DNA of 40,706 nucleotides from a virus. The stretch's first letter is position 1. The number at the start of each line of letters is the position of its first letter. The position numbers and the translations under genes are program-made. The notes under the pieces were generated by a model, which saw nothing but the letters and a program-made list of their open reading frames with translations, ran no database searches and was not told the DNA's origin. This document shows, one piece after another, positions 1 to 40,706 of the stretch. The stretch spans positions 1-40,706 of IMG/VR virus record IMGVR_UViG_3300042449_000759; one strand, given 5' to 3'.

Positions 1-1106
1 ACATAATTATTATAATCAACACCACCAGGTTTATCTATTTTAAGACCACTATTACCGGCCGCTCCAACTACAATAATCCCATCGGCAATTGCTTGTTCAA
101 TATCAGCCATATCGTAATAATATATCTGTGGTATGAATACCTGCCCACCTAATATTTGCAACCCAGCAATCAAACCTTGTTCAAATGTAACTGGATTGAT
201 ACCATCACCTATTAGTGTTCCACGATAATTAATCTGCGTTACCGCACCAGTCACAGTATCATAAGGAAACGTAGATCCAGCACCGTAACTACAATTGACT
301 ATAGTTGGATTTTTAACACCTGTCACGGGGTTGATTGGTTTTGAAGCATGGAATGCTCGTATATAATCCCACATATAACCTAGGAATCCAAGGAAGGAAT
401 TTAGGTTTGGATTCGTATAGTATGGACAAATATTATAAATGTTTGCATCTCTAGCCCATCCGTTTTCATTACCAGCAACAATACCAGCAACATGCGATCC
501 ATGCCCAGCATTAACATCTTGTGAATAATCATATTCTGTTAAGTTATTTCCGTTTGGTTTTACTACTGAATCTAAAGAAAACCAATTATAATGTACAACT
601 CGTGAACCACCAGTACCATCGTTATTCACACTAAACGATGGATGATTTGGATTAAATTGCCCATCAACAATAATAACATCAACGTGTTTCCCACTTAAAC
701 CACAAGAAACTGTTCCAATTTGATTTTCTGCTGAATCATCTGGATACCAATGTGGTATTTGTTGTTTTATCGTACAGCGTTTCAATCCCCAATTATAAAC
801 TGGATCAGCTGGATTCATACCCCACCGTTTACTGAAATTTTGAGATGGAGTTGTCCAACATGGTGTATTATTTGGTATTTCGCTGACTGATATTACATCT
901 ATCACCCTCGTATCTTTTTTGATCAAGCCTGCTTCTTCTGCAGTTAACATGTAATGTGTATTTTTACTAATTGGTCTTCGATGTGCAACCTCTACTAATC
1001 TATCAGGAATATACAAATTACCACCCGGTGTTTCCATATCATCATAGAACGCATCGAGCTCATCGAAATTATACAAGGTTACAATGTATTCTTGTAAATC
1101 TGCCAT
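1..1106 (-). CDS. Subtilisin-like (S8) serine protease, partial at left edge
   Basis: A subtilase whose end lies beyond base 1; about 368 codons are visible. The first ~80 residues look like a propeptide-type domain. The catalytic Asp lies in DVIIVDG (D148), the catalytic His in HGSHVAGIVAG (H202), and the oxyanion-hole Asn in GAAGNSG (N352); the Ser motif must fall outside the window. The ATG at 1104-1106 is one base after the stop of the tail-fibre-like gene, so the two are probably co-translated in the late structural operon. No signal peptide is seen. The spacing and motifs are canonical for S8 peptidases; the role is inferred. As the last visible gene of a tail operon it may process tail or fibre proteins, or sit in the virion and attack host-surface or particle proteins. 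Family call is very secure, role is not. Confidence 0.9.
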   Translation of the reverse strand, partial: MADLQEYIVTLYNFDELDAFYDDMETPGGNLYIPDRLVEVAHRRPISKNTHYMLTAEEAGLIKKDTRVIDVISVSEIPNNTPCWTTPSQNFSKRWGMNPADPVYNWGLKRCTIKQQIPHWYPDDSAENQIGTVSCGLSGKHVDVIIVDGQFNPNHPSFSVNNDGTGGSRVVHYNWFSLDSVVKPNGNNLTEYDYSQDVNAGHGSHVAGIVAGNENGWARDANIYNICPYYTNPNLNSFLGFLGYMWDYIRAFHASKPINPVTGVKNPTIVNCSYGAGSTFPYDTVTGAVTQINYRGTLIGDGINPVTFEQGLIAGLQILGGQVFIPQIYYYDMADIEQAIADGIIVVGAAGNSGLKIDKPGGVDYNNY

Positions 1107-1107
1107 A

Positions 1108-2691
1108 TTAACTTTCCAATTGAACTAACGTCAAATATATAGTAAACATACCAGCAGTGGCATTTGTGTTAGTGACAGCAATCTCTATATCATTAGTTGG
1201 AGTTGATTCATCATTAAATCCTATAACACCAGGCGTTATGGCAACGGTCGCATTCGCTGAAGTAATAACTTCTGCAATAACCCCTGGGGTTGATGGGTCT
1301 ACTGTCTGTAATCTACTTGCATCGGCAAGTCTTGCAGCTTTACTAGCGTATATTCTCACCCACGCACCACCAACAGAGGAATCCGTTCTAACTTTATATA
1401 ACGCATACCCTTTGTAACCACCAGCGAGTGTTAAATTCACAGTTGCACCGGCATTGATGGTAGCAGTTTGTTGTAGTGTTTTTCTACTAGACAATCCAGT
1501 AGTCGATACGTTCTGTTGCTGACCTGTAACAGAAGCTAATAAATTAGCAACTGTTGTTTTGCTTAAATAATCACCATCGCGATATAAAAGAACTTGATCA
1601 GTTGGTAAAACACTGGTTTGTTGAGTTTGATCTACAATTAACCCTTTAGATACTTTACCGGTAACATCTAACGCAATGCCACCGCTACCAGCTATCGTAA
1701 TTTTTCCACTTACTTTAGCATTTCCAGTAATGTCCAATTCAGCAGTTGGGTGTTCGGTATTAATACCAACTGTGGTTCCAGTTACTTTTAAAATTGTTTT
1801 TGGTGCTTGATCTATACTTGTTTGTAGTTCAATACTACCATCAGTGTGGTTATATAACTTAGCAGCGTTTGATGTTGAATTGTAAGATATGATTAAGTTT
1901 CTATCGGTACCAATGGCAAGGCCATCATTATGCTTGATATTGATGGCATGTTCGGTGTTGTTTATAGCATCTGTTCTTAAAAACTTATTAGAATCAACTG
2001 CCGCATTTCCAACAATCAATTGAGTTGCTGCTGTTGCAGTTCCTGAGAATTGTGGATATCCACCGTAAAACTTATTCTTATCTAATGTAGTTAATGGCGT
2101 ATTGAGATTTACACCCGAATTTATTTTACCATATCCTGGAATACCTGCTTTTGGTTGGAATGAATCTTTACTAATGATTGCAACTGGAACGCCAGAAATG
2201 TAAACTGATAATACAGAGCGAAGAGTATTAGAAGTGTCCATGACTTCTTCGACTAATGCACCGTTTTTTAGACCATCTCTGGTACTAATAGTTGGACCAA
2301 CAACCATCCAACTAGAACCAGTATATATGTTAAGTTGTCTATTTGATGTGTCAACCCAAAGTTGACCAGCTACAGCAGGTCCTGGATTTTCAGAATTGTA
2401 TTCGATACCACTAGCCGCTTTCCATCTAGCAGATACCGTTGAACCTGTACCACTGTGAACTCTTAAATAACCACTTCCCGTATCATACCAAAGTTGCCCA
2501 ATTTGTGGACTACTAGGCTCGCTATCGCTCGCGAAATTCTCAAGCAGATGTAAGAAGTTTTCTGCAACAGTTTGACCATAACCAGCAACGAATCTACCAG
2601 GAAACTTTAAACTGGTATCTGTATTAGTAGTATTATCATACACTGTATAATCAGGTATTGATGTATTTGCATGTTTGATGTTGTATGTCAT
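1108..2691 (-). CDS. Tail-fibre-like structural protein (527 aa)
   Basis: The N-terminal part carries two copies of a motif common in fibres of T4-like phages, of the form GQLWxDT followed by a short strand and G-[ST]: residues 65-81 (GQLWYDTGSGYLRVHSG) and about 109-128. Around residues 300-335 is a stretch of the type GINTxxPxAxLDxxGxAxVSG, typical of trimeric fibre shafts. The rest is rich in T, S, N, G and V, as in beta-structured fibres. The ATG overlaps the stop of the upstream 198-aa gene by one base (TAATG), so translation is likely coupled. No chaperone or adhesin tip domain is recognised at the C-terminus. It probably forms or attaches a fibre to the baseplate; the exact position in the virion cannot be read from sequence. 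Confidence 0.75.
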   Translation of the reverse strand: MTYNIKHANTSIPDYTVYDNTTNTDTSLKFPGRFVAGYGQTVAENFLHLLENFASDSEPSSPQIGQLWYDTGSGYLRVHSGTGSTVSARWKAASGIEYNSENPGPAVAGQLWVDTSNRQLNIYTGSSWMVVGPTISTRDGLKNGALVEEVMDTSNTLRSVLSVYISGVPVAIISKDSFQPKAGIPGYGKINSGVNLNTPLTTLDKNKFYGGYPQFSGTATAATQLIVGNAAVDSNKFLRTDAINNTEHAINIKHNDGLAIGTDRNLIISYNSTSNAAKLYNHTDGSIELQTSIDQAPKTILKVTGTTVGINTEHPTAELDITGNAKVSGKITIAGSGGIALDVTGKVSKGLIVDQTQQTSVLPTDQVLLYRDGDYLSKTTVANLLASVTGQQQNVSTTGLSSRKTLQQTATINAGATVNLTLAGGYKGYALYKVRTDSSVGGAWVRIYASKAARLADASRLQTVDPSTPGVIAEVITSANATVAITPGVIGFNDESTPTNDIEIAVTNTNATAGMFTIYLTLVQLES

Positions 2692-3287
2692 TATGCGATT
2701 ACCTCATTGAAACCAGTTAAACTTTGAATACGGATTGTGTAGTCAATTTGAAGCAATCTATTCAATGACTTTTGTACTGGGTGGAAAACAACGTGAGTTA
2801 ATAATCTAGTACTACCATCAGCATTAACTGTCATTAATCCCAATTCATCAAATACAAAGTTACCATTCATATCAACACTATTATCAAATGCTTCCTGACC
2901 AGTTGGTTCGCCGTAGTCTAGTAAGCAAGATACTAAAATATCACTGAATGTTGCACCGCTTACATGACGAACTTGCATCTTGTTACGAACTGGATCTGCA
3001 TTATGAATGTCATCTGCTACACTTTTAGAATAGGTTTGATTGTATAAACTACAGTTAACACCCACTGTATTTGGTGTTAAGTAAGAAATCAACCCAGTTG
3101 GGTCTACAAGAGTACCACCTGTTCCAAATGCCATGGTATTAATACCAAGACCTGTGTTAGTTAGACTATTAGCCAATGCAACACTCATGTTTTCGTAATG
3201 GATTGCGTTGTCTTTGTCTTCAAAGACTTCATTTGTGGTTGGGTCAAATATTTTGATATGACCAGTGATTTTGTAATTTAATTGCAT
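2691..3287 (-). CDS. Structural protein of the baseplate/fibre cluster (198 aa)
   Basis: Unknown function. The N-terminus (residues 9-35) has the pattern GHIKIFDPxTxEVF, a short acidic linker, then NAIHYENMS, a block I associate with small conserved proteins next to tail-fibre genes in T4-like phages. The remainder is compact, beta-rich and without membrane segments. The gene lies between the 45-aa microgene, which carries a second copy of the HIKIFDP block, and the fibre-like gene whose ATG overlaps its stop. No clear ribosome binding site precedes the ATG, only 19 bases after the microgene stop, suggesting translational coupling. Probably a fibre-attachment or baseplate component; that is inference from position. 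Confidence 0.65.
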   Translation of the reverse strand: MQLNYKITGHIKIFDPTTNEVFEDKDNAIHYENMSVALANSLTNTGLGINTMAFGTGGTLVDPTGLISYLTPNTVGVNCSLYNQTYSKSVADDIHNADPVRNKMQVRHVSGATFSDILVSCLLDYGEPTGQEAFDNSVDMNGNFVFDELGLMTVNADGSTRLLTHVVFHPVQKSLNRLLQIDYTIRIQSLTGFNEVIA

Positions 3288-3306
3288 CTATTATACCGGT
3301 TGTGAG

Positions 3307-3444
3307 TTAGGCTCTGGTTGAAACGAAAACTTCTTCCGTTTCTGGGTCGAAAATCTTAATGTGGCTTTCATAGTGAAAGCCACCCAATTCATCTGGTTTT
3401 GTATCTACCGGTTGTTCACCGGTAGATTGATCAGTTTGTGACAT
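3307..3444 (-). CDS. 45-aa microgene sharing the HIKIFDP block of its neighbour
   Basis: A short gene that a length cut-off would miss. The ATG (3442-3444) follows a GGGG run at about the right spacing and the stop is TAA (3307-3309). The product begins MSQTDQSTGEQPVDTKPDEL and ends with HIKIFDPETEEVFVS plus TRA. The second half matches the start of the adjacent 198-aa protein (HIKIFDPTTNEVF), so it looks like a stand-alone copy of that N-terminal block behind a Gln/Asp-rich leader. A late-type promoter, CCAAACTAAATA, lies 31 bases upstream and uses the stop codon of the giant gene. It may be a small virion or assembly peptide, or a decaying duplicate; the in-frame start and promoter favour a real gene. 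Confidence 0.6.
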   Translation of the reverse strand: MSQTDQSTGEQPVDTKPDELGGFHYESHIKIFDPETEEVFVSTRA

Positions 3445-3474
3445 ATGAGCCCCATAAAAGTTAGTTGTATCCTA

Positions 3475-3482
3475 TATTTAGT
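3475..3482 (-). promoter_or_regulatory. Late promoter (ACTAAATA)
   Basis: On the minus strand this reads ACTAAATA followed by TAGGATAC. It fits the NNTAAATA late box before other structural genes here. The TAA is also the stop codon of the giant 4514-aa gene. It would drive the 45-aa, 198-aa, fibre-like and protease genes. Confidence 0.6.
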
Positions 3483-6400
3483 TTGGAACTAACGATGTTT
3501 TTTGGGAAATAAACTTAGCAACTGTTGTTGAATTTTCAAGTAATGTTACCCCAGAACTTGCGGTATTATTACCTTGATCGTACCAAAGTTTTCCAACTTT
3601 ACGGAAGATAGTGACTCGAGTACCAACTGGTGCTGGTTCTGTCAATCGTACTACTGGATTGATACCATCTACTGAAAACTCAGCATCGATCATAGTATCA
3701 CCAGCTGGGCTTTCTGCACCTAATTCCGAATTAAACATCATCATTGGATTTTTATGCAATCTTCTACCAGCTACAAATACTTCGATATGATCACATGGTC
3801 CGTAGTTCGCAGGTATTGACCCACGATCCCAGTTAGATCTGGTAGATTTAACTGGTATAAAATCTACAGGAATTTCCTCAGTAGAACCATCAGAAATCAC
3901 GTCAATGCGATGTTCAGTATCCATATAAGGTAATCTTTCACTGACGCTAACATCAACTACATAACTATCAACTGAGTGTATTTCAGGAATCGATGTACCA
4001 TTTGTACCACGACGTAATTGTGATATTGTGTTACCATTAATAGCAAAATACGCAATTCTTTCGCCATTAATATAAATCATACCAGGTGCATTGTTTTCAA
4101 TAGTTGGTCTATATAAGTTACTCGCATCTGTTACAATGATAGATGTATCGTAGTACTTTAATTCAGTTGCCAATTTAACAGTATTCATTGAGAATCTAGC
4201 AAACCCATTAACATTAAACATATCTTTAGTGATCTCAAATGCGCATGCTTCACGTCTTAAGTTTGCACCGAATATTAAAATTTTAACGACATCAGTCGAA
4301 TTGGTATCTATTGCAAATTGCATATAGTTATCAGTTACCGAATAATGTTTATCAGCTATCATTCTAATACCATTTACATATACCCAAAGATAACTTGATG
4401 ATATTGGTCTAAATGGCAAGTAATACCGTTGTTTACCACCAACCGTTTCATCTTCAACCAACTGCATACTATCGTAATTAGTAAACCAAGAAATAGAAAT
4501 AGAATCACCAGAAGTCAATGGGAATCTTGTAGTGTTGATTGTTACTTGATTACCAGAAATCGTATATTGTGCTTCAACGTTATTCGTAATCAGGATGGTA
4601 TCACCAATGTTCAATGCTTTATTGATAGTCAACGTACTCATATCAAAACTAAACGTATAATCATTAATGAACGCAATTGATTGATTATTAACATAAACTT
4701 TTATGTTATCTGGTACATGCGCAGTGGTTTTACTTTCAATAGTAAACGAATTTACAAATCCATCATAAACCGAATAAACCGAATCAACACCAGTTAGTAA
4801 TGAACCATTCACCTGAACAATTGCTGGAATTGGTGCATTGGTTGATGGTACAGTATCAAACATTTGTACTGCAATTATTGGGTTACCAGTATACACAAAT
4901 GTCTGATCTTTCAACTGGATAATTGAAGAATTAAAGTTAGGATTTGTTCCTTTGAAACATACTACATTAACCGTAGATCCTTTATCTGGTTTATTAGCCA
5001 ATTGTACTACTGTTTTCCCATTAGTTTTATTTGAACCAGAACCACCGATACTTGCTTCAACTGTTACACCATTTACCGTAACATATGCTGATGTTGTTTC
5101 TTTAAATGCAGCAGTCGTTGTATACTTAGATACCTTACCATCTGCAACAAATGTGTTATATGATAATATACTTGGACCACCAACACCGATGGAAACAATT
5201 GAAATTAACTTATCCATTGCAGGTGCTGTATTAAAGGTAATTGTGCCAGTAGCAACGTTTACCGTATAATCAGTTCCTAATTTTTTTTTCGCATTATCAA
5301 CAGTCACAACCACTGAGGTTGAATCAATAATAGCAAGACCAATATCATATGTTGTAGTAACTGCATCCCCGTAAGCATATCTACTATGTAACGGTGCAGC
5401 ACCATTATCTGATTCATCAAATACTCGAATACTAAAGCTGTCCAATACTTGACCTGGTACATTTTCCTCAGTTGCTGGTACATGCGCTTTACTAATAAAC
5501 ACACCACCATCAATCGCCATTTCTTCAGCAGTTAACCCAGTTGCAGTTGAGTATGCACCATTTGCATAAGCTAATGAACCACCTTGTAGATTTGTATCTA
5601 TTATGCTTGGGTCATTAACTGCAACAGAACCATCAGTGTCAGAAATACGTAATACAACTATATCACCTTCAAAAGTTTCGAGGTGCGCACCAATTGAAAT
5701 TACCTTAGTAGTACCATCACCAATGAAAGTTGGCATAACTGCGTATGGATTTACCATACTAGCCGAATCCCATTGTTGTGTGTAATTGATATCATCAATT
5801 CTTATCCACTCAGGCGTTGTTGAATAGGGTGATGCTTTCAATCCATATGGTTGCAACTTGATAATTCTTGATGGATTGATTGGTTTAATATACACGTTTA
5901 TTTGTTGACCAATAGTTGGTGTATAAGGTAACGTAATAGCTAATGTACGAGACGTATCAGTTTCTAAACAATAGTGATAATGGGTTTTATCAGATTCAAT
6001 ACTATCCCACGTATCCGCATCCCATGGCATTGCATCCCAACCACCGGTAACATCAAATGTTGCACCTTGAACTTGTACACCACCAAAATCAATACCGGTA
6101 ATTAGTTGTGATAATTGCTTACCTTTCATACCAGCTATTGGGTTGTAGTATTTTTCAACTCTAGCAACCGCATCTAGCATATTGTCATTTTTATCATACA
6201 CAACACCAATCAGATCATTCAACACTGGTAATGTTTCAAATACCAAATCACTAACCAATACACCACCAACGATTGTTGATACTATGTTGTACGCATCGCC
6301 TAAAACGATGTGTCCGTTTTTGGTTAGTTGGATTTTAGATTTTTGTTCATTCGCAGGATAAGTCAATCTAAAAGATGATGAACTACCACTAGCAGTAAAT

Positions 6401-9400
6401 GTGTCAGTATGTGTAAAATCTTGTGTTAAACCAGTTTTTGAAATTCTATCGAACTTCATAGTCAGATCAAACATTCTTGCTTTACTATCACCGATAATGG
6501 CAACTGCAGTTGCTTGCACTGAATCTGATGGATTCCCACCAGTTAAAGTAACCGTCGGTGCACTTAGGTATCCAAATCCACCAGAAGTTAAGATAATTTT
6601 AGTAACTTTACCACTTGCAATATATGCTTTTGCAGTAGCACCAGTACCAGAACCTGATATTTCTACAGTAGGTGGTCTATCATAATTAGTACCTTGGTTA
6701 TGAATAACAATATCAGTCACTGAATATGCGTGATTATCAGACCACCATTTCCATGGATATCCACTGAAAGTCGTCAAACTATTCATTGGCATGATTTTAC
6801 CATCTTCATAATTGTAAGCTGGCTGTAAATCAAAGTCAGATACACCAGTTGCTGCGGTTTCGATAGAATCGTATTTACTAATATATTCTCTAACCGTAGT
6901 TCTGTATGGTTTAACTTCATTGATATAACTTTCAAAACTACTTAAATTATCACTGTTGTAATTCAAGGTTTGTTTGAACGGACCAATGTTGTGAGTAGCA
7001 GTTATAAAACTAGTTTTAAATGCCCAGTCAATATACATTTGTTCAGCAAAAGCTGCTCTTACACTAGAGAAGAATAAGTTATTCCATTCGACGTCATATT
7101 CACCAGTGAAAATATCTTCTTTAACTGCTCGTAGAATAAATCTCAACTCACGAGTAAAGTCCCTGTCATACGAAATACCATCAAATGGAGCAACGCCATC
7201 ATAGCCAAATGTAGTAGTATATAATATTGAGCTAAGTTGGATAGTACCGTTTTCACGACCTACCATACTATAGTAATCAGAGAATACTTCTAAGTCGTAA
7301 TTAGTAACACCAGCGACGTCATCTTCATCTGCGATTCTTTCAAATACAGCCCAACCACCGTTTTCGTATTCTTTGATTCTAATTAAATCACCAACTTCGG
7401 TTTCTAAGTCGTTGATTGAAACAATAGATGGGATTTCTTTAATAATTCTTGATGACAAACCATAACCAGATTTCCACCAATCAACATATGACCAATATCT
7501 AGTAGCATCATATTGCTGTGTTGCATTACGAGTGAACTGATTGATATGAGCATTCCATTCGTAGATACTCCAGAAATTACTGATAGATTCATCGGCTTTT
7601 ACTAGTACTGATAATGGTCTTACGATAGCAGTTGTATTGCTATATTTCTTACCACTGTACTTGATTTCAGCTAAGATTACTCGACCATAATTATCGATAA
7701 TCAGTTCAACAACTGCACCAGAACCATCACCATCAACTGTAACTAATGGTCCTTTATACCCAGTTCCTTTATAATTATATTGTGGTAAATTCAAGTTTTC
7801 ATATACTGGAATTGATGGTTTATATCCATAACCTTGATTTGTAATGGTTACTTGAGTTACTTTGCCATTAGTTAATCCCAATTCGATAGTTGCTTGTTGT
7901 GCATGACCAGTATTAACGTACTGCAAATCTAACAAGGTATCAACTACGGTATCATATCTGTTAGATTCAACAGATGGTACTGGATCAATTGAATTTAAAA
8001 TTTCAAAGTTGATGCTACTTGTAAATGGTGCTTTTAATAAAACGCCATTAACGTGTTCGATTGCAGATTTCAAAACAGTAGTTCTATCAATAAACATACT
8101 TTGTCTTGGTCTAAAAGATAATCCATAACGTTGTTTTACTGGTAAACTATCATCAGGTACTCTATTACCTGCAGAATCAGCACCGATTAAACTATCAATC
8201 CATTTTAATTCTAATGGTGCTGATGGTACACTAGATGCTAACCCTTCAGTCATCAATTGATATTCGTTATGAACTGGAATCAATGATGAATCATCTTTAT
8301 AGTAAACTACATTAATCAACGCAGTATCAGATGGTAGTTTAGAACCGACGTTGAATGTTAGTAATTCGTTTTGGCTAGTGAATGCTACAAATGCAACGCC
8401 AGTACCAATTGGGTTTGAAATAGCCGTTGCAACGTCAGATGCTGAAACTGTTCTGGTTGATCCACTTGGTATAATTACGGGATTTTTAACCCAGAAATAG
8501 TAATACGTTTCTGTTGTTACACCAGTTACTGTGTTGTACAAGTTTTTGACAGTTAATACATTATCATTAGGATACAGTGGTTGACCTGAAATACCTTCAG
8601 CAATACCTTCGTTTGTATCGGCTAACGTAGCCCATTCAGAAGGTAATATCTTGGTTTTAACCCATTCGTAAACATCAACACTTGAGCCAGTTGCCATTTG
8701 ATTCCAATGGCCTGTTCTGTATGCGAAATCACCTTGTTCTGCATAAACCCATTTAACAGCAGAAACATCCCACCATAATTTACCAACATGAGCATCATCC
8801 CATGATTGCGTTGGTTCAATAATTTGAATTGTGTCGTCAGTACCGTTAGTATAAACGGCTGGATCATACAACGTTTTGTAGGTAATTGCTTGCTCTGCGT
8901 AATTGAGAACTTTCAATTTTGCATGATCTACATAGTCTAAATCTTGGATTTTGATGTTTTTAACATTATCATACAATTCAACACTTTTGACTTTTGCAAT
9001 ATCAACTACTTCAGCTTGCTGTGCGATTGTATTCCATGAGTTAGCAGTTTTATCCTGCACAAATAATCTCATCATACCAACTTTATCAGTTGTTCCTGGA
9101 ACCATATAATTTGGTGAACCAACAACAACCACATCATCGGTACATGCAACCGCAAATCCATATGATTCATATGGCTGCATAACAATATCAGTTGGTACTG
9201 GTTTAGCAGTTAAGAAGTAAAGATCCGCTTTCTTCTCAAATACATAAATTCCACCAGCACTACCAATTGAAGTTACGATTTTAGTTCTGTTTTCATCAAA
9301 AGTGGTAGTACCATTATCAAAAAGTTTGTACTGTGTATATGGTGTGTTTTTAGCACCTACTACCAACGTATTACCAGTAGCACTAAAAGATAATGAAGTA

Positions 9401-12400
9401 CCAAATAGCTCATTTGAGATAGAATCGAAACTTTGTAATCGTTGTTCAACATCACGAGAATATACACCAGCAGAATCTCGATGAATAACATATACTGAAC
9501 CTTGATCTGGTACAGTAATATCTGCATTTGGGCTTGAAATAATAGCAACAGATCCATCACCATTAATCGCAACTTTATAACCAAATTGGTCACCTGTATT
9601 ACCTGATTCATTTTCAAGTCGGTGGTCTGCTTGTTCACTATATAGGTGGTTTGAATTCAACAAGTATGGAATAACCAAACCTTTACCAATGGTTGGTTTA
9701 CCAACTAATACAGTAGAACAATCACCACTAACAGCAACTGAAAGACCGGTATCTAATAGTGGATTGAATTGGTTTGTATAGCTTGCATGTCTATAATGTT
9801 TCCACGAAGTTCCAAGGAATTCATACATATAAACTTGACCATCACCAAGTCCAGAGGCAATGGCCATTGTATATGTTCCATCTGCTGCGAAACCAATAGA
9901 AATATCAGAACCAAATAATTCATAATCTTTTGGTCTTGGGCTGATAATGGTACGGTTTAATGCCCATCCACCTTCTTTGTATTCATATATTGCAACAGTA
10001 CCTTGATTAGTATAACCCGCATTACTACCAATTGCAGCTGCTGGTACGAGTGCAGCAGGTCTCCAATCTTCTGAATATATTGAATTAGAACTACCGTCAA
10101 TTGTTATATCGGTTGTTGCTTCCCATAACATATCATCATACAGCACGATATCACCGTACATATAATCTGTAGTTTGGTTATAAACACCCATATAGTTGCT
10201 ATGCACTAAACTTGCTTTAGGAGCACCAATTGCCATAAATCTCGAATCTGGTGATAACGCAATTGTCATACCAAACGAACCATTCAAATGTTCACCTAAA
10301 CTAATAGGTGGCATTATCACTGCTTTACTTTTAGTAAATGAAATTCCGTCATAGACTAATGCGTAATCTGAACCAGAAACACCAATGATGGTTTGTCCCA
10401 AGCGTTCAGCATAAGCAACTGCAGAACCAGCATTATATGGGGTTACAGAAATGCCGTAATTCTTTTCTTTTAAACTGTAGTCGGAATAAGTATCTTGTTT
10501 TTGAACAACTTCCCACTTAGTATTTGAATTATTATCAACCCAAAGTGTAGCACCTTTTGTGTAAGTAGCTGATGTTTCTGGATCAACTTTATCATAATCA
10601 CTGAATCTAGCAGTGGTTAATACACTAATATTCAGTGGTATGCTAGCCGGTAATATTGGTGCACCTGTCAATGAACTACCATCAAGTGTGATAGAATTCC
10701 AATCAATTGCCGTTATTTTAAAGAAACCAACCAGATTAGTTGTTACATTGATTGGCTTAATACCAATAATATCATCGACTTTTAAACCATGTCTATCAGA
10801 TAGTGTTAATGTAAAATCAGTACCAGTTACAGTAATTGATTCTATTCTAAGATTGGTTTGATTATATCTCAACACATCCCACGAATAATCGCTAAATGTC
10901 ACCCAAATGTGGTCATTTTCGTACATCATGGTGATATCTAACGCTAAAATGTCAGTTCGTGTTTTAACCGATGCTTTAATTTGATCAGTTTTTACATAAC
11001 CAGCAGTTCTAACAGGTTCGCTTAATACAACTGGGTGTATACTTGTTGTATATGGCGTTGGTGCAATCGTGAAGTTATCTCTGATTAATTGATACTTTTG
11101 ATCATTAACTGGTAGTGCAATTGAATTTGCAATCTCAATTGCTTGTGGATTAAGTTTAAACATTCCTTTTTGAACTTGGAACTCTACTTCTTTTAACTGA
11201 TCCAAACCACCAAATCGACCAACTCGGAATGCCCACTCTTCGTTCATGACAATACTTGCATCACCAGAACGGCTTAGTTTATCAAATACCTTATTAACTG
11301 CATTTGCAGTACCTTTTTCACGAATAAATCCTTGATACAACTGGAATTGCGTTACTGGGTCTGGTGCTAATGCTTGTAAGTATTCTCTTGTTTGGTAACC
11401 AATCGCATGTCTTGCTAAACTTCTTTGATTTTCACCAATACCTTCAGAAGTTACATCGTAGTAATCTTCGAATTGGTTTACTTTATAATCGTAGTTTGCA
11501 ACCAATTGTTTTGTTGGAGTTGAATCCAATTTAGTCCAATTAGTATCATCAAAGTTAGCAGTTCCTAATTGATTTTTTGAACTAGTCCAATTATTCGAAC
11601 GATACGATACAATATCACCCATTTTATAATCAGTATAGGGTGCCCATGTAGAAATAGTTACGTTATCAAATAAGAAACCTGGGCTTGTGTAATCACCATC
11701 CCAATCTACCGTTCTATAACCTTGTGATTTGATTCTACCTTGTCTGTAACCAGTTGGCTTGTCATAAATCACGTCATTGAATACTGTTCTATCATCAAAA
11801 ACGGCAACATGCTCTTTTAGTACACAATATAAATTCAAATAGTAGATACCATCTGCACTAGCTGATGGTGAAACCGTTATCTTTTGGAATGACCGTGTAA
11901 TATCGATTTCGTTCAATTGGAATGGCTGTCCATTTGCCTTTAATATTTCATAATCATAAAAACCATCAACTACACTTTCAGCAACACCACCACCCATCGT
12001 AATATCAATTTTAGATGCAACTGGGCTTAATGCAATCAATGAACCTTCTGCCCAATTACTTTTCGTCCAGAACATAAGTTCTTTAGCAGCAGTTGTCCAA
12101 TTGATTGGTGTTTGCGTGGCAGTGTCATAACCATCGAATACGAAACCAACTCCTTTTAAGTATTCTTCATACCCAAGTAAGAAATCAACTACTTCTTGGA
12201 TAGAACCAAGTTTAGTACCATAATTCAAGACCTTAAGACTAAACTTATTAAATGACGAACGTTTGACAGCCGTAACTTCACCAGTAGTTGGTAAGTTTTT
12301 CATCATTTGCCAGTCATTGTATGTGTTGTCAAATGTTTCACCACTATTAGTTCTTAATGCTTTAAAGAACTGAGTTTGATACTTAACAATTTCACCGTTT

Positions 12401-15400
12401 TTATAAGTAACATTGGGTTTCCATATTGAATATGGCTGGCTTACGCCACCAACTGTCATTAATACTGAACTATCGACTGGTGTTAATGTTATTTTTGGAT
12501 CATTATTCGCAGTATTAACGCCATAGTAGTTAAAGTATTGATTATTACTATCATAACCAGATACAAACCAACCACCATTTGTTTTTTCAATAATAACTCC
12601 ACTGTAAGTAATCGTTTTTACTGATGAACTAACATTGAAAATGATATCAACGTTTTCAGGTGGTACGAATACATTACCAACAGTTGATTGGTGTTTACTA
12701 TCTAAAAGATAATGCTGCTGATCTGTAACTACGAATCCAGACAATCTCGTTGATAATCTAACATCTAAGTTTTTAATTTTCTTTTCGATTGTAGAAGTAT
12801 CAAGACCTTTAGCTTTGATACTATCAACCAAGTAAGTTCCTAAACCAACTGAAAATTCATTATTGGTTGGGATAACAATATCAGCTAATGTTGTAAACAA
12901 TGAAGTATCGTTGTGAACAGTTTGTCCTAATTTGTTTAGTTTTGTTCTTGAAATATCGAATCTATCTGTAATATATTCAAATGGTTTCAATAAGCAAAGA
13001 GCGATACTGATAACAAATGGCCATTCTGAACTTGAACGCCATGAATATTCCACAGGTGCAACATCACCAACTGTGAAATTGTCTTGTGATGTAAATGAAT
13101 TAAAATTATTTGCTAAACCTGATGCAATTGGGTCAATAAGTTTACCACTTTCATCAACTGGTATATGTGCTAGTAAGTTTGGACGAGCATATCTTACATA
13201 GTTTCCTTTTCTACCACCTTGTCGAATAGTACCATCACGCAAATCTTCCCATAGTATAAAGTTTTGACTGGTATATGGTGCCGCACCGTACTCCGATTCC
13301 CACCAGGATGGTTCTTCTGAAAAGCCAAGCATTTCCCAAGGGCAACGGTGTGGTCGATCAGTGTCATAGAACCAGTTGTAGATTCCACGCCAGTAACCAG
13401 GCAATTGTTGTGTAAGTGCTGGATCTAATGATTGACTATAGGTATAAGTAAAGGCATTTAACTCTTCATACCAAGTGTTATGAACGTGGTCAATATTAGA
13501 AGGAGAAACCCATTTGTAAAATTCAGATTGGATTAAGCTATCTAACTGTTGTTTGCTATACATACCACTGTTATAATAACCACCAAGAATAGCATCAATA
13601 TCAAAAATAGTAGGGTCATAATGTTGTTTAATGTTATTGTAGATACGCAATTCTAGTTCTAATAACAAATCATCTCGGTAATCACCATACGCAGCCGTTA
13701 TACTACCATCATGACCCTGAATAACCAATCTTGGTGTTATGTAAGTATCATCCATGAAAATCATTGGAGTATATGCTTTGTGCAACCCAATCGATGATGG
13801 TGTTGTTGGTATGTAATTGATTGCAGTTGAAACGTATTCTCTTATTTCAATAATATCGCCAACTTGTAACGCATATGAAATTGAAACGTAACCGTAAACC
13901 TCGTTAAACTGATAATCTTTAGTGTTTAACAAGTGAGTTCTTGTATATGAACCTCTTGAATTCAAGCGATTAACATAAATGTAAACTGCGCTGTTACTTA
14001 AGTCGGTTAAATTAAACTTATTAGATAGTGCATAGGTTGTAACGTCAGTATGTTCAACTGTATAGTTTAGTTTGGTATAAGCACCGCTACCAATCATATC
14101 AGAATAAGCAAATGGACTATCAACTGTTTTTGTTTTAGTCAATGATGCAATGATTTCATCAACTGCATCTGCAACCGGTGATAATGGCATCATCACTGCT
14201 CTATCCAAAAAGTTATTTTTGAATTCAGTGTACATTTTCTTAGCATATCTCAATGCTTTGATAATGTTTTGTTCTTTATCACATAACGTACTAATAGCAA
14301 GTGGTGCAATACCAGAATGTTTTAAGAATCTAGTTGCAAATTGCTGATAGTTATCGATATCTCTCAAATTTGAAATACCAGGGATAGTTCCAGTGAATCT
14401 ATCATGGAAATCAACAGCTGATCGAACATGATCATCTGCTTGACCTAATGTGAAAGTAACTAATTCATCATTCAATGGATTCTTTTCTAAACCAACTGGT
14501 ATTTCGTAATACCCTGTATCTGGATCATTGGCTGAAATTACTTTAATCGAGACTACATCACCAATTGCAAAAGTTGTATTGAATGTAAACACATTTTGAT
14601 CACGGGTGTAACCCGCAGTCAACGACTCGCCATTTAAATAAAACTTAATAGTCCACTTATCTTCTGCAGCTTCGTAAAAGTTAATCGGTGTAAACGCGAT
14701 TTCACTCGTTACTTCTTTAACAATATAACTATCAATGATTGGTTGAATGTAAGTATTATCTGTTTGTACCCACCCATTTGCATATTCACTACCAACAAAG
14801 TTATTTCTAATATAACCAGTTGCTACTTTTCTCGTTATTTTGCTGTTATTTTCAGCGAAAATGTAGGTATCTGTACCGAAATCCCAATTAAACTGAATAT
14901 CACCAATGTTATTGATGTTTAAATAACTTAAACTAAATCCTAAATGAGTATCTGTTCTACCACCACCGACTTTATAACTTACGATCTTAGAACCAGTAAA
15001 TGTACTGGCTGGATAAGTCTCAACATTAGAAAAACTAACTTCGTTTTCATCAAATACATCAAACAAAGGTGCTTGATTGATGCTAGTCTTAGCTTGGCTC
15101 AGTTTCCAACTAGTACCATCAAAGTGGAACATAGCACCACCAAATGCAGTACCTGTTTTTACCAGTACACATTCACCAATAACTGGATTGGTTTCGTCAG
15201 TTGCAACTAAGTGAATTTTGGGAGTGCTAGGTGATCCTTCGGTAACAAAAGTTACTTTGTAGATTTTGTTATTAGCTAAACTATCTTTATCTGCTGTTAC
15301 TAAGATTCTAGCCCCGGCTGATAACTGAAATCCATCTATATTATATGACCGTGCACCTTCAATAGTTGAAAACACGTCAGTTGTGACAGTATCAACCGCA

Positions 15401-17022
15401 TCAACTGCTTGTTTGGCATGTGTACCATGGTTAAACAATTGGAGATTGGCTGTAAACTCAATGATTGGTCGTTTAGCACGCATTTCTTCAGGCGCAGCAT
15501 ACTCAACACCACGCATTTTGCACGAATATTCCAAAACTGAACGATGGAACCAACGGTTGTATCTACTCCATGGATTAGAATCGACACTAGCATGAGAAAT
15601 AGTAATATAATCTTGATCTCCAGGATAAGATGCCGCGTTATCAAATGGTTCGGTATCAAAGCCACCGTTATCAAACATTACGGTTGGTACATTTTTAGAA
15701 ATCGAGGGCGTTGTTAAGTCAGAAAATCTAATCAATGAGATTGCACTACCAACGCCACTAACCAACCAAGTATCAGATGCATATTTTTTAGGAGTTACTG
15801 ATCCATGAAATTCAACTGCCATACCGTTAGTAAACACAACGCCATTGCTGCTTGTGTAGTTTTTCAATCCAACAACTTCTTTATCAACATCAATCGCTGT
15901 ATTAGCAGAAATGTCATCAATAATGAATCTACCAAACTTATTTGGATCAATCGGACTTTGATAAAACAGTTCATCAGGTGAATCATATGGCACCACAAAC
16001 GTAATTGTACCAGCTGGTGTACCATTATTCGTAATACCTTTGGTATAATCCAACGTAGGTGTGTTAACAACTACCCCAAAGTTACGCCATTTATCAGTAG
16101 TTACTGAAGTTGTTGTGTTGGCTGGGATATTTTCAGTAGCTTGCCACAAAAAGTCATCATATACAATAAACTCACCAATTGTATATTCAGTACCTGGGTT
16201 ATAATAAGAGATTTCAGTTTGATATATAAACTGAACCATATCCCAATCAAGTGTGGTATCTGGTACAGTTGGTACTGAATGCGATGGTATCGTATGTTTC
16301 GCTTTCAATAACTGGTTTTCATACACTGCCAGTTGGCCACTTACATAAGAGTACTGGTAACTATACATCAATGAACCAGTATCATACTTATTTCGAATGA
16401 TAAACCCTTCTTTTGGTGCATTTACATTAAATTTGTAAGTTTGACCACGGTATAGGTTAATCGTTGGGTTGTTTACCGGATTTCCAGAGGTAGCGTTGAA
16501 TACAAATGAGTTACTATCTAAAGTAACATCATATTCGCTAACTATATTAGCATTTGCGCCATTAACTGGAACTGACAATGGTCCATTTGGTTCCCAATAA
16601 TACTCTCTATAGTTAATGAACTTATCCCAAACAATTGGTGGATTCCAAGAATAATGTTCTTGTGATGTAATCAAATCATCACGTTCAACTGTATTACCAA
16701 AGAACTTCAATTGATTTTTGAAATCAATGTAATCATAGAAGTTATCGATAGTTCCACTGTTATTGAAAATAACACCAGGCTCTAATTGATACCTACTACG
16801 CAACGAGTTGTCAGAATCCAAGTAAATGTCAGAGCCGACAAAGGTTTTCCCATATCGACGACCAACATAACCAACGGTCTTTTCCAATAGACCAGGCTGT
16901 ACCAATGGGTCAACCACGGCTGACATGAATTTCTTATTTGCATCTGTTTGGAAAACCCCTGGCAATAACTCTTCAGTTTTTCTAATTGGCAGTTGGCTTT
17001 TTGGGTATAATTGATCTGTCAT
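3478..17022 (-). CDS. Giant 4514-aa baseplate/tail protein with FG-GAP propeller and carbohydrate-binding-like modules
   Basis: One uninterrupted 13.5-kb frame. The first ~150 residues (from QLPIRKTEELLPGVFQTD to the YYWEPNGP region) resemble the start of very large structural proteins found after gp6 in marine T4-like phages; T4 gp7, in the same place, has 1032 aa. Visible modules: four segments of the W/Y-x-Y-x-x-G-[DE]-x-V-x-Y type seen in chitin-binding CBM5/12 domains (about residues 272-317, 1532-1574, 1789-1832, 2277-2322); six or seven FG-GAP-like blades (about 2235-2645, e.g. SFGMTIALSPDSRFMAIGAP, QFGYKVAINGDGSVAIISSP); Gly-Tyr repeats (QGYGY and GGFGY types, about 3050-3080 and 3435-3500); and several T7-fibre-like beta repeats from ~3520 to the end. 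The gene starts 4 bases after gp6 with no clear ribosome binding site, so coupling is likely. Probably a peripheral wedge or fibre scaffold contacting the host surface; function inferred. Confidence 0.85.
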   Translation of the reverse strand: MTDQLYPKSQLPIRKTEELLPGVFQTDANKKFMSAVVDPLVQPGLLEKTVGYVGRRYGKTFVGSDIYLDSDNSLRSRYQLEPGVIFNNSGTIDNFYDYIDFKNQLKFFGNTVERDDLITSQEHYSWNPPIVWDKFINYREYYWEPNGPLSVPVNGANANIVSEYDVTLDSNSFVFNATSGNPVNNPTINLYRGQTYKFNVNAPKEGFIIRNKYDTGSLMYSYQYSYVSGQLAVYENQLLKAKHTIPSHSVPTVPDTTLDWDMVQFIYQTEISYYNPGTEYTIGEFIVYDDFLWQATENIPANTTTSVTTDKWRNFGVVVNTPTLDYTKGITNNGTPAGTITFVVPYDSPDELFYQSPIDPNKFGRFIIDDISANTAIDVDKEVVGLKNYTSSNGVVFTNGMAVEFHGSVTPKKYASDTWLVSGVGSAISLIRFSDLTTPSISKNVPTVMFDNGGFDTEPFDNAASYPGDQDYITISHASVDSNPWSRYNRWFHRSVLEYSCKMRGVEYAAPEEMRAKRPIIEFTANLQLFNHGTHAKQAVDAVDTVTTDVFSTIEGARSYNIDGFQLSAGARILVTADKDSLANNKIYKVTFVTEGSPSTPKIHLVATDETNPVIGECVLVKTGTAFGGAMFHFDGTSWKLSQAKTSINQAPLFDVFDENEVSFSNVETYPASTFTGSKIVSYKVGGGRTDTHLGFSLSYLNINNIGDIQFNWDFGTDTYIFAENNSKITRKVATGYIRNNFVGSEYANGWVQTDNTYIQPIIDSYIVKEVTSEIAFTPINFYEAAEDKWTIKFYLNGESLTAGYTRDQNVFTFNTTFAIGDVVSIKVISANDPDTGYYEIPVGLEKNPLNDELVTFTLGQADDHVRSAVDFHDRFTGTIPGISNLRDIDNYQQFATRFLKHSGIAPLAISTLCDKEQNIIKALRYAKKMYTEFKNNFLDRAVMMPLSPVADAVDEIIASLTKTKTVDSPFAYSDMIGSGAYTKLNYTVEHTDVTTYALSNKFNLTDLSNSAVYIYVNRLNSRGSYTRTHLLNTKDYQFNEVYGYVSISYALQVGDIIEIREYVSTAINYIPTTPSSIGLHKAYTPMIFMDDTYITPRLVIQGHDGSITAAYGDYRDDLLLELELRIYNNIKQHYDPTIFDIDAILGGYYNSGMYSKQQLDSLIQSEFYKWVSPSNIDHVHNTWYEELNAFTYTYSQSLDPALTQQLPGYWRGIYNWFYDTDRPHRCPWEMLGFSEEPSWWESEYGAAPYTSQNFILWEDLRDGTIRQGGRKGNYVRYARPNLLAHIPVDESGKLIDPIASGLANNFNSFTSQDNFTVGDVAPVEYSWRSSSEWPFVISIALCLLKPFEYITDRFDISRTKLNKLGQTVHNDTSLFTTLADIVIPTNNEFSVGLGTYLVDSIKAKGLDTSTIEKKIKNLDVRLSTRLSGFVVTDQQHYLLDSKHQSTVGNVFVPPENVDIIFNVSSSVKTITYSGVIIEKTNGGWFVSGYDSNNQYFNYYGVNTANNDPKITLTPVDSSVLMTVGGVSQPYSIWKPNVTYKNGEIVKYQTQFFKALRTNSGETFDNTYNDWQMMKNLPTTGEVTAVKRSSFNKFSLKVLNYGTKLGSIQEVVDFLLGYEEYLKGVGFVFDGYDTATQTPINWTTAAKELMFWTKSNWAEGSLIALSPVASKIDITMGGGVAESVVDGFYDYEILKANGQPFQLNEIDITRSFQKITVSPSASADGIYYLNLYCVLKEHVAVFDDRTVFNDVIYDKPTGYRQGRIKSQGYRTVDWDGDYTSPGFLFDNVTISTWAPYTDYKMGDIVSYRSNNWTSSKNQLGTANFDDTNWTKLDSTPTKQLVANYDYKVNQFEDYYDVTSEGIGENQRSLARHAIGYQTREYLQALAPDPVTQFQLYQGFIREKGTANAVNKVFDKLSRSGDASIVMNEEWAFRVGRFGGLDQLKEVEFQVQKGMFKLNPQAIEIANSIALPVNDQKYQLIRDNFTIAPTPYTTSIHPVVLSEPVRTAGYVKTDQIKASVKTRTDILALDITMMYENDHIWVTFSDYSWDVLRYNQTNLRIESITVTGTDFTLTLSDRHGLKVDDIIGIKPINVTTNLVGFFKITAIDWNSITLDGSSLTGAPILPASIPLNISVLTTARFSDYDKVDPETSATYTKGATLWVDNNSNTKWEVVQKQDTYSDYSLKEKNYGISVTPYNAGSAVAYAERLGQTIIGVSGSDYALVYDGISFTKSKAVIMPPISLGEHLNGSFGMTIALSPDSRFMAIGAPKASLVHSNYMGVYNQTTDYMYGDIVLYDDMLWEATTDITIDGSSNSIYSEDWRPAALVPAAAIGSNAGYTNQGTVAIYEYKEGGWALNRTIISPRPKDYELFGSDISIGFAADGTYTMAIASGLGDGQVYMYEFLGTSWKHYRHASYTNQFNPLLDTGLSVAVSGDCSTVLVGKPTIGKGLVIPYLLNSNHLYSEQADHRLENESGNTGDQFGYKVAINGDGSVAIISSPNADITVPDQGSVYVIHRDSAGVYSRDVEQRLQSFDSISNELFGTSLSFSATGNTLVVGAKNTPYTQYKLFDNGTTTFDENRTKIVTSIGSAGGIYVFEKKADLYFLTAKPVPTDIVMQPYESYGFAVACTDDVVVVGSPNYMVPGTTDKVGMMRLFVQDKTANSWNTIAQQAEVVDIAKVKSVELYDNVKNIKIQDLDYVDHAKLKVLNYAEQAITYKTLYDPAVYTNGTDDTIQIIEPTQSWDDAHVGKLWWDVSAVKWVYAEQGDFAYRTGHWNQMATGSSVDVYEWVKTKILPSEWATLADTNEGIAEGISGQPLYPNDNVLTVKNLYNTVTGVTTETYYYFWVKNPVIIPSGSTRTVSASDVATAISNPIGTGVAFVAFTSQNELLTFNVGSKLPSDTALINVVYYKDDSSLIPVHNEYQLMTEGLASSVPSAPLELKWIDSLIGADSAGNRVPDDSLPVKQRYGLSFRPRQSMFIDRTTVLKSAIEHVNGVLLKAPFTSSINFEILNSIDPVPSVESNRYDTVVDTLLDLQYVNTGHAQQATIELGLTNGKVTQVTITNQGYGYKPSIPVYENLNLPQYNYKGTGYKGPLVTVDGDGSGAVVELIIDNYGRVILAEIKYSGKKYSNTTAIVRPLSVLVKADESISNFWSIYEWNAHINQFTRNATQQYDATRYWSYVDWWKSGYGLSSRIIKEIPSIVSINDLETEVGDLIRIKEYENGGWAVFERIADEDDVAGVTNYDLEVFSDYYSMVGRENGTIQLSSILYTTTFGYDGVAPFDGISYDRDFTRELRFILRAVKEDIFTGEYDVEWNNLFFSSVRAAFAEQMYIDWAFKTSFITATHNIGPFKQTLNYNSDNLSSFESYINEVKPYRTTVREYISKYDSIETAATGVSDFDLQPAYNYEDGKIMPMNSLTTFSGYPWKWWSDNHAYSVTDIVIHNQGTNYDRPPTVEISGSGTGATAKAYIASGKVTKIILTSGGFGYLSAPTVTLTGGNPSDSVQATAVAIIGDSKARMFDLTMKFDRISKTGLTQDFTHTDTFTASGSSSSFRLTYPANEQKSKIQLTKNGHIVLGDAYNIVSTIVGGVLVSDLVFETLPVLNDLIGVVYDKNDNMLDAVARVEKYYNPIAGMKGKQLSQLITGIDFGGVQVQGATFDVTGGWDAMPWDADTWDSIESDKTHYHYCLETDTSRTLAITLPYTPTIGQQINVYIKPINPSRIIKLQPYGLKASPYSTTPEWIRIDDINYTQQWDSASMVNPYAVMPTFIGDGTTKVISIGAHLETFEGDIVVLRISDTDGSVAVNDPSIIDTNLQGGSLAYANGAYSTATGLTAEEMAIDGGVFISKAHVPATEENVPGQVLDSFSIRVFDESDNGAAPLHSRYAYGDAVTTTYDIGLAIIDSTSVVVTVDNAKKKLGTDYTVNVATGTITFNTAPAMDKLISIVSIGVGGPSILSYNTFVADGKVSKYTTTAAFKETTSAYVTVNGVTVEASIGGSGSNKTNGKTVVQLANKPDKGSTVNVVCFKGTNPNFNSSIIQLKDQTFVYTGNPIIAVQMFDTVPSTNAPIPAIVQVNGSLLTGVDSVYSVYDGFVNSFTIESKTTAHVPDNIKVYVNNQSIAFINDYTFSFDMSTLTINKALNIGDTILITNNVEAQYTISGNQVTINTTRFPLTSGDSISISWFTNYDSMQLVEDETVGGKQRYYLPFRPISSSYLWVYVNGIRMIADKHYSVTDNYMQFAIDTNSTDVVKILIFGANLRREACAFEITKDMFNVNGFARFSMNTVKLATELKYYDTSIIVTDASNLYRPTIENNAPGMIYINGERIAYFAINGNTISQLRRGTNGTSIPEIHSVDSYVVDVSVSERLPYMDTEHRIDVISDGSTEEIPVDFIPVKSTRSNWDRGSIPANYGPCDHIEVFVAGRRLHKNPMMMFNSELGAESPAGDTMIDAEFSVDGINPVVRLTEPAPVGTRVTIFRKVGKLWYDQGNNTASSGVTLLENSTTVAKFISQKTSLVPN

Positions 17023-17026
17023 AGTT

Positions 17027-20000
17027 CTAGTTCGTTGTTGTGGTAATTGCAGTCGATGCTGCTCTAACTTCGGTTGCTGAGATTGCTGTTACGATGTCAA
17101 TATTATCAACGGTCGCACCACTGATTAAGATTTCATCATGTTTACTCTGAATCTCGAATAAACTACCGAATACTTGGTCTGTTTGTCTTGGTACAAGGAC
17201 AATATTACTAATATCTGGTGATACAGTGTTCAATACATAAGTAGTTAGCTCAGTTAAGAAGAAGCGATCGCCAAAATCCCAATACGCAATATTAAAGAAA
17301 GTATTAATCGCGGTGATAATACGAACTTTAAGGTCATTATCGTTGATTGTTTTGCTTGGGTTCTTAACTACTTTGAACTGACCTTGTAATTTAGGATCAG
17401 CAGTTGCACCAAATAAGATTTTATACTTAACTGGGTGGTAGATAATCTCATCACTGATTGATTTGATTGCATTTAACTTAGAACCAAAATTGATTCTAAG
17501 CATATCACTACTGGGTGGCGTTGGTTCAAGTGTAGTTCCACCAGCTAAGTAAGTTCTAAATGCTTCATCGTATGCACGAGTCATAATAGAAATGTCCATG
17601 ATGTTACTTACGCTTGGATCAATTCTTCTGCTTGAACTTGCATTGTGCAAGTATTGGAATTTCAATCCTGATCTACCAATATTAGCTTTATAGGTGCTTT
17701 CCATTACTAAAGTTTTAGTAGTTTGATTAACTCGTTTTACATAATCTTCGGCTTCTGTGTAGAAGTAAATGAGTTGACCATCAGTATACAATGACAAATC
17801 AATACCATTTTCAGTTTCTAATACAACAATCGGTTCGGCTTTAATATCAACCAACTCGAATACAATACTACCCGCACCATCCTGCACTTCTTTAAAGAAT
17901 AGATAATTACGAGTGGTATCTGGTCCGACAATAATATCAAATGCATCTGGGTTATCAATAACGCCATCACTGTCACTGTCACTAAATGCAAGTTTTACTT
18001 CAACATTACTTTCGTAACCATCATCATATTGAACTACGTCACTAATTTCAAATGGAATATCAGACTTCAACTGACTTGTTAAGTTACTGGCTGTGTTAAT
18101 ACCAAGAATCTTAATTGTATCTTTGATTACCTTACCAACTTGATCGTTGTATCGTTTTTCGTGTGAATCAAAATAGAATCGGTTTTGTGCAGTACTACCA
18201 AATACATAATCCAATGCTCGTATTCTCACTGAATAACTATCCGCGTCTTTAACAAACGCAATTATCCATGAGGCATCGACATTTGTATTTGAACTATTAC
18301 CAGAATTAGATTGACTAAAGTTATTTGTTAAATCAATATTTGATGCTGATACAATATGCCACGAGGCATCATCAACTGAATATCGCAATCCAAAATTTAA
18401 GTTTTCAAATGCTAGATTAACCATTTCCGTTTCTAATGCAACCGGTAGATCATTCACTAGTTTAGGAACAACTTGCGTTAATATAGAACCTTCTGGTATT
18501 ACATCATTAAACGAGATAGTTCCCATTCCGTTGGCTAATACACCAACTCCACCATTGGATCCATCACCAACTACTCGGATGACTTTTGCCCAAATTCTAT
18601 CAGTTTGTAATGGGTCATTGAGATCAAGGTCTACCATCAACCCATTTTTGAATGCCTTACCAGCGATTGCAGTGAACTTAACCATTGCACCATATGAAAT
18701 ATAAGCAAAGTTTCCAGTTCCATACGACAAGCCAACACGTTTAATATCAGAACCTAATTGAAAATAACCAGTTGACAAATTGACATCTGCTGTTTTCAAA
18801 ACCCAATTTGTTGGTGTAGCTGTGTCAAATGTCTTTTTTGCGAACTTAGTAAGATAAAAGTTATAAACATCAGTACCAGCTAGTGCGGGTTCTACTGACT
18901 TTCTAATAAAGTTAATAATGTCGAGTTTATTGTTAAACTTGAATGATAATGCTCTTTCGGTTGCTTCTTTGTAAATAAAACCATCATCAGCAAATACGTT
19001 AATTGAACTGTACTTACCACTAACATCGATGATTTCAAAGTTTCTTGAGATACCACTAGATGTTCTGTTAACTGCTTTGATTTTTAAAATGTCTTGTGAA
19101 CTAGCAAGTGGAGCTAAGTTGTAATCTTCACCTGTTATCATACGGTTTTGTGTATAATAAGTAGCAGGTGCATTGGTACGAATACTATCCACGCTTTCAG
19201 TTGCAGATGCATTTGAAACCGTAGATTGCAATGCTAATCCGACAGTTACAGTATGTGCAGCACCAGCCGCATTAACATAAGGAACTGCTATGTTAATACC
19301 AGACATTTCAGTTGGTGATACTGAATAAGTAAGTCCATTACTTACTCGATAGAACAATCTGAACTTTCCTTGTGGTAAGTTACCATAAACGCCATCAGCA
19401 AATATCAAATCAACTGCATCGTTTTCTTTTGTTGTTACACTGAAAATGTTACGAACACTTCTTGATATGCTATTATACGCAATGTTATTACCAACTAGGT
19501 TGGCAACCTGAGCCCATTGATTAGTTTGTGCACCTGTTGAACTCAACCCGAATAACCAGATATCGTCATTGTTGATGTTAGCAGTATCAACTGCTACTTT
19601 TTCATTAGTTGTTGGCACGTCAATTGCAAAGTCAGCTAGTTCCAAACTACCTTGTTTGAACAGCAAGAAGAAACCAGAATCTGTACTGCTTGGTCCACTA
19701 CCATCATTACGGTAAACAAAACCAAGTTGATTACCAGCCAATGGCTGTTCTTCGTAAATGGATTCGCTGTTTTTGAATGAAGTACTGACAATTTCAAATG
19801 CCATTGTACGACCGGCAACCGATTTGGTATAAGAATAAATGGGTACATCAGTTGTGATTGTATTAAACCGATATTGGTCTGTTGTTACGCCACCTATGGT
19901 TGCTGTACCTTGACTACGACCAAATTCAGTATTAGGAGTCATTGCTGAATTTAGCACTAGGATGAATTGCTCATACCAATTTGAATTGGTTGGGTCGTTC

Positions 20001-20431
20001 CATGTGATAAGTTGCTGTGCTAAGTTTTTGCCATTACTATCTAATATTTCTTCAGATGTGGTAATAGAAGTGAATTTTAACAACCCACTAGCTGCATTAT
20101 TTCTTTTTGGTTTATAACTCAGCATCTGTGCGATTCTGAGTACACTTGCTTTTCTTTCTGCTAGTTCTAAGAAGTTTTCACGACTAGCTAAATCGATTCT
20201 AAAAGATAATGACTGCCCGAGAAACGCCATGGCATCAATCAATGCCATATATTCAGATGATTCAATGTAATCATTGAAATCTTCCGGGTAGTTTTCTCGT
20301 ATATAGGTAATGATTACCCTGCGTAGATTTTCAAAATCATAAGATTTGAAATCAGCATTCTTAAAGGTTTGGTATATTCTAGTCCAATCCTCGTTTAATA
20401 TTAGATCGTTTTGGCGTGTGGTCGTAGTCAT
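17027..20431 (-). CDS. 6: Baseplate wedge protein, gp6-like (baseplate J family)
   Basis: A 1134-aa protein. The N-terminal region carries hallmark gp6/baseplate-J sequence: SSEYMALIDAMAFLGQSLSF, then RIDLASRENFLELAERKASVL, then MLSYKPKRN (about residues 55-110). The C-terminus has the usual baseplate-J type segment with an acidic AYWDFGDRFFLTELTTYV stretch (about 1060-1080). T4 gp6 has 660 aa, so this version has a large central insertion, beta-rich and low in recognisable motifs. gp6 dimers form the continuous ring holding wedges together in T4. The ATG has AAGGAGT at good spacing and a late promoter only ~20 bases upstream, so gp6 and the giant gene can be made separately from the hub genes. 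The gene order gp25, gp6, giant parallels T4 25-6-7. Confidence 0.9.
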   Translation of the reverse strand: MTTTTRQNDLILNEDWTRIYQTFKNADFKSYDFENLRRVIITYIRENYPEDFNDYIESSEYMALIDAMAFLGQSLSFRIDLASRENFLELAERKASVLRIAQMLSYKPKRNNAASGLLKFTSITTSEEILDSNGKNLAQQLITWNDPTNSNWYEQFILVLNSAMTPNTEFGRSQGTATIGGVTTDQYRFNTITTDVPIYSYTKSVAGRTMAFEIVSTSFKNSESIYEEQPLAGNQLGFVYRNDGSGPSSTDSGFFLLFKQGSLELADFAIDVPTTNEKVAVDTANINNDDIWLFGLSSTGAQTNQWAQVANLVGNNIAYNSISRSVRNIFSVTTKENDAVDLIFADGVYGNLPQGKFRLFYRVSNGLTYSVSPTEMSGINIAVPYVNAAGAAHTVTVGLALQSTVSNASATESVDSIRTNAPATYYTQNRMITGEDYNLAPLASSQDILKIKAVNRTSSGISRNFEIIDVSGKYSSINVFADDGFIYKEATERALSFKFNNKLDIINFIRKSVEPALAGTDVYNFYLTKFAKKTFDTATPTNWVLKTADVNLSTGYFQLGSDIKRVGLSYGTGNFAYISYGAMVKFTAIAGKAFKNGLMVDLDLNDPLQTDRIWAKVIRVVGDGSNGGVGVLANGMGTISFNDVIPEGSILTQVVPKLVNDLPVALETEMVNLAFENLNFGLRYSVDDASWHIVSASNIDLTNNFSQSNSGNSSNTNVDASWIIAFVKDADSYSVRIRALDYVFGSTAQNRFYFDSHEKRYNDQVGKVIKDTIKILGINTASNLTSQLKSDIPFEISDVVQYDDGYESNVEVKLAFSDSDSDGVIDNPDAFDIIVGPDTTRNYLFFKEVQDGAGSIVFELVDIKAEPIVVLETENGIDLSLYTDGQLIYFYTEAEDYVKRVNQTTKTLVMESTYKANIGRSGLKFQYLHNASSSRRIDPSVSNIMDISIMTRAYDEAFRTYLAGGTTLEPTPPSSDMLRINFGSKLNAIKSISDEIIYHPVKYKILFGATADPKLQGQFKVVKNPSKTINDNDLKVRIITAINTFFNIAYWDFGDRFFLTELTTYVLNTVSPDISNIVLVPRQTDQVFGSLFEIQSKHDEILISGATVDNIDIVTAISATEVRAASTAITTTTN

Positions 20432-20450
20432 CAGTACTCCTTAATGACTA

Positions 20451-20458
20451 TATTTATC
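20451..20458 (-). promoter_or_regulatory. Late promoter before gp6 (GATAAATA)
   Basis: Minus strand GATAAATA, in the 45-base gap between gp25 and gp6. Transcription would begin just before the AAGGAGT ribosome binding site of gp6, giving a very short leader. Confidence 0.65.
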
Positions 20459-20476
20459 CAACGGTTTGCCCAGTTT

Positions 20477-20917
20477 TTAAACGATCACTGCATTGTTTTT
20501 ATCAAAATTTAAAGTCATCTGCTCATTGACATTGAATGGCAAATAAGTTAAATTGACTGCGATCTGGATGCCCAGGTCAGTGGTTGTAACAGATACGCTG
20601 TTAACTTGCATTCTTGGATCATAATTAACAATAGCTTGTACGTCATCAGCGATCAGTTTCTTAGTTTGAGTCGTCAATGGTTCAAATAACATATCCCAAA
20701 TAATAGTTCCAAATGCTGGATTTTCTAACTTCTCACCTTTACGAATATAAAAGTGATTGATCAAATCTCGTTTAACCAAGTTGATATCATACGCTTGTGT
20801 ATTATTTGAGTCGTTTAAGGTTGAAAATCCTTTATACACGAACGCACCATTGTTTATATCACCCATAGATGCGGTATTAGTAGCAACCGTTGTTTGATTA
20901 TAGAGTTTACTCGCCAC
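20477..20917 (-). CDS. 25: Baseplate wedge protein gp25 (gpW/gp25 family)
   Basis: A 146-aa protein if it starts at the GTG at 20915-20917, giving MASKLYNQTT. I prefer this over an in-frame ATG 42 bases upstream because AGGAAGGGA lies about 7 bases before the GTG and the upstream ATG would overlap the gp5-like gene by 53 bases. The family signature is clear: KRDLINHFYIRKGEKLENPA at residues 49-68, then FGTIIWDMLFEP. T4 gp25 has 132 aa. gp25 sits at the inner wedge and is part of the sheath-initiation site, conserved from T4 to type VI secretion (TssE). The gene overlaps the end of the gp5-like gene by 11 bases and is followed by gp6, as in T4-like operons. Confidence 0.92.
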   Translation of the reverse strand: MASKLYNQTTVATNTASMGDINNGAFVYKGFSTLNDSNNTQAYDINLVKRDLINHFYIRKGEKLENPAFGTIIWDMLFEPLTTQTKKLIADDVQAIVNYDPRMQVNSVSVTTTDLGIQIAVNLTYLPFNVNEQMTLNFDKNNAVIV

Positions 20918-22412
20918 GTTTTTTCCCTTCCTTTGATATATCTGTTTTATCTGGTACAACCTTTGTTGGATCTAAATTCTCGTGCATAGACCAAGGCTCG
21001 TGCATTGGGATTCTTCTTAGTATGCTTTGTAATGGTTTCTTAGCCTGATATCTATCAGTTTTCCAAGCATTACCTGAACTAGTCAATGGATTGTCATGAA
21101 CTTTCATTGCTGCAACCGGTGTTGCTTCAATTCCATTATGATGTATCTGGTTGGCAGTGACTATATGATTACCACCATTTGCTATTTCGAAATTGGCCGA
21201 TGTGGTTATTTGTCCATTTGCACCAATCAAAAGTGTTGTATTACCAGCACTTTCCATATGGATTCCACCTAAACCAGAATCTGCACCAGCACTTAAGTTG
21301 AAATTTCTTCCAGCTTCCATGTTAATATCGCGGTCTGCCCGAATATTCAAATCATTTTCAGTATGAATCGAGATAGAATCCCGTGAATAAATGTCAATTT
21401 TACCGTTACTGGTAAGTTCAATCCAAGCAGTTCCTCTGGCATTACCGATGTAAATCAAGTCTTCCGAGTTGTGCATCAAGATTTGATGACCTGTTCTTGT
21501 TCGTACTCTAAAATGCTCATTATATGGGATATTAGAATCACCTTTACCACCGCTAGCAACAACGTCTACATACTTCATTGGTCCAGTTGATGCTGGTCCT
21601 TCTCTTCGTTTACCATCATGCCCATCATCCATGATAAACTGTGTACCACCTAATCTACTTACTGGAACTGCAGATGGTGATTGGCTTTGATTAGACCCAA
21701 TCTTTGCTTTTTTAGCACCTTTGCGTCTATCGAGTGGTCCTGGGGTTGAGATTCCAAACACCATACTAGGAGCTTCTCTGCGGCTAGAACTGTCAGTCAC
21801 GCCTCTGATATCATCTTCAACTAATCCTTGTTCCAAGTAACAGGCAGCCATTGGGTGTAATGCCTTTTTTATGTTTTCTGGGTCAGCGATTCGTTCTTTA
21901 GTATTGGCTCGTCTATTGACTTCGCCAACGGGTAATGGACTTTTAGTATCAAACGAACCGGAGTCTGATTTGTCCATGTCAACCATCGATGACCCAGCAA
22001 TACCAGGAACCATATGATTAGCAAATCTCGCTGGTACTGAGGCGAACCAATAACCTTTTGACGCATCGCCATCAACAAAAATAACTAGAACCGTAACACC
22101 AATATCAGGTGGAACAAACCACATCCCATAACTTTTCTGAGTATCGTTGAATGAATCTATTGTAGACGATTTATCAGCAGTGTTTTGACCCATATGTTCA
22201 TGTGTTGTGTACCCAAAGAACGGAGATGCGTACTTTACGTTATATGATTGTTTTTCATTACCCATCTCATTTCCCTGAGATTTAAGCAATGTAACTTCTA
22301 AGCAACCCATATAAGTTGGATCTATGTTATTGATAATCCTTGCTTCATAAACACCAGAACCTAACTTGGCTCCTCCTTGCGTATGATCTGCTGGTCTTGA
22401 AATATTTGCCAT
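20907..22412 (-). CDS. 5: gp5-like baseplate hub/spike protein without a recognisable lysozyme domain
   Basis: A 501-aa protein. Residues ~15-140 look like the OB-fold of gp5/VgrG (GVYEARIINNIDPTYMGCLE, later MWFVPPDIGVTVLVIFVDGD, where the PPDIG turn and VLVxFxDGD strand are typical). Residues ~285-440 form a VgrG/gp5-type repetitive beta-helix with short alternating strands (IELTSNGKIDIYSRDSISIH and so on) that would build the trimeric needle. T4 gp5 has a lysozyme domain between these parts; here the ~140-residue linker is rich in K, R, S, P and G and I see no lysozyme catalytic motif, so peptidoglycan cleavage may be done by another protein. AAGGA precedes the ATG at good spacing. It lies between the 840-aa hub-like gene and gp25. 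Confidence 0.85.
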   Translation of the reverse strand: MANISRPADHTQGGAKLGSGVYEARIINNIDPTYMGCLEVTLLKSQGNEMGNEKQSYNVKYASPFFGYTTHEHMGQNTADKSSTIDSFNDTQKSYGMWFVPPDIGVTVLVIFVDGDASKGYWFASVPARFANHMVPGIAGSSMVDMDKSDSGSFDTKSPLPVGEVNRRANTKERIADPENIKKALHPMAACYLEQGLVEDDIRGVTDSSSRREAPSMVFGISTPGPLDRRKGAKKAKIGSNQSQSPSAVPVSRLGGTQFIMDDGHDGKRREGPASTGPMKYVDVVASGGKGDSNIPYNEHFRVRTRTGHQILMHNSEDLIYIGNARGTAWIELTSNGKIDIYSRDSISIHTENDLNIRADRDINMEAGRNFNLSAGADSGLGGIHMESAGNTTLLIGANGQITTSANFEIANGGNHIVTANQIHHNGIEATPVAAMKVHDNPLTSSGNAWKTDRYQAKKPLQSILRRIPMHEPWSMHENLDPTKVVPDKTDISKEGKKRGE

Positions 22413-22420
22413 CGTAGTCC

Positions 22421-24943
22421 TTAAGTTTTAGTACCGTTATCAACATTATATGACGTTGTGGTATGCTGTGGTAAAACACTTCCCATACTCAACGGATCGT
22501 TACTTCCTGGTTGTGAATTTAACATTTTAGTAACTCTCGCCTTGTCTTCTGGTTTATATCGATCAATAATATTGTACGATTGCCCAGTTGAGGTTGTTTG
22601 TTCCGTTGGTGTTGGAGTGGTTTCTGGTGGAATAGCCAAATTCATTTGTTCGTTCAATGAAGACGGTAATGGTTGATCCCCACCCAAATTAACCATTGCG
22701 TTATTCGTCGTATCATTACCAGTTTTAGGTGCATCAACTGATAGTTTTGGTTGTCTCAAGCATGTCAACTTTTGTTTAAAAACGTTGCTAGAAAATATAC
22801 TTTCACATCTTGTTACTCGGTAGATTCCACTAAAATCGTTTTCTTTCATCGCAACATCATCACTAGCAAATAGATACAAACCACGTGAGTCACCGCCATT
22901 GTATGTTGTATTAACATCAATTGGCGATCTAAATCGTAGATAAACATATACCTGTGCATCCTGATAGTTCATGGTGCCATCTTTAGTTTTTAATGTCGAA
23001 TCAGTTGATTCTTCAACATAATAGTTTCCAATCCCGTGATCACTTAACCAATATGGATCTCCTAATATCTCCAAATTCAACTTAACCATGTCAGCCGTAC
23101 CAGAGTCAATAAATGCTTGATGGTAGGCTTTTGCAATTTGCATCTCAGTTGTTTCTATACCGGAACCACCTGCTTGTATACCAGAATCAACTGCATCTGG
23201 GTTTTTCAATAGCGGTGCATGAAGGTCTGTTAAATTTTCAGGTTTAGAACCAACTTGAAGATTGGTTTGTTTCATCGGCGTGTTGACGATACCACCTTGA
23301 TCTGGATTTGCTTTTGTTCCTTTACCAGTGTTTTGCTCGGTTGATGGATTCATCGGTTTGAAAAACAGATTATTAACCTCAATATCGAATTTGAGAATAT
23401 CAGTATTCTTACCGGTATACATGTATTCGTAGCCTTTACAAATATTCAGTTTAATGTGTTGCTCTGCTGTTAGATTGGCAGCTGGGTTTGAAAACATAGC
23501 TTGGTCTACTGAATACGGTACAACCCTAAATGTTATTTTTTTAGCAAAGTCATTTGTTACAATATCATACTCAAGCAATTCTACCTGAACATCTATCATA
23601 AAGTATTTGACCATACCATTGGTCTTTTTACCTTCTTCTATCGCATTTCGTATGTAAGACGAACTAAGAACAGTTTGTGATATTACATCAGTTACTGACA
23701 TACCCCCTGGAAATTGAAAAGCTCGTGTGGTTTTATCCCAGGTTACTTTCTTCTTGTCTATGATTGCAGTCTTTTCATCAAATGCTACCCCTGCTCTCGC
23801 CATTGGCACGATACCGCCACTACCTTCATTGAAATCGAATGTCGATAACCCAATATCATTCATCAACGTAGTACCACTAGCCGCATCTGTATTACCACCA
23901 ACTGTCGTAGATTGAGATGATTGGTATGGATTAAACGTGGCTTTACTCGCAGTATCGCCTTTTTTCAGTTGCGATTCTGGGTCTTTCATCGAGGTGTGAT
24001 CAGCCGATTTTGGTGGGAACTGTATATCAAATATGTTCTTTATCTTACGTTGCCCATTTTTAACAGCACTTGCCTCTAGCTCATTTAGATAATTTACTAA
24101 ACTACCTTCACCTGTTTTCAATAATTCCGCCACCGATGATTCTTTTGCAGCAACTAACTTTACATCCGTATACAACGTATTATAAAGTCCACTAAATCCA
24201 ATATGATTATAAGGAACTGCAGTAACTTTATATGTACTACCAGCTTCGTTTGCCTTGAACTTAACTGTAGTCAATCGAATTGGAAAATACTTACTTTTTA
24301 TAAGACTCAATTCGGTACCATCGTCACCATATCCCTGAAAATCAATCCTCATCAAAAACGGTGCTTCTCCGTAGCTAGAATACCCTGCTTTCACTGCAGC
24401 ATTCTGCATACTTTCTAATAAAATACCCAACGAATACGGTTCATAAACATCAAACGTAAAATTAGCAGCCGGTGAAACACCGTTCTGCGGTCCAGAAGAT
24501 ATTACATTATTGATGATAAAGTTATCCACAAAATACTCTGGAGTTCCGTGATAAGTATGCACTCTTCCAGCGTCATATCTACCAGCCGATGCAAACACAA
24601 TCAATCCTTTACCAGCTGGCATCTTTTCCAAATCACCGGGGTTATTCCGATAGGATGCTGGGTCATTGTGCTGTTCTTTAGTTAAACACGCAAATGTGAA
24701 CAAATGATTAATTGTTGCAAAGTTTTCAAGTATATTTGGAAATACATTAGGTAATTCAGTTGCTTTTGATGTAGCCTTATGGTCTTGAGTTTTCGTTGAT
24801 TCAAATTCTGGAGTAATTCTATTGGCAATACCCTGCGTGATATTAGCAGGTACTGGGATTGTACCAGTACCAACCCTAGTCATTTGGGTCATTGTTATAG
24901 TAGAACCAGGTTCTTGTAACGGAATTGTGATAGCTTCTGCCAT
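22421..24943 (-). CDS. Large baseplate hub-like protein (840 aa)
   Basis: No catalytic motif. It lies between gp53-like and gp5-like genes, where a hub component would be expected, and its ATG is one base after the preceding stop. The first half (about residues 90-270) has mixed beta strands with segments such as NFTFDVYEPYSLGILLESMQ and FLMRIDFQGYGDDG, then a KYFPIRLTTVKFKAN strand, consistent with tail-tube/hub beta-barrel domains of the gp27/gpD type. The C-terminal ~120 residues are rich in T, P, Q and N and probably disordered. The probable role is the hub ring that carries the gp5-like spike, as gp27 does in T4 (391 aa), but I cannot show homology by eye. Confidence in a structural hub protein is moderate. 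Confidence 0.65.
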   Translation of the reverse strand: MAEAITIPLQEPGSTITMTQMTRVGTGTIPVPANITQGIANRITPEFESTKTQDHKATSKATELPNVFPNILENFATINHLFTFACLTKEQHNDPASYRNNPGDLEKMPAGKGLIVFASAGRYDAGRVHTYHGTPEYFVDNFIINNVISSGPQNGVSPAANFTFDVYEPYSLGILLESMQNAAVKAGYSSYGEAPFLMRIDFQGYGDDGTELSLIKSKYFPIRLTTVKFKANEAGSTYKVTAVPYNHIGFSGLYNTLYTDVKLVAAKESSVAELLKTGEGSLVNYLNELEASAVKNGQRKIKNIFDIQFPPKSADHTSMKDPESQLKKGDTASKATFNPYQSSQSTTVGGNTDAASGTTLMNDIGLSTFDFNEGSGGIVPMARAGVAFDEKTAIIDKKKVTWDKTTRAFQFPGGMSVTDVISQTVLSSSYIRNAIEEGKKTNGMVKYFMIDVQVELLEYDIVTNDFAKKITFRVVPYSVDQAMFSNPAANLTAEQHIKLNICKGYEYMYTGKNTDILKFDIEVNNLFFKPMNPSTEQNTGKGTKANPDQGGIVNTPMKQTNLQVGSKPENLTDLHAPLLKNPDAVDSGIQAGGSGIETTEMQIAKAYHQAFIDSGTADMVKLNLEILGDPYWLSDHGIGNYYVEESTDSTLKTKDGTMNYQDAQVYVYLRFRSPIDVNTTYNGGDSRGLYLFASDDVAMKENDFSGIYRVTRCESIFSSNVFKQKLTCLRQPKLSVDAPKTGNDTTNNAMVNLGGDQPLPSSLNEQMNLAIPPETTPTPTEQTTSTGQSYNIIDRYKPEDKARVTKMLNSQPGSNDPLSMGSVLPQHTTTSYNVDNGTKT

Positions 24944-24944
24944 G

Positions 24945-25244
24945 TTATAAACCTAAGTATTTCATTAAATTGCTTTTCTTTGGTAGATATATCGAAACAC
25001 CTGTTTCGAAATCATAAATTGGATCTTTGATTGTACTCAGGTTTCTCTGAACAAACACCCACCATAGTTTTGGTGTGCCATACAAATCGTATGCTAATAA
25101 GTCCGGTCGATGCCGATATTGCTGCTCAATAGAATAATCTTGGTCGTCTGCTTCTGCAGGAACCGGTCTCATAACCATTAAATCTAGGTATAAGTTATTT
25201 TGTGGAGTTGCATACCAAGGCGATAAGTTTGAATATGTTGCCAT
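24945..25244 (-). CDS. 53: Baseplate wedge protein, gp53-like (99 aa)
   Basis: The motif RHRPDLLAYDLYGTPKLWWV (residues 44-63), followed by FVQRN and later IYDFETGVSIYLP, is characteristic of the gp53 baseplate wedge family. T4 gp53 has 196 aa, so this is a minimal version covering the conserved core. In T4 gp53 clamps gp6, gp7 and gp25 in the inner wedge. The ATG overlaps the stop of the tube-initiator-like gene by one base (TAATG) and its own stop is one base before the next ATG, showing tight coupling in the hub/wedge operon. Confidence 0.85.
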   Translation of the reverse strand: MATYSNLSPWYATPQNNLYLDLMVMRPVPAEADDQDYSIEQQYRHRPDLLAYDLYGTPKLWWVFVQRNLSTIKDPIYDFETGVSIYLPKKSNLMKYLGL

Positions 25245-26293
25245 TATAAGAATCCTACTCCATTTGTTGTTAAATTACCTTTTGCGTAATCAGTTAGACT
25301 GAATTGACGAATCGTTGTTCTGTTATATATTGGACTAACCGTAACAGTCACGGTGCTAATAATTGGAACCCAAGTAGGTGCTCCACCGCTCTCAGAATTA
25401 CAACGAATGTAATTTACCGAATCTTTTAGTTCTACACTAAATGATTTGATGACAACAGGGACTCGATTGAATACCCCTGGTCCATACCCAGATAACCAAC
25501 ATACCACAGGTGGGTTACCGGCATGTGCACCTTGTCCAAAAAACATCTTGGTAGCTGTTTTAAAGAAAGTCGTGGCGGCTAACCAATATTGTGCATCTGT
25601 TTCTGTTTCACAGGTGAACTCACCTGAAATTTGAATATCTTCCACTTGGCTATTTTTATATGCTTGTATTGCATAATTGCTATGTGTTATATCAGGATTT
25701 GAATAATTTGCTTTTGAGGCTACTGTTATATTCGGTAGATATGGCCAAACAACCCCTCCAGTATTTTCCAGATGTTTACTGAATAAAGGAGAATTAAACT
25801 GTTCCCACGGTGCATCGATTCGTACACGCCAATCGTTCTCTGTTCCGGGTGATACAAGAACAGTCGCTCGTTGCTCCGCAAACAATTCTGCACCAGATGG
25901 TAAATTGGAACTTCGCTTCATACTTAGTAGATCATTCAAGTTACCAGCCGCTTTCGATAACTGACTAGCAAATCCAGAAATATCACCAGTTGCTAAACTG
26001 GTTACAGCAGATAACGCAGTGGAAACTCCACCACCGATCGCACCAACCGTGTTTGTAAGAATATTACCGACGCCACCCAATGCCTCATTAGCTAGGTTAC
26101 CAACACCAGGAATGATCCCACCAGTACCACCAGATGCCATTGAATCCAAATTAGCCATTTCACTAGCATTAGTGACAGTGTTGGTAGTATTAGAAAACGT
26201 TGGCGTAATAGCACTGTTCATCGCTGCCTGTGATGCAGACGGCGGTGCTTGTGATGCAGCTAAATCTGCGAATGAAATTGATGGTAATGCCAT
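25244..26293 (-). CDS. Tail-tube initiator/baseplate cap protein (gp48/gp54 type)
   Basis: 349 aa. The N-terminal ~130 residues are Ala, Gly, Ser and Thr rich with helical, weakly amphipathic stretches. From residue ~140 a compact beta domain begins with sequence like tube-initiation proteins of T4-like phages: ISGEFTCETETDAQYWLAAT, TFFKTATKMFFGQG, VVCWLSGYGPGVFNRVPVVI, then KSFSVELKDSVNYI. In T4 gp48 and gp54 sit on the hub and start tube polymerisation. The ATG has AGGAGA at good spacing, and a late promoter (AATAAATA, 26317-26324) lies just upstream, so this is the first gene of the structural operon. Which of gp48 or gp54 it replaces cannot be told; only one such gene is visible. Confidence 0.7.
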   Translation of the reverse strand: MALPSISFADLAASQAPPSASQAAMNSAITPTFSNTTNTVTNASEMANLDSMASGGTGGIIPGVGNLANEALGGVGNILTNTVGAIGGGVSTALSAVTSLATGDISGFASQLSKAAGNLNDLLSMKRSSNLPSGAELFAEQRATVLVSPGTENDWRVRIDAPWEQFNSPLFSKHLENTGGVVWPYLPNITVASKANYSNPDITHSNYAIQAYKNSQVEDIQISGEFTCETETDAQYWLAATTFFKTATKMFFGQGAHAGNPPVVCWLSGYGPGVFNRVPVVIKSFSVELKDSVNYIRCNSESGGAPTWVPIISTVTVTVSPIYNRTTIRQFSLTDYAKGNLTTNGVGFL

Positions 26294-26316
26294 GATAAAT
26301 ATTCTCCTAGTAGTAC

Positions 26317-26324
26317 TATTTATT
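26317..26324 (-). promoter_or_regulatory. Late promoter of the main structural operon (AATAAATA)
   Basis: Minus strand AATAAATA followed by GTACTACTAGGAGA, the last part being the ribosome binding site of the 349-aa gene. It is back to back with the promoter of the gp55 gene, so late genes and their sigma factor diverge from one ~80-base region. Confidence 0.7.
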
Positions 26325-26336
26325 CCATAAAAAGTA

Positions 26337-26345
26337 TGTTATAAT
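26337..26345 (+). promoter_or_regulatory. Extended -10 promoter of the gp55-like gene
   Basis: TGTTATAAT is a perfect sigma70 extended -10 (TG, one base, TATAAT). No good -35 hexamer lies 17 bases upstream, as is usual for extended -10 promoters. It would start transcription near 26352, before GGAGAGAG and the ATG at 26377. Confidence 0.6.
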
Positions 26346-26376
26346 AGGTCTTATCGTATTCAATTGGAGAGAGTTA

Positions 26377-27225
26377 ATGGCTGACCACGTAGTACCAAAA
26401 GCAAAGTATTTGACAAACAAAGAGTTACTGAAAGCAATCCACGCAAGTAAAAACACTTTTTGTTCATATACCCAACCTGAATTCGGGTTCTATGACTGTA
26501 TCGTTACGGATATCGGTGAAATTAATGAAGATACAATCAATGATGCTAAACAAAGTCGTGCTACTCGCTTATCAAGAGCAGCACATGAGAAAGCCCAACT
26601 AGAAGCTGGTAAGAAAATCCCAGCCATTGAATTTGAAGTAGATTACACCACCATTTGCGAAAATGATTTGGTATTCAGAATCATGACGTTTGACCACATT
26701 CCCCTGCAGCCAGACCGTAAGAAAACGGTTAAAACTGTTGCTGATGGTCGTGCTAAAGTAAACTTCCCACCTTTCCAACATTGGAAATTCAATGAGAATA
26801 AAGAGTTAGTTTGTGTTGGTAAAAGCCATTGGGATGGTGATGTCGATACTGGTCATTTCAGTATCACAAAAGGTCAGATGTCTAACTTATTAGGTAAGAT
26901 GTTAATGAAATTGGCTGAAAGATATTCTTCACGTAGTAACGTTCGCGGTTACACGTATGTTGATGAGATGCGAGGCCAGGCAGTACTTCAGTTGACGCAG
27001 GTTGCTCTTCAATTTGACGAATCAAAATCATCAAATCCATTCAGTTTCTATACGCAATGTTGCACGAACGCCTTCTTACGTGTGATAAACATAGAGAAAA
27101 GAAATCGTGAAATTCGGGATGACATTCTTGAAAGTGCTGGTTTAAACCCTAGTCATACTAGAATGAATTCTGATACCTACGGAGAAAGAATGAATGATGG
27201 TTATACTTGGATTGACGTTGACTAA
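26377..27225 (+). CDS. 55: Late-transcription sigma factor, gp55-like
   Basis: 282 aa. Residues ~185-260 hold the sigma region-2-like core of the gp55 family: NVRGYTYVDEMRGQAVLQLT, then NPFSFYTQCCTNAFLRVIN, then IEKRNREIRDD. T4 gp55 has 185 aa; here about 95 extra residues at the N-terminus carry no motif I recognise. gp55 binds host core RNA polymerase and reads the TATAAATA-type box; the many NNTAAATA sites in this window are its expected targets. The C-terminal tail (YTWIDVD) is short, acidic and aromatic, as expected of the peptide that binds the sliding clamp in T4, though that is inference. The promoter is sigma70-type, so it is made before late genes. The gene ends in a stop embedded in the CTAAAAGATAAT repeat and is followed by a terminator. 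Confidence 0.9.
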   Translation: MADHVVPKAKYLTNKELLKAIHASKNTFCSYTQPEFGFYDCIVTDIGEINEDTINDAKQSRATRLSRAAHEKAQLEAGKKIPAIEFEVDYTTICENDLVFRIMTFDHIPLQPDRKKTVKTVADGRAKVNFPPFQHWKFNENKELVCVGKSHWDGDVDTGHFSITKGQMSNLLGKMLMKLAERYSSRSNVRGYTYVDEMRGQAVLQLTQVALQFDESKSSNPFSFYTQCCTNAFLRVINIEKRNREIRDDILESAGLNPSHTRMNSDTYGERMNDGYTWIDVD

Positions 27226-27278
27226 AAGATAATTGTTCTACCATTCACTACTTAAGCCCAGTTAATTCTGGGCTTTTT
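27222..27278 (+). terminator. Rho-independent terminator after gp55, with repeat word over the stop codon
   Basis: AAGCCCAG (27254-27261) pairs with CTGGGCTT (27268-27275) around a TTAATT loop and is followed by a T run. The stop codon of gp55 lies inside CTAAAAGATAAT (27222-27233). The same two elements, with the identical stem and loop, follow gp46 at 31680-31726. Confidence 0.9.
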
Positions 27279-27279
27279 C

Positions 27280-27729
27280 TCATCTAACCTGTACTATATA
27301 TTCACCTGAACTTGGATCATTTTTAACCACAGCAAATCCATATCGTCTACTCAACTGCTGAGTTAATGATTGATACACACCACGTCTATCATTAGTGCCA
27401 TCATCTTTTGCCGCTGAGTACCCAATATACACAATCTTTGGGTTTTGTTTAATCCAAACCAATGCACATGCTATTACGGTTGATAAAATCTTACGAGAAA
27501 AACCTTCTGTATTGAATCCATCAAATGAATCATTAATCTCGTATATTAAAGTAGCATAGTTAGATCTATTTTTGTGAAACAAGATCATACCGGTGTGGTT
27601 TTCACCACTTGGTGTTTCAAACGCAAACTCAAAAATATTTGAATCAGTTTGTTTGTATTCTAGTGGAGTATCTAATGCCTCCACTAGATCAATGTTGTCA
27701 ATTATGTCAAGCAGTTCTCGCATTTGCAT
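27280..27729 (-). CDS. Uncharacterised 149-aa phage protein
   Basis: Not recognised. The product starts MQMRELLDIIDNIDLVEAL, then has alternating strands and helices with no Cys pairs, membrane segment or catalytic signature. The fold may be a small alpha/beta domain (strands VYIGYSAAKDDG and FAVVKNDPSSG near the C-terminus), which is compatible with an acetyltransferase-like shape but without a convincing acyl-CoA motif. The start overlaps the end of the 123-aa gene by 23 bases, so they form a two-gene operon read from the 28108-28136 promoter. The stop lies 2 bases from the end of the gp55 terminator, so the hairpin probably serves both strands. Confidence 0.6.
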   Translation of the reverse strand: MQMRELLDIIDNIDLVEALDTPLEYKQTDSNIFEFAFETPSGENHTGMILFHKNRSNYATLIYEINDSFDGFNTEGFSRKILSTVIACALVWIKQNPKIVYIGYSAAKDDGTNDRRGVYQSLTQQLSRRYGFAVVKNDPSSGEYIVQVR

Positions 27730-28078
27730 TTCTCTTTTCCTTTACTTGTATGTAGATTGCCTCTGGTTCCACGTCGAAGTATTTGTACAATGCACCGCAC
27801 AACCAACCATCTATACCCAATGCCTCACACACATACCAGTTACCGGTTTCTTCATTTCCACGTGTTTTCAATTCTAACTTATATTTATAGGATGGAAATG
27901 GGTTTTTAGAAAAGATACAGAGGAATCCATCGTGTGCATTTGGAATATGACTAACCATAGCGTCAATAATCAAATCAGCACCCGATACAAATGCTTCTTT
28001 GTTCAATCCCGTTGTTTCGTCATCAAATACCCATACGCCGTGGTAATTGTAAATCTCAATAATATTGATTGCGTTCAT
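27707..28078 (-). CDS. Conserved small protein of unknown function (DUF6717-like, 123 aa)
   Basis: It resembles a small family, DUF6717 I believe, with the pattern YxGVWVFDD near the start (residues 11-19), then E-x-F-V-x-G-A-D-x-I-I-D (28-39), then NWYVC, GWLCGALYKYFD and a final IYIQVK strand. No known activity. No signal peptide or membrane segment. The start is supported by GAGGTG five bases before the ATG and by a good sigma70 promoter 30 bases further up. It is the first gene of a minus-strand pair (with the 149-aa gene) set between gp55 and gp47 and is probably expressed early. Family assignment is from memory of the motif pattern. Confidence 0.65.
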   Translation of the reverse strand: MNAINIIEIYNYHGVWVFDDETTGLNKEAFVSGADLIIDAMVSHIPNAHDGFLCIFSKNPFPSYKYKLELKTRGNEETGNWYVCEALGIDGWLCGALYKYFDVEPEAIYIQVKEKRNANARTA

Positions 28079-28107
28079 ATTACACCTCGTTAGTTGAATG
28101 AGCCGTT

Positions 28108-28136
28108 ACTATATAGTATAATAAACCTATAGTCAA
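28108..28136 (-). promoter_or_regulatory. Sigma70 promoter of the 123-aa/149-aa pair
   Basis: Minus strand: TTGACT (28131-28136), 17-base spacer, TATAGT (28108-28113). The word ATTATCTTTTAG (28140-28151, minus strand) sits three bases upstream of the -35. Confidence 0.75.
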
Positions 28137-28139
28137 TAC

Positions 28140-28182
28140 CTAAAAGATAATCAAATCACAATTGACTTCCATTATCTTTTAG
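28140..28182. repeat. Inverted pair of the 12-base word between divergent promoters
   Basis: CTAAAAGATAAT (28140-28151) and ATTATCTTTTAG (28171-28182) are exact inverted copies 19 bases apart. The first abuts the -35 of the leftward promoter; the second fills most of the spacer between the -35 and -10 of the rightward promoter. This is the layout of an operator controlling both directions, but no binding protein is known. Confidence 0.7.
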
Positions 28183-28189
28183 TTATAAT
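28162..28189 (+). promoter_or_regulatory. Sigma70 promoter of the 70-aa gene
   Basis: TTGACT (28162-28167), 16-base spacer, TATAAT (28184-28189). The spacer contains ATTATCTTTTAG. Confidence 0.8.
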
Positions 28190-28220
28190 ACCAGCAACTT
28201 AACCCAACAAGGACAATGAT

Positions 28221-28433
28221 ATGAAAATAGAACCATTTGATGCATTAATAGAGGAAAAATACGGTGTTTCAGTATACGATTGCGATTCAAATACAACTCG
28301 TGATCCCATTAAAGAAATGCGAACTTGGTGCATTAATACTTTCGGTGAGGGCAACGTCAGACCATCGCTTACAAATTTCTACTTTCTCAATGAATCAGAT
28401 AGACTTATGTTTATTATGCGGTATACCGAATAG
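28221..28433 (+). CDS. Uncharacterised 70-aa protein
   Basis: Not recognised. The ATG has AAGGACA upstream and a good sigma70 promoter about 30 bases away, which is why I keep this frame over an overlapping 71-aa one. The product is slightly acidic, without membrane segments, and contains MRTWCINTFGEGNVRP and a final LNESDRLMFIMRY strand-like stretch. Small, promoter-proximal, sigma70-driven genes in T4-like phages are often early host-takeover proteins, which is only a guess here. A second sigma70 promoter follows immediately and reads gp47. Confidence 0.6.
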   Translation: MKIEPFDALIEEKYGVSVYDCDSNTTRDPIKEMRTWCINTFGEGNVRPSLTNFYFLNESDRLMFIMRYTE

Positions 28434-28437
28434 TCAC

Positions 28438-28466
28438 TTGACAAACCACTACATACCATATACAAT
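28438..28466 (+). promoter_or_regulatory. Sigma70 promoter before gp47
   Basis: TTGACA (28438-28443), 17-base spacer, TACAAT (28461-28466), 31 bases before the gp47 ATG. Confidence 0.75.
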
Positions 28467-28496
28467 TCACCAATCTTAACTAACCTGAAGAACAAT

Positions 28497-29513
28497 ATGA
28501 CAGATAATTTATTCAAGAAAGTAGCAGTATTCACTGATTTGCACATTGGTGCTAAGTCTAATTCAACCACTCACAATGAAGATTGTGAACAATTCATTGA
28601 TTGGTTTATTGAAACCGCAAAATCCAATGGCTGTGAAGTTGGTATGTTCTTAGGGGACTTCCACCACAATAGAAGTTCACTTAATATTCTATCTATGGAT
28701 TACAGTGTACGATGCCTTGAGAAAATGGGTGCTGCATTTGAAAAGTTCTATTTCTTACCAGGCAACCACGATTTGTACTTAAAAGATCGTAGAGACGTAT
28801 GTAGTGTTATCTATGGTAAGTTCATTCCAGGGATTACAATCATTGAAAAACCAATGACTATTGGTAATGTAACTCTTTGCCCTTGGTTGATTGGTGAAGA
28901 ATGGAAAACTGTTGGTAAAACAGGTGGTCGATATATCTTTGGTCATTTTGAACTGCCTGGTTTCTTCTTAAACTCGATGGTAAGAATGCCAGATACCGGT
29001 GAAATTCGTAATGAACAGTTCAAACCATACGAACTTGGATTTAGTGGACATTTCCATCAAAGACAATCTAATGGTAATATCAACTATATTGGTAATGCGT
29101 TTCCACATAATTATGCGGATGCTGGTGATGATGCCCGTGGTATGATGATTTTAGAATGGGGTGGTGAACCTCAATATCTTTCATGGCCTAAACAACCTAC
29201 TTATAGATCATACAAGCTAAGTGAAGTTATCAGTGAACCCGATAAGTTGCTTAAAGAAGGTATGCATTGCCGTGTAACTATTGATATTCCTATTACATTT
29301 GAAGAAGCAAACTTCATTAAGGAAACTTTCATACCGCAATACAACCTTCGTGAGATGCACTTGGTTCCTTCTAAAGCAGATATCAATCCTGACTTAGCTC
29401 CAGTTGATATTAGTTTTGAAACAGTTGATACTATTGTTATGAGTCAAATTGAATCAATTGATACTGAATCATTTGATAAGAATTTGTTGATGGCAATCTA
29501 TCAAGAACTGTAG
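28497..29513 (+). CDS. 47: Recombination nuclease subunit gp47 (Mre11/SbcD type)
   Basis: 338 aa, the same size as T4 gp47. Metallophosphatase motifs appear in order: TDLHIG (D14, H16), GDFHHN (D54, H56), PGNHD (N90, H91, D92), FGHFE (H150) and GHFHQ (H185, H187). These residues bind the two metal ions used for DNA strand cutting. With gp46 it forms the SbcCD/Mre11-Rad50-like complex that resects ends for phage recombination-dependent replication and degrades host DNA in T4. It is the first gene of an operon gp47, Vsr-like nuclease, gp46, read from a sigma70 promoter just upstream. No strong Shine-Dalgarno sequence is seen; GAAGAAC at 28487-28493 is the best candidate. Confidence 0.95.
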   Translation: MTDNLFKKVAVFTDLHIGAKSNSTTHNEDCEQFIDWFIETAKSNGCEVGMFLGDFHHNRSSLNILSMDYSVRCLEKMGAAFEKFYFLPGNHDLYLKDRRDVCSVIYGKFIPGITIIEKPMTIGNVTLCPWLIGEEWKTVGKTGGRYIFGHFELPGFFLNSMVRMPDTGEIRNEQFKPYELGFSGHFHQRQSNGNINYIGNAFPHNYADAGDDARGMMILEWGGEPQYLSWPKQPTYRSYKLSEVISEPDKLLKEGMHCRVTIDIPITFEEANFIKETFIPQYNLREMHLVPSKADINPDLAPVDISFETVDTIVMSQIESIDTESFDKNLLMAIYQEL

Positions 29514-29522
29514 GTGGTGATA

Positions 29523-29927
29523 ATGAATATGCAAGAAACCTATTTGTTTGAACAGTTTCGTTCTGTATTCCCAGAGATTGAAAAGCAATTCTATATACCG
29601 TATGTTCGTAGTGGTTCAAAAAGACATTATCGCTACGACTTCCGGTATCAAAACAAGATAATTGAGTTTCATGGTGACTTCTGGCATGCGCATCCATTAC
29701 TGTATGCCGAAGACTTTGTTAATCCAACTACGAAGAAAACTGCGTTTGAAACTTGGACTTCTGATTATCACAAGAATCAATACGCCATTGACAATGGTTA
29801 TTCTTTACTGGTTGTTTGGGAATCTGATTTTAACGCCAACCGACAAGAAGTTGTTGACCGTTGTACTAATTTCCTGTTAACATCAACTATCAATCCTACA
29901 ATTACTGACTATCATGATAACAATTAA
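29523..29927 (+). CDS. Vsr-like PD-(D/E)XK endonuclease inserted between gp47 and gp46
   Basis: 134 aa from the ATG at 29523, chosen because AGGTGG lies just upstream; a GTG at 29514 would overlap that site. The sequence YRYDFRYQNKIIEFHGDFWH (residues 36-55) fits the Vsr/restriction-like core: D39, E48, H50 and the FHGDFWH turn, followed by YSLLVVWESD (93-102), the usual last strand. Related single-strand or mismatch nicking and homing enzymes share this arrangement. No GIY-YIG or HNH motif is present. It ends 14 bases inside gp46, so translation is coupled. It may help recombination as a junction or mismatch nuclease, or be a free-standing homing endonuclease that invaded the 47-46 pair. Substrate is unknown. 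Confidence 0.75.
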   Translation: MNMQETYLFEQFRSVFPEIEKQFYIPYVRSGSKRHYRYDFRYQNKIIEFHGDFWHAHPLLYAEDFVNPTTKKTAFETWTSDYHKNQYAIDNGYSLLVVWESDFNANRQEVVDRCTNFLLTSTINPTITDYHDNN

Positions 29928-31683
29928 GAATCTTACGATTAAAAACTTCCTATCGATTGGGAATCAAACTCAAAGCATTGCCTTTGACCAAGGATTACTT
30001 ACCTTAGTTTTAGGTGAAAACTTAGACTTGGGTGGTACAGATAAACGAAATTCAGTTGGTAAAACCAGTATCGTCAACGGCTTAAGCTATGCGTTATTTG
30101 GTTCTGCTCTGACTAATATCAAACGTGAAAACCTTATCAATAAGATTAACGGTAAAGCTATGTTAGCTACTGTTACGTTTGATAAAGATGGTGTTGAGTA
30201 CCGAATTGAACGTGGTAGAAAACCTAATATCTTGAAGTTTTCTATTAATGGTAAAGATCAAGTTCTACAGGATTTAGATGAAAGCCAAGGTGATTCAAGA
30301 GAAACTCAAAAGGCTATTGAAGAAATCTTAGGTATGAAACATGAGATGTTCAAGCATATTATTGCTCTGAATACCTTTACGGTTCCATTCTTAGGAATGA
30401 AACCAGGTGAACAACGAGAAATCATTGAACAGTTACTTGGTATTACCCAATTGAGTGAAAAAGCAGAAGTCCTAAAGGTTCTTGTTAAGGAATCCAAAGA
30501 TGCAATCACTTATGAAAACACCCGTATTACTACAGTACAAGCATCGAATGACCGTATTCAACAAAGTATTGAAGCCTTAATTCGTAAAGAAAAGATGTGG
30601 AATGAAACTCGTGATAGAGCAGTTGTTTCTATCAACAAAGATATTGAACGATTAAGTCCAATTGACATTGATGCCGAGATTCAAGCACAACGAGAGTATA
30701 CAGTTTGGCATACCAGTAAGAAAGAACGCGATAGTATTAACTCGTTAATTGCAAAACAATCTACTGCCGTTGAACGAGAAGAACGTGTTCTTAAGTCACT
30801 AGAGCAAGAGTTAGTTCACTTAGCAGAACATAAATGCCATGCCTGTGGTCAAGAGTTACATGACGACAAACATGAACAGCTATTAGCTACTAAAAGTGAA
30901 CAATATCAAGCTAGTGTAAAGTCAATTGCTTCACATAAAGAAGAATTAGACTTATTAGATGAAGCTATCATTACTTTAGGTGAGATTGGTCCTTGCCCAA
31001 CTGTTAAGTATGATACCCTAGAACAAGCCTTGAATCACAAGAATACAATTGCTTCACTAGAGAAAGAGTTGGCTGGTAAGTTAGCTGAAACCAATCCGTA
31101 CTTAGAACAAATCGAAGACTTGAAAACGACTGCAATTCAAGATGTTTCATGGGATAAAATGAATGAATTAGTTCGAGTTAAAGAGCATCAAGACTTTCTC
31201 TATAACTTGTTAACTAACAAGAATAGTTTTATCCGTAAACGTATCATCGATCAAAACTTGGCATTCTTGAATCAAAGACTTTCGGTTTACTTAAGTCAAT
31301 TGGGTCTACCACATCAAGTAGAATTTCAAAATGATTTATCTGTATCGATTACCCAATTAGGTCAAGATTTGGATTTCTACAACTTATCTCGTGGTGAGAT
31401 GAATCGTTTAATCTTGTCGTTAAGCTGGTCTTTTAGAGATGTTTGGGAGAACCTATACCAACCAATTAACTTGTTATTCATTGATGAGTTGCTAGATTCT
31501 GGTTTAGATTCATCTGGTGTTGAATGCAGTATCTCTGTTCTAAAACAAATGACTCGTGAACGTAACAAAAATGTGTTCTTGATTTCACACAGAGATGACT
31601 TAACTAGTAGAGTTAATCACGTGCTGAAAGTTATCAAGGAAGGTGGGTTTACTCATTATGCCACTGACGTGGATATAGTCTAA
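29914..31683 (+). CDS. 46: Recombination nuclease ATPase subunit gp46 (Rad50/SbcC type)
   Basis: 589 aa (T4 gp46 has 560). The Walker A region is the extended form seen in many T4-like phages: GENLDLGG, then NSVGKTS (G49-K50-T51). Coiled-coil arms flank a zinc hook KCHACG (C308, C311) at the middle. The ABC signature is LSRGEMNRL (from residue 491) and Walker B is INLLFIDE (D524, E525), followed by SHRDDL (His switch). It powers opening and resection of DNA ends with gp47. The ATG overlaps the end of the Vsr-like gene. The stop codon lies inside CTAAAAGATAAT and a terminator follows, exactly as at gp55. Confidence 0.95.
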   Translation: MITIKNLTIKNFLSIGNQTQSIAFDQGLLTLVLGENLDLGGTDKRNSVGKTSIVNGLSYALFGSALTNIKRENLINKINGKAMLATVTFDKDGVEYRIERGRKPNILKFSINGKDQVLQDLDESQGDSRETQKAIEEILGMKHEMFKHIIALNTFTVPFLGMKPGEQREIIEQLLGITQLSEKAEVLKVLVKESKDAITYENTRITTVQASNDRIQQSIEALIRKEKMWNETRDRAVVSINKDIERLSPIDIDAEIQAQREYTVWHTSKKERDSINSLIAKQSTAVEREERVLKSLEQELVHLAEHKCHACGQELHDDKHEQLLATKSEQYQASVKSIASHKEELDLLDEAIITLGEIGPCPTVKYDTLEQALNHKNTIASLEKELAGKLAETNPYLEQIEDLKTTAIQDVSWDKMNELVRVKEHQDFLYNLLTNKNSFIRKRIIDQNLAFLNQRLSVYLSQLGLPHQVEFQNDLSVSITQLGQDLDFYNLSRGEMNRLILSLSWSFRDVWENLYQPINLLFIDELLDSGLDSSGVECSISVLKQMTRERNKNVFLISHRDDLTSRVNHVLKVIKEGGFTHYATDVDIV

Positions 31684-31743
31684 AAGATAATTGAATCTAC
31701 TAAGCCCAGTTAATTCTGGGCTTTTTGTTGTCTAAAAGATAAT
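31680..31743. repeat. Two direct copies of the 12-base word flanking the gp46 terminator
   Basis: CTAAAAGATAAT occurs at 31680-31691, overlapping the gp46 stop codon, and again at 31732-31743, 10 bases before the -35 of the next promoter. The terminator lies between them. Confidence 0.85.
31702..31726 (+). terminator. Rho-independent terminator after gp46
   Basis: AAGCCCAG (31702-31709) and CTGGGCTT (31716-31723) pair around TTAATT and lead into a T run. Stem and loop are identical to the gp55 terminator. Confidence 0.9.
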
Positions 31744-31753
31744 AGAAAAACAC

Positions 31754-31781
31754 TTGACATTCGAAAATAATCCACTATAAT
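31754..31781 (+). promoter_or_regulatory. Sigma70 promoter of the lectin-like gene pair
   Basis: TTGACA (31754-31759), 16-base spacer, TATAAT (31776-31781). No TAAATA late box is near, so the pair is probably expressed early or throughout infection. Confidence 0.8.
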
Positions 31782-31815
31782 ACGCACAACTTAAACAAAA
31801 CTGCGGTAAATTGGC

Positions 31816-32109
31816 ATGAACGTTGAAATAGCACCAAAAGAAACTGAAGTAAGATTAACTTGGGACGAAGCTAGAATGTATTCATTTTCTCTTAATATTG
31901 ATGGTAAAACAGGATGGCGGTTGCCTGACAAAGATGAACTGAATGAAATATACCAAGCTAAAAATGATTTTGAAAAATGGTATTACTGGTCCTCTACTGC
32001 GCGTATTGTCAATCGCGCATGGAGTCATTGCTTCGCTGGTGGCTCCAGGGGCTACCACAGTAAGAACTTCAGAAACGTCTACGTTAGAGCAGTAAGAGAT
32101 TTTTCATGA
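31816..32109 (+). CDS. Small C-type-lectin-like (DUF1566-type) protein, first copy, with NNC-rich C-terminal half
   Basis: 97 aa. The pattern KTGWRLPDKDELNEIY (residues 31-46), then YYWSST (61-66) and a final VRAVRDF (90-96) is that of DUF1566/Lcl-C domains, which adopt a C-type-lectin fold and often bind surface ligands. One domain fills the whole protein; there is no signal peptide or fibre anchor. From about codon 62 codon use changes sharply: about 16 of the last 36 codons end in C (GTC, CGC, TGC, TTC, GGC, TCC, TAC, CAC, AAC), against about 4 of the first 60, whereas neighbours prefer T or A endings. Such NNC codons at the ligand-binding end are typical of diversity-generating retroelement variable regions. 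It overlaps the second copy by ATGA. Confidence 0.75.
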   Translation: MNVEIAPKETEVRLTWDEARMYSFSLNIDGKTGWRLPDKDELNEIYQAKNDFEKWYYWSSTARIVNRAWSHCFAGGSRGYHSKNFRNVYVRAVRDFS

Positions 32110-32396
32110 ACTTCGAAATAGCACCAAAAGAAACCGAGATCCGAGCAAATTGGTATGATGCCAAGTTGTATTGTTTTGCTCTTAATATAGTTGGTAAGAC
32201 CGGTTGGAGATTGCCTACCATAGATGAATTAAATGCGATATATCAATCAGATAATGATTTAGAACCCGATGGGTATTGGTCTTCGACCGAGAACGATGAC
32301 GGTGGTGCATTCGTTAAGTACTTTTTCGATGGTTACCAGTACTCAGGACTTAAGAATAGTGGTCATGGGTCGGTAAGAGCCATCCGAACAATCTAA
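32106..32396 (+). CDS. Small C-type-lectin-like (DUF1566-type) protein, second copy
   Basis: 96 aa, a tandem paralogue of the preceding gene. Both begin MNxEIAPKETE and share KTGWRLPxxDELNxIYQ, YWSST and VRA[VI]R. Similarity holds over the first ~60 residues and falls away between YWSST and VRAIR, the part that forms the binding surface in this fold. C-ending codons are also raised in this part (about 11 of the last 38) but less than in the first copy. No signal peptide or membrane segment. No strong Shine-Dalgarno sequence is seen; the start overlaps the previous stop, implying coupling. Possible roles are host-surface or sugar recognition, or an early inhibitor; unproven. Confidence 0.75.
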   Translation: MNFEIAPKETEIRANWYDAKLYCFALNIVGKTGWRLPTIDELNAIYQSDNDLEPDGYWSSTENDDGGAFVKYFFDGYQYSGLKNSGHGSVRAIRTI

Positions 32397-32430
32397 CAGT
32401 TGCGATCCATAAACCAGTAAAATCCCACCT

Positions 32431-32438
32431 GATAAATA
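32431..32438 (+). promoter_or_regulatory. Late promoter (GATAAATA) of the PD-(D/E)XK nuclease gene
   Basis: GATAAATA 34 bases before the ATG at 32472, matching the late-box consensus of this window. Confidence 0.6.
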
Positions 32439-32467
32439 GGTTCACTACTAACCAAAACAAGTGAACC
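32439..32467 (+). promoter_or_regulatory. Leader hairpin just before the nuclease start codon
   Basis: GGTTCAC (32439-32445) pairs with GTGAACC (32461-32467), seven perfect base pairs, ending four bases before the ATG at 32472. The hairpin covers the place of the ribosome binding site, and no other Shine-Dalgarno sequence is visible. It starts right after the late box, so it would form the very 5' end of the transcript. Confidence 0.55.
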
Positions 32468-32471
32468 TACT

Positions 32472-32993
32472 ATGACCAGCAAATCAAAAAACAAAGGCAA
32501 TACATGGGAACGTGAGATTGCAAATCACTTATCCTCCATTTACAATCTAAAATTTTTGAGATGCCAAGGTAGTGGTGCCTTTGTCGGAGGTAAAAACACA
32601 CAGCGAAAAGCCGTATTAGATGCTGGTCAAATCCAAAGTTTCAAAGGTGATATTATCCCACCAACCGAATGGACTTCCTTTAATAGTGAAGCCAAGAACT
32701 ATGCAGATTTTCCTTTTCATCAATTATACTCAGGTGAAGTCAAACAACTTGAAACTTGGCTAGGTCAATTGGTTCAAGTGGCAGATCCAAATGATATGAA
32801 TATTCTCATGTTTAAGATCACACGTAAAGGAAAGTACGTTGCGGTTGAATCCAACAAAGGATGGGACTTATCACACCCTCATACCAATTACACCTCAGTT
32901 AAGTTTGGCAACTGGCAAATCTTTGATTATGATTCTTTTTGGCAATATAATCATCAATTAGTCAAGCAATTAAGCACTATTTCGCCAGACTAA
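32472..32993 (+). CDS. PD-(D/E)XK nuclease (Holliday-junction-resolvase/RecB-like)
   Basis: 173 aa. The N-terminal helix [14 protein letters not shown] (E14) and the core GD60-I ... NSE73-A-K75-N match a PD-(D/E)XK active site (D60, E73, K75), with a [10 protein letters not shown] turn before it. The [11 protein letters not shown] helix and [14 protein letters not shown] strands complete the fold. Related phage proteins are often annotated as putative resolvases or endonucleases; the substrate cannot be told. It is the first of two nucleic-acid enzymes (with RNase HI) each preceded by a late-type box, and its ribosome binding site appears hidden in a leader hairpin. The stop codon is reused as part of the next late box. 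Confidence 0.75.
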
Positions 32994-32996
32994 ATA
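32989..32996 (+). promoter_or_regulatory. Late-type box before RNase HI (ACTAAATA)
   Basis: ACTAAATA, whose TAA (32991-32993) is the stop codon of the nuclease gene. It lies 28 bases before the RNase HI start. Confidence 0.5.
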
Positions 32997-33024
32997 TCAT
33001 TTTATTCTTATCAAATGTAATATT

Positions 33025-33444
33025 ATGAAAGACAAGGTAATCGTATATACTGATGGTGGATGTATTCCTAATCCCGGAAAGGGTGGTTGGGGTGCTGTAC
33101 TCATGTGCAACAACAAAGAAAAAGAACTCTTTGGTGGTGTAGATGGTACTACTAATAACCGCATGGAACTAATGGCAGCAATCCAAGCATTAAATGCCTT
33201 AACCAGACCATGCGATGTCACAATCTATAGTGATTCAAAATATGTTGTAGATGGAATCACTAAATGGTATCCTAATTGGATTAAGAATGGTCGTACTAAT
33301 TTCGTTAATCCAGACTTATGGCATGCACTGGCTGCAGCAGCTAAACCTCACAATGTAACTTGGCAATGGATCAAAGGCCATTCAGGAATTCCTGGCAATG
33401 AACGTGCGGATGAACTGGCTATGCGAGCAATTGAGTATTGTTAA
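33025..33444 (+). CDS. rnhA: Ribonuclease HI
   Basis: 139 aa with the complete DEDD active site at positions matching E. coli RNase HI: D10 (VYTDGG), E48 (NRMEL), D70 (YSDSKYV), H119 (KGHSG) and D129 (NERADELA). It cuts RNA in RNA-DNA hybrids, removing Okazaki primers or R-loops. T4 uses a different (FEN-type) RNase H, so this cellular-type enzyme is a replacement seen in many T4 relatives. The gene lies immediately upstream of the 1.6-kb non-coding locus that looks like an R-loop or repeat-based origin, an apt neighbour. No good Shine-Dalgarno sequence is visible. A perfect 13-bp inverted repeat follows the gene. Confidence 0.97.
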
Positions 33445-33448
33445 CTGT

Positions 33449-33480
33449 TTGTTGACTATTATTTTCTTAATAGTCAACAA
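33449..33480 (+). terminator. 13-bp perfect inverted repeat after RNase HI, probable terminator
   Basis: TTGTTGACTATTA (33449-33461) and TAATAGTCAACAA (33468-33480) pair perfectly around TTTTCT. The first T run is 10 bases later (33489-33494), so termination may be weak. It also contains TTGACT, which could serve as a -35. Confidence 0.55.
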
Positions 33481-33498
33481 TAAGTGCTGTTTTTCTCT

Positions 33499-33506
33499 GC
33501 TAAATA
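33499..33506 (+). promoter_or_regulatory. Late-type box upstream of the candidate RNA (GCTAAATA)
   Basis: GCTAAATA followed closely by GAGTATAAT. It would read into the tandem repeats and structured region late in infection, in addition to the sigma70 promoter at 33569. Confidence 0.4.
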
Positions 33507-33568
33507 GAGTATAATCAATCTATATCAGAACATTACAGAGGCCATCTCAAAATAAATTCACAAAAGTG

Positions 33569-33597
33569 TTGACAAGGTTCATTAACTAAGTTACAAT
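33569..33597 (+). promoter_or_regulatory. Sigma70 promoter of the candidate structured RNA
   Basis: TTGACA (33569-33574), 17-base spacer, TACAAT (33592-33597). No gene with a usable start follows for over 1.4 kb, so the transcript beginning near 33604 is probably an RNA that acts as such. The promoter is set behind a partial copy (about 33531-33567) of the tandem repeat unit. Confidence 0.7.
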
Positions 33598-33623
33598 TAA
33601 TCATACTAAAGAATTACCCAAAA

Positions 33624-33842
33624 GCAGTTTACAGAGACCATCTCAAATCAATACCGACACCAAGTCTACTTACACAAAAGCAATTACAGAGACCATCTCA
33701 AATCAATACCGACACAAAGTCTACTCACACAAAAGCAGTTACAGAGACCAACTCAAGTATTACCGACACCAAGTCTACTTACACAAAAGCAGTTACAGAG
33801 ACCAACTCAAGTATTACCGACACAAAGTCTACTCGCACAAAA
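33624..33842 (+). repeat. Four tandem 54-56 bp repeats
   Basis: Units begin GCA(G/A)TTACAGAGACCA at 33624, 33680, 33735 and 33789 and end in CACAAAA; a fifth, degenerate unit precedes the promoter at about 33531-33567. Units 1-2 carry CCATCTCAAATCAATACC and units 3-4 CCAACTCAAGTATTACC; the tail alternates GACACCAAGTC and GACACAAAGTC, as if a two-unit block was duplicated. In RNA each unit could form two mini-hairpins, GAG-loop-CTC and GAC-loop-GTC, with loops ACCAA, ACCAT or ACAAA. Confidence 0.9.
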
Positions 33843-33853
33843 GCAATTACTCA

Positions 33854-33865
33854 ATTATCTTTTAG
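33854..33865 (+). repeat. 12-base word ATTATCTTTTAG after the tandem array
   Basis: Exact copy directly following the truncated fifth unit (GCAATTACTCA) of the tandem repeats, at the join between repeats and the structured part. Confidence 0.85.
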
Positions 33866-34475
33866 GCACCCGCCAAACTTGCTCACCGAATTACTAGATA
33901 GAACATAGAAAGGTGAGAGAATTGCTAAGAAAGCCGCGCACAGGCGACCATTACGTGCCCTTAAACCCTGGTCTACTTGAATCACAGGGGATGGAAGTTC
34001 CGACATTAGCAACGGAGATATAGTTCACTACCCCACCAGATGAGTTATGGGATATGCCTTCATACAACCCATTTGAACTATAGCAAAAACGAATAACCAA
34101 GGCTAAAGATGGGTTGAGAAAACCCACGTCACGTAGATGAGGTAGCTGTTGTTTACGTGGCCACCGTCAGATTAATAAGACTGAGCTCGAGGTACCGGCT
34201 GACCGCCTCTGTAATGCTCTACATGCTACTGTGATGCGATGCTTGTACGCAGAACCCTTGGACATTTTAGTTCCACAATTAGAAATGTCCATTGTCCTTT
34301 GAATTAACCCGAGTTTTTCGGGTTAAGATGTTCAGCTCCACAACCCGCAGTGAGGGCTCCGCTGGCGCGTCGCTATAATAGATTTAATTATTGATTTTAA
34401 TAATTGTAGGAGCATATAAGATTAAATGAATTCTAAAAGATAATGTACCTAATAGATACCTGCTTAAGCCACGCG

Positions 34476-34600
34476 CACATACATTTTTAGATGCATTCGA
34501 ACCCATACATTTTAGCTGTTTCCATTCGCGCACATACATTTTAGCTTTTTACCAGATGCACACATACATTATAAACTCCATATGAACACATACATTATAA
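34476..34600 (+). repeat. Five spaced copies of a CACATACATT element
   Basis: CACATACATTTTTAG (34476), CCCATACATTTTAG (34502), CACATACATTTTAG (34531), CACATACATTATAA (34561) and CACATACATTATAA (34587), spaced 26-30 bases. They lie between two minus-oriented copies of the 12-base word. The regular spacing, near two to three helical turns, suggests protein binding sites. Confidence 0.85.
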
Positions 34601-34629
34601 CTCTAAAAGATAATTCAATTAATAACTCA

Positions 34630-34749
34630 CATCAATAAGATCATCTATAAGACCATTAATATAAACATCAATAAGATCATTAATAACATCAGTAATAAAC
34701 ATCATCTATAAGACAATCATCTTTTAGTAATCGACATCATCTATAAGAC
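34630..34749 (+). repeat. Interleaved CATCAATAAGATCAT and CATCTATAAGAC repeats
   Basis: CATCAATAAGATCAT occurs at 34630 and 34666; CATCTATAAGAC occurs at 34642, 34703 and 34738. The surrounding sequence is nearly all A, T and C on this strand and would melt easily. Confidence 0.8.
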
Positions 34750-34799
34750 ATTCATTGTTACATTATCTTTTAGTATTATCTTTTAGTATTATTCTTTTA

Positions 34800-34862
34800 A
34801 ATGGATAGCTACGTCTGGAGTTTATTCAATTATCTTTTAGTAACTAATGGATAGCTACGTCT
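34800..34862 (+). repeat. Direct repeat of a 17-base word, each paired with ATTATCTTTTAG
   Basis: AATGGATAGCTACGTCT occurs exactly at 34800-34816 and 34846-34862. Each copy is followed 27-29 bases after its start by ATTATCTTTTAG, so the real unit is about 45 bases long. Confidence 0.85.
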
Positions 34863-34972
34863 AGTGGTTTCTATTATCTTTTAGTAATGATCATCAGGTG
34901 GATGGGTTCATTATCTTTTAGTGCATTTCTGTGCGTTCATCCGGTAGTTCATCATCTTTTAGTGGGTTCTCA

Positions 34973-34980
34973 AATAAATA
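34973..34980 (+). promoter_or_regulatory. Late promoter (AATAAATA)
   Basis: AATAAATA followed by GGTTCC, 32 bases upstream of the stronger box at 35005; both would read the 802-aa gene. Confidence 0.5.
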
Positions 34981-35004
34981 GGTTCCGGTTCATCTCGGGT
35001 TTGC

Positions 35005-35012
35005 TATAAATA
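35005..35012 (+). promoter_or_regulatory. Perfect T4-type late promoter (TATAAATA)
   Basis: TATAAATA, the T4 late consensus, 36 bases before the ATG of the 802-aa gene. It is the clearest link between the gp55-like factor and this genome's late genes. Confidence 0.8.
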
Positions 35013-35047
35013 CTTGCAATACCCCATTCGAATAAGGAACCCAATCA

Positions 35048-37456
35048 ATGAAAATGTCAGATGTAGACGTCTTAATAGAAAGTACAATCACCGAAGCTCC
35101 AGTTGGTATGTTAAAGCGCGGAGCTCTAAAAGTTGCCAGTAAACTTGGTAGTCAAAAAGCAGCAGGCGCAGAAGTCACTGCAAACATCGCCAATCAGTTA
35201 AAGAAAGATTATTCTCGTTACCTAGGTGTTACTGGTTACGAGCAAGATAAAGAATCACTTGAAGCATTCTTAAATTCAAAAGGTTTATCTGCGGATTCAT
35301 TGGATTCTGCCATTTCTTCTGTTTCGGCTGGAAGCCCAACTGGACAAGATTGGCGAATTGATACCGGTCCAAGAACAGGTGCAGCTAATGCAATAGTAGA
35401 ACCAGTTGTTGATATCGGTTCAGCTACAGGTGAAGTACCATCTCTTGATGGTGACAGCCCAATTGAACAAGCCAGAGCTAAACAAATTGCGGCACAACAA
35501 CGAGCAGTTCAGCAATTAAGAGGTCAACCAGAACAGCCAACTGAACCAGTTACTAAAACAAATAGATTAGCTGGTATGGGTCAAGGCTACGTGCCACCTA
35601 TCGAACCATCAGCTGAACAACCAGAAATTGCACAACCAGAGCCATCTGCTACTGGTGCTCAAGCAGCATCTGCATTGGGTAGATTAAAAACACCACAAAA
35701 CCCAATGAAAGGTAGAACTTCTTTAGTTAGTAAGTTAAAAGGTCAGCAAGCAGAACCCGAAGTACCTGCAGCAGAGCCAACTGCTACAAGAGAAAGACCC
35801 GGAATCAGTTCACGTGCTGGTAAAGCAGGAGTTGGCCAACCAAAAGCACCTCAATTCAAATCAGTGAGTGCTATGTCTAAAGCCACTGCTGATACAAAAG
35901 CAGAATTAGATACTAAGTTGAATGCTATTGATGCAGCTAAAGAAGCATTAGCTAAAAGTCCAAGAAGTCAAAAACTAAAAGATGCTTTAAAACAAGCAGA
36001 AGCAGATTATGATTCATTTGTAGCAAGTGAGATCAAGCCAGCTGACCTAAAAGATAAGTTAGCCACCAAAGTTAACCAAATCAAAACAGGTGAAGAACCA
36101 ACCAGTACAAATTCTCCAGTGACAAAACCACAATCAAAATATGGTAAAGGGCTAGCTGCTGTTGGTAGAGCATCTGAAGATCAACGACGAAAACGAAACG
36201 CGGCAATGCCTGCATACAATGCCGCTGCGAACGACTACCTAAATGCCGTGAAAACTGCAAAAACGCAAGATGAAAAAGATGCGGCTACTGCAACTTTTGA
36301 TGAGTTTAGAAATAAGTTTATTAAGGATTTTGGGTGGGGAAGTGATCCTACTATAAATGATGTTATAATCCCATACCCAACGATACAGTCAACTACTAAA
36401 CCAAGTACTACACAATCTGGGCAGATGGAATTGCCAACTGAAGAACCTACAGCGGCACCTGATGTCGAAAAAGTTCAATCTGCAGTTGACAAAGCACAAG
36501 CTGAGTATGATAAAGTCAATAAAACTGGTATCTCTAAGTCTACTAAAGATAAAAAGTTAAAGGCTTTGAATGCTGCTAAAGCAGAACTTGCTAAAGCCAC
36601 TGGTACTGAACCCGAAGTAGTACCTGCTCCAAAACCAGTTACTATGAAATCTCCAGTTTCGGCAGTTAAGAAAGAACAACCTGCTGCAGTTAAAGCAGAA
36701 CCTAAAGAAGAGCCAACTGATAAAATCGGTAAACTAACAGCTAAAGCACAGGAACTTGCTACTGCATTCAAACAAGACCCATCTAACAAGGAATTGGGTA
36801 AACAAGCAATGGATGCTATCTCTGCACTTAAAGCGGCTAAAGAAGCCGATGTAGAACCAGAAGATGAAATGGATTACAAACCATCTTCAATGGGTAGTGA
36901 GTTTAGTAGATTTGCTAAAGCAATGGCACCCGCTAAAACTAAAACTGCATCAAGTGAAGAAGTTCCACCAACTGAAGATGATGAAGATGCTTGGATGGAT
37001 CAAGAACCAATACCTAAAGCTAAGAAAGAAAAGGCTGCAAAGAATAAAAAGATGGCATTAGCAGCAAGTGTTGAACATGAGTTCGATTATCTTTTAGCAG
37101 AAGCGGCATTTAGCAATAAACAGATTGATAAAATCATCTTGGCTATTACTCAAGACAATATCCGTAAAGGAATTATCAGTATTCCAGGCGTACCGGCTAG
37201 AACTCAACCGCAAGCTAGACCTGCTCAAGCACAAGCCCAACGACCAGCTGCTAGTCCATATACTGCTCCATCTACCGGAGGTGCACAATATACGCAACAA
37301 CGTGAACAGCCAACTGGTAAAAGTCTTGATTTAACTGATTTTAATGTTGAAAGATTGATTGGTGCAATCAATCATTTGATGAAAAAAGAAGAACTTCAAC
37401 GATACGAAGAAAGACAACTAAAGAAGTTACTAGATGAGTTGAAAACTTTACGTTAA
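35048..37456 (+). CDS. Low-complexity 802-aa late protein with helical repeat modules
   Basis: Function unknown. The ATG has AAGGA at good spacing and a perfect late box upstream, so this is a late, probably virion or assembly protein. The N-terminus (ESTITEAPVGMLKRGALKVA) and a following ~70-residue helical segment look folded. The middle is rich in Pro, Ala, Glu, Gln, Lys and Thr and contains three helical modules separated by Pro-rich linkers (about residues 279-325, 480-518 and 561-602), each with an AAKxxLAK-like core. The last ~110 residues form a second folded part, with SNKQIDKIILAITQDNIRKG and a charged final coil. The layout (folded ends, long disordered and helical middle) suits an internal virion, scaffold or tail-linked protein. 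The 12-base word also occurs in its coding sequence (37086). Confidence 0.7.
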   Translation: MKMSDVDVLIESTITEAPVGMLKRGALKVASKLGSQKAAGAEVTANIANQLKKDYSRYLGVTGYEQDKESLEAFLNSKGLSADSLDSAISSVSAGSPTGQDWRIDTGPRTGAANAIVEPVVDIGSATGEVPSLDGDSPIEQARAKQIAAQQRAVQQLRGQPEQPTEPVTKTNRLAGMGQGYVPPIEPSAEQPEIAQPEPSATGAQAASALGRLKTPQNPMKGRTSLVSKLKGQQAEPEVPAAEPTATRERPGISSRAGKAGVGQPKAPQFKSVSAMSKATADTKAELDTKLNAIDAAKEALAKSPRSQKLKDALKQAEADYDSFVASEIKPADLKDKLATKVNQIKTGEEPTSTNSPVTKPQSKYGKGLAAVGRASEDQRRKRNAAMPAYNAAANDYLNAVKTAKTQDEKDAATATFDEFRNKFIKDFGWGSDPTINDVIIPYPTIQSTTKPSTTQSGQMELPTEEPTAAPDVEKVQSAVDKAQAEYDKVNKTGISKSTKDKKLKALNAAKAELAKATGTEPEVVPAPKPVTMKSPVSAVKKEQPAAVKAEPKEEPTDKIGKLTAKAQELATAFKQDPSNKELGKQAMDAISALKAAKEADVEPEDEMDYKPSSMGSEFSRFAKAMAPAKTKTASSEEVPPTEDDEDAWMDQEPIPKAKKEKAAKNKKMALAASVEHEFDYLLAEAAFSNKQIDKIILAITQDNIRKGIISIPGVPARTQPQARPAQAQAQRPAASPYTAPSTGGAQYTQQREQPTGKSLDLTDFNVERLIGAINHLMKKEELQRYEERQLKKLLDELKTLR

Positions 37457-37462
37457 AACTAA

Positions 37463-37494
37463 AATGCCCTCTATATGAGGGCATTATCTTTTAG
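37463..37494. terminator. Bidirectional terminator between convergent genes, ending in the 12-base word
   Basis: AATGCCCTC (37463-37471) and GAGGGCATT (37477-37485) form a perfect 9-bp stem around TATAT. The plus-strand tail is the word ATTATCTTTTAG (37483-37494); on the minus strand the tail is TTAGTTTT. The hairpin separates the ends of the 802-aa gene and the 92-aa gene. Confidence 0.85.
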
Positions 37495-37496
37495 GC

Positions 37497-37775
37497 TTAG
37501 AAGAATGGGAGTCCAGTTTTACTAGTCATTTCAAGATTCTCATTGACAATCTCATTAACAATTTCACGCTCTTCCCAGCTTAGATGCATTGCTTCACTAT
37601 AAGAAAGTCCCCTCATATACCAACATGTTTTTAAGGCTTCCTTCTTGATAGCCCGTGCCTCATCGTCTAATTTCTTTACTGCCTGTAAGATCTCCGGCAC
37701 GGTTAGGTTTAAGATCTTACTGCGAAAAAATTTGATTGGTCCATCGTCACTGGAAGTAAGTACGGTTCTGAACAT
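37497..37775 (-). CDS. Small baseplate-hub assembly protein (gp51-position, 92 aa)
   Basis: The C-terminal half, CWYMRGLSYSEAMHLSWEER followed by EIVNEIVNEN and a final SKTGLPFF, is like small proteins that sit beside gp26 in T4-like phages and are often labelled as hub-assembly (gp51-like) proteins. I am sure of the gene, less so of that label. It is helical and has no membrane segment. Its start overlaps the gp26-like gene by 67 bases in another frame, unusually long for this genome, so the true start may be further in (for example the GTG of TVPEIL); GTGGTGA before the ATG gives some support to the long form. In T4 gp26 and gp51 help assemble the central hub and are not all retained in the virion. 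Confidence 0.6.
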   Translation of the reverse strand: MFRTVLTSSDDGPIKFFRSKILNLTVPEILQAVKKLDDEARAIKKEALKTCWYMRGLSYSEAMHLSWEEREIVNEIVNENLEMTSKTGLPFF

Positions 37776-38569
37776 TCACCACAAGCAACTTCCTGTGCTT
37801 TAATGTCAATCTTTTCTTTTTGTGCAGATAAATGCTTTGAAATCGTATCAAACACATCAGATGGACAGTTGTTTATGAATTCTTTGATAAAAGAAACATC
37901 AGAGGTCTCACCACTAGGCGTTACAATCTTACTAATACAAGTGGCAACGATATCAACAGTCAAATCAGTTAGTTTCGTAAAACTTTCACTGAATTTAGCC
38001 ATTTTCTCTTCATCTGACATGGTATCATCATTGACAATTGAGAAGATTCGTTGCTGCTCTAACGTCTTAATAGATGTATTAGACATCTCACGATAAGAGA
38101 ATGGTCTTAAATAAACTTCTAAATCACCAACTGTAACTACATCTTGATAATCATAACCATGGTATTGGTCTAACCAACCAGTTAAGTTCATATCAAAACT
38201 GTTTTCTTCTTGGCAATGCGGACATACCGAACCAACTTCCATCGAATCACCAAAGGTAGCAATACGAATGGCAATCAAACAAAAGTCAACATCAATTGTT
38301 GGCATTTGCCATGGATCAATAATAGCAGGAATACAACTCTTGATAACTTCTACTGTACTCTGACCAGATAACAACGCATCTGGCGTTTTAAACATAATCT
38401 CGTCTTTAGCAGTCATTGAGAATACTGGATATTCACCAGATACACTCACATCCAATGACCCAGGTGCATAAAAACGACCACCTGATGGTAATTTAACATA
38501 AATCTTAGGCTGACGATAATACGCAGCTAAAGGGTTCTTTTTTTCAACTACGGTTTGCGGTTGTTCCAC
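37709..38569 (-). CDS. 26: Baseplate hub assembly protein, gp26-like (T4_baseplate family)
   Basis: 286 aa from the GTG at 38567-38569, preferred to an in-frame GTG at 38602 because GGAG lies 8 bases upstream and the late box (38604-38611) would start transcription downstream of the longer start. Family sequence: KIYVKLPSGGRFY, then FSMTAKDEIMFKTPDALLSG, then CIPAIIDPWQMPTIDVDFCL, all typical of the T4 gp26 family. It has two Cys pairs, CPHC (C116, C119) and CGEC (C263, C266), a split zinc-ribbon-like arrangement. It is the first of two genes read leftward, divergent from the tape-measure gene, each with its own late box. T4 gp26 is needed for hub assembly; a structural zinc is inferred. Confidence 0.8.
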   Translation of the reverse strand: MEQPQTVVEKKNPLAAYYRQPKIYVKLPSGGRFYAPGSLDVSVSGEYPVFSMTAKDEIMFKTPDALLSGQSTVEVIKSCIPAIIDPWQMPTIDVDFCLIAIRIATFGDSMEVGSVCPHCQEENSFDMNLTGWLDQYHGYDYQDVVTVGDLEVYLRPFSYREMSNTSIKTLEQQRIFSIVNDDTMSDEEKMAKFSESFTKLTDLTVDIVATCISKIVTPSGETSDVSFIKEFINNCPSDVFDTISKHLSAQKEKIDIKAQEVACGECSEPYLLPVTMDQSNFFAVRS

Positions 38570-38603
38570 AGGAAAATCTCCGATAAATACTAATAACTGC
38601 ACG

Positions 38604-38611
38604 TATTTAGG
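38604..38611 (-). promoter_or_regulatory. Late promoter of the gp26-like gene (CCTAAATA)
   Basis: Minus strand CCTAAATA followed by CGTGCAG, 35 bases upstream of the GTG start. It faces away from the plus-strand box at 38626, so two late operons diverge from a 30-base region. Confidence 0.6.
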
Positions 38612-38625
38612 TATTGATTTCTTGC

Positions 38626-38633
38626 ACTAAATA
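38626..38633 (+). promoter_or_regulatory. Late promoter of the tape-measure gene (ACTAAATA)
   Basis: ACTAAATA, 22 bases before the ATG at 38655, giving a leader of roughly 15 bases. Confidence 0.65.
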
Positions 38634-38654
38634 CCACTATTTTTGGACTAACTC

Positions 38655-40706
38655 ATGGCAAACGAAGTAATTATTAACATTCCTGGCATCGGCGATGTTG
38701 TAGCGGAAAACGCTGCGACTGAGGCAACCTTACGCGATATTCTTGCTGCTATCAATTCCAATGGCGGAATAAGAGGAGGTGGTGCAGGTAATACAGGTGG
38801 TGGTTCTAATGCTCCAGCAGCACAAACACAAAGTACAATGCTTAAAATGGCTAGTACGATGGCAGGTCTTACGAATAGTTTAGTGAAAATGTCCATCTCA
38901 GCAGGTGGATTGATTAACAAATTTGCACAACTAGATGGTAGTGTTAACTCAGCAGCATATGAAGTTAGATCGTTAGCAAAAGATATACCAATCGTTGGTG
39001 GATTACTCAATGAATTCGGTAATTCATTAACAGCAGTAGCAAGAGCACAGACTGATTTGATTGGTTCTTACCAAAAAGCAACCGCATCCGGTGCAACATT
39101 TGCTGGTAGTGTGAATGCATTTGCTGCTAACGCGAGCGCAGCGAGTATGACACTTAGTGATTATGCACAGTTTGTCGCGAGCAACGGCGAAGCCTTGCGA
39201 GCCTTGGGTGGTAATACCGAAGAAGGTGCTAGAAGATTCGGAATTCTATCAAAAGCATTGCAGAATTCTAGTAGTGACTTGTATTCATTAGGTTTTTCAA
39301 CGAAAGATCTTAATGACGGGTTAGCAAAGTATTCACTTAATCAACAATACCTTGGAAACTTAGGTAAAAAATCAAATACCGATTTAATCGCAGGAACAAA
39401 AGCCTATCTAAAAGAACTAGATATCCTTGCTAAAATCACTGGACAAACCAGAGATCAAAAAGCGGATGAATTAAACAAACTGAACGTAGATGTTCAATTC
39501 CGTGCATTCGTTGATAGTTTAGGTGAACGAGGTGAAATTGCAGGCGGTGCATTATCATCAGCTTTAAGCTCAGTTGGTCCAACCATGAATGGTTTTATCA
39601 AAGACATGGTAACTGCTGGTGTACCAACTACTGAACAAAATGCAACGATGTTCCATGCGTTTTCTCAAACCGCAACGCAAGCAGCCGAGTTCGGTAGAGC
39701 ACTAAAAGATTCTAATGTTTCACAAGATCAACTTGAAAAAATGAAACAACGGATGCTTGAAACCGCAGCAGCCGAAGCTAGAGCATACAAACAAGGTGAA
39801 GGTGCTATCCAAGTATTTGGGGCTGGGTTAGATTCACTAACAACTGCATCCGGTGAAATGGCAAAATACGAAGCGAATGCCAGAAAAGCAGCAGCCGATG
39901 CACAAGATCCAGTAGTTCAAAAAACAAATCTATTAATAGACGCATATTCCAAATTCCAAACACAAGTAACCGAAGTTGGTAATAAATTTACAACTGTATT
40001 AGCCAATTCAGGTATATTCGACTTACTTATCATGGCTTTCACTAACATCACGAAATTTATTGATAAAGTTAGTGTACCTGCGTTTGATGCCTTGGGTAAA
40101 ATGGTACAAAAAGCAACTAATTGGATTAACGCATCACTTGTTCCTATATTCGATAAACTACTTGGACTTGTTGATTACATACCAAGTATTATGCAAGCAG
40201 CATTTGGTCCATTAACTACCTTCGTTGAAAATACAGTAAAAGGCTGGGGTGATAAACTCACTGGTTCATTCGATGGTATGAATATTAGTACCGAAGAATT
40301 GGCAAAAACGATAGCAGAATCCCTATCAATAGCAGTCGATAACCTGTATATTGGTATGAAAGAACTTTGGGTCGGTGTACAAATGGGTGCTAACCGAGTA
40401 CTTTATTTTGTTGGTACGCTAGACCAAGCGACCGACCAAGTAATCCTCTGGGGTAAACAATTAATCAATTCATTCCAAGAATTAGCAGGTGTTGATAGCG
40501 AACACCTATTTGGTGAATTGAAAATCGGATTTAAAACACTTAGCCTCTGGTTTACAACTCAACTGGATAGTCTTGGTACCACATTCGCAAGTTTCCAATT
40601 AGGAATGCTCAACGTGGTAAAAATGGTTGACCATGCACTTTATTTGATTGGTAATATCGATGTTAAAGAATATACCAGACGTTCAACTCGAACAGATGCG
40701 CATATC
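38655..40706 (+). CDS. Tail tape-measure protein (gp29 position), partial at right edge
   Basis: 684 codons are visible and the frame is open at the window end, so the protein is longer than T4 gp29 (590 aa). After a short start (MANEVIINIPGIGDV) and a Gly-rich linker (GGIRGGGAGNTGGG), the sequence is mostly long amphipathic helices rich in Ala, Leu, Lys and Thr, with hydrophobic helical segments (for example FDLLIMAFTNITKFI and LYFVGTLDQA) as in tape-measure proteins, which set tail length and pass through the tube. Beside a gp26-like gene, T4 gp29 is the natural counterpart. The Shine-Dalgarno sequence is weak (GGACT). It diverges from the gp26-like gene from paired late promoters. No lysozyme or peptidase domain is seen in the visible part. 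Confidence 0.8.
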   Translation, partial: MANEVIINIPGIGDVVAENAATEATLRDILAAINSNGGIRGGGAGNTGGGSNAPAAQTQSTMLKMASTMAGLTNSLVKMSISAGGLINKFAQLDGSVNSAAYEVRSLAKDIPIVGGLLNEFGNSLTAVARAQTDLIGSYQKATASGATFAGSVNAFAANASAASMTLSDYAQFVASNGEALRALGGNTEEGARRFGILSKALQNSSSDLYSLGFSTKDLNDGLAKYSLNQQYLGNLGKKSNTDLIAGTKAYLKELDILAKITGQTRDQKADELNKLNVDVQFRAFVDSLGERGEIAGGALSSALSSVGPTMNGFIKDMVTAGVPTTEQNATMFHAFSQTATQAAEFGRALKDSNVSQDQLEKMKQRMLETAAAEARAYKQGEGAIQVFGAGLDSLTTASGEMAKYEANARKAAADAQDPVVQKTNLLIDAYSKFQTQVTEVGNKFTTVLANSGIFDLLIMAFTNITKFIDKVSVPAFDALGKMVQKATNWINASLVPIFDKLLGLVDYIPSIMQAAFGPLTTFVENTVKGWGDKLTGSFDGMNISTEELAKTIAESLSIAVDNLYIGMKELWVGVQMGANRVLYFVGTLDQATDQVILWGKQLINSFQELAGVDSEHLFGELKIGFKTLSLWFTTQLDSLGTTFASFQLGMLNVVKMVDHALYLIGNIDVKEYTRRSTRTDAHI

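Follow-up and report, generated by a model that had tools for sequence, protein, structure and literature searches.

The C-terminal half of a small lectin gene carried by a jumbo phage is probably an ageing variable region of a diversity-generating retroelement (DGR), whose machinery has since been lost or which arrived with genes from DGR-carrying donors. The gene is the first of a tandem pair in a 40.7-kb virus record (IMG/VR record IMGVR_UViG_3300042449_000759; 40,706 nucleotides, referred to as the window), which is a fragment of a larger phage genome. The SbcCD region of the window matches at the DNA level the SbcCD region of PA5oct-type Pseudomonas phages (~287 kb), and on these grounds we regard the window as a fragment of a jumbo myovirus. 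We do not class the locus as a DGR because the defining parts of such an element were sought and not found; what we infer is the past action of a retroelement, and the loss or import of its machinery. The coordinates of the features discussed below are collected in Table 1.

Table 1. Features of the lectin gene pair and its surroundings, in window coordinates.
Feature	Position	Strand	Description and basis
Intrinsic terminator of the upstream SbcC-like gene	31702..31723	+	8-pair stem, T-rich tail
Block identical in contig G002	31711..32405	.	promoter and both genes; flanks on both sides differ by ~5%
Predicted sigma-70-type promoter	31754..31781	+	TTGACA-16-TATAAT; 12/12 consensus positions, consensus match only
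Lectin gene 1	31816..32109	+	single-domain Lcl_C protein with predicted C-type lectin fold, 97 aa, no extra domain
Variable-region-like stretch of gene 1 (codons 62-88)	31999..32079	+	NNC count, third-base profile
Constant 3' end YVRAVR (TACGTTAGAGC...) of gene 1	32080..32097	+	pattern match 32062-32090; same end in array genes
Lectin gene 2	32106..32396	+	Lcl_C protein, 96 aa; start overlaps the stop of gene 1
C-terminal half of gene 2	32289..32372	+	at most a strongly decayed variable region

The two genes share a 4-base overlap, their identity to each other is 54%, and pairwise comparison shows the first ~60 residues to be alike and the remainder not. Both products exceed the Pfam gathering cut-off of 34.9 bits for Lcl_C (DUF1566, PF07603), with scores of 47.4 bits for gene 1 and 47.0 bits for gene 2, confirming an earlier note on this DNA that described a tandem lectin pair with similar N-terminal ~60 residues and different binding halves. 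The closest PDB structure to the AlphaFold model of gene 1, which was built with 26 relatives (pLDDT 96.0, pTM 0.87), is the C-terminal domain of Legionella Lcl (8q4e; TM 0.83, E=4e-6). Other C-type lectins match the model at weaker scores in the structure search, which covered gene 1 only. By this model the gene 1 product is predicted to have the C-type lectin fold, which is also the fold of Mtd of Bordetella phage BPP-1, and the lectins presumably serve in binding cell-surface or other ligands. The variable stretch lies near the C-terminus of the lectin domain, and the YVRAVR end of gene 1 is the counterpart of the constant 3' stretch that closes DGR variable regions. The motif VRAVR, which had been reported as the end of the gene, is near the C-terminus and not terminal, as the product ends VRAVRDFS.

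The pair sits between the terminator of the SbcC-like gene and a gene for a PDDEXK nuclease. Its neighbours are SbcD-like, SbcC-like, PDDEXK nuclease and RNase H-like genes, with long virion-type genes on the opposite strand; these identities come from Pfam and PHROG where scanned and from resemblance elsewhere. The terminator stem is kept at the same place in a congener, contig G003, where the syntenic promoter site reads TTGACA...TATACT, and from these elements the lectin pair looks like a transcription unit of its own. There is no DGR-type hairpin directly 3' of the variable region after gene 1 or after gene 2. Further downstream, the window contains an Rfam Polynucleobacter-1 RNA (RF01718) at 33933-34083 on the + strand (80 bits, E=3e-15), which may give a hint to host or habitat, and a ~54-base unit repeated in tandem in ~4.3 copies (33614-33850), between the RNase H-like gene and this RNA.

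The codons of gene 1 differ markedly between the two halves of the gene. Codons ending in C (NNC) account for 14 of the last 36 codons compared to 5.9 expected from the codon usage of the fragment's other genes (P=0.0003), and for 6 of the first 60 codons compared to 7.0 expected (P=0.74). The contrast between the halves that the earlier note had pointed out is real, although the counts given there (~16 of 36 and ~4 of 60) were slightly off. A density of 14 NNC per 36 codons is reached nowhere in the 19 other genes of the fragment, where the maximum in 10,686 overlapping windows is 13. The signal is weaker in gene 2, with 11 NNC among the last 36 codons against 5.8 expected (P=0.015).

Genes of the Lcl_C family are dispersed and present in all 17 related contigs, and their number is large in G003, with 59 Pfam Lcl_C matches and 84 open reading frames (ORFs) detected by a family profile, or ~80 when allowing for overlapping and duplicate listings. 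Counted over the last 36 codons of 186 related ORFs, NNC codons peak at 5-7 per ORF, the main mode, with a second group at 16-19. A variable class is made up of ~13 ORFs of G003, gene 1 and a few genes of other relatives. The class was first delimited by C-ending codons. For 17 of its members, codon positions 1/2/3 diverge by.173/.116/.367 N-terminally, as they would under purifying selection, compared to.358/.357/.278 in the variable half. The remaining lectins of the family diverge by.543/.487/.633 in the same half. The analysis was repeated with members chosen by a protein motif, a choice that is blind to codons and lessens the circularity, yet yields largely the same genes; relative to positions 1-2, position 3 then diverged 2.38-fold N-terminally and 0.93-fold in the variable half, and none of 500 bootstraps reversed this order. 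The sequences are related to one another, and P values are approximate. The C-terminal halves of the class look like DGR variable regions. At 157-161 kb in G003, small related ORFs with the ending PVRDLKDD are closely packed; many are shorter than the lectin pair, and the variable-region signature is mostly absent from them.

Column by column, the third bases in the variable half are nearly frozen, as T or as C, across 4-11 different amino acids; the base is T in columns 10, 17 and 30 but C in columns 27 and 32-36, where 5-10 amino acids occur per column in this set. Rewriting that is specific for adenines, from a template with both AAT and AAC codons, would fit these per-column third bases. 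Because the third bases are fixed per column, as T or as C, two explanations that involve no retroelement are disfavoured. One is that the binding half is under positive selection and that the C-ending codons arose by chance or drift. In its favour, diversifying selection would naturally act on the binding half of a lectin, and gene 2 is strongly diverged with no clear codon signature. However, selection that acts on amino acids does not make third bases less variable than in the N-terminal part of the very same genes, nor does it hold one column at T and another at C whatever the amino acid, and the rest of the lectin family shows the ordinary pattern; we therefore consider this explanation improbable. 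The other is import from a donor with C-rich third positions, whose codon bias would have been retained. This appears very unlikely, for although the block that contains the pair does move between phages, the C-richness is confined to the variable half, with the first 60 codons of gene 1 close to expectation, and the T-ending columns are fixed as strongly as the C-ending ones.

Gene 1 itself was compared with a leave-one-out profile of the class, built without gene 1. Its third bases match the profile at 12 of 17 variable columns compared to 4.9 under the null, and none of 4000 simulations reached as high a value. The deviation at the other five of the 17 suggests drift since the region was written. 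Among the array genes, those best preserved agree with the profile at 16/16 to 18/18 columns. For gene 2 the match is 8/18 and not significant (P=0.12). The adenine-directed codon signature proposed earlier holds for the class, to which gene 1 conforms in part.

Templates of other phages provide an independent comparison. When IMG/VR was scanned for AAY-rich templates belonging to this domain, 39 stretches were obtained; all except a piece in contig G009 read like DGR templates. Two of the loci (L123 and L124) are phage loci with an Avd-like gene, a template and a reverse transcriptase (RT), where RT and Avd were identified by profile, and the target gene is visible in L124. The template of the L123/L124 type reads WSSTENNSNNAWNLNFGNGNWNNNNKNNSNW, and its N positions coincide with variable columns of the class. 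All 14 AAY codons of another template (L149) fall on variable columns of the class (14/14; Fisher P=1e-5 with gene 1 left out), and the AAY codons of three further templates similarly coincide with these columns. Because the template of the present genes was not found, their adenine specificity is deduced from the pattern and from these templates of other phages.

The search for the machinery covered 18 contigs, namely the window and the 17 related contigs, four of which are 306-372 kb long. RVT_1 was found in none of the 18, compared with 12 of 12 template-carrying DGR contigs used as a positive control, and the DGR-RT PHROG family was not found in the related contigs. Avd was above noise in none of the 18 (the best match, in G003, has E=0.018), compared with six of six DGR contigs. 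A template-type AAY-dense window was present in 40 of 40 DGR controls and in none of the lectin loci examined, and the window, G001, G002 and G003 had none; in G007, seven weak windows reach 8 AAY codons each, but none of them is like the lectin template. There is no second copy of the gene 1 variable region within the window, and the earlier statement that RT and template are absent from the window is borne out. A scan of IMG/VR for a template with the constant 3' end returned only the genes of this phage group and two chance matches, L164 and L165, which were rejected as templates. The single match in GTDB genomes, in a Treponema MAG, was likewise rejected as chance. A weak match of G003 to a DGR-RT profile (E=0.012, from ~237,764) lies in the lectin array (236.6-240.4 and 324.5-325.9 kb) and is taken as noise because the profile derives from stop-to-stop ORFs and may include translated template.

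The earlier note had proposed to extend the search for RT and template beyond the window, and G003 makes this possible for a congener. The first 176 bases of this contig equal its last 176 at 98.9%, and the join is spanned by a gene of G001, so that G003 is very probably complete. It contains no RT, Avd or template repeat. One half of what had been named as evidence against a retroelement, the lack of RT and template in a complete genome, was thus observed, and this absence is that of the congener G003 and not of the window phage's own genome. The piece found in G009 (71635-71666) is ~30 bases long, template-like and located in no lectin ORF, with 200 bases separating it from the end of the contig; its flanks have no match to the array genes or to a longer lectin gene nearby. 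The latter (L156, ~8113-8250, - strand) resembles DGR targets of other phages. The piece and the longer gene are at most suggestive of a DGR remnant. Close to its start, the longer gene is put out of frame by ten consecutive G, which may represent either an assembly error or a phase-variable tract.

Comparisons among the contigs show how the locus changes at present. Gene 1 is found at 100% identity in two IMG/VR contigs, G001 and G002, and hence in three contigs including the window. G001 differs from the window at 2 of 24,504 bases. G002 is 94.6% identical over 26278-32408, and the conservation of gene 1 between flanks that have diverged by ~5% gives no sign of current mutagenesis. A second block without differences between G002 and the window, around 28.9-29.4 kb, shows that such exchange reaches beyond the lectins. 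G002 also contains ~380 additional bases 3' of the pair, past window position 32408 (L027/L029), which apparently code for a small protein that begins with MRIYELFENAGTLYFHATASEFEDF. The gap between the SbcC and PDDEXK genes in G003 (327 kb) retains the terminator and the promoter and carries three other lectins, with 73.7% DNA identity to the window across the first gene region. The SbcD, SbcC, PDDEXK and RNase H proteins of G003 are 95-100% identical to those of the window. The presence of different lectins in this conserved setting indicates that the content of the locus is exchanged between phages. The lack of RT, Avd and template in G003 and the identity of gene 1 in three contigs argue against an active DGR at gene 1.

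The lectin genes could also still be written in trans by a DGR whose RT and template reside elsewhere, in the host, in a prophage or in a phage that co-infects the cell. The best-preserved array genes agree with the profile at all columns in genomes without RT, and targets more than 370 kb from the RT are known (PMC3521204). Between G003 and G001, the first array gene differs at 13/11/4 codon positions 1/2/3 in the 38 codons of the variable half, compared to 6/5/16 in the 56 codons of the N-terminal part. On the other hand, the orthologous variable halves are unchanged or nearly so in G003/G006 and G007/G004, as gene 1 is in its three contigs, and the constant-end scans of IMG/VR and GTDB gave no template. 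With part of the orthologous variable halves frozen and part differing chiefly at positions 1 and 2, action in trans retains a small probability and we consider it unlikely. There is a similarly slight chance that the jumbo phages keep the lectin arrays as passengers diversified in trans by a host or helper-phage DGR. If the trans reading is true, one retroelement serves target genes in other genomes.

In the explanation that we prefer, an ageing variable region, adenine-specific mutagenic reverse transcription from an AAC/AAT-rich template would have written the variable codons of gene 1, with codon bases 1 and 2 randomised and the third base left. The machinery, that is RT, Avd and template, would no longer be in the phage lineage, having been lost after the family diversified. 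Alternatively, the diversified genes may have been imported from DGR-carrying donors, and the data do not separate the two. The present change at the locus would consist of lectin genes being swapped and duplicated between phages, and not of ongoing retrohoming.

Several known systems resemble the one described here in part. The phage DGRs with Lcl_C/DUF1566-type targets (L123/L124) use the same domain as gene 1, but they carry RT, Avd and template, whereas the present lectins are found without any of the three and with ~13 variable-region-like ORFs in one genome. The multi-target DGRs of Pseudogulbenkiania and Pelodictyon are similar to the present lectins in having a paralogous target family; some of their targets are distant from the RT, and one RT copy has been lost (PMC3521204). 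These genomes retain a working RT, in contrast to G003, where none was found. Multi-target DGRs, distal targets and the loss of one RT copy are thus already known (PMC3521204). In the DGR of BPP-1, Mtd shares the C-type lectin fold and has its variable region near the C-terminus (PMC10743442). However, brt, TR and avd adjoin mtd and no such set accompanies the present lectins, and Mtd is an annotated tail protein, compared to 97-aa single domains next to recombination genes here. The collagen-like adhesin Lcl of Legionella, whose C-terminal domain (8q4e) has the fold and Pfam family of gene 1, is a long adhesin (431 positions in the NCBIfam model), while the domain stands alone here.

A tblastn search of named phages (E 1e-5) returned no match to gene 1, and for a well-kept array protein the sole match was Dulem virus 29 (30%). 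No FGS-type C-type lectin domains were reported among 224 jumbo phages (PMC7824862), in contrast to the ~80 Lcl_C-type ORFs in a single jumbo phage genome here. Our literature search, with most subscription journals outside its coverage, found no paper on DUF1566 paralogues in phages. A large RT-anchored survey of DGRs requires the variable region to adjoin the RT, and its authors say that remote targets are missed (PMC8144416). Because such surveys start from the RT, variable-region genes without RT are invisible to them. The codon-position test, in which the third base is frozen and bases 1-2 vary, works without RT or template and is applicable to any gene family, for past or remote action of a DGR.

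Two minor observations concern the related genomes. A dispersed intergenic hairpin, consisting of GCGA, a 5-bp stem with a GNTA loop, and GAG, occurs in 50 copies in G003 (L183-L199), 49 of which lie outside ORFs of at least 120 aa. Its stem occurs in many compensatory versions (GCACC/GGTGC, GTGCC/GGCAC, GGCAC/GTGCC, GCTCC/GGAGC). Copies follow several G003 array genes and were considered as DGR target hairpins, but many others lie elsewhere between genes. The hairpin was found in no copies in the window, G007, G002 and unrelated loci, in 8 copies in G001 (L013), and also in L156. At L013 (5851-9471), a 1206-aa portal-like protein has two apparent intein-like inserts (CLSLDTAIKL...VHNS and CFAMDTKVSLLDG...FVFNSN), recognised by eye from the translation.
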